Source of the DNA: Alphaproteobacteria bacterium
Lineage (GTDB): Bacteria; Pseudomonadota; Alphaproteobacteria; UBA7985; JAUIBT01
DNA length: 49,751 nucleotides
NCBI GenBank assembly: GCA_030428565.1
Contig: JAUIDR010000022.1
Span: 1 to 49,751, forward strand
Direction of reading: 5' to 3'
A program made the position numbers and the translations under genes. Each line of letters begins with the position of its first letter. The stretch's first letter is position 1. Positions 1 through 49,751 of this stretch are shown here, piece after piece. Below the pieces are notes generated by a model that made no database searches, had not been told where the DNA came from, and saw only the letters and a program-made list of their open reading frames with translations.

Positions 1-135
1 AGTTCGCCGATGCAATTTTGACGTTCTTTCGCGAAACTCTTCCGAGCAAATGGAGAACGTTTCGCGACAAGGTGTCGGACAACTTCCGCATTATGTCACA
101 CGGTAGCTTCCGGATTTTGGAGTGTCGGCGGTATA
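1..135. other. Upstream region with a spaced inverted repeat
   Basis: No complete gene is visible. A reading frame open from the left edge closes with TGA at 19-21 and could be the tail of an upstream gene, but too little is present to name it. A perfect 9-bp inverted repeat follows: TCGCGAAAC at 29-37 and GTTTCGCGA at 59-67, with a 21-nt spacer. No T-run follows, so it reads better as an operator or mRNA stem than as a rho-independent terminator. The first full gene starts at 136 behind only a weak ribosome-binding site, so it may be translated as part of a longer operon. Confidence 0.3.
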
Positions 136-1260
136 ATGACCGATCCGCTTTGCATTGTTGCGGTCGATTTTTGGCCGCTGCGCATTCCCTTAGCGCGTCC
201 CTACCGCTTGTCATCGCACTACGGCACGCTAACCCACGGCCAAGCGGTCTTGCTGCGAGTGACACTGGCCAACGGTGTCGTTGGCTGGGGAGAAGCCGAC
301 CCGCACGCCGAATTTGACGGCTACACGCTGGAAGGGGTGATCGAGGCGCTCAAGTCCCGGGCGCCCCAACTTCTCGGGGTCTCGGTCGCAGATTGGGTCG
401 AGCAAGGCTTGGGGCTACAACACGAGGGCTCGCCGTCGGCGGCTATCGACGTGGCTTGCTTTGACGCCCTAGCGCGCGCGCGCGGCGTTCCGGTGCATGC
501 GCTTGTCGGCGCGCGCCAGCACGAGGGCATAGACTCGCTCTGGCCGACCTCAAACGGTGAGGCAAGCGACGACTTGGCCGTCATTGACGAATACGCCGCC
601 AAGGGGTTCAAGACCTACATGCTCAAGATGGGCGACCGTCCCATTGAGGCCGAGATCGAGCGCTCAAAAGCGGTGATGGCGGCCAAGCCCGGCGAAGTCA
701 AAATCATGGTGGATGCCAATCAGGGTTGGAGCCGCGAAGAGGCGCAGCGCTATGCCGAGGGTGCGGGCGATCTGCCAATCGTTTTGATCGAACAGCCCCT
801 GGCGGCTGACGATTTGGAGGGCCTGGCGGCTTTGTGCCGGGCAAGCAAGTTGCCGATTTCGGTCGATGAGTCGCTGCAGAGTCGGCGCTCTGTCGATGCG
901 ATCTTGCGAGCCGGGGCGGGCGATGTGTTCAGCATCAAAATCTCCAAGAACGGCGGCCTAGCCAACAGCCGCGCCATCGGCCAAGCGGTCGAGGCCGCGG
1001 GCAAGCACATCTTGATGAACTCCATGATTGAGCTGGGCGTCACCCAAGCGGCCTCCTTGCAACTGGGGGTCACTTTCAAAGCCTTGGCGCCGTGCGGGCA
1101 CGCCTACATGTCTTGCTTGCGCATGGCTGACGATGTGACCGACTTTGCCGATTGCCTTGTCAATGGTCGCGCCTATCTGCGCGATGCGCCGGGGCTGGGC
1201 ATTCAGGTGCATTTGGAAAAAATCCAACAATATCAGATTGGTGACTATCATGTCGGCTAA
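136..1260 (+). CDS. Enolase-superfamily epimerase / cycloisomerase (mandelate racemase-muconate lactonizing type)
   Basis: A 374-residue protein of the mandelate racemase/muconate lactonizing branch of the enolase superfamily. These cytoplasmic Mg2+ enzymes abstract a proton alpha to a carboxylate. An N-terminal capping domain (about 1-125) is followed by the barrel. Visible ligands and catalytic positions are K164, metal ligands D193 (VDANQGW), E219 (EQPL) and D244 (DES), and K268 in KISKNGG. Lysines on both faces (K164, K268) are what 1,1-proton transfer (epimerisation or racemisation) or cycloisomerisation needs. The usual first lysine of the KxK motif is M162 here. It overlaps the permease gene by 11 bp and heads an operon with a peptide-type importer and a flavin oxidase. 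I infer that it flips the stereocentre of an imported dipeptide, opine or imino acid. The substrate is not readable from sequence; dipeptide epimerase and betaine/proline-type epimerase are the main alternatives. Confidence 0.85.
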   Translation: MTDPLCIVAVDFWPLRIPLARPYRLSSHYGTLTHGQAVLLRVTLANGVVGWGEADPHAEFDGYTLEGVIEALKSRAPQLLGVSVADWVEQGLGLQHEGSPSAAIDVACFDALARARGVPVHALVGARQHEGIDSLWPTSNGEASDDLAVIDEYAAKGFKTYMLKMGDRPIEAEIERSKAVMAAKPGEVKIMVDANQGWSREEAQRYAEGAGDLPIVLIEQPLAADDLEGLAALCRASKLPISVDESLQSRRSVDAILRAGAGDVFSIKISKNGGLANSRAIGQAVEAAGKHILMNSMIELGVTQAASLQLGVTFKALAPCGHAYMSCLRMADDVTDFADCLVNGRAYLRDAPGLGIQVHLEKIQQYQIGDYHVG

Positions 1261-2149
1261 CGCCATGTCTCGATCGTTACGAAAGCTGGGGCTTGGCCTC
1301 AAAGAGCACTACGGCATTATTGCCACCAACAAACTCAGCCTGCTGGGCTTTTGGATTATCGTGCTGTTCACCTTGGTCGCGGCCTTCGCCCCCTGGATCG
1401 CGCCGCACGAGCCTTGGGAGATGCTGTTTGACAGCAAAGGTGAATTTGCCGCCTTGCGGGCGCCGTCTTGGGAGTTCCCATTCGGGACCACCCACCTGGG
1501 TTATGATCTTTATTCCCAACTCGTCCTTGCGACCCGCACGACGCTGTTAATTGGGGCAACCTCGGGCTTCATCTCCATCATCATCGGCGCCAACATCGGC
1601 CTGATCGCCGGTTACTACGGCGGCAAGGTGGACGAGGTGCTGATGCGTCTGACCGACATCCTCTATGGCATGCCCTTCTTGCCCTTCATCATCATCTTGA
1701 TCGCGCTGTTTGGCCGTAAGCTTGAGTTTGTCATCTTGGCAATTGTCCTGATTATTTGGCGGACTTCGGCGCGTGTGATCCGTGCGCAGACCATCGCCAT
1801 CAAGCAGCGCCAGTTTATCGCCATGGCGCGCGCCAGAGGCGCCAGCGACCTGCGCATCATCTATGTCCACATCCTGCCCAACGTACTGCCCCTGCTGCTG
1901 TTATACGCGGCCTTCAATATCGCGTGGTCGATCATCACCGAGGCCAGCGCCAGCTTCTTGGGCTTTGGCGACGGTGAGACCATCAGTTGGGGCGGCATGC
2001 TCTATGAGTTGTGGCTGTCGGGCAAAACGCGGGTCGCCTGGTGGTGGTTTGCAACGCCTTCGGTCTGCATCATCTTGCTTGTGACCTCGCTGGTCTTTGT
2101 CAGCCGCGCTTATGAAGAAGTGGCCAACCCCCGTCTGCGCAAAAGGTAG
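1250..2149 (+). CDS. Peptide/opine-type ABC transporter permease (DppC/OppC family)
   Basis: A 299-residue inner-membrane permease of the DppC/OppC type. The ATG at 1250 overlaps the end of the epimerase gene by 11 bp; an in-frame ATG at 1265 is the alternative. One hydrophobic segment near residues 28-50 precedes a periplasmic stretch. The five-helix BPD_transp_1 core follows, carrying the cytoplasmic EAA-like loop (MARARGASDLRIIYVHILP) that docks on the ATPases. The DppC family normally pairs with a DppB-type permease and a periplasmic binding protein. Neither is in this window, so they probably lie to the left. Two ATPase genes follow within 7 bp, so assignment to this importer is secure; the substrate is inferred only from the oxidase genes downstream. 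Confidence 0.88.
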   Translation: MSANAMSRSLRKLGLGLKEHYGIIATNKLSLLGFWIIVLFTLVAAFAPWIAPHEPWEMLFDSKGEFAALRAPSWEFPFGTTHLGYDLYSQLVLATRTTLLIGATSGFISIIIGANIGLIAGYYGGKVDEVLMRLTDILYGMPFLPFIIILIALFGRKLEFVILAIVLIIWRTSARVIRAQTIAIKQRQFIAMARARGASDLRIIYVHILPNVLPLLLLYAAFNIAWSIITEASASFLGFGDGETISWGGMLYELWLSGKTRVAWWWFATPSVCIILLVTSLVFVSRAYEEVANPRLRKR

Positions 2150-2155
2150 CCTTCC

Positions 2156-3193
2156 ATGCAAGCTCCCAAGACTGAAACCAAACAACCCTTGCTGTCGGTG
2201 CGTAACCTGGGCGTGGCCTATAAGACCGCCCAAGGCCCTGTCCACGCGGTCAGCAACATATCCTTTGATTTGGCTGAGAACGAGGTCTTTGGCATCGCGG
2301 GTGAATCGGGCTGCGGCAAGTCCACGCTCATTCGCTCCTTGCTGCGCCTGCTGCCGGATAGCGCGACGGTCAGCGCTGACGCCTGTCTCTATCGTGGGCA
2401 GGATCTTATGGGGTTGCCCGATGCCCGTTTTCGCAAGGATATCTTGTGGAGTGAGATTTCGCTGGTCCCGCAGAGCGCTATGGCGTCGTTTAACCCGGTC
2501 TATCGGGTCGGGGACCAGATCATTGAATCGATCCGCGCCCATAAGAGCGTCAGCAAAGCCGAAGCGCGCGAGCGTTGTAAAGCGCTGTTCGATGTCGTGG
2601 GGCTGGAAGCGGGATTACTCGACAGTTTCCCGCATGAGTTTTCGGGCGGTATGCGCCAACGCGCTATGATCGCCATGGCGCTGTCGCTCGATCCGGGCCT
2701 GATCGTCATGGACGAGCCGACGACCGGCCTCGATGTGCTTGTGCAAGAGCGGATTTTGCGGCGCATCCGCGAAATTCGTAGCGAAATCAAAAGCTCGATC
2801 ATTTTGATTACCCACGACATCGCGGTGATTGCGGAAATGAGCGACCGCATCGCCATTATGTACGGCGGTGAATTCATGGAACAGGCCAGCGCGGTCGATC
2901 TGTTTGAACAGCCCTACCATCCATATACTCTGGGGCTGAAGAACGCCTTTCCGTCTATTCGCAACATCGGCGCAGAGCTGATCTCTATACCCGGCTCGCC
3001 GCCGACCTTGATTGGGCCCCTGCAATCCTGCCCCTTTGCGCCGCGCTGTCCCTTTGCGGTCGCGGCCTGCCGCAGTGCAAACCCAGAAATCGTAGGCCTG
3101 GAAGGTGGTCAACACCAGGTTCGTTGCGTCCGACACGCTGATGCCGTGGGCTTCCGCGAGCAGGCAAAGGAGAAAGCTGTATGGCAATTCTAG
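2156..3193 (+). CDS. Peptide/opine-type ABC transporter ATPase (DppD/OppD family)
   Basis: A 345-residue cytoplasmic ATPase. It has Walker A GESGCGKST at 49-57, the Q-loop in LVPQSA, signature SGGMRQR from S163, Walker B ending D186-E187 (VMDEP) and switch histidine H220. The C-terminal extension carries the cysteine-rich oligopeptide/dipeptide element (CPFAPRCPFA), which separates this family from other importer ATPases and, in characterised members, binds an iron-sulphur cluster or helps dimer contact. It starts 6 bp after the permease stop and overlaps the next ATPase gene by 13 bp, which indicates translational coupling. It should form a heterodimer with the product of that gene. Confidence 0.9.
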   Translation: MQAPKTETKQPLLSVRNLGVAYKTAQGPVHAVSNISFDLAENEVFGIAGESGCGKSTLIRSLLRLLPDSATVSADACLYRGQDLMGLPDARFRKDILWSEISLVPQSAMASFNPVYRVGDQIIESIRAHKSVSKAEARERCKALFDVVGLEAGLLDSFPHEFSGGMRQRAMIAMALSLDPGLIVMDEPTTGLDVLVQERILRRIREIRSEIKSSIILITHDIAVIAEMSDRIAIMYGGEFMEQASAVDLFEQPYHPYTLGLKNAFPSIRNIGAELISIPGSPPTLIGPLQSCPFAPRCPFAVAACRSANPEIVGLEGGQHQVRCVRHADAVGFREQAKEKAVWQF

Positions 3194-4179
3194 AATTGGC
3201 CAACCTAAGCCGGCACTTTGAAATCCGCCCAGGCCTATTGGATCGCGCCTTCAAGGGTAAAGCGTCGAGCTATATCAAGGCCGTCCAGGGCCTGAATGTC
3301 ACGGTCGAAGACAACGAGATATTGGGCATCGCGGGTGAATCGGGCTGTGGCAAGTCTACCACCTGCACCATGATATCGGCCCTGATGGAGCCAAGCGACG
3401 GCGATATTCGCTTTAAGGGCCGCTCGATTTTGGGCTTGAAAGGCAAGGCGCTGAAGGACTATCGCCGCAGCGTGCAGATGATCTTTCAAGACCCCTACGA
3501 ATCGCTCAACCCGCGCTTTCGCATCGCTGATATCGTGGCCGAAGGGCCGCGAGCACTGGGGCTGTGGCGCGGTGAGGAGCTGGACCGGCGGGTCCATGCC
3601 ATTTTGTCCGCCGTGGGTCTGCCGCCAGCGAAATATGCTGAGCGCTTCCCGCATGAGCTGAGCGGCGGCGAACGCCAACGTGTTGGTATCGCCAGCGCGC
3701 TCATCATGGAGCCGGAGATGATTATCGCTGACGAGCCGCTGTCCATGCTGGATGTCTCGATCCGCGCCGGTATCTTGGACTTGATGCGAGACATGCAAGC
3801 GCAAAAGGGCTTTGCGAGCATCTATGTCTCGCATGATTTGTCGATCTTGGGCAACGTCGCTGATCGCATCTTGATTATGTACCTGGGCCAAGCCATGGAA
3901 GTTGGCCCGGCGCGCGAAGTCATCTTGAACCCCAAACATCCTTATACCAAAGCCTTGATTGGCGCTGTTCCCGTTCCTGACCCGCGTTCACGGCGGGCCG
4001 TTCCCAATGTGCGCGGTGATCTTTCCAAGCCGATTGATCCGCCGCCAGGCTGCCGGTTTGCGCCGCGCTGTCCTCACGCCGATGAGAGCTGCAAGACCAA
4101 ATTCATCGCCCTGGATACGCAAGACCCGCAAAAGCACCAAGCCGCCTGTCACAAGCTTGCGGAAATCGGACATGGCTAG
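3181..4179 (+). CDS. Peptide/opine-type ABC transporter ATPase (DppF/OppF family)
   Basis: A 332-residue partner ATPase. Walker A GESGCGKST is at 52-60. Signature LSGGERQR, Walker B (IIADEPLSMLD), switch YVSHD and the C-terminal oligopeptide-transporter cysteine element (CRFAPRCPHADESC) are all present. The start ATG at 3181 lies inside the preceding gene behind a purine-rich AAAGGAGAAAG stretch, a strong ribosome-binding site. It ends 8 bp inside the next gene, a flavoprotein, so transporter and oxidase are co-translated. That physical coupling is the best evidence that the importer brings in the oxidase substrate. Confidence 0.9.
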   Translation: MAILELANLSRHFEIRPGLLDRAFKGKASSYIKAVQGLNVTVEDNEILGIAGESGCGKSTTCTMISALMEPSDGDIRFKGRSILGLKGKALKDYRRSVQMIFQDPYESLNPRFRIADIVAEGPRALGLWRGEELDRRVHAILSAVGLPPAKYAERFPHELSGGERQRVGIASALIMEPEMIIADEPLSMLDVSIRAGILDLMRDMQAQKGFASIYVSHDLSILGNVADRILIMYLGQAMEVGPAREVILNPKHPYTKALIGAVPVPDPRSRRAVPNVRGDLSKPIDPPPGCRFAPRCPHADESCKTKFIALDTQDPQKHQAACHKLAEIGHG

Positions 4180-5323
4180 CAGCACACTGGGGGCGCAAGC
4201 CCCTACGCGATCCTGCGATATTGCCGTCATTGGTGGCGGTCTGTTGGGTTCCGCCTTCGGCTGGGGCTTGGCGCGGCGCGGTCAAGTCTGCCAGGTTTTC
4301 GATGAGGGCGACACGGCGGTGCGCACGGCACGGGGCAATTTCGGCTTGGTCTGGGTGCAGGGCAAAGGTCTGGGCATGGGCCGCTATGCGCGCTGGTCTT
4401 TGCAGGCCTCGCGCCTGTGGCGGGGTTTTGCCGATGAGCTGGAGGCGGCAACGGGCTTAGACCTGGCCTATTCGCGCGGCGGTCTGCGCTTTGCACACAG
4501 CGAGCAGGACTTGCAGGCGACGGTCAACAATCTCAAGCAGATTCAATCCGATATGGTCGAAGAGGCCTATCAATTCGAAACGCTTGAACACAGCGCGCTG
4601 AAAAAGCGTCTGCCCCTGGTCGGCGATATCGCGGGCGCGACCTTCTGCGAGCACGACGGACACTGTAATCCGCTCATGCTGCTGCGCGCGCTGCACCAGG
4701 ATATGCAGCGTTTGGGCGCAACCTATCGCCCCAATACCAAGGTTGAGCGGATTGAGCCGTTGGCGGGGGGCGGCTATCGTCTGTTGGACGGGCAAGGCGA
4801 GCGGCTCTGCGAGGCGGAAAAGCTGGTCATTGCGGCAGGGCACGGTTCGCGCGCGCTGGCCGAGCAGAGCGGGATCGAACTGCCCATTCATGCCGATCAA
4901 GGCCAGGTCATCGTGACGGAAAAGGTAGCAAGCGCCTTTAGCTATACCTCTGATATCATTCGCCAAACGGACAACGGCAGCTTTTTGCTGGGGGCCTCCA
5001 GCCGGGATGTTGGCATGGATACGCGCACCGACCTGTCGACGCTGGGCCAGATTGCGCGTGAGTGCGTGCAGGTCTTTCCCTTTTTGCGCCAGCTTCGCAT
5101 GCAGCGCGCTTGGGGGGCGGTGCGGGTCATGACGCCCGATGGTTTCCCCGTCTACCAGCATTCTAAGAGCTACCCCGGCGTATTTTCCTTCGCCTGCCAT
5201 TCGGGCGTCACACTGGCGGCCTGCCATGCCTTGGAGGCCGCGCAATGGGTGATCGACGGCGCGATCCCGTCTGACTTCGACGACTTCCACCCCAAGAGGT
5301 TCCATGTTCAAGCGTCTATCTGA
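4172..5323 (+). CDS. FAD-dependent amino-acid/opine oxidase catalytic subunit (DAO family, HcnC/OoxB/LhpB-like)
   Basis: A 383-residue flavoprotein of the D-amino-acid oxidase (DAO) fold. The dinucleotide-binding motif is GGGLLG at 21-26. The C-terminal DAO signature region contains FACHSGVTLAACHALEAA. The frame is open upstream to 3959, but the ATG at 4172, overlapping the ATPase gene by 8 bp, starts 16 residues before the Rossmann motif and is the sensible start. Neighbouring genes for a small [2Fe-2S] protein and a FAD/NAD protein with a BFD cluster match the composition of bacterial heteromeric opine oxidase, hydrogen cyanide synthase and D-hydroxyproline dehydrogenase. In those enzymes this subunit oxidises the amino-acid C-N bond and passes electrons to the others. 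Exact substrate unknown. Confidence 0.85.
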   Translation: MASSTLGAQAPTRSCDIAVIGGGLLGSAFGWGLARRGQVCQVFDEGDTAVRTARGNFGLVWVQGKGLGMGRYARWSLQASRLWRGFADELEAATGLDLAYSRGGLRFAHSEQDLQATVNNLKQIQSDMVEEAYQFETLEHSALKKRLPLVGDIAGATFCEHDGHCNPLMLLRALHQDMQRLGATYRPNTKVERIEPLAGGGYRLLDGQGERLCEAEKLVIAAGHGSRALAEQSGIELPIHADQGQVIVTEKVASAFSYTSDIIRQTDNGSFLLGASSRDVGMDTRTDLSTLGQIARECVQVFPFLRQLRMQRAWGAVRVMTPDGFPVYQHSKSYPGVFSFACHSGVTLAACHALEAAQWVIDGAIPSDFDDFHPKRFHVQASI

Positions 5324-5612
5324 GCCCAAAGCGCCCGTGACCTTCGAATTCGAGGGCCAGCCTCTAAAGGGCGAAGCGGGGGAGAGCATCGCCGCTGCCT
5401 TATTGGCTGCGGGTATCATAGACCTGCGTCGCTCGGGCGAGGACGACAGCCCTCGCGGTCCTTATTGTATGATCGGCAACTGCTTTGAGTGCCTGGTGTG
5501 GATCGAGGGGCAAGGAAGCCGCCAAGCCTGTCGCGAGCCCGCTCGCGAGGGCTTGAAGCTACGCCGCCACCCGGGGCGGCCCGATCCCCAAGCATTTGGA
5601 GGCGGCTCATGA
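5304..5612 (+). CDS. [2Fe-2S] ferredoxin-like subunit of amino-acid/opine oxidase (HcnA/LhpF-like)
   Basis: A 102-residue protein consisting of little more than a Fer2_4-type domain. The cluster cysteines are C55, C60, C63 and C76, giving CX4CX2CX12C, with the context GPYCMIGNCFECLV typical of the small subunit of HcnABC-type enzymes and of the N-terminus of sarcosine oxidase alpha. It overlaps the DAO-subunit gene by 20 bp and the next gene by 4 bp (ATGA). Such overlaps imply fixed subunit stoichiometry. Role by family: an electron relay between the two flavin subunits. The last 20 or so residues are Arg/Pro/Gly-rich and probably flexible. Confidence 0.88.
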   Translation: MFKRLSEPKAPVTFEFEGQPLKGEAGESIAAALLAAGIIDLRRSGEDDSPRGPYCMIGNCFECLVWIEGQGSRQACREPAREGLKLRRHPGRPDPQAFGGGS

Positions 5613-7051
5613 TCCACAAGGTTGATATAGCTATCATCGGCGCAGGGCCGGCGGGGATGAGTCTGGCACAGTCGCTGGTCAGCGGCGATGAAAAGACCCG
5701 GCCGCCGAGCGTTGCCGTCATTGATGAGCAAAAAGATGGCGGCGGGCAAGTCTACCGAGCCGCTTTGCGTCAGGCGCCCGATTTGGCCAGCGTCCTTGGC
5801 CAGGAGTATCAAAGCGCGCGGCCTTGGCTGCAAGAGGCCAGTCAGAACCCGGACATCCAATTTTATTTTAGGACAAGTGCTTGGAATATCGAGCCTCGCG
5901 AAGATGGCGTGGAACTTGCGCTGGTCAGCGCGGGGCGAAATTGGCGTCTGCGCGCCAAGCGGCTGGTGCTGGCAAGCGGCGCCATGGAGCGGCCAACGCC
6001 CTTCTCTGGCTGGCAAACGCCGGGCGTTATGACGATGGGCGCGGCGCAGACCTTGATGAAAGACGCCGGTTTGGTCCCCGACCAACCGCTGGTCTTGCTG
6101 GGCTCTGGGCCGCTGCTCTATTTGTTCGCCAAGCAATTGCTGCAAAGCGGGGTGTCGATCCAAGCGGTTCTGCACACCGGCCCGCGCGGGCTTCGCGCTG
6201 CGGCTTGGGCTGCCTTTTGGGCGGCGCTGCCGGGCAATTTTTCGCCTCTGGGCAAGGGCTTGCTGTGGCGGATGCAGCTGGCGCTGGCGCGGGTGCCACA
6301 GGTGTTTAACGTTGCTGAAGTGGTGGCACAACCCGATCCCCAAGACACAGCGGGCGGGCTTGGCGCCTTGCGATACCGGGTCGGGGGCCATTGGCACACG
6401 CTGCAAACGGGACTGGTTCTGGTCCACGATGGAGTGGTGCCCAACACCCACCTAGCGGCGGCCTGCGGCTGTTCTTTGACGTGGGATCAACAGCAAGCCT
6501 GCTGGCGGCCCGAGCTGGATGAGACGGGCCGCAGCAGTCAGTCCCAAATCTGGGCGCTGGGCGACGGCGCGCGCATCATGGGCAGCGAAGCCGCGCGTTG
6601 GCAAGGGGTGGCGATGGCGCCCGCTCTGCTGGAAAGCTTGGGATATCAGCCGAGCGCTGCAAACTTGGCGCGTTGTCAGGAGGCTCAGCGCCGCCTTGCT
6701 CCGCTGCAACGCTTGCGCCGGTTCTTAGATGCGCAGTTTCCGCCCGCTGGGGCCTTTAGCGAAATCAGCGATGACACGCAAGTGTGCCGTTGCGAAGCCA
6801 TTTCAGCCGGAGAAATTCGGCGCATTGCGGGCTTGGGTTGCAGTGGGGTGAACCAAGCGCGTAGCTTTACCCGTGTGGGAATGGGCCCCTGCATGGGCCG
6901 CCAGTGTGGCGCCAGCGTTGCCAAAGTTCTGGCTGGTGCGCAGGGAAAGCCGCAGAGCGCCTTGGGCTATTTTACGGTGCGATTGCCGCTCAAGCCGGTC
7001 ACGGTGGGCGATCTTTGCGCGCTGGAGGCTGACGCTCCGGCGTCTGGCTAG
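5609..7051 (+). CDS. FAD/NAD(P)-binding subunit with BFD-type [2Fe-2S] domain (HcnB/OoxA/LhpE-like)
   Basis: A 480-residue pyridine-nucleotide-disulphide-type flavoprotein. The first Rossmann motif is GAGPAG at 11-16 and the second nucleotide-binding motif is GSG at 165-167. The C-terminal quarter carries a bacterioferritin-associated-ferredoxin-like cluster site with C393, C395, C428 and C433 (VCRCE ... GPCMGRQC). This domain order matches the alpha subunit of opine oxidase, HcnB and D-hydroxyproline dehydrogenase. A longer frame open from 5489 exists, but the ATG at 5609 gives the family-standard N-terminus and an ATGA junction. Likely role: accept electrons from the DAO and [2Fe-2S] subunits and deliver them to the respiratory chain. 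It is the last gene of the operon. Confidence 0.87.
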   Translation: MIHKVDIAIIGAGPAGMSLAQSLVSGDEKTRPPSVAVIDEQKDGGGQVYRAALRQAPDLASVLGQEYQSARPWLQEASQNPDIQFYFRTSAWNIEPREDGVELALVSAGRNWRLRAKRLVLASGAMERPTPFSGWQTPGVMTMGAAQTLMKDAGLVPDQPLVLLGSGPLLYLFAKQLLQSGVSIQAVLHTGPRGLRAAAWAAFWAALPGNFSPLGKGLLWRMQLALARVPQVFNVAEVVAQPDPQDTAGGLGALRYRVGGHWHTLQTGLVLVHDGVVPNTHLAAACGCSLTWDQQQACWRPELDETGRSSQSQIWALGDGARIMGSEAARWQGVAMAPALLESLGYQPSAANLARCQEAQRRLAPLQRLRRFLDAQFPPAGAFSEISDDTQVCRCEAISAGEIRRIAGLGCSGVNQARSFTRVGMGPCMGRQCGASVAKVLAGAQGKPQSALGYFTVRLPLKPVTVGDLCALEADAPASG

Positions 7052-7129
7052 TCCCTGATAAAACCGTGTCGCTTCCCACGGTGGCAGATACTGGTCTAAC
7101 TTGCTTTTTATGGCCGTGCTGCGAGCCAC

Positions 7130-7170
7130 AAAAAGGTCTTGGGGCGCGGGGTTAAGGCGCGCCCCGACCT
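7130..7170 (-). terminator. Rho-independent terminator of the membrane-protein gene
   Basis: Read on the minus strand, a long stem (AGGTC + GGGGCGCG pairing with CGCGCCCC + GACCT, with a two-base AA bulge and a 9-nt loop) runs directly into a T-run. It starts 4 bp after the stop codon at 7175-7177. The plus-strand operon ends at 7051; the same structure lacks a plus-strand T-tract, so I assign it to the minus-strand gene. Confidence 0.8.
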
Positions 7171-7174
7171 GCGG

Positions 7175-8386
7175 CTAGGCGGGGATCGCCGTGGCCGCGG
7201 CTTGGCGTGACCAAAAGTGCTTGTAGTTCAACGCGAAGACCAGTGCGATGGTGACAAGCTGTACGGCAATCGCAAACCAAGTCAGGCCCCAATAGACCGC
7301 GCCAAACTTGGCGATGATACCCGCAGCCACCAAGCCTTTGTTGATCCAAAATTGCAGCATAATGGAAAAGGCGACGCCAGGACAGACGAGCGTATAGGAG
7401 CCTGCCGAAGCCTGAGGCCCGAACACGAAGTCACGCAGATAGTGGTTGCGGATCAAGGTGGTGATTCCGAACATTAAGATGGCGACCTGCAGTACGAGCG
7501 CCCCTGTCAGCATTTGAAAGGTGCCAGCTGCGCTGGTGTGTGCGTCCGCGAAGACGTGCAAGCCGTGTTGCTGGCGCATCCAGGTGATGGCCATGACGGT
7601 AATAACGGGCACCAAAATCATCAAGGTCGGCGCGGCTTGGCGATTGAGGCCCTGGTCCAGCATGGAATGGAAGCCCAATACCAGCTTGAATGAAATCAGC
7701 ACGACCGCCGTCAAAAGGAAGAAGCTCGACAGGACGTAGGAGGTCATGGCAGTGGCTTTTAGGCTGCTCATGGCCGCAGGAGCGGCCAAGCCGACGCCGA
7801 CCATGGCAAGAGAGAAAGCGGGCAATAGTTGGGCTAGGCTGTTGTTCTCGCTGATTTTAAAGCCACCGTTTACCAAGACGCGTGACCAAAATCGGCCGAT
7901 GCGGCGCAGCGCCCAAAAACCAATGGCCAAAAAAGCGAGCATGGCTAGCGGGAATAGATACTCGACCAAGGACCACAAGCCCGGCACGAACAAGAGGCCA
8001 ACAATGAAGCCAACATTGACCGCCATGGCCGTCGCCAAAGGCGCGGCGACGAGTTGCGTCTCATTGTTGGAATTGATCAGGCTGGCGAAGGCCTGCGTCT
8101 TTGAGAAGGCCGTCAGTTGGCGCAGATTCCAAATCAGGAAATACAAGCTGAGAAGGGCAAAGACCGCCACGCCAGCGTAGCCCAAAATGATCCAGCTCTG
8201 CGTGGTTGAACTGGCGTTGGCGAAGACTTTGGCCACGTCCTCAAAAACGGGCACGACGCGACCGGGATGGGGGATCCAGAACAGGAACCACATGAAGAAG
8301 GTCACCACCAGGCCGCCGGCGCCCAAGGAGGTGAGAAAATAAAGAGGAGAGTAGCGCGACGGTGCTTGGCTCTGCATTTGGGACAT
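7175..8386 (-). CDS. Multi-spanning inner-membrane protein, TsoY-like
   Basis: A 403-residue hydrophobic protein with about ten predicted transmembrane segments. The N-terminal stretch RYSPLYFLTSLGAGGLVVTF and a following PHPG...VPVFEDV segment recall, from memory, the membrane family named TsoY (seleno)protein, whose members exist in Sec and Cys forms. If so, this is a Cys form, and C348 or so in YTLVCPGVAF is a candidate key residue. That link is inference. The frame stays open to 8662, but the ATG at 8386 sits behind an AGAAAG Shine-Dalgarno-like run and begins just before the conserved region. A strong terminator follows and an ATTC-N8-GAAT site precedes it, so it is probably a single regulated transcript. 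No biochemical role can be assigned from sequence. Confidence 0.6.
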   Translation of the reverse strand: MSQMQSQAPSRYSPLYFLTSLGAGGLVVTFFMWFLFWIPHPGRVVPVFEDVAKVFANASSTTQSWIILGYAGVAVFALLSLYFLIWNLRQLTAFSKTQAFASLINSNNETQLVAAPLATAMAVNVGFIVGLLFVPGLWSLVEYLFPLAMLAFLAIGFWALRRIGRFWSRVLVNGGFKISENNSLAQLLPAFSLAMVGVGLAAPAAMSSLKATAMTSYVLSSFFLLTAVVLISFKLVLGFHSMLDQGLNRQAAPTLMILVPVITVMAITWMRQQHGLHVFADAHTSAAGTFQMLTGALVLQVAILMFGITTLIRNHYLRDFVFGPQASAGSYTLVCPGVAFSIMLQFWINKGLVAAGIIAKFGAVYWGLTWFAIAVQLVTIALVFALNYKHFWSRQAAATAIPA

Positions 8387-8399
8387 GGTTATTCTTTCT

Positions 8400-8415
8400 A
8401 TTCGAATATGTGAAT
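8400..8415 (-). promoter_or_regulatory. Putative ArsR-family (SqrR/BigR-like) operator
   Basis: An ATTC-N8-GAAT dyad (ATTC at 8400-8403, GAAT at 8412-8415) lies 14 bp before the ATG at 8386. A perfect 10-bp palindrome, TATTCGAATA at 8399-8408, overlaps it. The dyad matches the consensus recalled for the sulphide/persulphide-responsive repressors SqrR/BigR/YgaV. Its position overlaps where a promoter or 5' leader would be, which suits repression. No such regulator gene is in the window. Confidence 0.4.
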
Positions 8416-8544
8416 ATACAAGAGATTTAACCCAGGCGCGCGAGGCATCAATAGCGTAGAAATCCGCAAGCAAATCACCGGTCTTAGGCGCTGGGGTGGC
8501 GCGGCCCTGGCCCAGCGGAACGCGCAGCGGTCGTGTCTTGGGGG

Positions 8545-8574
8545 GATCTGGCTTGATCTGGCTTGATCTGGCTT
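8545..8574. repeat. Three perfect 10-bp tandem repeats
   Basis: The unit gatctggctt occurs three times head to tail in the 425-bp gap between two divergent genes (8387-8811). Apart from the operator-like site, this repeat and the next one, I see no gene or RNA in that gap. Frames across it are open by chance on the minus strand. Confidence 0.9.
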
Positions 8575-8647
8575 GGCTGGGCCCCATCGGAAAGGCACGC
8601 GCTTGCGCGGCAACCAGGCCCTTAGCCAGCGTCCAAAAACAGCGTCT

Positions 8648-8673
8648 ATAACCAGGGACCATAACCAGGGACG
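8648..8673. repeat. Two 13-bp tandem repeats
   Basis: The unit ataaccagggacc is followed immediately by ataaccagggacg, a duplication with one mismatch. It lies in the same divergent gap, about 140 bp upstream of the start at 8812. Confidence 0.9.
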
Positions 8674-8811
8674 ATCACCGGCCAGCGCTTGCCGGGACCA
8701 ACCGCGAGCCGCCTGCATCATCATGGGCGATTGTCTTTCGCGGCTTCGGGTTTTACTACTAGAGGCCCCTGACCCACCGCTTGCATTCGCCGCCACGCAA
8801 GGAGCCCCGCC

Positions 8812-10842
8812 ATGGTCGAGCTGCCCCCGTCGAGCGCAGCCTTTTTCGTCGATCCGCAAGGCCGGTTTTCCGTCGACGGGCAGCCGCTTGGCGAGATGGT
8901 GAGCGCGAACGTTGACAGGTTCCAACGCCTCATTCGTCGCCATCAAATCCGCGTGCCACAGCGCTTGTCCCATCGCCGCCAGACCGGCCAGCTGTTGGTC
9001 GAGATGGGCCAGGGTGCCTACGCGGTGGCACGCATGCCCGACCGTGACGAAAGCGCCCTCAGCTCAAATCAATACGGGCGCTTGCTGGTCATTTTTTCGC
9101 GCGATCCGGCCGATCTGGACCCGGTGCATCTGCAAGCCAGCGCCTTTGAGCGGCTGTTTGCCGATGCGCATGTTGCGGGCCAGTCCGTCTTGCGCGAAAC
9201 GCTCAACCTGTGTCAGGTCAACGCGCGCGCTGCTAACCAAATCGAGGTGGTGGCCAACTTTGAAACGCCCAACGGCGAAGAAAACTTGCTGAGCCTAGAT
9301 GAGCTGCTGTCGGCGGTCTACGCGCATCACAAGACTTATTTGGACCGAAACCTAGACTTCCATTATCTCTATCGAACCGGGGTGCAAATCTTCGAAAACG
9401 ACGCGGTGCGCTTTGCGGTGCGCGCGCGACCACAGCTGTTTGATAGCGGCGCGGCTCAGACCTATGACATTCGTATAATTCTGGGCGATGGCTATGGTTC
9501 CAAGCTGCCCGATATCGACCATGATAAGAACATCGGCGCTCTGATCGCCCACATAGCAGAACGCGCGCTGTCGGGGGTCGAAGATCGCGATCACGTCATA
9601 CGCCCGCTGTTCAAGTGCTATTCTGAGGCCATGCGCTTTGGCCTGGCGCCAAGTGACATTAGCGTGTTGAGCAATCGGCCCGACCTGGTCCAGACCGTCG
9701 AAGACCTACACGTTCGCCGCCGCGGTGTGGGTGAGCGGATCTTGCAGATTATCCGTTACCCCCTGGTGCGCTTTTTCTCGAAAGTCTTGGCGCAAATGTC
9801 CAGTAAGGACCAGCAAAAGACGGGCATCATCCAGCTCTGCGTGCCGGTGCTTAGCGCGTTGAGTATTGCCACGCTGCAACTGCTGTTGCGCGGCATGCTG
9901 GCGGCGATCATAGCGGTCATTGTGAGCGTCTTTAATAACGTCTTTCGACTGTTCCGCCACACCACCAAGCGGGTCGTTATGCGCAGTGAAAATATCGACC
10001 TACTGAACCAGCCCGGCCGCTTCATCCACCCCTTGATGACTGAAAATTTCGACCAAAGCACACAAGGCCCGATCAATCCTGCGATCTTGCAAAATCTGGT
10101 CTACATCGATGCGCGTAACCCCGAAGAGGAGATCAGTTCAGAGGTGCATCCGTCTGAGCTGGCGCCCTCGGGTCCGCTGAGCGGGGCATCGGATGTGCTG
10201 GACCCGGCCTCGGCCTGCCATGGCGCGATTTATTCGCTGCTGCGATTTCAGGACGCGGCGGGCGTGTTGTCGCCAAACGAGATTTTGCACATCGAACAGC
10301 CCGCGCCACGATTTGGCTTTGATACCTTTCACATCTTTCATGATCTGCCTGAGCGTCCTCAGTGCCGCCGGGTCGCCTATTTGCGCGCACGCCCGGATTT
10401 GGCAAACGCCAGCGCGACGCCGATGGAAAAGGCCGTGCGCCGCATGTTTGAGTCCTTTGGCGAGGCAACCCGCCAAACCCTGTATCTTCGCATCAGTGAG
10501 GTGGAGGCCAGCGGCGTCTCGGTTGAAGCCTTGACGGCTGAGGCCTTTCTTCGCGATCTCGCCAAAGATGCCAGCGCGCCAACAGCCCGGGTCGATCGCC
10601 CCCAGATACGCGAACAAATGGCCGTTCTGGAGCGGTGGATCGAAGCGCAAGAGCAGATCAGGGATCTGGAGGCCGTTGAGCGCGGGCTCTGGGCGCGCTG
10701 TTGCCGCCGCTTGGGGCTGTTTAGAAGGCGGGCTTGGCGGCGCGCGACGCTGCGCCGAGAGACCCGAAAGAAACTGGCCGCCATTCAGAGCCGCGATTTG
10801 TGGTCTAATGAAACTACGGTCGCGCCGCCGCCCGAAAGCTAG
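8812..10842 (+). CDS. Unrecognised 676-residue protein with a central hydrophobic hairpin
   Basis: I do not recognise this family. The start ATG has a good ribosome-binding site (AAGGAGCCCCGCC). The first 330 residues are soluble-looking mixed alpha/beta sequence. Residues about 337-381 form one long hydrophobic tract, interrupted by an arginine, long enough for two membrane passes. The second half is soluble again, with a Pro/Ser/Glu-rich linker near 435-465. The C-terminal region about 595-665 is helical and very Arg-rich (WRRATLRRETRKK), suggesting a basic amphipathic tail. There is no signal peptide. Codon choice resembles that of its neighbours, so no foreign origin is evident. It is a lone gene, divergent from the membrane-protein gene at 8386 and convergent with the SDR gene. 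The sequence supports a membrane-anchored protein with soluble domains on one side; function unknown. Confidence 0.75.
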   Translation: MVELPPSSAAFFVDPQGRFSVDGQPLGEMVSANVDRFQRLIRRHQIRVPQRLSHRRQTGQLLVEMGQGAYAVARMPDRDESALSSNQYGRLLVIFSRDPADLDPVHLQASAFERLFADAHVAGQSVLRETLNLCQVNARAANQIEVVANFETPNGEENLLSLDELLSAVYAHHKTYLDRNLDFHYLYRTGVQIFENDAVRFAVRARPQLFDSGAAQTYDIRIILGDGYGSKLPDIDHDKNIGALIAHIAERALSGVEDRDHVIRPLFKCYSEAMRFGLAPSDISVLSNRPDLVQTVEDLHVRRRGVGERILQIIRYPLVRFFSKVLAQMSSKDQQKTGIIQLCVPVLSALSIATLQLLLRGMLAAIIAVIVSVFNNVFRLFRHTTKRVVMRSENIDLLNQPGRFIHPLMTENFDQSTQGPINPAILQNLVYIDARNPEEEISSEVHPSELAPSGPLSGASDVLDPASACHGAIYSLLRFQDAAGVLSPNEILHIEQPAPRFGFDTFHIFHDLPERPQCRRVAYLRARPDLANASATPMEKAVRRMFESFGEATRQTLYLRISEVEASGVSVEALTAEAFLRDLAKDASAPTARVDRPQIREQMAVLERWIEAQEQIRDLEAVERGLWARCCRRLGLFRRRAWRRATLRRETRKKLAAIQSRDLWSNETTVAPPPES

Positions 10843-11021
10843 GCCTGACAGCTGGGCCCGAAAGCTGGACCAAAGCGCGCCTTTCGTCTCATAGCCTGTT
10901 GCGCTGAATTGCATTCACCAGCGCCTCGAACCCTGGAATCGTGTCGGCCTTACCGCTCTGGCCACCTGATTTTTACCGCCAATCCAACGTCAGAATCGAG
11001 GGTGATTACTTGGGGTCTGCT

Positions 11022-11783
11022 CTAGATCGAGCCGCCTTCGACCATGAAGTTATTGGCGCTGCACATGCCCGCATCATCAGACGCCAAAAATACCACCATG
11101 CGTGCCACATAGACGGGCTCGATGGGGTCGGGCAGGCACTGGCGATCGACCTGCTTGGCCAGAGCCTCAGGTGTGACCCACAGCTCTTTTTGCCGCTCGG
11201 TCATGATCCAGCCCGGCACGACGGTGTTGACGCGGATGCGGTGCTTGCCCAGATCGCGCGCCATGCTGCGCGTCAAGCCGTGGACCGCCGCTTTGGCGGT
11301 TGTGTAGGCCGGAAATCCGCCGCCGGCTTCCCACCAAGAATTGGAGCCCATGTTGATGATGGCGCCGCCCCCGGCCGCGATCATTCCCGGTGCCACGGTT
11401 TGGATGGCAAAGAACATGTGGCGTAGGTTGGTGGCTTGGCGCTCGTCCCAGTATTCCGGGGTGACATCGCGCCAATCGTGGCGATCATCGCGCGCGGCGT
11501 TGTTGACCAGCACCTGCGCGGGGCCGATTTTTTCGGCGAGCTGCGCGAAGGCGCGGCGCAAGCTGTCGATATCGCGCAGATCGCAGGCCGCAAAGGCGTG
11601 CGGGCCGCCTTCAAGACTAGCACAAAGTGCTTCGCCGCCCTGTTGGTCGATATCGACAAAACCCACCTTTGCACCTTGAGCGGCAAAAGCTTTGACGATC
11701 TCAGCACCGATGCCAGATGCGCCGCCGCTGACAAAGACGCTCCGTCCTGACAAGCTGGGGTAGGTGGCAAAGTTGGGGCTCAT
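11022..11783 (-). CDS. SDR-family sugar 1-dehydrogenase, D-xylose dehydrogenase-like
   Basis: A 253-residue classical short-chain dehydrogenase. The cofactor motif SGGASGIG is at 19-26, with an acidic VDID end to the second strand favouring NAD+. NNAA follows, then catalytic S147, Y160 and K164 (YTTAK). Features such as YPSL...G, NDDRH/RDDRHDW-like, YWDER, NLRHM and FLASDDA closely match the Caulobacter D-xylose 1-dehydrogenase family as I remember it, in which the enzyme oxidises an aldose to its lactone. An AGGAGA ribosome-binding site precedes the ATG. It lies downstream of an acyl-CoA synthetase gene on the same strand. A monosaccharide importer about 2.4 kb away (14213 on) is a plausible supplier of substrate. 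Xylose, arabinose, galactose and fucose cannot be told apart here. Confidence 0.8.
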   Translation of the reverse strand: MSPNFATYPSLSGRSVFVSGGASGIGAEIVKAFAAQGAKVGFVDIDQQGGEALCASLEGGPHAFAACDLRDIDSLRRAFAQLAEKIGPAQVLVNNAARDDRHDWRDVTPEYWDERQATNLRHMFFAIQTVAPGMIAAGGGAIINMGSNSWWEAGGGFPAYTTAKAAVHGLTRSMARDLGKHRIRVNTVVPGWIMTERQKELWVTPEALAKQVDRQCLPDPIEPVYVARMVVFLASDDAGMCSANNFMVEGGSI

Positions 11784-11948
11784 AGCAGGGTCTCCTGAGG
11801 GCGCGCGGGCCTTTGGGCATCATGGCTCGCGACATTGGGCCTTCATTTAGGTCGCCCCCCAAGGTGGGCCAAAGCGCGTTTTGGTCGCGCCCTGGCTCCG
11901 CATTGCTGCTCAAAGGGAGGCGGTCCCTCTCAGATGCCCACACTGATA

Positions 11949-11974
11949 CCCAGTCGTGGTGCCCAGTCGTGGTT
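11949..11974. repeat. Two 13-bp tandem repeats
   Basis: cccagtcgtggtg is followed by cccagtcgtggtt, one mismatch at the end. It lies in the 235-bp gap between the SDR and acyl-CoA synthetase genes. A second small duplication (ctcagccctc / ctcagccctt, 12008-12027) covers the synthetase stop codon at 12019-12021. I see nothing else in the gap. Confidence 0.85.
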
Positions 11975-12018
11975 TTCTTGGCTTGGCATCTGTTTTTGGC
12001 TGGCGCGCTCAGCCCTCC

Positions 12019-13674
12019 TCAGCCCTTCTCTGCTAAGGCTTTGGCCTGCTCGCGCAGGGCGAACTTCTGGATCTTGCCCGTCGAGGTTCGGGGGATGTCG
12101 GTGAAGACAAAGCGGCCCGGTATCTTGAAGCCCGCAAGCTTGCCCCGGCACCAGTCGCGAAGCGTCTCACCGGCCGCCTCTTGCCCTGCTTCCAGCTCGA
12201 TGAAAGCGCAAGGCGTTTCGCCCCACTTTTCGTGCGGCATGGCCACGACAGCGACCACCGCGACCGCGGGGTGGCGGTAGAGCAGATCTTCAACTTCGAT
12301 GGACGAGATATTCTCGCCGCCCGAAATGATGATGTCTTTGGAGCGGTCTTTGAGCTGGATGTAGCCGTCGGCGTGGATGACCCCCAGATCGCCCGAGTGG
12401 AACCAGCCTCCTGCAAAGGCCTCTTGGGTCGCCTCTGGATTGCGGAAATAGCCCTTCATGACGACGTTGCCGCGGAACATGACCTCGCCCAGCGTCTCAC
12501 CATCGCGGGGCACCGGCTGCATGGTTTGCGGGTCCATGACATCCAAGGCTTCCAGCGGCAGATAGCGCACGCCCTGGCGCGACTTGAGCGCGGCTTGCTG
12601 GTCGGGCGGCAGTGCAGACCAGCTTTCATGCCAGTCATTGACCACCGCGGGCCCATAGGTCTCGGTCAGGCCGTACAGGTGGGTGACTTCAAAACCGGCT
12701 TCTTTCATGTTGGCCAGCAAAGAAGCCGGCGGCGGTGCCGCAGCGGTGAAGAAGTTGACGGTCTGTGCCAGCGCGCGCTTTTCGGCTTCGGGCGCATTGA
12801 TCAACAGCGACATGACGATCGGGGCGCCGCACAGATGGGTCACACCTTCGTCAGCGAGCGCGTTCCAAATGGGCTCGGCGCGGACCTGGCGCAGACAGAC
12901 GTGGGTGCCCATGATGGCTGACATGGTCCAAGGAAAGCACCAGCCGTTGCAGTGGAACATGGGCAGGGTCCAAAGGTAAATGGCGTGCTTTTGCATGGAG
13001 GCCGTCAGCGCGTTGCCTTGCGCCAACAGGTAGGCGCCGCGGTGGTGATAGACCACGCCTTTGGGGTTGCCGGTGGTGCCCGAGGTATAGTTGATTGAGA
13101 TGGCGTCCCATTCATCCAACGGCATCAGCCATTCAAAGTCAGGAGCACCAGCGCTCAGCATGGCTTCATAGTCCAGCGCGTCTGGCGCCTTATCTCTTGG
13201 CCCGTTATCTTTTGGGCCGTCAAATTCGGGGTCATCGTATTGGATCAACAGCGGCTTGGCGGTGGCCAGTGCCAGCGCCTCTTGCATCAGGGGCATGAAC
13301 TCGCGATCAACGATCACCACTTTCGAATAGGCGTGATCGAGCTGAAAGGCGACAATAGCGGGCTCAAGGCGGGTGTTGATGCTGTGCAGCACGCCCCCGC
13401 ACATGGGCACGCCGTAGTGGCACTCCAACATAGCTGGGGTGTTGGCCAGCATGACCGAGACCGTGGTATTGCGCGTGACACCGTGGCTGGCCAGGGCCGA
13501 GGCCAGCTGGCGCGAACGGCTGTAAAAATCAGCGTAGGAGCGGCGCAAATTGCCGTGAACAATGGCGGTATGATCTGGAAAAACGCTGGCGGCGCGCTCC
13601 AAGAAGGTCAAGGGCGTGAGCGGCTGATAGTTGGCCGGGTTGCGGTCAAGACCGGTTTGGTAAGCGGTTTCCAT
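12019..13674 (-). CDS. Acyl-CoA synthetase (AMP-forming, ANL superfamily)
   Basis: A 551-residue AMP-dependent ligase that activates a carboxylic acid to its acyl-AMP and then its CoA thioester. The motifs run in order: P-loop YTSGTTGNPKG (about 195-205), YGLTETYG (A5), GWFHSGD (A7), DRSKDIIISGGENI (hinge, A8) and the catalytic-lysine motif PRTSTGKIQK near residue 535. Length and N-terminus (LTPLTFLERAASVFPDHTA) fit the medium/short-chain group that includes DmdB-type methylmercaptopropionate-CoA ligases and plant-type AAE enzymes. Substrate cannot be fixed. No beta-oxidation gene adjoins it. A 15-bp imperfect duplication at 13190-13219 gives a small Asp/Gly/Pro/Lys repeat in a surface region. 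It is divergent from the sugar importer across a 538-bp gap. Confidence 0.88.
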   Translation of the reverse strand: METAYQTGLDRNPANYQPLTPLTFLERAASVFPDHTAIVHGNLRRSYADFYSRSRQLASALASHGVTRNTTVSVMLANTPAMLECHYGVPMCGGVLHSINTRLEPAIVAFQLDHAYSKVVIVDREFMPLMQEALALATAKPLLIQYDDPEFDGPKDNGPRDKAPDALDYEAMLSAGAPDFEWLMPLDEWDAISINYTSGTTGNPKGVVYHHRGAYLLAQGNALTASMQKHAIYLWTLPMFHCNGWCFPWTMSAIMGTHVCLRQVRAEPIWNALADEGVTHLCGAPIVMSLLINAPEAEKRALAQTVNFFTAAAPPPASLLANMKEAGFEVTHLYGLTETYGPAVVNDWHESWSALPPDQQAALKSRQGVRYLPLEALDVMDPQTMQPVPRDGETLGEVMFRGNVVMKGYFRNPEATQEAFAGGWFHSGDLGVIHADGYIQLKDRSKDIIISGGENISSIEVEDLLYRHPAVAVVAVVAMPHEKWGETPCAFIELEAGQEAAGETLRDWCRGKLAGFKIPGRFVFTDIPRTSTGKIQKFALREQAKALAEKG

Positions 13675-13958
13675 AGAGCTGTCGTTCGATCATGTTTTGG
13701 GAAGGGGCGCGCAGGCAAATACCTGTCTCACCAGAATGCTGGCGAGTTTAGCCAAGTCCAGCCTTGGCGAACAAGCGTCATAAAGGCCTGGCTCGTCGGC
13801 TTTGCGACTTTGCAGCGGTTTTTCGCCTCTTCTGTGCGTCCTACGCGGGCCCGCCCGTCGCCGATTTTGGGCCAGTCAGCCGGCCATTCGGTGGGCGCGG
13901 GGCCCCTTGGAATTGGATGCTAAGGCGGACGGTTGTGCCGTTGGCTGACAGTTGTTTC

Positions 13959-13986
13959 AAATAAGTATCCATCTAGATACTTATTT
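13959..13986. promoter_or_regulatory. Perfect 11-bp inverted repeat in divergent promoter region
   Basis: AAATAAGTATC (13959-13969) and GATACTTATTT (13976-13986) form a perfect palindrome with a 6-nt spacer, in an AT-rich island of an otherwise GC-rich region. It is 285 bp upstream of the acyl-CoA synthetase start and 227 bp upstream of the sugar-binding-protein start. Symmetry and size fit a dimeric repressor (TetR/GntR-like) operator; a terminator is less likely at this place. The rest of the 538-bp gap (13675-14212) holds no gene I can support. Confidence 0.5.
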
Positions 13987-14212
13987 TCTGGCACGTTGAA
14001 GCGAATCCTGCTAGCCTGCTTTTTGTTGATATTTCAAGCGCTCCCCTGCGGTAACGATAGGGGTCTAAGCGCGCTGGGCATTTACCAAATGATCAATTTC
14101 GATTTGACAAATGCGCAGCAAGGAGTACCAACGTCGAGTGTTCATTTTCGCACATCTTGCATTCGCAAATGAAAAGAAAGTGAATTTTTGATCGTTTCAT
14201 TGGGAGGAAAAT

Positions 14213-15457
14213 ATGAAACGCGCTTTTGGATTAATGGCAACCTCTGCCCTGGTGGCTATGAGCTTTGCGGCCAATGTACAGGCCCAGAACGTTGAAGTTC
14301 TACACTGGTGGACATCGGGCGGCGAAGCGGCTGCTCTGAATGTTCTCAAGCAGGATTTGGAATCAAAAGGCATTTCTTGGCAGGACATGCCCGTCGCCGG
14401 TGGCGGTGGTGAAGCCGCTATGACCGTTCTGCGTGCGCGGGTAACTGCGGGCAACGCCCCGACCGCTGTGCAGATGTTGGGCTTTGATATTCAAGATTGG
14501 GCGAACGAAGGTGCGCTGGGCAATCTGAACGACGTCGCTGCTGCTGAAGGCTGGGACGACGTTGTTCCGGGCGCTCTGCAGAACTTCTCTAAGAACGGTG
14601 GCAACTGGGTTGCAGCGCCTGTCAACGTCCACTCGACCAACTGGGTCTGGATCAACAAGGCCGCTCTGGATGCCGCTGGCGGCAAGGCTCCCACAACTTG
14701 GGACGAGCTGGTTGCCGTGATGGACGCCATGAAGGCCAACGGTATCACGCCGCTGGGACATGGTGGTCAGGCTTGGCAGGAAGCCACGATCTTTGATGCG
14801 GTTGTGCTGAGCATGGGCAACGACTTCTACCAGGCCTCTATGATCGACCTGGACCCTGATGCCCTGGGCGGCGATACCATGGTTGAAGTCTTCGACCGCA
14901 TGGCCAAACTGCGCTCTTATGTGGATGACAACTTCTCTGGCCGTGACTGGAACCTGGCGTCTGCCATGGTGATCAACGGCGAAGCTGGCATGCAGATGAT
15001 GGGTGACTGGGCCAAGGGTGAATTCCTGAAGGCTGGCCAAGTGGCCGAAGAAGACTTCGTTTGTATCCGCTTCCCCGGTACGCAAGGTTCTGTGACCTTC
15101 AACTCGGACCAATTCGCTATGTTTGACGTTGGCATGGACAACGACTCGCAAAAGCAAATGGCTTCGTCTGTCATGAACCCGACCTTCCAGTCGGCGTTCA
15201 ACGTGGTCAAAGGCTCTGTGCCCGCGCGTACCGACGTTCCGAACGATGACTTCGGCTACTGCGGTAAGAAGGGTATGGCAGACTTGGCTGAAGCCAACGC
15301 CAACGGCAGCCTGTTCGGCTCTATGGCGCACGGCCACGCGGCTCCGGCCTCGGTCAAGAACGCGGTTTATGACGTTGTGACCGCCCACTTCAACGGCGAA
15401 ATGTCGTCTGAAGAAGCCGCTGAAGAGCTGGCTGCCGCTGTCGCAGACGCAATGTAG
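14213..15457 (+). CDS. Periplasmic monosaccharide-binding protein of ABC importer (GtsA-like)
   Basis: A 414-residue extracytoplasmic solute-binding protein of family 1. The signal peptide ends near residues 24-25 (VQAQ), giving a soluble periplasmic product. The mature N-terminus [16 protein letters not shown] is the usual first strand and helix of glucose/mannose-type binding proteins. The GGGGEAAM stretch and the WVWINKAAL and TTWDEL segments are also typical. GGGAGGAAAAT is a strong ribosome-binding site. Codon choice is more biased than in neighbouring genes (many gct, aac, ggt, gaa), as expected for an abundant protein. The permease and ATPase genes follow, after a 296-bp gap holding a stem-loop. 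Ligand probably glucose, mannose or another aldose. Confidence 0.88.
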
Positions 15458-15484
15458 GGGCTTTCCCTAAGGGCTGCGGGTCGG

Positions 15485-15530
15485 CCAAGGCGCAAAGGGC
15501 AGAGCACCGCCATTGTGTGTTCTGCCTTGG
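15485..15530 (+). promoter_or_regulatory. Intercistronic stem-loop after the binding-protein gene
   Basis: GGCAGAGCAC (15498-15507) pairs with GTGTTCTGCC (15517-15526) with one G-U pair. CCAAGG at 15485-15490 can alternatively pair with CCTTGG at 15525-15530. There is no T-run, so it is unlikely to stop transcription fully. Such stems after binding-protein genes commonly protect the upstream mRNA and lower expression of the membrane components. The remainder of 15458-15753 shows no gene. Confidence 0.5.
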
Positions 15531-15753
15531 TCGCTGACGCAAACCACAGCCCATATCGGCATGCAAAACTCGAGTGCTGGTCGCGGCTCAGCCCGTTTCC
15601 AGGCTCGGGTCTTGCTATATGTTCGATCGGCGACCGGCAACGGCCCCCATATAGCCAGGCTTGCCCCTGCCGATTGGTTCCTTAGAATGCTGATAGATCC
15701 GCGCGCTTGCGCTGGTCCTCTTGCCACCGTACCCATCCGGAGGGTTCGCGCCC

Positions 15754-16629
15754 ATGAAGTCGCAACTGCAAGCTTGGCTGCCGCGCATCGTACTGGCCCC
15801 CAGCTTCTTGCTCATCCTATTGTTCGTCTATGGCTTTATTGCCTACACGGGCTATCTGTCCCTCTCAGATTCGCGTATGTTGCCGTCGTATGGCTGGGTC
15901 GGTTTTGCCAACTATGATCGGCTGTTCGGTCTGCGTCATTGGAAGACCGCGCTCAACAATTTGTGGATCTTCGGGCTGCTCTACATCGGAATTTGTACGG
16001 CCTTGGGGCTGTTCTTAGCGATTTTGCTCGATCAGAAAATTCGCGGCGAAGGCTTCATTCGCCCGATCTATCTCTATCCTATGGCGCTGTCCTTCATCGT
16101 GACTGGTACCGCCTGGAAATGGTTCCTAGACCCCGGCATTGGCCTTGAGAGCATCATGCACAATTGGGGTTGGTCCAGCTTTGATTTCGATTGGATCAAG
16201 AACCGCAACTACGCCATCTACACCGTCGTTATCGCCGCGGTCTGGCAGTCGTCGGGCTTCGTCATGGCCATGTTCCTTGCGGGACTGCGCGGCGTTGATT
16301 CTGAGATCATCAAGGCCGCCCAAATCGACGGCGCGCAATCTTGGCGCATCTATTGGCGGGTCATCATTCCCATGATGCGACCCGTGTTTTTGTCGTCGTT
16401 CGTGGTCTTGGCCCACCTGGCGATTAAGGCCTATGACTTGGTGATCGCGCTGACGGGCGGCGGACCAGGCCGAGCGACAGAGCTACCCTCGACCTTCATG
16501 TACTCCTACACCTTTACCCGCAACCAGATGGGGGTCGGCGCATCGGCGGCCATCATCATGCTGATCATGATCTTCTCGATCATCGTGCCCTATATTTATT
16601 CCGAATTGCGTAGCGAGAAGCGGTCATGA
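15754..16629 (+). CDS. Sugar ABC transporter permease (GtsB/MalF-type)
   Basis: A 291-residue permease with six predicted membrane helices. The EAA loop is in IIKAAQIDGAQSWRIYWRVIIPMM. The frame opens earlier, at 15721, but the ATG at 15754 lies 9 nt behind GGAGGG and starts just before the first helix. It ends in an ATGA overlap with the next permease. Short for the MalF family (no large periplasmic loop), as usual for monosaccharide CUT1 importers of the Gts type. Confidence 0.88.
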   Translation: MKSQLQAWLPRIVLAPSFLLILLFVYGFIAYTGYLSLSDSRMLPSYGWVGFANYDRLFGLRHWKTALNNLWIFGLLYIGICTALGLFLAILLDQKIRGEGFIRPIYLYPMALSFIVTGTAWKWFLDPGIGLESIMHNWGWSSFDFDWIKNRNYAIYTVVIAAVWQSSGFVMAMFLAGLRGVDSEIIKAAQIDGAQSWRIYWRVIIPMMRPVFLSSFVVLAHLAIKAYDLVIALTGGGPGRATELPSTFMYSYTFTRNQMGVGASAAIIMLIMIFSIIVPYIYSELRSEKRS

Positions 16630-17507
16630 GCCAGTCCCGTTCTACCCAATCTTCGAACCGCCGCGTTTGGCTGCGCGCTCTGCTCTACGCGGTCCTGCTG
16701 GTCTTTGTGGTATACTACCTGCTGCCACTCTACGTCATGCTGGTCAATTCCTTCAAACCCTTGGACGAGATCCGCGGCGGCAACATGCTAGCCTTGCCCG
16801 ATCTTTGGACGCTGGAGCCTTGGAAAGCGGCTTGGTCATCGGCCCAGATCGGCGTGCAACCAACGGGCCTTAAGCCCTACTTTTTCAACTCCATCATGAT
16901 GGTGGTGCCCGCCGTTGCTCTCTCGACGCTCTTGGGCGCGGTCAATGGCTACGTGCTGACGAAGTGGCAATTCCCCGGTCACGGCCTGATCTTTGCTATG
17001 ATCCTTTTGGCCTGCTTTATTCCGTTTCAAATCGTGTTGATCCCCATGGCGCGGGTGCTGGGAATTTTGGGCTTGGCGGGCTCGACCCCCGGGCTGGTGT
17101 TGGTCCACCTGGTCTATGGTCTGGGCTTTACCACGCTGTTTTTCCGCAACTATTACGCGGCCTTCCCGACCGAATTGGTGCGTGCTGCCCAGATGGACGG
17201 CGCCAATTTCTTCCAAGTGTTTTGGCGGATCTTGCTGCCCAGCTCGGGCCCAATCATCGTCGTGACGGTCATTTGGCAATTCACCAATATTTGGAACGAC
17301 TTCCTGTTCGGCGCCTCGTTTGCCGACTTCGATTCCATCCCCATGACGGTGGCCTTGAACAACCTGGTCAACTCCTCGACCGGGGTTAAAGAATACAACG
17401 TCCACTTTGCGGGCGCGATCTTGGCCGCTTTGCCGACCCTGGTGGTCTACGTTGTATCAGGACGCTATTTTGTGCGCGGCCTCATGGCTGGCGCCGTAAA
17501 AGGATAA
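16626..17507 (+). CDS. Sugar ABC transporter permease (GtsC/MalG-type)
   Basis: A 293-residue second permease. A cytoplasmic N-terminus of about 18 residues comes first, then six helices and the EAA loop ELVRAAQMDGANFFQVFWRILLP. The family-typical C-terminal end RYFVRGLMAGAVKG is complete. It overlaps the previous gene by 4 bp and ends 4 bp before the ATPase gene. It forms the heterodimeric channel with the upstream permease. Confidence 0.88.
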   Translation: MSQSRSTQSSNRRVWLRALLYAVLLVFVVYYLLPLYVMLVNSFKPLDEIRGGNMLALPDLWTLEPWKAAWSSAQIGVQPTGLKPYFFNSIMMVVPAVALSTLLGAVNGYVLTKWQFPGHGLIFAMILLACFIPFQIVLIPMARVLGILGLAGSTPGLVLVHLVYGLGFTTLFFRNYYAAFPTELVRAAQMDGANFFQVFWRILLPSSGPIIVVTVIWQFTNIWNDFLFGASFADFDSIPMTVALNNLVNSSTGVKEYNVHFAGAILAALPTLVVYVVSGRYFVRGLMAGAVKG

Positions 17508-17511
17508 GCAC

Positions 17512-18627
17512 ATGGCATCTTTAAAGCTGCAAAACATCCGCAAACAGTACAACAAGCTAGAAGTCCTGAAGGGCATCGATATCGAGATCGAAGACGGCGG
17601 TTTTCTGGTGCTGGTCGGTCCGTCGGGATGCGGTAAGTCCACGCTGCTGAACTGTATCGCAGGTCTGGAGGACACCAGCTCGGGCGATATCAAAATCGGC
17701 GATAAGTCGGTGGTGGATCTGCACCCCTCGCAGCGTGATATCGCGATGGTGTTTCAATCCTACGCGCTGTACCCCAATATGAACGTGGCCCAGAATATCG
17801 CGTTTGGCATGGAGATGCGCGGCATCGCCAAAGCCGAGCGTGAAGCCGCGATCGCGCGTGTCGCCGAGACCTTGCAAATCACCGAGCTGCTGAAGCGTAA
17901 GCCCAGCCAGCTGTCGGGCGGCCAACGCCAACGGGTCGCCATGGGCCGCGCGCTGGTGCGCGATCCCCAGGTCTTTTTGTTCGATGAGCCGCTGTCGAAC
18001 CTAGACGCCAAGCTGCGCGTAGATATGCGCACCGAGATCAAGAAACTGCACCAGACCATGGGCACCACCATTGTCTATGTGACCCACGATCAGATCGAGG
18101 CGCTGACGCTGGCGACCAAGATCGCCGTGCTGAAGTTCGGTGAGTTGCAGCAGTTTGGCACGCCCAAAGAGATCTATGACCAGCCCAAAAATTTGTTTGT
18201 GGCCGAATTCATGGGCTCGCCGTCCATGAACCTGATGCGTGCGCGGATTGAAGAAGCCGATGGCGCGCTGGTGGCCAAGGTCGAAGCCGACGGCGATGAG
18301 GCGCTGGTCTTGCCGTTGGTGGGCCAGGAGGCCTTGGCTGCACACAAGGGCAAAGAGGTGATTTTGGGCCTGCGCCCGGAAGCCATCACCGACCAAGCCT
18401 CGGCTTCGGGGCAAGATCAAGAACGTGTCTTGCTCAAGACCTGCAAAATTAATGTGGTCGAGCCCGCGGGCTCGGATACTTTTGTCACCACTAGTCTGGG
18501 CGGCAAGGAGGTGATCGCGCGTCTGGGCGCCGATGCTGTTGTGAGTGCAGGTGAAAGCATGCCGCTGGCCTTCAACATGGCTAAGGCGGTGTTCTTTGAT
18601 CCCAGCAGTGAGCAGCGTATCGGCTAA
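17512..18627 (+). CDS. Sugar ABC transporter ATPase (MalK/UgpC/GtsD-type)
   Basis: A 371-residue ATPase. Walker A GPSGCGKST is at 36-44. The Q-loop is in VFQSYALYPNMNV, the signature is LSGGQRQRVAMGRALVRDP, Walker B is VFLFDEPLSNLD, and the switch is TIVYVTHDQIEA. The C-terminal third is the TOBE/MalK regulatory domain (GLRPEAI). It completes a four-gene importer. Its stop is 58 bp from the convergent stop of the ABC exporter. Confidence 0.92.
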   Translation: MASLKLQNIRKQYNKLEVLKGIDIEIEDGGFLVLVGPSGCGKSTLLNCIAGLEDTSSGDIKIGDKSVVDLHPSQRDIAMVFQSYALYPNMNVAQNIAFGMEMRGIAKAEREAAIARVAETLQITELLKRKPSQLSGGQRQRVAMGRALVRDPQVFLFDEPLSNLDAKLRVDMRTEIKKLHQTMGTTIVYVTHDQIEALTLATKIAVLKFGELQQFGTPKEIYDQPKNLFVAEFMGSPSMNLMRARIEEADGALVAKVEADGDEALVLPLVGQEALAAHKGKEVILGLRPEAITDQASASGQDQERVLLKTCKINVVEPAGSDTFVTTSLGGKEVIARLGADAVVSAGESMPLAFNMAKAVFFDPSSEQRIG

Positions 18628-18652
18628 CGTCGGCCCGAGCGCGCGCGACCCA

Positions 18653-18676
18653 GAGCCGGAGCCTGAGCCAGAGCTT
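18653..18676. repeat. Imperfect 12-bp tandem duplication between convergent genes
   Basis: gagccggagcct is followed by gagccagagctt (two mismatches) in the 58-bp space between the stop codons at 18627 and 18686. Confidence 0.6.
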
Positions 18677-18685
18677 GAGTCATCG

Positions 18686-20542
18686 TCATGCGCCGCGCGG
18701 CGCGGCCTCAAAGCCGCCCGCTTGGCGCCGCCAGAGCTGGGCATAAAGGCCCGGCTGCTCAAGCAATTGTGCGTGCGAGCCTTCTTGCACAATGCGCCCG
18801 TCTTCCATCACGAAGATCCGATCCGCCTGCTGGATGGTGGCCAAGCGGTGGGCGATGGTCAACACCGTCTTGTTCTGACTGACCAGCTCTAGCTGGGCCT
18901 GAAGCTGAGCCTCGGTCTCGGAATCTAGGGCCGAGGTGGCCTCATCGAAGACCACAATGGCTGCGTCCTTCAGCAAGACGCGCGCCAAAGCGATACGTTG
19001 GCGCTGGCCGCCCGATAGCTTTACGCCCCGCTCACCTACGCGAGCATCGAGCCCGCGTTGACCCTCGCTGTCTGCAAGGTCGGCAATGAAAGCGGCCGCG
19101 CTGGCCCGTTGTGCTGCCGCTTCGATTTCGGCGCGGCTGGCCTGCGGGCGACCATAGGCGATATTCTCGGCCACTGAGCGATGCAAAAGCGAGGTATCTT
19201 GCGTCACCATCGCGATGTTGGCGCGCAAGGAATCGCGCGTCACTTGGGCAATGTCTTGTCCGTCGATCAAGATGCGTCCCGCGTCCACGTCGAACAGGCG
19301 CAACAGCAAGGCGGTCAAAGTGGACTTGCCCGCGCCAGACGGGCCGACCAGGGCGATTTTTTCGCCTGGCTCAATGACGAAAGACAGGTCTTTGACCACG
19401 GCGCTTGAAGCTCCGTAGGAAAAGCTGACATTTTGAAACTCGATACGCCCTTGGCCGACGGCCAGGGCCGGGGCCTGCGGCTTGTCTTGCATGTCGGGCA
19501 CGATCGACACGGTGTCTAAGGATTCTTGCACCGTACCCAGCGCGGCGAAAATATTGGTCGCCATGTGCATGACCCAGTTTGACATGGCCATGACTTTGAA
19601 ACCCAGCGGCAGAGCGATGGCGATGGCTCCAGCGGTGACGAGGCCTTGGCGCCAAAACCAGAGCGAGAGCAAGAACAAGGCCAGGATCATGGCCGCGTTC
19701 AGCAGCTCCAGGGCCAAATCAGCCAGATACATCAAGACGTTGACCGAACGCGCCCGCTGCAGCGCCTCGCGCATGGCCTGCATGACGAAGCGATCTTCGT
19801 TGCGCGCGTTGCCGAACAACTGCACCGTTTGAATGTTGGTGTAGGCATCGACGATGCGGCCCGAGACCTCGGACTTGGCTTTAAAGGCCAGTTTGTTGCG
19901 CGCCTGCAATCGCGGCACCAACCAGACAATGCCCGCAACATAGGCTAGCATCCAGAGCCCGAGCGGCAGCATGAGCCAGGGGCTGAGCGAGACCAGAATC
20001 GTCAGCGCCACCAAGCCGAAGGCAAAGACGTAGGACACGGCTTCCATGAGCCCGCCGACGACTTCGTGGGTCGCCCGGCCCAGTCCGGTGACTTTGTTGG
20101 CGACGCGCCCGGCGAACTCGTTCTGGAAGAAGGAAAAGGACTGCGCCAGAACGTGCCGGTGCGCCTGGCGGGTCAACATAGGGTCGAAGGAGGAGTGGAA
20201 CAACAGATAGGTCATCACGCCTTCGGCGGCGAACAGGATCGGGCGCGCGGCCAGAGCAAAGATGGCGAGCGCGATGAACTGTCCATCGCTGAGCGTTGGG
20301 CTCGCTGCGCTGGGCAGGATGTACTTATCAATGGTCACACCCAGCAATACCGGCAGCAGGGCATCGGCTATACCATAGAGCACGGACATGGTGAGCATGG
20401 TGGCGCTGACCAGGCGCATTTGTCCGATGGCGGCGCGGATATAGCCCCAGGCCCCCGTGGGAGGGTGCGTATAAGGTGGGTCTTGGTCCAGCGGCAGCAG
20501 CCGGTCGAGCCAGCGCAGCCAGGCTTGGGGTCGAAAGGCCAT
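18686..20542 (-). CDS. ABC exporter, fused permease-ATPase (MsbA/multidrug type)
   Basis: A 618-residue half-transporter expected to work as a homodimer in the inner membrane. Six membrane helices lie within roughly residues 35-335. The ATPase domain has Walker A GPSGAGKST, the Q-loop in MVTQDTS, signature LSGGQRQRIALARVLL, Walker B IVVFDEATSALD and switch TIAHR. The ATG at 20542 is behind AAAGGA; the frame extends to 20614 without a better start. It is a single gene, so the substrate (lipid, drug or peptide) is open. A 206-bp gap separates it from the lipoprotein gene upstream on the same strand. Confidence 0.88.
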   Translation of the reverse strand: MAFRPQAWLRWLDRLLPLDQDPPYTHPPTGAWGYIRAAIGQMRLVSATMLTMSVLYGIADALLPVLLGVTIDKYILPSAASPTLSDGQFIALAIFALAARPILFAAEGVMTYLLFHSSFDPMLTRQAHRHVLAQSFSFFQNEFAGRVANKVTGLGRATHEVVGGLMEAVSYVFAFGLVALTILVSLSPWLMLPLGLWMLAYVAGIVWLVPRLQARNKLAFKAKSEVSGRIVDAYTNIQTVQLFGNARNEDRFVMQAMREALQRARSVNVLMYLADLALELLNAAMILALFLLSLWFWRQGLVTAGAIAIALPLGFKVMAMSNWVMHMATNIFAALGTVQESLDTVSIVPDMQDKPQAPALAVGQGRIEFQNVSFSYGASSAVVKDLSFVIEPGEKIALVGPSGAGKSTLTALLLRLFDVDAGRILIDGQDIAQVTRDSLRANIAMVTQDTSLLHRSVAENIAYGRPQASRAEIEAAAQRASAAAFIADLADSEGQRGLDARVGERGVKLSGGQRQRIALARVLLKDAAIVVFDEATSALDSETEAQLQAQLELVSQNKTVLTIAHRLATIQQADRIFVMEDGRIVQEGSHAQLLEQPGLYAQLWRRQAGGFEAAPRGA

Positions 20543-20721
20543 GGCGTGTCCTTTGCGGCGTTTTTTCCGACAGCGGTGGCTTCGGTTAGCGGCACCGGGC
20601 GCGCAGCTTGGCAAGATAGGGGCGTTGGGGCAACCAGGCGCTGGTCCCGGACAAGGCGAGCAGCCCAGCCGCTTAGCGTCGCCGTCTCTAAGATAGGACG
20701 CACCAGCTTAGCGCCACAAGG

Positions 20722-20748
20722 GCAAGCTCGGCAAGCGCGGCAAGCGCG
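20722..20748. repeat. Three 9-bp tandem repeats abutting a stop codon
   Basis: gcaagctcg, gcaagcgcg, gcaagcgcg run directly up to the minus-strand stop codon at 20749-20751 of the M23 lipoprotein gene. The first unit has one mismatch. Confidence 0.85.
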
Positions 20749-21630
20749 CTAGTCGCGCCAGGCGGTGGACTTGCGGTGATAGAGCATGGGGTGGATCGAG
20801 CGGCTGTCTTTGCGCGCCTTATAGCTCTGCCCGTCGGTAGCGTGCACCGCGTAGTGCAGGTGCGAGTTGGCGCCCCAGTTGGCAATGCGGCCCAACAGTT
20901 GGCCTTTGCGCACCTGTTGGCCTTGCCGCAGCTTGGATGACGGCTGAATGTGCCAATAGGTGAAATGGTAGCCCGCGTGCTGACCCTGGCCTTTGAGTAC
21001 AAGACCGCCATGGCGGCCCGCGCTCTCGGCATACTCGAGCCAGCCGTCGGTGATGGCAAAGACCGGTGTGCCCTTGCGAGCCATGACGTCAATACCGCCA
21101 TGGAAATCCTTGCGTCCCCACAAGGAGCGCCAACCATAGTCGGAACTGTATTCCGCCTTTTGATCGGCGAGCAGGAAGCCTAGCGAGTGGTCCCAAGGGC
21201 GCTTGACCCACTCCTGGGGCGTGCGGCGCGGGCGCTTCGTGGCGTCAAATTGAGGGTCCATGCGGCGCATGGCGGTCAACAGGCGCTCCCGGTCTGGGTT
21301 CGGCTGGCGAAAATCCCTAGGGTAAAGGTCGCTGGGATAAAGATCGCTGGGATAGCTGGCGGCCGCGGTCAAAGGCGGGGTGGCGCTGAGGCTCGCACTG
21401 GAGACTGCGATCAGATCACCGACGGGGTCGGGATCGGCGACAAAGGCATCCATCATGACCGGCGGCGGCGAAGCAAATTGGCTGGCGTAAGGATTGCCGG
21501 GCACCGCGTCTTTTAGCAGAGAATAGCTTTTAACTTCTGCGACTCGGTCGCGGGGATATGGAGTAGGAGCACAAGATGCTAGCGCCAGGACGGCGGCAAG
21601 ACTGGTAGAAATCTGAGCAAGGCAACGCAT
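20749..21630 (-). CDS. M23-family (LytM) metallopeptidase, lipoprotein
   Basis: A 293-residue envelope protein. A lipoprotein signal ends in LALASC with acylated C20. A Pro/Ser/Tyr-rich spacer follows, including YPSDLYPSDLYPRD, made by a 15-bp tandem duplication at 21324-21353. The M23 domain occupies about 165-285 with all expected residues: zinc ligands H177 and D181 (HGGID), H257 and H259 (SHLHY), and catalytic H227 (YWHIQP). Role by family: an endopeptidase cutting peptidoglycan cross-links, or septal wall remodelling. The next gene upstream (21988-23112) is also a lipoprotein with an M23-like fold but without zinc ligands. A terminator lies between them, so the two are transcribed separately. 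Confidence 0.85.
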   Translation of the reverse strand: MRCLAQISTSLAAVLALASCAPTPYPRDRVAEVKSYSLLKDAVPGNPYASQFASPPPVMMDAFVADPDPVGDLIAVSSASLSATPPLTAAASYPSDLYPSDLYPRDFRQPNPDRERLLTAMRRMDPQFDATKRPRRTPQEWVKRPWDHSLGFLLADQKAEYSSDYGWRSLWGRKDFHGGIDVMARKGTPVFAITDGWLEYAESAGRHGGLVLKGQGQHAGYHFTYWHIQPSSKLRQGQQVRKGQLLGRIANWGANSHLHYAVHATDGQSYKARKDSRSIHPMLYHRKSTAWRD

Positions 21631-21835
21631 AATGGCGAAGGTCCAAGGTATAAAATGACTGTCACCAAGCTGCCCCGAACGCCGGACGCAACTCAGCCTA
21701 AAATAGCTCTGTGTTCAAAAAGAAATCCTGCATTTTCAATGCGATATCGCCAAGCTGTTCCCGCAAAATGGCGGTCTGCCTTGGGGCGCGCTGGAAAGTC
21801 TTTGTGACCCTTATTTTCGCCAAGCGCGCAAGCAT

Positions 21836-21876
21836 AAAAAAACGCTGTGTTCGGGAGGTAAGGCCCAAACACAGCG
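21836..21876 (-). terminator. Rho-independent terminator of the degenerate-M23 lipoprotein gene
   Basis: On the minus strand, CGCTGTGTT and AACACAGCG (21868-21876 and 21843-21851) form a perfect 9-bp stem. A run of T (plus-strand A, 21836-21842) follows at once. It lies 112 bp after the stop of the gene ending at 21988. The rest of 21631-21987 holds no gene and presumably contains the promoter of the gene starting at 21630. Confidence 0.85.
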
Positions 21877-21987
21877 ATATTAAGACAAACGGACGTAATC
21901 GTTAAGTTTTTTATCGTGCCCGTGGCGTCCCATCGCTCTTGAGTGGGCGGCGGGGCGCTGGCTTACGGGCCAACCTTAAAGCATGCC

Positions 21988-23112
21988 TTAGAGCATGAAG
22001 GCCGCGACGTAGTATGGGTGGATAGCATTGGCCTGGTTGGCCGCCGACAGTTGGTTCGCAGGAACGAAGTGTACGGTGTGCTCGAACTGACCGCTCTTAG
22101 ACACAGTGCCCAAAATCACATCGCTGCTGATGGTCTGACCCACACGCAGGTGGCCGCCAACTTCCAGGTTGCTGAATTCGAACTCCAGGCCGTGCGCGCG
22201 GACCGAGATGGTCGACTTGTCATCGGCGAAGGTGATCTTCGAGATGGTGCCGTTGACCGGAGATACCACAGGGGTGCCGATCTGTGCGCCAATCACCATG
22301 GCGTCTTTGAAGCCGTCGGTCGGATTAACCGCATCCCAACCAAAGTCGCGCAGGACGTTGGCTTGCAGGTCAGAGGGAATGAAACGCATCAACTTAGGCA
22401 GGCGCTGACCGCGCAGAGCCGAAGCAACGCTGCTGCGCTGGCGGGGATCGGCGTAGGGGAAGCCCTTGAGCGCCGCCAACTGGGCTTGCGCGAATTCGGG
22501 CAGGCTCAGCTCACGACCGGCTGGAACGGGAACCGCAGGGATGCTGCCAGGAATGGGAAGCTCAGCAACAGAGGTCGGTGCTGCCGGCAGGCCGCCAGCT
22601 GGCATGTCAACGGTCTGCAGCGCCGAAGTCTGAACCGGTGTCGGTGACATTTGCTGGGGGATAGCCTGCATTTGACCGGGCTGAAGACCAGCAACCGCAG
22701 CGCTAGCAGGCAAGGTCTGCGGCGCAGAGCCGACCGCACCCGCTTGACGCGCAAAGCGCGGCTGCTGCGCGGGGTAAGGATAGGCTGGGTTCTGATAGGC
22801 TGCAACGCCTTGAGGCGCCTGCAGGGTCTGTGGGATAACATTGCCTTGACCGGGTGCATAAGCATTGCCGGTTTGCTCGACCGCCAGTGCAGCAGTCAGC
22901 GGCACCGCGTTCGGTGCGGTTGGGTGGTAAGCGCCCGGATAGGCCGCGTTGGCAGCCGGCGCTGGTGTTGCTTGTGCGGTTTCAGTCGCGGTCTCAGCGC
23001 TGTCCCCTTTGAAGCCGTTTTTGAAGGCGTCGAACTTGTCCTGAGCGCCTTGGCAGCCAGCCAAGGTCAGGCTGGACAAACACGCCAGGCTCACGATCCA
23101 CTTGTTGTTCAT
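21988..23112 (-). CDS. Lipoprotein with catalytically degenerate M23 (LytM-like) domain
   Basis: A 374-residue lipoprotein whose lipobox LTLAGC gives acylated C20. A long low-complexity Ala/Pro/Gln-rich linker spans about 40-210. The C-terminal beta-rich domain (about 250-374) follows the M23 pattern: GTPVVSPVNGTISKI, then LEVGGHLRVGQTI and a final HFV strand. The zinc-site residues are not conserved: the HxxxD pair is replaced by K269 and V273, and only H348 of the HxH pair remains. Degenerate LytM proteins such as EnvC and NlpD activate amidases instead of cutting peptidoglycan, so an activator or scaffold role is a fair inference. It has its own terminator and sits upstream of an apparently active M23 lipoprotein on the same strand. 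Confidence 0.75.
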   Translation of the reverse strand: MNNKWIVSLACLSSLTLAGCQGAQDKFDAFKNGFKGDSAETATETAQATPAPAANAAYPGAYHPTAPNAVPLTAALAVEQTGNAYAPGQGNVIPQTLQAPQGVAAYQNPAYPYPAQQPRFARQAGAVGSAPQTLPASAAVAGLQPGQMQAIPQQMSPTPVQTSALQTVDMPAGGLPAAPTSVAELPIPGSIPAVPVPAGRELSLPEFAQAQLAALKGFPYADPRQRSSVASALRGQRLPKLMRFIPSDLQANVLRDFGWDAVNPTDGFKDAMVIGAQIGTPVVSPVNGTISKITFADDKSTISVRAHGLEFEFSNLEVGGHLRVGQTISSDVILGTVSKSGQFEHTVHFVPANQLSAANQANAIHPYYVAAFML

Positions 23113-23190
23113 TATTAGGCTCCCCTAAAGCCAAGCATTTGAAAACAGGGAGCAGCGGCCGCTAGCCCGATGATGCCACTTTGAGGGCAG

Positions 23191-24276
23191 CTATCGGGTG
23201 ATGCCAACCTCATCAAAATAGAGTTCGGCACCGACATGGCGAGGGGCAGTTGCTCCAACTCCCGCCATTTTATCGGGATCCAAGCGGCCCAATAAAGGAT
23301 GCAAGTCCCTGAACGCCTCTAGGTTGTCAAACACGGACTTAGTCATCGTGTATGCCGCTTCTTTAGGTAGACTATCGGTTGAGACAATCGTTGAAGAGAA
23401 CGCTAAGGTGTTAATGTCGTTCTCTAGACCCTCGTAGGCCGACGAAGGGATCGTAACCTCAGATAGATAGGGATTATCGCGTATAAGGCGATCAAAGCTT
23501 TGCCCAGCAATCGGTACAAGATTAGCGCCGCAGCCCAAAATCATCTGTTGAATGACGGCCGAAGGCACGTTGGCTGGAATGAAAGCGGCATCAATACTCT
23601 CGTCAATACACATGGCTTTATAGATTTCTTGGCCGCGTAGACCAAAGGTGCCACTAAAAGATGATTGCGCAAATCCAGCGACCCGTAAAATGGCCTCTGA
23701 CAGCACTCTTTGACCGCTACCGTCGGGGCCAAGACTTATGCGTTTGTCTTTTAGCTCGCCCATTTCTTTAATTTCTGCACCGGCGCGGGCCACCAGCATA
23801 ATGGCGCGTGGTTGCAGCGAAAACATGTGACGTAGGGTGGTGAGCCGCAGGCCCGGAATGTCGCCGTTGTAGATATACGATTGCCAATCGGACTGGATCA
23901 AAAAGGCGCTAATGCGCCCATTTTGCATGCCCAGGATGTTTTCACGGATGCCCTTGGTCGGCATGACCCAGCACTCATAGCCGTGATCGGCGCTGTTGGC
24001 GTTAATGATGCTGCAAATCGCGCCACCAACCGCGTAGTTCGGCCCATTGACCGGGCCCGTGCCAATAATGAGGCGCGCGCGGACGTTGGCTTGCTGTGCC
24101 TCGGCAGAGGATAAGGGCGCCGCAAGGCTAAGGGCGAGCGTCAGGCCAAAGGCGAGCGCACAGGTCGCGGCCCAAATAGGGGCCGACGATAGCGCTGAAG
24201 CGGGTGTTGAGGCGGGGCGCCCAGAGCGAGGTATCAGGGCGCGAATGGCGGTGCGGATGAGCGTAGGACGTGGCAT
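23191..24276 (-). CDS. TAXI-family TRAP transporter solute-binding protein (orphan)
   Basis: A periplasmic binding protein of the TAXI (TRAP-associated extracytoplasmic immunogenic) family. The mature part begins near ANVRARLIIGTGPVNGPNYAVGGAI, the usual first strand, and the protein runs to the family-typical length. The start is uncertain. The ATG at 24276 gives 361 residues with a 34-residue basic n-region before the hydrophobic core and an AEAQ cleavage site. A GTG at 24372 would add 32 residues and bring the gene to within 18 bp of the MFS gene. TAXI proteins normally work with a fused 4TM-12TM TRAP permease; none lies here. It sits at the end of an apparent gcrA-MFS-TAXI unit, so it may feed a distant permease or act as a sensor. 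Confidence 0.75.
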   Translation of the reverse strand: MPRPTLIRTAIRALIPRSGRPASTPASALSSAPIWAATCALAFGLTLALSLAAPLSSAEAQQANVRARLIIGTGPVNGPNYAVGGAICSIINANSADHGYECWVMPTKGIRENILGMQNGRISAFLIQSDWQSYIYNGDIPGLRLTTLRHMFSLQPRAIMLVARAGAEIKEMGELKDKRISLGPDGSGQRVLSEAILRVAGFAQSSFSGTFGLRGQEIYKAMCIDESIDAAFIPANVPSAVIQQMILGCGANLVPIAGQSFDRLIRDNPYLSEVTIPSSAYEGLENDINTLAFSSTIVSTDSLPKEAAYTMTKSVFDNLEAFRDLHPLLGRLDPDKMAGVGATAPRHVGAELYFDEVGITR

Positions 24277-24390
24277 ATTTCTGGGCAGCAATGAGTGAAG
24301 ACGCGGCGGGCGAGGTTCGGCCAATAAGGTCGGGCCATGTGGCCTTGGCATGAAATCGGGACGCTGACCCACAACAAGGTGATCCTTAGG

Positions 24391-25566
24391 TCAACTCAAG
24401 CGCATCATACGGCGAATGCCTTGGAAGGCAAGCAGCGCAAACAGCAACAAGGCCGTGCCAAAAGGCAGCGCGTTGTGGTGCAGGTTCTGCATGGCAGCGC
24501 CCAATAAAGGCGCACCGCTGACCGAGCCGATTTCAAAGGAAACCACAAAGATGGCATTGGCGGCGGCCAGCCTGGCGATACTAAAGCGGGCGCCCAGCAA
24601 AGCGAGCGGCAGGGTAAAGAGGCTCTGCAGCAAGGAGGCATAGACGACCGCCAGTGCGATGTGCCAGGACTCATAGTCTAAGTAGGGGATCAACAGGCTT
24701 AGAACCCCGCCACAGGCAAGCGATACGTAGATCATATTGCGGGCGCCGATTTGGTCGGCCAGCCAACCGATCGGAAGCTGTAAGAACAGCCCGCCCACGA
24801 TGACCAGCGCCAGCAGGTCGTTGCCTTGCGCCACGCTGTGCCCCAGCCGCTCGGCGTAGATTCCCGTAAGACCGAAATAGGCCACCATGAAAAAGCCGCC
24901 TAAAAAAGCCGAAGCGAACAGAAACGGCGCTTCAAGCAGAACCCCGAAGTCGCGCTGTTCCAGAATGGGCGCGCGCGATTCGCCGTGACCCAATTCGATC
25001 GGATCGTGTGGGACAAGTAGAAAGAGAGGGGCGGTAGCAAAGGCAATCGTGGCTGCCAAGACGTAGTAAGGCAGATCCCCGTCGATGCCGACAAACTTCA
25101 ACAGCACCGGGCCGAGGCCATAGCCCAGCATCAAAAATGCGCCATAGGCCGATGTCACCTTGCCGCGGTGCTTTTCGGGGCTGACCTGGTTGACCCAGGC
25201 TTCCAGCAAGACCCAGGGGATCGAAAGCAACAAGCCGAACAAAAAGCGCGCGGCGAACAGCAGCTTGAAGGTGGGGAAAGTGGGCATGAGCGCATAGAGC
25301 AGCGCCATGGCCAAGCTGGCGATAATGATGGGCCAGACGTAGCCAAACCGTCGGGCGATCAACGGCACCATGGGGGCGGCGATGGCGGTCGCCAACGAAG
25401 CCAGTCCTGTATGGACCCCGATTAGGAACTCGTTATAGCCGTGTTGGGCCAGAACCGCGTTGACCAACAGCGTGCCCATGGAAAAGCCCAGGCCGGCGAT
25501 AAGCGAACTGAAAATAAGGACTGCGAGCACGCCCCAAGTGCTGTGCAGTCTGACTGGCTGGACCAT
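24391..25566 (-). CDS. Major facilitator superfamily transporter (YcaD-like)
   Basis: A 391-residue protein with twelve predicted membrane helices. Loop motifs include an RFG segment after helix 2 and WLADQIGAR after helix 8. The overall length and the N-terminal sequence resemble the YcaD-like MFS group, whose substrate is unknown. An AAGGA ribosome-binding site precedes the ATG. It lies 9 bp downstream of gcrA and is most likely co-transcribed with it. Confidence 0.82.
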   Translation of the reverse strand: MVQPVRLHSTWGVLAVLIFSSLIAGLGFSMGTLLVNAVLAQHGYNEFLIGVHTGLASLATAIAAPMVPLIARRFGYVWPIIIASLAMALLYALMPTFPTFKLLFAARFLFGLLLSIPWVLLEAWVNQVSPEKHRGKVTSAYGAFLMLGYGLGPVLLKFVGIDGDLPYYVLAATIAFATAPLFLLVPHDPIELGHGESRAPILEQRDFGVLLEAPFLFASAFLGGFFMVAYFGLTGIYAERLGHSVAQGNDLLALVIVGGLFLQLPIGWLADQIGARNMIYVSLACGGVLSLLIPYLDYESWHIALAVVYASLLQSLFTLPLALLGARFSIARLAAANAIFVVSFEIGSVSGAPLLGAAMQNLHHNALPFGTALLLFALLAFQGIRRMMRLS

Positions 25567-25575
25567 GAAGTGTCC

Positions 25576-25962
25576 TTAAGACGCGCGAGCGGATCGGGGG
25601 CGGGGCTGAATGTAGGCCAAGTCGTAGTGCTTTTGGCAATAGGGTTTGTGGGGCATAGACGGGGCATCGCAAAAGCGGAAGTCGTCTTCTGCCGGATCGC
25701 CGATAGGCCAAACACAGGTGTGACCGGTGGCGCGCAGGCCAACGCTGGTCGGGCTGGTCTTGCGGCGGGCTTTGGTTGCGGTCGCAGGACGCGCGCGCCG
25801 GATCGGTGACGGGCGCGGTGGCAGACCCAGGCGGTGGGCCTTGCCGATGACCGCGTTCTTGGTCACGCCCAATTTTTTACCAATGTCTTGGGCGCTGAGG
25901 CCTTCGCCCCAGAGCTGCTTGAGTTCCTCAATGCGTTCATCGGTCCAAGACAAAGCTGTCAT
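25576..25962 (-). CDS. gcrA: GcrA-family cell-cycle regulator
   Basis: A 128-residue DNA-binding protein. The N-terminal helix-turn-helix (about 5-48: SWTDERIEELKQLW ... NAVIGKAHRLGL) and the C-terminal Cys/His motif (CVWPIGDP ... FRFCDAP ... PYCQKHYDLAY) are diagnostic of GcrA. The middle is a basic Pro/Ala/Arg linker. In Caulobacter, GcrA binds sigma70 RNA polymerase and activates S-phase genes at promoters with methylated GANTC. It marks the host as alphaproteobacterial. Here it appears to head an operon with two transport genes, an unusual neighbourhood that may be incidental. Confidence 0.92.
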   Translation of the reverse strand: MTALSWTDERIEELKQLWGEGLSAQDIGKKLGVTKNAVIGKAHRLGLPPRPSPIRRARPATATKARRKTSPTSVGLRATGHTCVWPIGDPAEDDFRFCDAPSMPHKPYCQKHYDLAYIQPRPRSARAS

Positions 25963-26232
25963 CTGGTCTTCCAGTCGTTTGGCGGCAAGCGGTCGAGCCT
26001 TGCTCGTGGCTTGCTGGTCAGTTGTGTTCGTGCGCTGCCCGGATTATGTCCGAGTGCGCGGGGTGTGTCACGCAACGAAAGGTTTTTCTGACGCTCGGAC
26101 TTGCCGATCGCGCGAAAAAACGTGTCATTGCCGCACAAAATCTGCGTGAAAGACCCTGCGCGGATGTCCTGCTTGCAGGGTCATGCTCACATAAAGGTCA
26201 GCGCCTGGTCACGCGGCGAGGGTGACTAGGCA
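25963..26232. other. gcrA upstream region, no gene seen
   Basis: About 270 bp between the gcrA start and the stop of the unknown gene at 26254. It should hold the gcrA promoter, but I could not single out convincing -35/-10 hexamers. Small frames here look like chance. Confidence 0.4.
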
Positions 26233-26260
26233 AGGGTCACTAAGACAGGGTCACTAAGAT
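26233..26260. repeat. Two 14-bp tandem repeats overlapping a stop codon
   Basis: agggtcactaagac is followed by agggtcactaagat (one mismatch). The second copy contains the minus-strand stop codon at 26254-26256 of the gene that follows. Confidence 0.85.
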
Positions 26261-26613
26261 AGGGCCTCAAAGGTGTCCTTGGCCAACGCTTGGGCATCTA
26301 GCGCGCCGTCCCGGATCTGCAAATGGCGACCCGCGATCAACGAATCAATCCACAAAATGAAGGCGGAAAAGAGATAGGCCTCGCTCTGCTTATCGTTCAG
26401 CGACTCTTTGCCTTTGTGTAGGGTCTTAAACTGTTTTTGAGTCTTGCGCAAAATGGCCTGGCGGTGCGGCTTCTTGATCTCGCACTGATCGCGCAATTCG
26501 CGTTCGATGGCCTCGGCGACTACCGGAAAGCTCACAACATCGTCGCCGACGCTCAGGCTGGCTTGGCGGGCCTGGTCATCGTCTTTCCAAGGCATGAGTT
26601 GGTTGTCTTGCAT
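26254..26613 (-). CDS. Unrecognised 119-residue protein coupled to msrA
   Basis: I do not recognise this family. The product is small, soluble, mostly helical and highly charged (KKPHRQAILRKTQKQF), with one hydrophobic patch (YLFSAFILWIDSLIAG) that is more likely a buried helix than a membrane pass. Its ATG overlaps the msrA stop in a TGATG junction, so translation is coupled to msrA. That suggests a linked role in oxidative-damage repair, but the sequence itself does not show one. Confidence 0.65.
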   Translation of the reverse strand: MQDNQLMPWKDDDQARQASLSVGDDVVSFPVVAEAIERELRDQCEIKKPHRQAILRKTQKQFKTLHKGKESLNDKQSEAYLFSAFILWIDSLIAGRHLQIRDGALDAQALAKDTFEALS

Positions 26614-27077
26614 CAAAGCGTCCCTTGCTTCTTGGCGATGTATTGCTGGTGATAGTCTTCGGCCGGGTAGAAGTCAGCAACGCGCTCGATGGCCGTTGCG
26701 ATGGGTTTAGCGAATTTGCCCGATTCTTCAAGCGCCCGAATGACCGCGGCTGCGGTTTCGGCTTGGGCATCGGTGGTCGGGAAAATGGCGCTGCGGTACT
26801 GGGTACCGACATCGGGGCCTTGGCGGTTGATCTGCGTGGGATCGTGCAGTTCAAAAAACAGGTCGAGCAGCTTGTCAAAACTGACCACTGCCGGATCGAA
26901 CGCCAGCTTGACCGCTTCGGCGTGGCCGGTGGTGTTGCTGCAAACCAAGCGGTAGTCCGGGTTTTCGACGGTGCCGCCGATGTAGCCGACTTCTGTCGAA
27001 AGAACCCCCGGCGTTTTGCGAAAGATCTCCTCAACGCCCCAGAAGCATCCGGCGGCTAGGATAGCGGTTTCAGCCAT
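26613..27077 (-). CDS. msrA: Peptide methionine sulfoxide reductase A
   Basis: A 154-residue enzyme reducing the S-diastereomer of methionine sulfoxide in proteins. Catalytic C11 is in GCFWG. The family segments GVLSTEVGYIGG, GHAEAV and FFELHDPTQINRQGPDVGTQYRS are intact. There is no obvious resolving-cysteine tail; a second cysteine lies in the LVCSNT segment. An alternative ATG six bases upstream (27083) would put GGGA too close, so 27077 is preferred. No signal peptide, so cytoplasmic. Confidence 0.93.
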   Translation of the reverse strand: MAETAILAAGCFWGVEEIFRKTPGVLSTEVGYIGGTVENPDYRLVCSNTTGHAEAVKLAFDPAVVSFDKLLDLFFELHDPTQINRQGPDVGTQYRSAIFPTTDAQAETAAAVIRALEESGKFAKPIATAIERVADFYPAEDYHQQYIAKKQGTL

Positions 27078-27263
27078 GATCATTATCCCACGTTAAGAAA
27101 TGGGCACCCCTGAAGAGCGCAACGCCCTGGCCGAGCGGCCAAGGCGTATAAGAAACTCAATCTATATGGGCGCCCAGGGGCTTGCAAGCAAGCGCCCAAT
27201 TGCTGAGAGCTCAACAGGTTTGGTTCGTGTAACCCCAATCAGCGGAGACCCAACTGACTCAGC

Positions 27264-27292
27264 CCCATTTAGCGGAGCCCAATTTAGCGGAG
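27264..27292. repeat. 14/15-bp tandem repeat overlapping the cysK stop
   Basis: cccatttagcggag (27264-27277) is followed by cccaatttagcggag (27278-27292), differing by one inserted A. The second copy includes the minus-strand stop TAA at 27284-27286, so the stop region itself has been duplicated. A third partial agcggag occurs at 27241. Confidence 0.8.
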
Positions 27293-28291
27293 CCAGGGCG
27301 GCAGCGGTAGGTCGCGTTCTTGCAAGAAGGCCTTGTTGTACATCTTTGAGGCGTAGCGCGCGCCGCCGTCGCACAGCATGGTCACGATGGTATGGCCGGG
27401 GCCCATGTCGCGCGCCATGGCGACCGCGCCAGCGGCGTTGATGCCAGACGAAGACCCCAGAACCAGGCCCTCGGTCTCGATCAGATCGAACAAAAGGCTC
27501 AGCGCGTCGCTGTCGGGAATGCGGTAGGCGTAATCGACGCTCAGGCCTTCCAGATTGGCGGTGATGCGTCCCTGGCCGATGCCCTCGGTGATCGAGGAGC
27601 CCTCGGACTTCAATTCGCCGGTCGTAAAGTAAGAATAGAGCGCGGCGCCAAAGGGGTCAGCCAGCCCGATTTTGACATTAGCGTTCTTGGCGCGAAGGCC
27701 CATGGCTGTACCCGCCAGCGTGCCGCCGGAACCCACCGCACAGATAAAGCCATCGACCTGGCCTGCGGTCTGCTCCCAGATTTCGGGCGCGGTGGTGTCG
27801 ATGTGGGCTTGGCGGTTGGCCACGTTGTCGAACTGGTTGGCCCAAATGGCTGAACCAGGATTGGCCGCGTTCATCTCCTCGGCCATGCGGCCCGAAACTT
27901 TAATGAAGTTGTTGGGATCACGATAGGGCTTTGCGGGGACTTGGATCAGCTCTGCGCCCGCTTGGATCAGGGCATCTTTCTTTTCTTGGGTCTGGGTCTC
28001 GGGGATGACGATCTTGGTAGTATAGCCGCGCGAGCGCGCCATGACCGATAGTCCAATACCAGTATTGCCCGCCGTGCCCTCGACGATGACACCGCCCGGC
28101 TTCAAACTGCCGTCGGCCTCGGCGGCTTTGATAATGCCCACGGCGGCACGGTCTTTAACAGAACCGCCGGGGTTCATGAATTCGCACTTACCCAAGATGC
28201 GACAGCCCGTCAGTTTCGAGAGGCCGCGCAGCTCAATCAAGGGGGTGTTGCCGACAATGTCAAAAACGTTCGGATAGGTGGGCTGGCTCAT
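27284..28291 (-). CDS. cysK: Cysteine synthase A (O-acetylserine sulfhydrylase)
   Basis: A 335-residue PLP enzyme of fold type II that makes cysteine from O-acetylserine and sulphide. The PLP lysine is K46 (GGSVKDR). The substrate loop reads EGTAGNTG, an Ala replacing the common Ser of TSGNTG, as in a subgroup of cysteine synthases. The phosphate-binding loop is GSGGTLAG and SSSGINAAGA closes the cofactor site. The start at 28291 follows AGGTCC and begins at the family-typical N-terminus (PTYPNVFDIVGNTPLIEL); the open frame to 28399 is not supported by homology. A cystathionine beta-synthase-like activity is a less likely alternative. Confidence 0.9.
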   Translation of the reverse strand: MSQPTYPNVFDIVGNTPLIELRGLSKLTGCRILGKCEFMNPGGSVKDRAAVGIIKAAEADGSLKPGGVIVEGTAGNTGIGLSVMARSRGYTTKIVIPETQTQEKKDALIQAGAELIQVPAKPYRDPNNFIKVSGRMAEEMNAANPGSAIWANQFDNVANRQAHIDTTAPEIWEQTAGQVDGFICAVGSGGTLAGTAMGLRAKNANVKIGLADPFGAALYSYFTTGELKSEGSSITEGIGQGRITANLEGLSVDYAYRIPDSDALSLLFDLIETEGLVLGSSSGINAAGAVAMARDMGPGHTIVTMLCDGGARYASKMYNKAFLQERDLPLPPWLR

Positions 28292-28464
28292 GTTGGACCT
28301 TTGCAATGCAGCTTCGTTCGTTCGCGCGAGATCGGCTCTCGCCGACGCGTGCGGCTTTAAATGCAGCACGGATCTTGCAGGTAAGCAAGCTTGCGGCAAA
28401 GGTCAAAGGACGCAGCAAAGAGGCGAAGCCCAAATCTGGCAAAACGCCGGGGGTTTGCGAAATT

Positions 28465-29952
28465 TTACTGCCCGGAGGCGTTGTTCTGCAGGAATTCGGC
28501 GATTTCAGCTGGGAATTCCGCAACGCTCGGGAAGTTTTCCCGGTTGAATTCGGGAATTTGTGTCGATCTGACTTCGGCATAGTTTGCGGCAGGGCTAAAG
28601 ACCTGTCCGCCGCCGACGCGATCTGCGCTCAGCTCACCCATGGCGCCAAGCAGGCTATAGCTGGCCTTGATGTATTCGGCTTGCGCGCGCGCCAGCGCGA
28701 TGCGTGCTTCTGACAGGGTCTTTTCGGTCTGCAGCACATCCAAGGTGCTGGCCTGGCCTTGGCGCGCCTGCTCGGACACCGCGTCATAGGAGGCTTCGGC
28801 TGCCAATACCTGTGCTTCGAAGGCGGAGATCACCGCGCGCTGACTGTTGTAGGCGTTCCAGGCTTGCATGATGCCTGAGCGTAGACTGCGCTCTTGGCTC
28901 TGCACCTCGGCCAAGGCCTGCGAGCGTTCGTGCTTGGCTTGGCGCACCTTCGAGAGGGTCGCGCCGCCCGCAAAGATGGGCACCGACAGCGTCGCGCCAA
29001 CGGTGAAGGAGTTGTTGGCGGTCATGCTGGTCGATTCAGAGCTCGACCAAGTGCGCTTGGCTGTGCCATTGGCGCTCAGCGTTGGATAGAGCGCGGCTTG
29101 CTGCAAGCGAATATTGCTCTCGGCGGCTTGCAGCGCTAGGCGGGCAGCCTTGATGCCCGGTGATTGGGCTAGACCGCGATTAAGCGCCTCATCCAGGGAA
29201 TATGGCAGGCCAGAAGGCAGGCCGGGATTGTAGACCTGGCTGGCGATTTGGCCGGTCATCTCAAACAGAGCCGACTTGGCGATTTGCACGTTCTGGCGCG
29301 AAGACGAGAGGTCGGCTTGCCCCTTGGCAACCGCCGCGCGGGCCTGGGTCACATCGGTGACGGTAGCCACGCCAGCATCGCGGCGGGCTTCGGCGGCGCG
29401 CTGCTGTTCGGCCAGCAGGTCTAAGGTCGCGCGGTTCAGCGAGACCACCGCTTGGCTCAAGACGATGTCCATATAGCGAGAGGCGGCTTGGGTCATTTGC
29501 TGTTGCTCGCTAGCGGCCAGGCTCTGCCACTGCGCGCGCACGTTAGCGTTGGTCAGCTCAAGGCCGCTACCGATCGCACCGCCCGAATAGAGAACCTGAT
29601 TGACGCTCAATCCCAGTTCGTGGCGTTGCGAGAACTGGTCCGGCATGGCCAGAGACTCGCTGTAGGTCAGCGAGGAGCTGGCCGAACCGCTGATTTGGGG
29701 CAGGCCCTGGGCGACGGTCTGGCGCACGCTCTCGTTCGCTGCGCGCACGCCCGCTCTGGCGGCGGCCAAAACCGGGCTGTTTTGGTTGGTCAGAATCAGC
29801 GCTTCTTGCAGGCTCATGGCCTGGAGGCTCGCAGCGCTTAACCCCCAAGTCGCCAAACCCAGCAGCAAAACCTGGCGCGCAGCACGCGACGCGCGGCGCT
29901 TGGCGAACAAGCGCGGGCGGCGGTCTGCGGCGGTCATTGGCTGATCTGCCAT
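28465..29952 (-). CDS. TolC-family outer-membrane efflux / type I secretion channel
   Basis: A 495-residue outer-membrane factor. The signal peptide (RQVLLLGLATWGLSAASLQA) is preceded by a long basic n-region. Two OEP repeats follow, each with long helical coiled-coil hairpins and beta-strands (for example NQVLYSGGAIGSGLEL in the first, VPIFAGGATLSKV in the second). Trimeric TolC channels link inner-membrane exporters to the outside. A C-terminal tail of about 60 residues after the second repeat is Phe/Pro/Glu-rich. The pcm-like gene lies 106 bp upstream on the same strand, an order common in Alphaproteobacteria. Confidence 0.9.
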   Translation of the reverse strand: MADQPMTAADRRPRLFAKRRASRAARQVLLLGLATWGLSAASLQAMSLQEALILTNQNSPVLAAARAGVRAANESVRQTVAQGLPQISGSASSSLTYSESLAMPDQFSQRHELGLSVNQVLYSGGAIGSGLELTNANVRAQWQSLAASEQQQMTQAASRYMDIVLSQAVVSLNRATLDLLAEQQRAAEARRDAGVATVTDVTQARAAVAKGQADLSSSRQNVQIAKSALFEMTGQIASQVYNPGLPSGLPYSLDEALNRGLAQSPGIKAARLALQAAESNIRLQQAALYPTLSANGTAKRTWSSSESTSMTANNSFTVGATLSVPIFAGGATLSKVRQAKHERSQALAEVQSQERSLRSGIMQAWNAYNSQRAVISAFEAQVLAAEASYDAVSEQARQGQASTLDVLQTEKTLSEARIALARAQAEYIKASYSLLGAMGELSADRVGGGQVFSPAANYAEVRSTQIPEFNRENFPSVAEFPAEIAEFLQNNASGQ

Positions 29953-30058
29953 GCGGGTCTGGTCCTTCCAGGCTCACGCCTCGCATTTACTGAGGCTGGA
30001 TTTTGAGTGTGCTGCTTTCGATCAAGGCTTGAAAGTTAAACTCCAGGGTTACTCACAC

Positions 30059-30718
30059 TTAAAAAGTGAAGCTTGGCGCTTTGGTAAACTCCGGCAGCAA
30101 GGGAATCGAGGCGTCGAACAGCTCTTCGCGCTGCCAGCCCGACGCCAAGCGGGTCATGCGTACTGCGACGCCAGGGGTCTGGGGCTTGGGGCGCTCGACC
30201 ACCAACAGGCGGGCATCGTCACTCAAGATAGGGCTAAACATTTCCGCGACAAGCTGGGCATCGCTGACCGCGCCGCCGACTAGGGCCAGACTGATGGGCC
30301 CCGATACGCCGTCAAAGCGGGTCACGTCGCCGGTGACAAATTCCACGTTGCTGCATTCAAGGGCATCGGCCTGTGCGCGGGCGTGATCGATCAAAACACC
30401 GTCATTCTCTAGGCCTGTTACGGCAGCGCAGAGTCCCGACAACACGCAAGCCGCGTAGCCTGAACCTGAGGCGATGACCAGCGCCGTATCGCCCGCGTTG
30501 GGCGCGGCAGCGTCAAGCAAGCGCGAGAATACCATGGGCTCCATCAAAGAGCGCGTGGCGCTGATGGGCAGGTCTTCATCGACGTAGGCGACGCCCGCCA
30601 TGTTCGGGGCGACGAAATTTTCGCGCGGTACCTCTGCCAAGCTGGCGAGGACCGCTTCGTTGGTCACTTTATTGGGCCGCAACTGGCCGTCGATCATGCT
30701 GGAACGCTGAACTGACAT
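30059..30718 (-). CDS. Protein-L-isoaspartate O-methyltransferase-like protein
   Basis: A 219-residue SAM-dependent methyltransferase of the PCMT type. The segments MIDGQLRPNKVTNEAVLASL, VPRENFV, and YVDEDLPI...MEPMVFSRLLDAA match the N-terminal part of the family. The SAM motif I (ALVIASGSGYAACVL) is divergent: the usual GxGxGY is ASGSGY and the preceding acidic residue is absent. It may have shifted activity. The alphaproteobacterial tolC-associated PCMT-like group shows such divergence, as far as I recall. Confidence 0.78.
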   Translation of the reverse strand: MSVQRSSMIDGQLRPNKVTNEAVLASLAEVPRENFVAPNMAGVAYVDEDLPISATRSLMEPMVFSRLLDAAAPNAGDTALVIASGSGYAACVLSGLCAAVTGLENDGVLIDHARAQADALECSNVEFVTGDVTRFDGVSGPISLALVGGAVSDAQLVAEMFSPILSDDARLLVVERPKPQTPGVAVRMTRLASGWQREELFDASIPLLPEFTKAPSFTF

Positions 30719-31184
30719 GAGGCTTGAAAGTCTTTCTTTATACTGCCGTTAGGGATGGCCGCTGCCTGCGAGCCTTGGTGTTGGGCGAACCGCAGTTACG
30801 CTCAGTTTGCCCATGAGGATCAATTGCTGCCTATATTGTCGACACGACAACACGCCGCGAGGCTATACTCTGGATAGCATAACGCGCCCACAATCGGCAG
30901 AATCTCGATCAAAAGTTGCAACATTTTGCAATGATAGCCAGGCGGCAGGCTGGCGCTGTGGATAAAATTCTGAACCTTAAATTGTGGCTTCTAGCCCTAT
31001 AACCGCCATAATCTGGCCACGCGTCGCTCTGCCTTCGCCCGCCCCTGTGCTGGCGTTTGGCGTTGGGGCGTTGCGGTCTGGCCCGTGTTGGACGAGAAAC
31101 CAACTCTCGTGTAGGCGTCTAAACCTGAAAGCCAGTAGTTCCGGCTAACCTACCGTTTCCAGCCAACCCTAACGAAAGCCGCTC
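30719..31184. other. Divergent promoter region with inverted repeat
   Basis: A 466-bp gap between divergent genes. It contains the perfect inverted repeat TTGTCG-ACA-CGACAA at 30836-30850, a possible repressor operator, and close by GCTAT-N7-ATAGC. No tRNA, small RNA or ORF is supported. Confidence 0.4.
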
Positions 31185-32390
31185 ATGGCGACTCCAAGCC
31201 TGCAAGAACCAGCGCCCGCTTCGGGCCAACTCAGCCAGCATCTGCGCCACTTCGTGGCGGCGCTGCGGCGGGCTGGCCTGAAAATCGGCCCCGCAGCCTT
31301 GGTCGATGCGCTGGAAGTGATGCGCGAGGTAGGGTTGGCGCGCAAGGACGACCTGCGCGAGGCCTTGGCCAGCGTGTTGTTGCGCCGTCACGAAGACCGG
31401 GCCCTATTCGATCAGGCTTTCAGGCTGTATTGGCGCGATCCGCAGTATTTTCAGCGCTTGCTTGACCTGATTCTGCCCGACGAGGAGCCCTTGGCAAGTC
31501 AGGCATCAGACGATAACGCCACCGCCGAGCGTTTGGCTCAGCGCCTGGCTGCAGAAGCGGGAGAAGACCGCGAGCCGAGCGAAAGTTTTGAGCTGGAGAT
31601 CGATCTTTCGACCACCAGTTCTAGCCTTGATCGTCTCCGTAGCCGCGATTTTGAGACCATGAGCCGCGATGAGCTGGCCGAGGTTCAGGCGGCCATTGCG
31701 AGCTTGGCGCGCCGTCCGCAGCGCATGACAACGCGGCGCTGGCAGGCCGGGGCCACAAGCGGACCGATCGATATGCGCCGCGCTCTGCAGCGCCAAGGTC
31801 GCCGTTTTATGGCCGATGCCAGTCTGCCGCGCCGCCGCCGCCAACAGCGCCCGCCGCCGCTGGTCATGCTGTTGGATATATCTGGCTCCATGGCCCAATA
31901 CAGCCGCGTCATGCTGTTGTTCGCGCACGCCCTTGCGCAAAACCCCGAGGTTGCGGCCAGCCTACATGTCTTTACCCTTGGCACGCGGCTGACCAACGTC
32001 TCGAGGGCGTTTCGCCATAAATATATCGACCAGAGCCTAGCCGAAGTGGCCCGGCTGGTGCCCGACTGGGAGGGTGGAACCCGGCTGGGTAGTGCGCTGG
32101 CGCTGTTCAACAGGCTTTGGGCGCGCCGGGTGCTGGCCAGCGGTGCCCGCTGCCTTCTGATTACAGATGGGCTGGAGCGTGATGATCTGGACCTGATGGA
32201 GGCGCAGACCCAACGCCTGGCGCGACTGGCGCATCGCCTCTTGTGGCTCAATCCTTTGCTGCGCTGGGACGGCTATCAGCCGCTGGCAGCCGGCGCCCGC
32301 ATCTTGGACCACCACGTTGACGAGCGCTTAGCGATCCACAATCTGCACAGTCTAGAAGCTCTGGCCGAGACCCTATCTTGCGGGCTATAG
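31185..32390 (+). CDS. CoxE-type VWA-domain protein (molybdoenzyme maturation)
   Basis: A 401-residue cytoplasmic protein. An N-terminal helical region (about 1-110) is followed by an acidic linker and a basic stretch (LPRRRRQQRPPP). The von Willebrand A domain has a MIDAS motif D231-I-S233-G-S235 and T299 in GGTRLG. CoxE proteins work with a MoxR-type AAA+ ATPase (CoxD) in sulphuration/insertion of the Mo-Cu or Mo cofactor of CO dehydrogenase/xanthine-oxidase-type enzymes. No MoxR gene lies in the window. The two XdhC-type genes downstream support this job. The target hydroxylase genes are not here. Confidence 0.82.
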   Translation: MATPSLQEPAPASGQLSQHLRHFVAALRRAGLKIGPAALVDALEVMREVGLARKDDLREALASVLLRRHEDRALFDQAFRLYWRDPQYFQRLLDLILPDEEPLASQASDDNATAERLAQRLAAEAGEDREPSESFELEIDLSTTSSSLDRLRSRDFETMSRDELAEVQAAIASLARRPQRMTTRRWQAGATSGPIDMRRALQRQGRRFMADASLPRRRRQQRPPPLVMLLDISGSMAQYSRVMLLFAHALAQNPEVAASLHVFTLGTRLTNVSRAFRHKYIDQSLAEVARLVPDWEGGTRLGSALALFNRLWARRVLASGARCLLITDGLERDDLDLMEAQTQRLARLAHRLLWLNPLLRWDGYQPLAAGARILDHHVDERLAIHNLHSLEALAETLSCGL

Positions 32391-32557
32391 TGGCGGGCCA
32401 ACAGTCCGTCCGGTGCACAGGCCAGTAAGCGGCCGGGTGCGTAGCCCAGTCAGGGTCCAGTGAGATGGGGTTTACGCGCTGGGGACAAGAGGACGGAAGG
32501 GCGCCATATGCGGGCGGTCACGATTTACGGGTGGCGAAACGAATAGGAGGCAAGGCC

Positions 32558-32953
32558 ATGAGCGATGGTGCCAAGCTTGACATGGAAGACACCAAGAGCG
32601 CAGATCCGCTGGCGATTGCACAGGGTTGGTTGCGCGATGGCCAGCACGTGGCCCTGGCGACGGTGGTGCACACTTGGGGCTCCTCGCCGCGCCCCTTGGG
32701 ATCGCGCTTGGTGGTTGACCAGGACGGGCGCATGTTTGGTTCGGTCTCGGGCGGCTGTGTCGAACAGGCCGTGGTGTTTGAAGCCATCGAGGCTATCAAG
32801 ACCGGCCAGGCTAAGCGGCTTAGCTTTGGCGTCAGCGATGAAATGGCTTGGGACGTGGGACTGACGTGTGGTGGCCAGCTTGACGTCTTCGTCGAGCCCT
32901 TGCACGGCCTCAACAGCGCTGAGACCACGACGAAGAAAACCGGTACCGCATAA
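32558..32953 (+). CDS. XdhC/CoxI-family protein, N-terminal domain only
   Basis: A 131-residue protein corresponding to the first (CoxI, PF02625-type) domain of XdhC: VALATVVHTWGSSPRPLGSR, then GSVSGGCVEQAVV, a cysteine-containing loop (C and Q conserved) and LTCGGQLDVFVEP. XdhC binds and sulphurates the molybdenum cofactor for xanthine-oxidase-family enzymes. The ATG at 32558 has an excellent AGGAGG site; a frame open from 32465 is ignored. The Rossmann half of XdhC is a separate gene 12 bp downstream. Confidence 0.85.
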   Translation: MSDGAKLDMEDTKSADPLAIAQGWLRDGQHVALATVVHTWGSSPRPLGSRLVVDQDGRMFGSVSGGCVEQAVVFEAIEAIKTGQAKRLSFGVSDEMAWDVGLTCGGQLDVFVEPLHGLNSAETTTKKTGTA

Positions 32954-32965
32954 GGAAAGCCCAAG

Positions 32966-33685
32966 GTGCAATCTGATATCCTCGACCTCATACTGGATCT
33001 CAAGGCCGGGCGACAGGCCTTCGTCTACCTTCGCAGTCTGACCGACGCGCGCGAACTGGTCATTGCCGAGAGCACGCGGCTGGGCGCGTTGGAACTGGCC
33101 GAGGGGCTGGACACGGCCCTGTCTGAGTTGCGGGGGCGTGATGCTTCGATCACTCTGGATCAATCCGACGAGGCGGGCGTTAAGACCAGTGTCTTTATTC
33201 AATCCTTTGTGCCGCCGCGGCGCATGGTGGTTGTCGGGGCCGTGCATATTGCTCAGGCCTTGGCGCCCATGGCCAAGCTTGCGGGCTTTGATGTCACCAT
33301 CATCGATCCGCGCCCCCCTTTCGCCCATCCTGAGCGTTTCGAGGGGTTTGAGCTGCATAACGCCTGGCCCGACGAGATCTTGAGCGCGGAAAGCTTTGAT
33401 GAACAGTCGGCGCTCTGTCTCTTGTCGCACGATCCCAAGATTGATGACCCCGCCTTGCTCCTGGCGTTTGCCTCTGCCCGCCCGCCCGCATACATCGGTG
33501 CGCTGGGATCGCGAAAGACCCAGGCTAGCCGCCGCGAGCGTCTGGTCTCTAAAGGGCTGACGCCCGAGCAGGTCGATCAGATCTGTGGGCCCATAGGCCT
33601 TGATATCGGAGCCAAGAGCCCGTCAGAGATAGCGGTCGCTATTCTGGCCCAAGTGATCCAAGCCTTTCAAAAGTCGCCCAGCTAG
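32966..33685 (+). CDS. XdhC-family protein, Rossmann (C-terminal) domain
   Basis: A 239-residue protein carrying the C-terminal XdhC domain: a nucleotide-binding strand RRMVVVGAVHIAQAL, VTIIDPRPPFAHPERF, LSHDPKIDDPALL, PAYIGALGSRKT, and the family signature GPIGLDIGAKSPSEIAVAI. It starts with GTG at 32966 after AAGGAAAGCCCAAG. Together with the preceding small protein it makes one complete XdhC, split into two polypeptides. Both follow the CoxE-type gene, consistent with one maturation unit for a Mo hydroxylase encoded elsewhere. Confidence 0.85.
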   Translation: MQSDILDLILDLKAGRQAFVYLRSLTDARELVIAESTRLGALELAEGLDTALSELRGRDASITLDQSDEAGVKTSVFIQSFVPPRRMVVVGAVHIAQALAPMAKLAGFDVTIIDPRPPFAHPERFEGFELHNAWPDEILSAESFDEQSALCLLSHDPKIDDPALLLAFASARPPAYIGALGSRKTQASRRERLVSKGLTPEQVDQICGPIGLDIGAKSPSEIAVAILAQVIQAFQKSPS

Positions 33686-33852
33686 GCCGAGCGCCGCCGG
33701 GTGCGTAATAGGCGCGCTTCTATCTGTCGAAGCGGAGCTGTACCGGCTCGCCCAGGGGGTGTCGGACTGGGCGCAGGGCAGGTTTTCTTTGCAAGCAAGC
33801 CGGGGGGCTGCTAGGCAAAGCCCATCCTTAGACAAGAAGACGAGACCAGGAC

Positions 33853-34569
33853 TTGCCGAAATTTATCGACAACAGGTTGCTGAGCTGGCGTCAAGCCTGG
33901 CAGGCAGACCCGACGCGCCCAGGCGCGCGTATCGGCGGCTGGCTCGATACCATGTTCATCGACCATGGCCTGTTGAGGGTCGTCTATTCCAACCGGGCCT
34001 CGGTGGACGCGCAGGTCGAGCGTGCCTCGCATCCCACGCCGACGCAGGTGCGGGCTGCGGCCAAGCGCGGTGTTCGCACCATTATAAATTTGCGCGGCGA
34101 TCATCCCTTGGGCGCCTCAATTCTGTCGGCGCAAGCTTGCAAGGAAAATGGCATCAAGCTGGCCTACTTGAAAATGCGCTCGCGTGGCATGCCGACCAAA
34201 GAACAGATCTATGGCGCTAAGGAGATTTTCGAGACCGCGCAATATCCGATCTTGTTCCACTGCAAGTCGGGCGCCGACCGCGCGGGCATCATGTCGGCGC
34301 TCTATGTGTTGATCGTCATGCAAGGCAGCGCTGATGAAGCGCTGAAGCAGTTGAGCCTGCGGTTCGGCCATATCCGTCAGGCCAAGACCGGCATGCTGGA
34401 TTTCTTCGTCAACAGCTATAAGGCCTTCAATGCCAAGCAGCCCATCGCCTTTATGGATTGGGTCGATCAGCATTATGACGAAGAGGCCACCCGTGCGGCC
34501 TACTACGAGGCCAAGAGCAACGCCGGCTGGGCCAACTTGCTGGTCGATCGCATCTTGCACCGTGAGTAG
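33853..34569 (+). CDS. Dual-specificity / tyrosine-phosphatase-like protein
   Basis: A 238-residue protein of the Cx5R phosphatase superfamily. Its P-loop is HCKSGADRAG with nucleophile C137 and R143. The NLRG segment (about 80) is typical of bacterial DSP-like enzymes. The TTG at 33853 is used because the N-terminal part (SWRQAW ... LDTMFIDHGLLRVVYSN) resembles homologues; the next candidate is the ATG at 33952. The exporter gene starts 16 bp downstream, so the two are probably co-transcribed and may act on the same cell-envelope lipid or polymer, though the substrate could equally be phosphoprotein. Confidence 0.75.
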   Translation: MPKFIDNRLLSWRQAWQADPTRPGARIGGWLDTMFIDHGLLRVVYSNRASVDAQVERASHPTPTQVRAAAKRGVRTIINLRGDHPLGASILSAQACKENGIKLAYLKMRSRGMPTKEQIYGAKEIFETAQYPILFHCKSGADRAGIMSALYVLIVMQGSADEALKQLSLRFGHIRQAKTGMLDFFVNSYKAFNAKQPIAFMDWVDQHYDEEATRAAYYEAKSNAGWANLLVDRILHRE

Positions 34570-34584
34570 GCAGGCAGCTTAGCT

Positions 34585-36360
34585 ATGGCCGCTTTCGGAA
34601 AACCCAAATCAGTAAAACAGGCACAGAGCCCGGCAGCTCCAAGCAGGGGCTTGCTGTGGCGCTTTACCCGCGAGCATATCGGCGCGCACTGGCCTTTGTT
34701 GGCGGGCGCATTGGTGTTGATGGTGATCGACGGCGCGGCCTATGGCATGTTTGCGGGCGGGGTGCGTTATTTGGTCGATGACGGGTTGATGGCGCAGTCG
34801 TACGGTGCCTTGCGCTGGGTGGCGATTTTCGTTGTGACCCTGTTTGTGGTGCGCGCCACCGCTGCTTTTTTGCATCGCGCCATCATGCGTGTGGTGGGGC
34901 TCAAGATCGTCGGCGATCTGCAAGTGCGCTTGGTGCGGCACTTGCTGGGCCTGGATGCACGCTTTTATCAGACCACCCCGCCGGGCGAGCTGATCGAGCG
35001 GGTGCGCGGCGATACCACGGCTCTGCAACAAGTCATCACCACCGCCATTATGAGCTTGGGCCGCGATACGGTCTCTGTTCTGGCCATGTTGGTCATCGTT
35101 TTGCGGACGGATTGGGTCTGGACCCTCGTTGTTCTGGTGGGCGCGCCGTTCGTCGTACTGCCCATGGCCATGCTCATGGCTTGGGTGCGGCGGGCGACCA
35201 AGCGGGCACGCGCCTCGGCCGCTGATTTGACCCAGACCCTGGATGAGATCTTTCACGGTCATAAGTCTGTGCGGGCCAACAACCGCCAGGCCCACGAGTG
35301 CGCGCGCAGCCACGAGGCCACCCAGACCTACGTTGAACGCCAAAGCTGGGCGGAAATCGGCCAAGCCGCGCTGCCCTCGATGATCGACCTCATGGCAGGC
35401 GTCGGCATCGCGGCGGTGCTTTTGTTCGGCATGCAGGACGTGATCTCGGGCGATAAGACCCTGGGCGAGTTCGCAACCTTTTTCGCAGCGATTGGCCTAC
35501 TTTTCGATCCGGCTCGGCGCCTCTCCAACGTGGTCGGTCAATTGCAGATCGCCAGCGCCAGCCTTGAGCGCATCTATGGGCTGTTGGCCGAAAAGCCGTG
35601 CATATTGGACCCCGACCAGCCGCAGGCTTTCGCCAATCCGGCGGGCGATATCGTGTTCGATGATGTTCGTTTTTCCTACGCGCCGGATAAGCCCGTGCTA
35701 CAGGGGCTCAGCTTCACGGCACCGGCGGGAAAAATGACCGCCATTGTCGGGCCATCGGGTGCGGGCAAGACCACCATCTTCAACATGTTGGCGCGCTTCG
35801 AGGAAGCCGACAGCGGGCGCATTACCATCGGCGGGCAGAACATCTTGGACTTGCGGCAAGCCGATTTGCGGGCGGCTTTGGCGTTGGTCAGCCAGGAGAC
35901 GGCTCTGTTCAATGAGTCGCTGGCCTATAATATCGCCTATGGGGCTGATTTTGACGATCAAGCGGGCATTCAAGCCGCAGCGGATAAGGCGCAAATTCTG
36001 AGCTTTCAACCCGACCTAGGCACCCCCGCCGGACCGCGGGGCGACAGCCTGTCGGGCGGTCAGCGCCAGCGGGTGGTGATTGCGCGGGCCATGATGCGCG
36101 CCGCGCCGATATTGTTGCTCGACGAGGCCACGGCGGCCCTGGACAGCAAGACCGAGCAGCAAATTCAAGCCGCTCTGCAAGCCATCAGCCAAGGGCGCAC
36201 CAGTCTGGTCATTGCCCACCGGCTTTCAACCATCAAAGAAGCCGATCAAATCTTGGTCGTTGAGGGTGGACAGGTGGTCGAGGCAGGCACCCATGAGGAA
36301 CTGTTGGCACGCCAAGGCGCCTATTGGCGGCAAATCAACAATCAACAGACCGCGCTCTAG
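34585..36360 (+). CDS. ABC exporter, fused permease-ATPase (MsbA/lipid-type)
   Basis: A 591-residue half-transporter. The membrane domain with six helices lies within about 35-330. The ATPase domain has Walker A GPSGAGKTT, the Q-loop in VSQETALFNES, signature LSGGQRQRVVIARAMM, Walker B LLLDEATAALD and switch VIAHR. Residue pattern and size fit the MsbA-like subfamily. The coupled phosphatase upstream hints at an envelope substrate. Downstream is a tandem repeat and then pntA. It is only distantly similar to the other exporter at 18686-20542. Confidence 0.87.
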   Translation: MAAFGKPKSVKQAQSPAAPSRGLLWRFTREHIGAHWPLLAGALVLMVIDGAAYGMFAGGVRYLVDDGLMAQSYGALRWVAIFVVTLFVVRATAAFLHRAIMRVVGLKIVGDLQVRLVRHLLGLDARFYQTTPPGELIERVRGDTTALQQVITTAIMSLGRDTVSVLAMLVIVLRTDWVWTLVVLVGAPFVVLPMAMLMAWVRRATKRARASAADLTQTLDEIFHGHKSVRANNRQAHECARSHEATQTYVERQSWAEIGQAALPSMIDLMAGVGIAAVLLFGMQDVISGDKTLGEFATFFAAIGLLFDPARRLSNVVGQLQIASASLERIYGLLAEKPCILDPDQPQAFANPAGDIVFDDVRFSYAPDKPVLQGLSFTAPAGKMTAIVGPSGAGKTTIFNMLARFEEADSGRITIGGQNILDLRQADLRAALALVSQETALFNESLAYNIAYGADFDDQAGIQAAADKAQILSFQPDLGTPAGPRGDSLSGGQRQRVVIARAMMRAAPILLLDEATAALDSKTEQQIQAALQAISQGRTSLVIAHRLSTIKEADQILVVEGGQVVEAGTHEELLARQGAYWRQINNQQTAL

Positions 36361-36388
36361 AGACCCAAGACTGGCCGGTCGGCGCGTT

Positions 36389-36434
36389 TTGTTGCCCTGA
36401 AAGACTTGTTGCCCTGAAAGACTTGTTGCCCTGA
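36389..36434. repeat. 17-bp tandem repeat, about 2.7 copies
   Basis: ttgttgccctgaaagac occurs perfectly at 36389-36405 and 36406-36422, with a partial third copy (ttgttgccctga) at 36423-36434. It starts 28 bp after the exporter stop in the 265-bp gap before pntA. The gap presumably also holds the pntA promoter, not identified. Confidence 0.92.
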
Positions 36435-36625
36435 TCGGTCAGCCCCACCGGCGGTCCGCAAACGCCGCGACTATATCGCGCTGGGTTTCTGTTGTTCCCC
36501 CTTGCATATTCGGTGTTATGAATATGAATTCTGTGCCGATTTGCTCGCTTGCCAAGGGCAGGGACACTGGGCACAACTGCGGGCGAAGCTTACAAAAACA
36601 ATAAGACCAGAGGAGACCAGGCAAG

Positions 36626-38197
36626 GTGCTGATTGGCATTCCCAAGGAAACAAACGCGGGCGAGAAGAGAGTCGCCCTGACGCCAGAATCGGCGGCAAAA
36701 ATCCAAAAGCTGGGTCATAGCTTGTCCGTCGAGAGCGGGGCAGGCTTGGCGGCCGGCTTCAGCGATCAAGCCTATAAGGATGCAGGCGTCACGGTCCAAG
36801 ACAGCGCCGATGCCCTTTGGAGCACAAGCGATGTCGTGGCCAAAGTGCGCCCGCCGCTAGCCGACGAGCTGGCGCGTTTGGATGGCTCCAAGACGCTGAT
36901 TTCGTTCTTTTATCCGGCCCAATCTGAAGCCGATCTTGAAACGGCGCGTGCCAGCGGTGCACGGGTCATCGCCATGGATATGGTGCCGCGCATCTCACGC
37001 GCGCAGAAAATGGATGCTCTGTCTTCAATGGCCAACGTTGCGGGCTATCGCGCGGTAGTGGAAGCGGGCAACAACTTCGGGCGATTCTTTACAGGCCAGG
37101 TGACGGCCGCGGGTAAGATCCCGCCCGCCAAGGTGCTGGTCATTGGCGCTGGCGTTGCGGGCTTGGCGGCCATTGGTACCGCCACATCTCTGGGCGCGAT
37201 CACCTATGCCTTTGACGTGCGCCCGGAAGTGGCCGAGCAGATCGAATCTATGGGCGCGGAATTCGTCTACCTGGATTTTGAAGAGAGCGGCCAAGATGGT
37301 GCGGCGACCGGCGGCTATGCGGCGCCCTCCAGCCCTGAGTTTCGCGAAAAGCAGCTGGAAAAGTTCCGCGAGATGGCGCCAGATATCGACATCGTCATCA
37401 CCACGGCGCTGATCCCGGGCCGCGACGCGCCCAAGCTGTGGTTGGAAGACATGGTTGCCGCCATGAAGCCTGGCTCGGTCATCGTTGACCTGGCGGCTGA
37501 ACGCGGCGGTAATTGCGATCTGACCAAGGCCGACGAGAAGGTCGTTAGCGACAATGGCGTGACCATCATCGGCTATACAGACTTTCCCTCGCGCATGGCT
37601 GCGCAGTCCTCAACGCTCTACGCCAATAACATCTTCCACATGTTGAGCGATCTGACGCCTGAAAAGGACGGTGCCATTGATCACAACATGGAAGACGATG
37701 TGATCCGCGGCGCCACCGTGACCTTTGACGGCGATATCACCTTCCCACCGCCGCCGCCCAAGGTAAAGGCCATTGCCGCCCAACCGGCAGCCAAAGAGCC
37801 GGAAAAGACGCCGGAAGAAATCCGCGCCGAAGAAATGGCGGCCGAGCGCCGCAAAGGCTGGACCCAATTCGGTCTGTTGGCCATCGGCGGGCTTGGATTG
37901 TTGGCGCTGGGTAGTGTCTCACCGCCCGACTTCTTGCAGCACTTCGTTGTGTTTGCGCTTGCCTGCTTTGTCGGCTTCCAAGTGATTTGGAACGTAAGCC
38001 ACTCGCTGCACACGCCGCTGATGGCGGTGACCAATGCCATTTCGGGCATCATCATTATCGGTGCTTTGTTGCAGGTCTCCTCAGATTTGCCGCTGGTCAT
38101 GGTGCTGTCCGCGATCTCAATTCTGATCGCGACGATTAACATCGTTGGCGGCTTTATGGTGACACGGCGCATGCTCGCCATGTTCCAGAAATCCTAA
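36626..38197 (+). CDS. pntA: NAD(P) transhydrogenase subunit alpha
   Basis: A 523-residue subunit of the proton-pumping transhydrogenase, which couples hydride transfer from NADH to NADP+ to proton entry. The NAD(H)-binding domain I (about 1-385) includes GIPKET...EKRVALTP and the Rossmann motif GAGVAG. A Pro/Glu-rich linker and four membrane helices follow (415-510), ending VTRRMLAMF. It is the fused two-in-one form, as in E. coli, not the split alpha1/alpha2 form of Rhodospirillum. It starts with GTG behind AGAGGAGACCAGGCAAG. pntB follows after 15 bp. Confidence 0.95.
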   Translation: MLIGIPKETNAGEKRVALTPESAAKIQKLGHSLSVESGAGLAAGFSDQAYKDAGVTVQDSADALWSTSDVVAKVRPPLADELARLDGSKTLISFFYPAQSEADLETARASGARVIAMDMVPRISRAQKMDALSSMANVAGYRAVVEAGNNFGRFFTGQVTAAGKIPPAKVLVIGAGVAGLAAIGTATSLGAITYAFDVRPEVAEQIESMGAEFVYLDFEESGQDGAATGGYAAPSSPEFREKQLEKFREMAPDIDIVITTALIPGRDAPKLWLEDMVAAMKPGSVIVDLAAERGGNCDLTKADEKVVSDNGVTIIGYTDFPSRMAAQSSTLYANNIFHMLSDLTPEKDGAIDHNMEDDVIRGATVTFDGDITFPPPPPKVKAIAAQPAAKEPEKTPEEIRAEEMAAERRKGWTQFGLLAIGGLGLLALGSVSPPDFLQHFVVFALACFVGFQVIWNVSHSLHTPLMAVTNAISGIIIIGALLQVSSDLPLVMVLSAISILIATINIVGGFMVTRRMLAMFQKS

Positions 38198-38212
38198 GCG
38201 GGGGCCCAAACA

Positions 38213-39595
38213 ATGACTATGACATTTGGTTTGCAGACCGCCGCTTACATCGTGGCGATTGTGTTATTCATCCTTTCTTTGGGCGGCTTGTCGGGCCAGG
38301 AGAGCGCCAAGCGCGCCGTCTGGTACGGCATCGTAGGTATGGCTTTGGCTGTGGCCGCCACCGTCTTTGGCCCGGCCTTTGAGCTGACCCCGGTTGTGAT
38401 GGGCTCGCTGATCGTTGGCGCGCTGATCGGGGCGGTAATCGCCATGCGGGTCGAGATGACCGGCATGCCGCAATTGGTTGCTTTCATGCACTCCTTTGTG
38501 GGTTTGGCGGCGGTCTTTATTGGCATCAACTCTGACCTGACGCCGGTACATCACGCCAGCGGCGCGGAGACCTTGATCCACGAGATCGAGATATTCTTAG
38601 GCGTCTTCATTGGTGCCGTGACCTTTACCGGCTCGCTGGTGGCCTTCGGTAAGTTGGCGGGCAAGGTCAGCGGACAAGCCCTGATCCTACCGGGTCGCCA
38701 TCTGCTCAATTTGGCCATGCTGGTCGCCTCGATCATCTTGATGGTGCTCTACATTCAGGGCGCCGGGTCTTGGACTTTGTGGGTCATGACCTTGATCGCT
38801 GCGGTGATCGGGGTTCACCTGGTCATGGCGATTGGTGGCGCTGACATGCCGGTCGTGGTCTCTATGCTCAACTCCTATTCGGGCTGGGCCGCTGCGGCGA
38901 CAGGCTTCTTGCTGGGCAACGATCTGTTGATCGTGACCGGCGCGCTGGTGGGCTCTTCGGGTGCCATTCTGTCCTACATCATGTGTAAGGCCATGAACCG
39001 CCACTTTGTCTCGGTGATTTTGGGCGGCTTTGGCAACGCGAGCAGCCAAGCTCAAGAAATCGAGGGCGAGCAGGTTGCAATCGACATCGCGGGCGTTGCG
39101 GCCGCGCTGGACGAGGCTCAGTCGGTCATCATCGTACCGGGCTATGGCATGGCCGTCGCTCAAGCCCAACAGTCGGTCTCAGAGTTGACCCGCCGCTTGC
39201 GTGCGCGCGGTAAGAACGTGCGTTTTGGCATTCACCCGGTCGCCGGTCGTCTGCCGGGCCACATGAACGTACTGTTGGCCGAAGCCAAGGTGCCTTACGA
39301 TATCGTGCTGGAAATGGACGAAATCAACGACGATTTCCCCGAGACTGATGTCGTGATCGTTGTGGGCTCCAACGATACCGTGAACCCTGCGGCTCAAGAA
39401 GATCCGGGCTCACCGATTGCCGGCATGCCAGTACTGGAAGTTTGGAAGTCCAGCCAGGTCTTTGTTTTGAAGCGCGGCAAGGGGCGTGGTTATTCGGGCA
39501 TCGAAAACCCGCTGTTCTTTAAAGAAAACACCCGCATGCTCTATGGCGATGCTAAGGATAGCTTCGACCAGTTGAATGCGGCGATTGGGTCATAG
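38213..39595 (+). CDS. pntB: NAD(P) transhydrogenase subunit beta
   Basis: A 460-residue partner subunit. Eight to nine membrane helices (about 8-260) carry the conserved [14 protein letters not shown]-like segment. The NADP(H)-binding domain III (about 290-460) has [47 protein letters not shown] and [16 protein letters not shown]. Together with PntA it forms the membrane complex that supplies NADPH. A clear terminator follows. Confidence 0.95.
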
Positions 39596-39621
39596 GATTC
39601 AGGCCCAAGTTAAGCAATCAG

Positions 39622-39652
39622 GGCAGGCCTCCGATGGAAGCCTGCCTTTTTT
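39622..39652 (+). terminator. Rho-independent terminator after pntB
   Basis: GGCAGGC (39622-39628) pairs with GCCTGCC (39640-39646), extended inside the loop by TCC/GGA, and is followed by six T. It lies 26 bp after the pntB stop. Confidence 0.9.
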
Positions 39653-39689
39653 GTGCCCGTCCATCGGGGCTTGTTTGGGCGCCGATCCC

Positions 39690-40148
39690 TTACTGATCGG
39701 GAGCCTTGCCATGCTCTTCTTGGTAGTGCTGTTGGTACCACTCGGGCTCATTGAAGTCGGCCTCCCACACGAAAGCGGCGATGGCGTCGGCGGTGGCTTT
39801 GTCCAGGTCAAGGTTGGGCATGAGGCCGAACTTCTTGATGGCGCCAGGCATGCGGGTCGTCGCCTCGCTGGGCTCTTGGATGTAGGCCGACATCGTTGCG
39901 ATGAAATCCTGCTTGTCGGTCAAATTCTGATAGTGGTTCTTGGCGGCAAACATGGGCGGCGCGATACGATCATCACCCATCGCCGAGCCGCCGTGGCACT
40001 CCATGCAAGTCTCGGTGACGATTTCTTTCGCCGAGCTGCCAACCATGTCGTCAGAGGCGAGCGCCAGGGTGGGCACTGTGGCTGGGAAAGTGGCAAGCGC
40101 CAGTAAGCCGGTCGCCAACAAGGGCGCAGAGCGAGCGTTTCGAGGCAT
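39690..40148 (-). CDS. Periplasmic c-type cytochrome, class I
   Basis: A 152-residue protein. A signal peptide ends near ALA-31. One haem c site CMECH has C48, C51 and H52. Candidates for the axial methionine are in RMPG and LMPNL. The motif DAIAAFVWE is the usual last helix of mono-haem cytochromes, but a further 20 residues rich in Tyr, Gln, His and Glu follow. AAGGA precedes the ATG. It is a lone gene, convergent with pntAB and divergent from the IalB-family gene. Role: periplasmic electron carrier of unknown partner. Confidence 0.85.
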   Translation of the reverse strand: MPRNARSAPLLATGLLALATFPATVPTLALASDDMVGSSAKEIVTETCMECHGGSAMGDDRIAPPMFAAKNHYQNLTDKQDFIATMSAYIQEPSEATTRMPGAIKKFGLMPNLDLDKATADAIAAFVWEADFNEPEWYQQHYQEEHGKAPDQ

Positions 40149-40560
40149 TTTTTTGTCCTTAAGAAATTGATTGAATTCTCACCGAACCATCCGCGTAAAC
40201 GTGGGTGCAAAACGCGGTGGCAAGCGAGCCAATTGGGAGGTAAGGCGCGTCTGTAATCGCAGCGTGTCCAGCATGTTTCTGCTTTGTAACAAGGCCGGTG
40301 ACAGAAGATCGCGTCATGGATCTGAAACGATATGAGCGGCTTGGCGCACAGACGGGCACTCGCCCTGCATTTGTAAAAGTCAGGATCGCAACCGCTTTGA
40401 ATGGCAGGGTCGAGCTCAAATGCCGCGTCATTTGCGCTGAAACTTGCACGAAATTGGTCGCAACTGCCGGTTTTCTGGGGGTTCTTGGCCTCCGCCCTTG
40501 AGAGTCGTGTTTTGCGCCGATCTAGTAGGCGGATTAACCGACCAGTTTAAATGGCCCTCT
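40149..40560. other. Divergent promoter region, no gene seen
   Basis: A 412-bp gap between the cytochrome start (40148, minus) and the IalB-family start (40561, plus). Small open frames on both strands lack ribosome-binding sites and recognisable sequence. It should hold two divergent promoters, which I could not place. Confidence 0.4.
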
Positions 40561-41202
40561 ATGATGCCACGCCCTAGCGCTGTTCTTGCGACCATTGCGT
40601 CTTGTATTGCGCCTTGTATAGCCTGCCTAATCAGCGCTTGGCTGACGCTTGGCGTCGCCTCGCCTAGCCTGGCGCAAGACCAGACGACCGCCAGGGTGAC
40701 ACAAGAGAGCAACTTTCAGGCCTGGCGTCTGACCTGCTTATCCAACACCGCAGCAGCAGGACAGGGCAATGCAGCTGCGTCTAACCTGCACGAAGGCTGC
40801 TCGATTTCAACGCGCTTCGACTTGTTGAAGACCAACGCGGATGGTCAAGAACACAAGGATACATTGCTGGTCTTTTCGATCACGCGGGCCCCGGACGGTC
40901 ACGGTCACGTTGCCGTCTTCTCGCTACCGCTTGGCGTCTATCTTCCAAGTGGCATGGCGATGGTTTTTGACGGACAGCAGAGCTTGCGTCTGGCCTTTGA
41001 AACCTGCAATCAGACCGGTTGCCACGCGGGCTTGCGGTTGACCGGTGAGCTTGAAGACCTGTTGGGTTCCAGCGAGCGCTTGGAGATCATGTTCAATAAC
41101 AAAGACCAGCGCACTCTAAAGTTGCCGCTCTATTTGGCGGGCTTTGAAAGCGCCCGTCAGGCCTTGGCTGCGGCGTTGGCCCAGGGCCAGTTCGCCTCGT
41201 AA
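40561..41202 (+). CDS. Invasion-associated locus B (IalB) family periplasmic protein
   Basis: A 213-residue exported protein. Signal peptide MMPRPSAVLATIASC...SPSLAQ, in which a 12-bp duplication (40594-40617) produced the SCIAPCIA repeat. The mature part has the IalB pattern: FQAWRLTCLS ... CSISTRF (paired cysteines), a LVFSITRAPDG strand, LPLGVYLPSGMAMVFDG, and a CNQTGCHAGLRL second cysteine pair. IalB proteins are common in Alphaproteobacteria and mostly of unknown function despite the name from Bartonella. The frame is open from 40444; ATG 40561 (or 40564) puts the signal peptide at the terminus. Confidence 0.78.
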   Translation: MMPRPSAVLATIASCIAPCIACLISAWLTLGVASPSLAQDQTTARVTQESNFQAWRLTCLSNTAAAGQGNAAASNLHEGCSISTRFDLLKTNADGQEHKDTLLVFSITRAPDGHGHVAVFSLPLGVYLPSGMAMVFDGQQSLRLAFETCNQTGCHAGLRLTGELEDLLGSSERLEIMFNNKDQRTLKLPLYLAGFESARQALAAALAQGQFAS

Positions 41203-41258
41203 CCGGCAGATATACCCATCGCAGCAGACGTCCATCCAAGGTTAGCTGATTGCGGCAT

Positions 41259-41280
41259 GCCCTGTAAGGGCGCGGTTTTT
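41259..41280 (+). terminator. Weak terminator after the IalB-family gene
   Basis: GCCCT (41259-41263) and AGGGC (41267-41271) form a short hairpin, then GCGG and five T. The stem is short and separated from the T-run by 4 nt, so efficiency is doubtful. Confidence 0.4.
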
Positions 41281-41346
41281 CATTGATGCCCTGTCGAGGC
41301 TATTTCGAAGCTGTTTCGGTGCATCGCCCCTCAAGCCAAAAGGATG

Positions 41347-42093
41347 CTACTTGGAGCAGAGCGCAAACAGAGCCGCTTTGGAATTGATCGACAATTTCTC
41401 GTAGGCGCGCTTGCGATAGGTGGCGATGGTATGCGGGCTGACGTCCATTTCATAGGCGATGGCGTCGGTGGCGAGGCCCTTCAAAATGAGATGGCAGACC
41501 TCGCGTTCGCGCTCAGAAAGCGTGAGCAGCGGATTTTCAAGCGTCTCGTCCTGCGAGGAGGCGTAGTGCAACAGTGCCAGGCGGCCAATGATGGTCAACA
41601 GATCTTTGAAACGAGCGATCGTGTCGGTTGGGTAGGGGCCGCTCTCCTGCCATCGGTAGAAATTGAGGCAGAGGCAGAGCGGGCCTGCTTTGGCCATGAC
41701 CGCGATTTTATCGACGATGCCCGGCGCATCATAGAATTCTTGGCGATAGTCCGCGCTCATATGCTGGCTAAGGTCCGACAGAGGGGCGATAAGAATACCG
41801 TCGTCTTGGCTCTTGCGTAAAAGGCGTGGGCGGACCGGGTCTTGCGCATAACCGCGCAATACATAGTCTTCTGCCAAAAAGCGTAATCGCCCCAAGGGGC
41901 GGCTGTCGTAGGACAGATAGCAGCGCGTCCGATCGGGCCGATAGGAAAAGATGGTGCATTGATCAGCCGCCAGCGGGCCGCTGGCCAGGGCGATAAAGCA
42001 GCGGTTGAAATGGATCTGGCCCACCGCCGCCAGGCAATCGGCGACTTGCGCCAGTACCGCTGGCTGTTGTTGGACATCAAGGTTTGCTCGCAT
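41347..42093 (-). CDS. LuxR-family transcriptional regulator
   Basis: A 248-residue regulator. A C-terminal helix-turn-helix of the LuxR/GerE type occupies about 185-245 (LTLSEREREVCHLILKGL ... VSPHTIATYRKRAYEKL). The N-terminal 170 residues contain no response-regulator aspartate pocket I can see and do not clearly show the autoinducer-binding pattern. The input signal is therefore unknown. It lies 233 bp downstream of the homogentisate operon on the same strand and could regulate it, but the sequence does not show this. Confidence 0.8.
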   Translation of the reverse strand: MRANLDVQQQPAVLAQVADCLAAVGQIHFNRCFIALASGPLAADQCTIFSYRPDRTRCYLSYDSRPLGRLRFLAEDYVLRGYAQDPVRPRLLRKSQDDGILIAPLSDLSQHMSADYRQEFYDAPGIVDKIAVMAKAGPLCLCLNFYRWQESGPYPTDTIARFKDLLTIIGRLALLHYASSQDETLENPLLTLSEREREVCHLILKGLATDAIAYEMDVSPHTIATYRKRAYEKLSINSKAALFALCSK

Positions 42094-42326
42094 GTACGAT
42101 CCCTATATCAAAGCCGCGTCGCTCAACGCGTTGCCGTAAGAAGGTTCGACAAATTTTGGAACGATCTAGAGCGTCGGGCACAGGTGTCGCAACAGCCCAT
42201 CCGCTCTAGCTGACTGATTTCTAACGTAAGACCATGCTCACTCGTGTTGCCACTCCTTCGCGGCTTGCGCTAACAGTCATGGGCCTTCGCAGCGGTGCTG
42301 GCTTATGGATTATCTAAGTCGCGATC

Positions 42327-42755
42327 TTATGACAAGGATACGAGGCGCGCCGTGCCGCGTAGGTCGGCAATGCGCGTGCCGCTGTCATCATCGACGCTAA
42401 CATCCAAAATCACGCTGCGGCCAGCGCGCGAGCGTTCGGTTGCGGTCGCAGTCAAGCGGGTGCCGAGCGGGGCGGGACGCAGGAAATTGACGGTGCAAAC
42501 CTGTGTCACCGCGGGCTGACCGTATGCGCTTGCGGCGATACCGCAGGCGGCATCGGCCAGGCTGAATATCACCCCGCCGTGGCAGGTGCCGTGCTCCTGA
42601 ACGACCGTATCTTGCACAACATAGCGCAGCACGACGTGGCCGCTGCGCCCTTCGACCAGCTCAACGCCCAGCAGGGCCATGAGCCGGTCTTTGGCAAAGA
42701 TATCGCGCACGCGTTGCGCACTTGGGTCTGGGCTATCCGGTTGCCTCAAAGTCAC
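42327..42755 (-). CDS. PaaI-type hotdog-fold thioesterase
   Basis: A 142-residue hotdog protein. The family core is HGTCHGGVIFSLADAACGIAAS, in which the loop before the long helix carries the catalytic acid region, followed by VTQVCTVNFLRPAPLGTRL. PaaI-type enzymes hydrolyse aryl- or acyl-CoA thioesters. The GTG at 42755 overlaps the fahA stop as GTGA and has GAGGTCGAG before it, so translation is coupled to fahA; the longer frame to 42794 would lie inside fahA. Presence in a homogentisate operon is not essential to that pathway and suggests clearing of stalled aryl-CoA or use of a CoA-linked precursor. Confidence 0.82.
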   Translation of the reverse strand: MTLRQPDSPDPSAQRVRDIFAKDRLMALLGVELVEGRSGHVVLRYVVQDTVVQEHGTCHGGVIFSLADAACGIAASAYGQPAVTQVCTVNFLRPAPLGTRLTATATERSRAGRSVILDVSVDDDSGTRIADLRGTARLVSLS

Positions 42756-44002
42756 GCCTCGACCTCCAATGCGGGCAAGATGCTGCCCTTGCATGAGCCA
42801 AAGCCGACGCGGTAGCCTTCGCCTTGAGCATGGCCATGAAGCGCAAGCGTGTCGCCATCCTCGATGAAGCGGCGGGTCTGGCCGTCGTCCAGTGTCAGGG
42901 GCTCTTTGCCGCCCCAGGTTAGCTCCAGAAGCGAGCCGAACTGGTGCTTTTCAGGCCCTGAAATCGTTCCTGATCCCAGCAAATCACCCGTGCGCATGGC
43001 ACAGCCCGACGAGCTGTGGTGCGCCAGTTGTTGGGCCGCCGAATAGTACATGTGGCGGTAGTTGGTCTGGCAAATCACACTCGGTGCGCCACCCTTGGCT
43101 GTCATGCTCACTCCCAGTTCGATATCATAGAGCATGGGGCTGGTATCTTGCAGGTGGGGCAGCAGCGGCTTTTCGCGCTCGGGCGTGGCGCAACGGAAGG
43201 GCTCCAGCGCGGCCTTGGTGACGACCCAAGGCGAGATCGTGGTCGCAAAGGCTTTGGCTTGGAAGGGTCCCAGCGGTTGGTACTCCCAGGCTTGAATATC
43301 GCGCGCCGACCAGTCGTTGAGTAGCACATAGCCAAAAATCATGGCGTCGGCTTCATCGACACTGACCGGCTGGCCCATTGGGGAGGGCAGCCCCACCACG
43401 GCGCCCATCTCCAGCTCGATATCCAGGCGCTGGCAGGGGCCAAAGCTGGGCAGCGCGGCGTCGGGGGCTTTGGTCTGGCCCAGGGGACGGCGAATGTCCG
43501 TGCCCGAGACAACCACCGTAGAAGCGCGGCCGTTGTATCCGATGGGGATGTGCAGCCAGTTGGGCGGCAGCGCGTTTTCGGGGCCGCGGAACATGGTGCC
43601 GACGTTGGTTGCGTGTTGTTTGCCCGCGTAGAAGTCGGTGTATTCGCTGACTTGAAACGGCAAGTGCAATTGCACTTCAGCGGCATCGTGTAGGGCGGCC
43701 GTGACCATCGCGCGGCTGTCTTGGTTGGCCGCATCATCGGCTAGAAGGCGGGTCAGACCATCGCGCACCGCCTGCCAAGCTTCGGGGCCTTTGGCCATGA
43801 AACCATTGAGGGCGGGTTCGTCAAAGCCGCAAGCGGGCAGCAGGTTGGCGGCCTCAAGAGCGGCAAGGTCCAACACTTTATCGCCGATCGCCGTGGCACA
43901 ACGCGGCGCACCGCCGTTTGAAAAGACCCCGAAGGGCAGATTGTTGAGCGGGAAGGGGCATTGCGGATCGTTGGCAGAAGCGATCCAAGAGGGCTTGAGC
44001 AT
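42752..44002 (-). CDS. fahA: Fumarylacetoacetase
   Basis: A 416-residue hydrolase of the last step of homogentisate breakdown: fumarylacetoacetate to fumarate plus acetoacetate. The catalytic region reads D123-FYAGKQ-H130-ATNVG, with H130 matching the general base of the mammalian enzyme. The metal-binding segments LDIELEMGAVVG, DWSARDIQAWEYQPLGPF and the C-terminal GDLLGSGTISGPE are present. It lies 20 bp after maiA and overlaps the thioesterase gene by 4 bp. Confidence 0.95.
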   Translation of the reverse strand: MLKPSWIASANDPQCPFPLNNLPFGVFSNGGAPRCATAIGDKVLDLAALEAANLLPACGFDEPALNGFMAKGPEAWQAVRDGLTRLLADDAANQDSRAMVTAALHDAAEVQLHLPFQVSEYTDFYAGKQHATNVGTMFRGPENALPPNWLHIPIGYNGRASTVVVSGTDIRRPLGQTKAPDAALPSFGPCQRLDIELEMGAVVGLPSPMGQPVSVDEADAMIFGYVLLNDWSARDIQAWEYQPLGPFQAKAFATTISPWVVTKAALEPFRCATPEREKPLLPHLQDTSPMLYDIELGVSMTAKGGAPSVICQTNYRHMYYSAAQQLAHHSSSGCAMRTGDLLGSGTISGPEKHQFGSLLELTWGGKEPLTLDDGQTRRFIEDGDTLALHGHAQGEGYRVGFGSCKGSILPALEVEA

Positions 44003-44022
44003 GGGCTGTCCTATTTTCTGTG

Positions 44023-44655
44023 TCAGCGCGGGGCGTCTGGCTGTTGGTCGGGATGGGCGGCCTGGAAAGCAGGCAGCGCCAAGCAGCGCTGCTCGATCTC
44101 GACCAGGCGGTCAAAGGGGCTAAGGTCCATATCCCAGCGCCGCGCGTTGTAGAGTTGCGGCACGAGGCAGATATCCGCCAGGCCCGGTTTATCGCCGAAG
44201 CAATAGGCGCCGTTTGGCTCGATTTGGGCCTGGAAGGCCTCAAAGCCACGTGCCATCCAATAGCGCATCCAGTCAACGGCTTGTTCTTGGCTGGCACCCA
44301 GCGCCTTGACGCGTTCAACCACGCGCAGATTGTTGATGGGGTGAATGTCGGTGGCGATGACCAGAGCGGCCGCGCGCGCCTTGGCGCGTTGCCAGGGATC
44401 AGCGGGCAAAAGCGCAGGGACGGAATGCGTTTCATCCAGCCAGTCCAAGATAGCCAGGGATTGGCTAAGGCGTTGCCCATCGGCTAGCTCAAGGCAGGGT
44501 ACGCCCTGACCGGGATTGACCGTAGCATAAGCGCCAGAGTTTTGCTCGCCAGCCACAAGGTCAATCGGCCGGATTTCGACCTCAAGGCCTTTCATCGCCA
44601 AAGCGATCCGCACGCGATAGGCGGTGGTTGAGCGCCAGTAACTATAAAGGATCAT
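44023..44655 (-). CDS. maiA: Maleylacetoacetate isomerase (zeta-class GST)
   Basis: A 210-residue glutathione-dependent enzyme that isomerises maleylacetoacetate to fumarylacetoacetate. The zeta-class motif, usually SSCxxRVRIAL, reads RSTTAYRVRIAL here, keeping a hydroxyl side chain and dropping the cysteine. The thioredoxin-like domain (1-80) includes NPGQGVPCLEL and QSLAILDWLDE. The C-terminal helical domain has DIHPINNLRV and CFGDKPGLADICLVPQLYNA. It is between hmgA (23-bp gap) and fahA (20-bp gap). Confidence 0.93.
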   Translation of the reverse strand: MILYSYWRSTTAYRVRIALAMKGLEVEIRPIDLVAGEQNSGAYATVNPGQGVPCLELADGQRLSQSLAILDWLDETHSVPALLPADPWQRAKARAAALVIATDIHPINNLRVVERVKALGASQEQAVDWMRYWMARGFEAFQAQIEPNGAYCFGDKPGLADICLVPQLYNARRWDMDLSPFDRLVEIEQRCLALPAFQAAHPDQQPDAPR

Positions 44656-44678
44656 GGCTTATATCACTCCGTCTTGCC

Positions 44679-46034
44679 TCACTTCAGGCCGGGGGTGCCA
44701 TCAAATTTCTTCTCCAAGCTATCCCAGCAATCGATGTAGTCGTCTTGCAGGGGGGCTTCGTTGGCTGCAAAGGCGGTCAAGTGCTGGGGAAAGCGGGTCT
44801 CGAACATGAAGGACATGGTGTTATCCAGCTTTTCGGGGGCTAGGTCGCTGTTCGACGCGCGCTCGAAGGCGTCGCGGTCGGGGCCGTGCGGGATCATCAT
44901 GTTGTGCAAGCTGAGGCCGCCAGGCACGAAGCCCTGGGGCTTGGCGTCGTATTGACCGTAGATGTTCCCCATCAACTCGGACATGATATTCTTGTGATAC
45001 CAGGGCGGACGGAAGGTGTTTTCCATGACCATCCAACGTTCGCGGAACAGTACAAAGTCGATATTGGCGGTGCCGGGTTGGCCCGACGGGGCGGTCAGCA
45101 CGGTGAAAATCGAGGGGTCTGGGTGGTCGAATAGGATTGAACCGACGGGGCAATAGCTGCGCAGGTCGTATTTGACCGGCGCATAATTGCCGTGCCAGGC
45201 CACGACATCCAGCGGCGAATGACCAATTTCGGTCTTATGAAACTGGCCGCACCATTTAATCGTGATGCTTGAGGGGGCCTCGCGGTCCTCGAAAGCGGCC
45301 ACCGGAGACTTGAAATCGCGGGGGTTGGCCATGCAGTTGGCCCCGATGGGGCCGCGGCCTGGCAGCTCAAACTTTTGGCCGTAGTTCTCACAGACAAAGC
45401 CACGCGCCGGGCCTTCTAACACCTCGACCCTGAACACCAAGCCGCGCGGAATGATGGCGATTTCCTTGGGCTCGATGTCGAAAACGCCCAATTCGGTACA
45501 AAATCGCAGGCGGCCTTCTTGCGGCACGACCAACAGCTCGCTGTCGGCGGAAAAGAAGTAGTCGTCCTGCATAGAAGCGGTGGCTAGGTAGATGTGGCTT
45601 GCCATGCCAACTTGCGTGTTAACATCGCCCGCGGTGGTCATGGTGCGCATGCCGGTCACGAAGGTCAGATCTTCGCCGCTGTGGGGGACGGGATCCCAGC
45701 GATATTGGCCCAAGGAGATCACATCCGGGTCGATATTGGGTGCAGAGCGCCAATGGGGCATATCGATCTTTTGGTAGCGCTTGGAATGCTTGACCGAGGG
45801 GCGGATGCGATAGCACCAGGTGCGTTCGTTTTGGTGGGCAGGCGCGGTAAAGGCGGTGCCAGAGAGCTGCTCGCCATAGAGACCATAATCACAGCGTTGG
45901 GGCGAATTCATGCCTTGCGGCAGCGCACCAGGCAGCGCCTCGCTCTCAAAGCTGTTGCCAAAGCCGGATTGATAGCCCTTGTGTGGTCCCTCCAAGGATG
46001 GGGCCTGCGTTAGGCCGCTGATGGTAAGGCTCAT
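44679..46034 (-). CDS. hmgA: Homogentisate 1,2-dioxygenase
   Basis: A 451-residue Fe(II) ring-cleaving dioxygenase converting homogentisate to maleylacetoacetate. The iron ligands can be placed: H347 and E353 in [12 protein letters not shown] and H383 in PHGPD. The spacing of 6 and 36 residues equals that of human H335/E341/H371. Other family segments are [29 protein letters not shown] and [15 protein letters not shown]. The ATG at 46034 follows AGAGGAAACGAGC; the frame open to 46088 adds a polar tail with no family match. Confidence 0.96.
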
Positions 46035-46096
46035 GCTCGTTTCCTCTCTCTCTTCGGATTGCTTTTGTTCGTTTCGCTGTCCTTGCAACAGGGCGT

Positions 46097-46282
46097 CTAG
46101 CGTTGTGGTTCTAAGGACAAGGCGGCGTCTTCGATGCAGGCTTTGACCAGCCTCATGTCGCCCAGACGGTGGGCCAGCAACAAGGCTAGCTTGGCCAAAT
46201 AGACTTGGCTTTGTTCAGGCCCAACTTGGTCGATCTTCTGGGCCAACAGCTCATAGGTCTTTTCAAGCTCGGCGGGGGTCAT
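46097..46282 (-). CDS. Small DUF2783-like protein
   Basis: A 61-residue, mostly helical protein ([18 protein letters not shown] ... [20 protein letters not shown]). It matches from memory the DUF2783 family, which is regularly found between a FAD monooxygenase and homogentisate dioxygenase. Its ATG overlaps the hydroxylase stop by 4 bp (ATGA), so it is made together with it. The longer upstream frame (to 46408) lies inside the hydroxylase gene and is rejected. Function not established; a small partner of the hydroxylase is the obvious hypothesis. Confidence 0.78.
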
Positions 46283-48003
46283 GCGGGGGCCTCTTGAGAT
46301 GGGGTGGGAAGGTACAAGACCTGGGCCAGGCCTTGGATGATTTCCGCGTCTTGGGCCTGGAACCAACGCCCGCCCACGTGCCTGTCCGGGCGTACAAGGT
46401 AGGCGCAAGAAGGACCGGCGGCCAAGATTTTGGCAGCGGGCGAACTAGGCTCAAGTAGCGTGACGCGCAGATCATCACCGGTGAGCCCCAAGCCGTCCTG
46501 CGCATCCGCCAAGCGCTGCAAGATGCGATCAGCCAAGTCGGGGTCAAAACAGATAAGGCTAAATCCCGGCCCCAGGGTATCACTCAAGAAGCCATCGCCC
46601 ATGTGGCAGTCTGGCAGGTGCGCGCCGACTTCGGGCCCGCCGTCAAAGGCAGGATCGTCGCCTAGGACCGCCGGGCTCTGGCTATAGGTGTAGGCCGTAA
46701 ATTGGCGTGGATTGGCGAGTTGACCGGCGAAATCATGGGTCAAGGCCAGCGACAAGGCGGCATCGCGCATGACCTGCCAGCCTTGGCTTGACGGTGTCAT
46801 GAAGCGCGCGCTTTTGCTGGCGTTGGCAAAGACATCCAGCGTGGCCCCGCGCCGTTCAGGCGTGTAGCTTTCCAGCAGGTCGGCCCCCGCTTTTCCCTTC
46901 AGCAGCCAACCCAGCTTCCAACCGATGTTGGCGGCGTCGGCCAGGCCATTGTTGAGGCCACGAACGCCAAAAATCGGCACGATGTGGGCGCTATCGCCGA
47001 CAAAGAACACCCGCCCGTCGCGGTAATCGTCCAGTGCCAAGGTGTTGGCGGAATAGACGCTCCACCACTCCAGCTCCCAGGCCCCGTCGTAGCCGATTTC
47101 GGCTAGGACCGAGGCCACGCTGGTGCGCACGGCCTCTTCGCGGGTGGCGTCTTCGTTTCTCTCACCATCGCTGAGCTGGTAGTCGATACGCCAAATGTTG
47201 TCGGGCTGGCGGTGGATTAGGACCGTGCCGCCCGGGCGGCATTTGGGATCGAAAAGCGCCCGGCGAATGGTGGGATAGTCGTGCTCCATCTGCACATCGG
47301 CGATAACATAGCGGCCTTCGAAGTTCTCGCCCTGTAAACGCAGACCGCGCAAGCGGCGGATGGACGAGCGCGCGCCGTCGCAGGCCAGCACCCAGTCCGC
47401 CGATAGTTCATAATCGCCCAAGTCTTCGCTGTACGGATCGCGCAAGCTCAAGGTCGCGCCCTGGCCGGTCTCAAGCGCTCGGTCTTGGATCGCCACGACC
47501 TCGGTCTGCCAGCGGGTCTCGATCAAAGGGTTGTCGGCCACAGCTTGCCATAAGTACTGCTCGATGTACTGCTGTTGCAGGTTGTACATAGGCCGATATT
47601 TCTCATCGCTGCTATCGGGCATGTGGAATTCAAGGATTTGCTGACCACGATAAAAAGAACGCCCCATGGTCCAGCCGAGCGACTTATCCAAGAAGGCTTT
47701 TGCCGCGCCCAAGCGCTCTAGGATGTAGAAGCTGGGGCGACCGATGCAAATCGCGCGGCTGCCGTCGTTGAAGGTGGCTTTGTTGTCCAGCAAGATGCAG
47801 GCCTGGCCCTCTTTGGCCAGCGCCAAGGCAGCCGTCATACCGACCGGGCCCGCACCCACGATGGCAACCGGGGTAGCGCTAGCCAGCGGCACACCATGGC
47901 GTTGGCGCCGGGGTGCCTCGAACTGCGGATAGCTGAAATAGAGCGAGTCGGTCTCTGCGCGTCCTTGCGGTCTCACCAGCGGTCCCCCCTGACCTTGTGT
48001 CAT
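46279..48003 (-). CDS. FAD-dependent aromatic hydroxylase (MhpA/PheA-like group)
   Basis: A 574-residue class A flavoprotein monooxygenase. The N-terminal Rossmann motif is GAGPVG near 50-55, the central DG-type segment is LACDGARSSIRRLRGL, and the second FAD motif is GDSAHIVPIFGVRGLNNGLADAANIGWKL. The C-terminal thioredoxin-like domain (about 440-574) is usual for MhpA-like enzymes. An N-terminal extension of about 45 residues includes TDSLYFSYPQFEAPRR. Heading the homogentisate operon, it most plausibly hydroxylates a monohydroxylated aryl acid such as 3-hydroxyphenylacetate to homogentisate. No 4-hydroxyphenylpyruvate dioxygenase gene is here. The substrate is inferred from context. Confidence 0.85.
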   Translation of the reverse strand: MTQGQGGPLVRPQGRAETDSLYFSYPQFEAPRRQRHGVPLASATPVAIVGAGPVGMTAALALAKEGQACILLDNKATFNDGSRAICIGRPSFYILERLGAAKAFLDKSLGWTMGRSFYRGQQILEFHMPDSSDEKYRPMYNLQQQYIEQYLWQAVADNPLIETRWQTEVVAIQDRALETGQGATLSLRDPYSEDLGDYELSADWVLACDGARSSIRRLRGLRLQGENFEGRYVIADVQMEHDYPTIRRALFDPKCRPGGTVLIHRQPDNIWRIDYQLSDGERNEDATREEAVRTSVASVLAEIGYDGAWELEWWSVYSANTLALDDYRDGRVFFVGDSAHIVPIFGVRGLNNGLADAANIGWKLGWLLKGKAGADLLESYTPERRGATLDVFANASKSARFMTPSSQGWQVMRDAALSLALTHDFAGQLANPRQFTAYTYSQSPAVLGDDPAFDGGPEVGAHLPDCHMGDGFLSDTLGPGFSLICFDPDLADRILQRLADAQDGLGLTGDDLRVTLLEPSSPAAKILAAGPSCAYLVRPDRHVGGRWFQAQDAEIIQGLAQVLYLPTPSQEAPA

Positions 48004-48039
48004 GCAAAGTCAGACTAGCGCGTAGAGGGGGCATCGTCT

Positions 48040-48081
48040 GTCCCCTTTTGCGGGTGACAGAATTTGCGGGTAAAGGGGGAC
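48040..48081. promoter_or_regulatory. Spaced inverted repeat upstream of the homogentisate operon
   Basis: GTCCCCTTT (48040-48048) and AAAGGGGGAC (48072-48081, one extra G) form a dyad with a 23-nt spacer, starting 37 bp before the hydroxylase ATG. Inside it tttgcgggt occurs twice (direct repeat). It could be an operator for the operon or a terminator-like stem for the gene ending at 48115; no T-run follows on the minus strand, which favours the first. Confidence 0.4.
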
Positions 48082-48114
48082 GGGCAAAGCAGGATGCAGC
48101 GAGCGCCGCGCCTG

Positions 48115-49257
48115 CTATTCGTTGGGGGTCTGTAGCAGGCTGCAAATATCGCTGACGCAATGGCCCGTATCGACGAAGAAATGGCGAACAAATGCCTCGC
48201 GCCCGGCGCAAAAGGCGTCTTCGCTTTGGCCCGCTATATGGGGCCTTATGGCATCAATCATGTCGTGAAGGCCGTGAAATTCGCGCCCCGAGTTCTCCAG
48301 GATTCCGGCAACGCTTTCATCAAAGTTATAGGCGCTGCATCGATGTAGGATCGGGATGCCCAAGGCGGCCGCTTCCAGCATGACCGAGCTATAGTCGCAT
48401 ACGACAAGATCAGCGCTGGGCAGCAACTCGTATGGATCGATGTTGACGACAAAGGCAACTTGCTTGGTCTTTTTCAACCTCTCTACGCTGGAGCTGAAAG
48501 CATCAAAGTCGAACGCGCCAGCAGGCTTGGCATCCGTTGCGAAACGATGGTTGGGCTTAGGACCAAAGAAGCCGCCATGGCAGGTGGCCAGAACCTGGGC
48601 ATCAGGAAAGGCGTTGCTGATCGCCTCAAGCATCGCAGCGCCAAAGGTCTTGAGGTTTGAGCTTGGCGTGTAGTGCGACGTAACCATGATGACCGGCTTG
48701 TCGCTGCTGAAGCCAAACCGCCGGAGGATCTCTTGCTTGGTACGGCGCTTCTTGGCTGGCGATGACGCGCGATATCTGGATAAGAGGTCCATACGCGGGT
48801 TGCCGAAATTGAAACGCTGTAGGCGATCAACGCCATTGCCAAGCACCTTATCGAGGTAGTCGAATTCGGCGGAACAGCGGCAGACGAAGGTATCTGCAAA
48901 GCTGGCCAATTCGCGTGTCCAGCCCACGTTGCCGTACATCATGCCGTGGCTGACATAGACCTTGTGTCCTTGCAGCTGCAACTTCGCCAAGGCTTCACTA
49001 TAGACGACGTAGCGCCAGCTTTGCTGTTCGGCTTCTTGCTGTGAAATCAGCGTGTCTTTGAATTCGCTATTGAGCTTCTGCCTGGGTTTTTCTGCTTGGG
49101 TTTGTGCGTTGCCCTGCAACTCGGCTGGGGCCCAAGAGTGCCCCAAAATACGAAAGCCCACGCCCCGCCGACGCAACTCGCGGGCAATGGGTTGAAAGCA
49201 GCGCCAGATGATGCGGGTTCCAACAACCAACAGGATTTGAGGGCTCTTAGAGGTCAT
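48115..49257 (-). CDS. GT-B-like CDP-glycerol glycerophosphotransferase-type protein
   Basis: A 380-residue protein with two Rossmann-like halves. The N-terminal half starts with PQILLVVGTRIIWRCFQPIARELRRRG. The C-terminal half has KPVIMVTSHYTP and the nucleotide-sugar-binding-like region DPYELLPSADLVVCDYSSVMLEAAALGIPILH, typical of CDP-glycerol glycerophosphotransferase-like (TagF/TagB-fold) enzymes of capsule and surface-polymer synthesis. The start is uncertain: ATG 49257 begins just before the first strand, while the frame is open to 49356. It is a lone gene at the edge of an AT-rich segment next to an IS66 end, so it may belong to an acquired surface-polysaccharide region extending right. 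Confidence 0.6.
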   Translation of the reverse strand: MTSKSPQILLVVGTRIIWRCFQPIARELRRRGVGFRILGHSWAPAELQGNAQTQAEKPRQKLNSEFKDTLISQQEAEQQSWRYVVYSEALAKLQLQGHKVYVSHGMMYGNVGWTRELASFADTFVCRCSAEFDYLDKVLGNGVDRLQRFNFGNPRMDLLSRYRASSPAKKRRTKQEILRRFGFSSDKPVIMVTSHYTPSSNLKTFGAAMLEAISNAFPDAQVLATCHGGFFGPKPNHRFATDAKPAGAFDFDAFSSSVERLKKTKQVAFVVNIDPYELLPSADLVVCDYSSVMLEAAALGIPILHRCSAYNFDESVAGILENSGREFHGLHDMIDAIRPHIAGQSEDAFCAGREAFVRHFFVDTGHCVSDICSLLQTPNE

Positions 49258-49501
49258 GGGAGCTAGCTGGTCCAGGGTTGATCTTGGCGACGGCAGGCCT
49301 GCGCCCCACCATTTGGCGACCGAAAGCAATGGTGTCCCCGACAGGAACCACACCAATGTCCAAAGCGATCTATGGACATTCGAAAGGCAAATTTATATAT
49401 CTGATAATAAGCAATAAAATTCAATCGACGTCCATCTATGTGTAAAAACGTGTAGGATGAGCCTCACATCAATTTGTCTCTAAAATGTCTCTGGAGAGTT
49501 T

Positions 49502-49624
49502 ATGACAACTAAACGCCAAAGGTTTGGTACTGTCCGCGAAATTGAGGCCTGGAAGCCCAAGCAGAACAATGACACCAAGTCCATTTCATTTTGCCAGGGC
49601 TTGTACGTTCGTGGGCAGTTGACG
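49502..49624 (+). pseudogene. N-terminal fragment of an interrupted gene, possibly an integrase
   Basis: An ATG behind GGAGAG opens a frame that crosses the IS end at 49625 and stops within it at 49664-49666, giving 54 residues of which the first 41 are host-encoded. The sequence (REIEAWKPKQ ... CQGLYVRG) faintly resembles the arm-type DNA-binding domain at the start of some tyrosine integrases, where a KP-rich helix end is followed by GLYLRV. This is weak. Flanking DNA (49380-49500) is distinctly AT-rich compared with the rest of the window. Confidence 0.4.
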
Positions 49625-49751
49625 GTAAGCGTCCGGTCTGACTGCGGTTGCTTTATTCAGCGTTGAAGCGCCAGGGCATGAGGTCTTCAATGCGGTTGGT
49701 CTTATGGTCCTGAATGCGTTCGAGAACCCATGTAAGCCAAGCTTCAGGATT
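49625..49751 (-). mobile_element. End of an IS66-family insertion sequence (cut by window edge)
   Basis: The sequence beginning GTAAGCG at 49625 matches the terminal inverted repeat start typical of IS66-family elements. Just inside it lies the C-terminal end of an IS66-type transposase on the minus strand. IS66 elements make 8-bp target duplications, so AGTTGACG (49617-49624) is the expected duplicate, to be matched at the other end beyond the window. Confidence 0.75.
49653..49751 (-). CDS. IS66-family transposase (TnpC), C-terminal fragment
   Basis: The last 32 codons of a gene that continues past the right edge, ending with TAA at 49653-49655. The tail [20 protein letters not shown] is the usual ending of the DDE transposase of IS66 elements (WLTxVLxRIxDHxxNRIxELLPW). 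Partial only because the window ends. Confidence 0.8.

What the first reader, a model, noticed from the sequence alone, without database searches (positions are those of the whole stretch)
8812..10842. Large orphan protein with central hydrophobic hairpin and Arg-rich tail
The 676 residues match no family I recognise. The gene has a good ribosome-binding site and normal codon use, so it is real. The layout (soluble - hydrophobic hairpin at 337-381 - soluble - basic helical tail) suggests membrane anchoring with both large domains on the cytoplasmic side.
Basis: partly seen in the sequence, partly recalled or inferred. Interest (0 to 1): 0.55.

Follow-up and report, generated by a model that had tools for sequence, protein, structure and literature searches.

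The report
Genus-restricted orphan hairpin membrane protein
This is a real, conserved bacterial gene for a large protein with a short membrane-embedded hairpin that we could find in only two related species and could not match to any known protein, so its job is still open.

Summary
Window 8812-10842 (+) is one 676-codon gene with a Shine-Dalgarno-like AAGGAG, host-like codon use, a single hydrophobic stretch (337-381) between basic flanks, and a basic tail. No Pfam, NCBIfam or PADLOC family and no acceptable PHROG or PDB match was found. The only relative found is a 726-residue protein, 73% identical, in one other genome of the same genus. The third genome of the genus (99% complete), 8 other genomes of the order, and draws of 385 class and 398 phylum genomes gave no credible match. 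The pair is under purifying selection (dN 0.21, dS about 2), and the hairpin is 91% identical. Neighbours differ completely between the two genomes and the divergent TsoY-family membrane gene is not shared, so the proposed linkage is not supported. AlphaFold2 models are unusable. Best reading: a lineage-specific, hairpin-anchored, cytoplasm-facing scaffold or regulator (0.40). Rivals: a known family diverged beyond recognition, or a conditional membrane-perforating effector. A genuine orphan; modest interest.

The parts
8812..10842 (+). orphan gene, 676 aa
   Evidence: open frame, host-like codon use, purifying selection against G001 homologue
8799..8804 (+). Shine-Dalgarno-like AAGGAG, 7 nt before the ATG
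   Evidence: sequence
8812..9711 (+). N-terminal soluble region, residues 1-300 (73% identical in 1-135, 82% in 136-300)
   Evidence: fold unknown
9712..9819 (+). basic amphipathic stretch before the hairpin, residues 301-336
   Evidence: 9 K/R against 2 D/E over 301-337
9820..9954 (+). hydrophobic hairpin, residues 337-381; likely turn R360-G361
   Evidence: 41 of 45 residues identical in G001, 4 conservative changes, 23 synonymous codon changes
9946..9984 (+). basic stretch closing the hairpin, residues 379-391
9997..10581 (+). C-terminal soluble region, residues 396-590
   Evidence: weak model only
10582..10791 (+). basic helical tail, residues 591-660 (19 K/R against 9 D/E), poorly conserved in sequence
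   Evidence: residues 541-676 are 49% identical
7175..8386 (-). divergent neighbour, TsoY family (seleno)protein; not shared with the relative, so not counted as part of the system
11022..11783 (-). convergent neighbour, short-chain dehydrogenase; not part of the system

Best explanation
A genus-restricted membrane-associated protein. Shown: one constrained gene with soluble - basic - hydrophobic hairpin - basic - soluble - basic tail layout in two species. Inferred: the hairpin (337-359, turn R360-G361, 362-381) dips into or crosses the inner membrane, with both basic flanks and both large regions in the cytoplasm. Inferred further: the two cytoplasmic regions bind partner proteins or a ligand, and the basic tail adds contact with anionic lipid or nucleic acid, so the protein works as a membrane-tethered scaffold or regulator. 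It is an accessory, lineage-specific trait and not part of a conserved operon. The biochemical activity is not known.
For: Purifying selection over the whole length, strongest in 136-395. The hairpin keeps 41 of 45 residues although 23 of its codons changed synonymously. Basic flanks on both sides satisfy the positive-inside rule for an N-in, C-in hairpin (rule recalled). No hydrophobic signal sequence at the start: no 19-residue window before 336 passes 1.3. Only one match in its own genome. Neighbours are metabolic and transport genes in both genomes, with no defence-specific neighbour among those searched.
Against: No structure, no expression data and no topology data. 'Scaffold' is the default for a protein with no recognised catalytic family, not a positive finding. 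The tail, to which I give a role, is the least conserved part (49% identity, dN 0.49 in 541-676), although it stays basic. Two sequences cannot show which residues are truly fixed.
Confidence: 0.4

Rival explanations
1. A member of a known family that has diverged beyond recognition by sequence. Fold and function would become obvious with a good structural model.
For: Profiles from only two similar sequences are weak (Neff 1.16 for the N-terminal half), and AlphaFold2 had only two sequences, so failure to match says little.
Against: No Pfam or NCBIfam match for the whole protein at E up to 10 or for its homologue; pieces gave only chance-level hits below any curated cut-off; no PDB match with profiles A1 and A2.
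Confidence: 0.25
2. A conditional membrane-perforating effector, such as an abortive-infection protein or a toxin. The hydrophobic hairpin is masked by the soluble regions until a trigger releases it, then inserts and dissipates the membrane potential.
For: Large soluble regions around one well-conserved hydrophobic hairpin with amphipathic basic helices. Insertion of a masked hairpin is described for colicin Ia and proposed for AopB (PMC9993115, passages seen). Membrane-acting phage-defence effectors with transmembrane segments exist (PMC10808066 and PMC12642688, seen in a search listing with abstract starts). Patchy presence at different sites in 2 of 3 genomes of the genus.
Against: No PADLOC match. 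Neighbours are metabolic and transport genes; the PADLOC hits among 10 neighbours searched fall on 2 ABC-transporter ATPases. No immunity gene or antitoxin-like partner beside it. No relatives in the plasmid or phage collections or in IMG/VR, whereas defence genes usually spread widely (recalled).
Confidence: 0.15
3. A substrate of a specialised secretion system that places the hairpin in a foreign membrane.
For: Type III translocators carry hydrophobic hairpins (PMC9993115, passages).
Against: No secretion gene recognised beside either copy.
Confidence: 0.05
4. Not a real gene: an open frame kept open by chance in GC-rich DNA.
For: No relatives found outside the genus.
Against: dN/dS about 0.1, changes concentrated at third positions (355 of 619), homologous frame with in-frame length changes only.
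Confidence: 0.01

Closest known systems
Taxonomically restricted (orphan) bacterial genes
   Same: No recognisable relatives outside a narrow taxon; patchy within the genus; function unknown.
   Different: Longer than most orphans (676 and 726 aa; that orphans are usually short is recalled) and under clear purifying selection.
Colicin-type pore-forming domains and type III translocators with a masked hydrophobic hairpin
   Same: One long hydrophobic helical hairpin inside a large soluble protein.
   Different: Hairpin is central and not C-terminal as in colicins (recalled); no recognised receptor or translocation domain, immunity gene or chaperone; no sequence match.
TM-hairpin phage-defence effectors (for example CRISPR-linked Cap1 and Cam1)
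   Same: Soluble region plus membrane helices.
   Different: No CARF or other sensor domain found and no PADLOC match; no defence genes recognised nearby.

Membership tests
Genus-restricted orphan gene | Real coding sequence under constraint | tested here: met
   dN 0.21, dS 2.1 (saturated) over 669 codons
Genus-restricted orphan gene | No relatives outside the genus | tested here: met
   Credible matches in 2 of 96, 2 of 11, 1 of 385 and 1 of 398 genomes, all in the genus. Limits: draws only; metagenome contigs not searched; the genome-contig scans matched short patterns only.
Genus-restricted orphan gene | No curated family match | tested here: met
   nothing reaching a curated cut-off, and nothing with E below 0.01, for this protein or its homologue
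Colicin-type pore former | Sequence match to a pore-forming domain family | tested here: not met
   no Pfam or NCBIfam match to such a family
Colicin-type pore former | Buried hairpin in a helical bundle that inserts into a membrane | not testable with these tools
   no confident model; needs biochemistry
Known anti-phage defence system | Match to a catalogued defence protein | tested here: not met
   0 families for both homologues at E up to 10
Known anti-phage defence system | Lies in a defence island | tested here: not met
   of 10 neighbours searched, 2 match PADLOC models and both are ABC-transporter ATPases by Pfam; the others matched none
Type III secreted membrane protein | Genome encodes the secretion system | not tested
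Any known fold | Structural match to PDB | tested here: inconclusive
   only residues 462-600 were searched, with a model of pLDDT 45.5: Foldseek best E 0.6, VIA best Z 3.3 (rmsd 5.6, 70 aligned)

The most novel reading that the evidence does not exclude
A new protein fold and a new class of conditional membrane-inserting effector: two cytoplasmic sensor-like regions hold a strongly conserved 45-residue hairpin that inserts on a trigger and depolarises the cell, born within one alphaproteobacterial genus and moved between loci.
Probability: 0.08. Interest if true: 0.65.

Novelty: new member of a known kind. Interest (0 to 1): 0.25.

Why it matters
Large constrained orphans are uncommon test cases for how new membrane proteins arise. 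With two diverged homologues, different genomic sites and a strongly conserved hairpin, this one can be tested directly for topology and toxicity. Otherwise it is one of many unknown genes in uncultured bacteria.

Tried and rejected
Family searches: Pfam, NCBIfam, PHROGs, PADLOC and PDB sequences, whole and in pieces, gave only chance-level hits. The best was phrog_31248, E 0.027, on the low-complexity insert of the G001 homologue.

Weak genome hits were followed up and rejected. One search (profile A1) listed 39 of 385 genomes at E up to 1, but most hits lie on or beside the proline/arginine-rich insert that only the G001 protein has, and only two candidates per genome were scored; so I repeated the draw with core profile A2 and with the protein itself. 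I re-scored 11 weak loci with blastp and phmmer and read 5 of them: none looks like a relative. L045 reads as a membrane protein, L018 as malate synthase, L040 as an antisense frame (names recalled). The G256 hit lies in a penicillin-binding-protein-like frame and the G373 hit in a frame antisense to a dehydrogenase (names recalled). The remaining weak loci were not read.

Internal duplication: by eye residues 90-122 resembled 556-590, but no tested segment pair passed p < 0.05 against 300 shuffles and hhalign of the two halves gave probability 0.1%. Rejected.

Linkage with TsoY: rejected. Mobile-element context: no tRNA in the window, no long flanking repeats at the gene, no Rfam match in L001 or L028; no promoter-like site and no more terminator-like sites than chance in 8386-11030.

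Structure: AlphaFold2 on the pair gave pLDDT 33; residues 462-600 gave pLDDT 45.5, pTM 0.50. Foldseek and VIA hits to proteasome, L11 and Cap2 chains are at noise level and are not used.

Literature: searches for the contig accession, TsoY, hydrophobic-hairpin orphans, bin names, orphan genes, defence effectors and the repeat listed nothing on this protein; only passages of PMC9993115 were read.

Full report
What was checked. GC3 is 0.707 against 0.68-0.76 for six neighbouring genes, and the true frame scores 0.18 per codon on the neighbours' codon table while the other five frames score between -0.18 and 0.06 (one of the six neighbour entries, 5604-7051, was entered out of frame).

Relatives. 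A search of 96 related genomes found a match in 2 of 96: the window's own genome G000 and G001, same genus. The G001 gene encodes 726 aa, 73% identical, and is the same contig as JAUIHE010000162.1, 'Alphaproteobacteria bacterium isolate Co_bin.199', a 6,260-base contig. In the order, 11 genomes were searched: 2 of 11 carry the gene; a third listed hit (G002, E 0.695) lies on the low-complexity insert. In a draw of 385 class genomes, 2 of 385 passed E 0.01 with core profile A2 (G000 and a chance hit) and 2 of 385 with the protein itself (G000 and a chance hit). In 398 phylum genomes, 8 of 398 passed E 0.1: G000 and seven weak ones at E about 0.02 or more. Nothing was found in phages, plasmids or IMG/VR. 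Limits: the two genome-contig scans match short peptide patterns only, and the first of them missed the 73% homologue; metagenomes were closed.

Families. No Pfam or NCBIfam family for the whole protein or its homologue; only chance-level hits for pieces, none near a cut-off. No acceptable PHROG or PADLOC family. PDB sequences: two phmmer hits at E 0.88 and 1.6 for the protein and none for profiles A1 and A2.

Selection. Over 669 aligned codons dN is 0.207 and dS 2.14 (saturated); differences by codon position are 164, 100 and 355. Identity is 73% (1-135), 82% (136-300), 85% (301-395), 79% (396-470), 80% (471-540) and 49% (541-676). The G001 protein carries an extra proline/arginine-rich insert, and its last residues are encoded by a dispersed repeat.

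Anatomy. Residues 337-381 are the only strongly hydrophobic stretch; shuffles reach it in 16 of 10,000. It keeps 41 of 45 residues in G001, the four changes being I340L, C343V, V344F and V373L, while 23 codons changed synonymously. Of 632 45-residue windows, 58 are at least as conserved, so the hairpin is among the best conserved parts but not alone. R360-G361 in the middle is a plausible turn. Residues 301-337 hold 9 K/R against 2 D/E, and 383-395 hold 3 K/R against 1 D/E. This fits a hairpin with both ends in the cytoplasm (positive-inside rule, recalled). The tail is basic (net +12 in 30 residues; 18 of 10,000 shuffles) and stays basic in G001 (+10), though its sequence drifts.

Context. 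In G000 the gene lies between a divergent TsoY-family gene and a convergent short-chain dehydrogenase, amid amino-acid oxidase-like, acyl-CoA synthetase and ABC-transporter genes. In G001 it lies 333 bases after an aldehyde dehydrogenase, itself preceded by a class-III aminotransferase (the dehydrogenase name is recalled from its sequence). G002 has that cluster (85% DNA identity), but the match stops at the end of the dehydrogenase and another gene follows, so this site lacks the orphan there. G000 has no close copy of that dehydrogenase (best 44%). Window flanks map to separate contigs in G001 and G002. The gene is therefore not tied to any neighbour. TsoY gave no match in G001 or G002 (the empty answer had no positive control, but one search also shows no DNA match there; G001 is 86% complete). 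Two dehydrogenase-bearing stretches compared across the three genomes show G000 and G001 at 76% and 80% DNA identity, and either of them against G002 at 67-68% in the main piece of the first stretch and 77% in the second. So vertical inheritance in the G000/G001 lineage, with a change of site, is a reasonable reading, but a weak one.

Structure. AlphaFold2 had two sequences only: pLDDT 33.4 for the whole and 45.5 (pTM 0.50) for residues 462-600. PDB comparison of the latter is at noise level. No statement about fold is justified.

How it probably works. Shown: a constrained, genus-restricted gene with the layout above. Inferred: hairpin insertion, cytoplasmic placement of both large regions, and a tethering or regulatory role. 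A conditional membrane-perforating role fits the same layout; nothing here decides between them. The reasons against it are the lack of defence, immunity or toxin-antitoxin context and no sign of spread on phages or plasmids.

Verdict. A true orphan, ordinary in kind (orphans are common in uncultured bacteria; recalled), notable for its length and its constrained hairpin. The linkage idea is not supported.

Noticed in passing
window 42166-42238; L028 6066-6138; L037 4370-4441; L058-L087: A dispersed repeat (about 73-76 bp matched, probably longer, beginning CTAGAGCGTCGGGC with GCTCTAG inside) has 41 matches in G000 and 44 in G001 (only 40 candidates scored each, so probably more; some G001 matches are partial tandem pieces) but 4 in G002, only one of them strong. 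No Rfam match in L028, which holds one copy.
   Followed up: partly
window 10945-10986: A degenerate 42-nt match (76%, E 0.006) to the same repeat lies about 100 bases after the orphan's stop; in G001 a copy overlaps the orphan's 3' end. Possibly chance, possibly an old shared copy.
   Followed up: partly
window 7175-8386 (-): TsoY family (seleno)protein (NF047644, 470 bits against cut-off 150), without a match in the two other genomes of the genus.
   Followed up: partly
L028 about 5490-5580: In-frame insert of PGRPDR-type repeats in the G001 homologue only, a small coding minisatellite.
   Followed up: no
window 10830-10871: Three tandem 13-base units (GCCCGAAAGCT-like) span the orphan's stop codon.
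   Followed up: no
window 136-7051: Enolase-superfamily gene, two oligopeptide-type ABC ATPases, an amino-acid oxidase-like gene and a sarcosine-oxidase-alpha-like gene in a row; looks like an amino-acid or betaine-type catabolic cluster (reading inferred).
   Followed up: no
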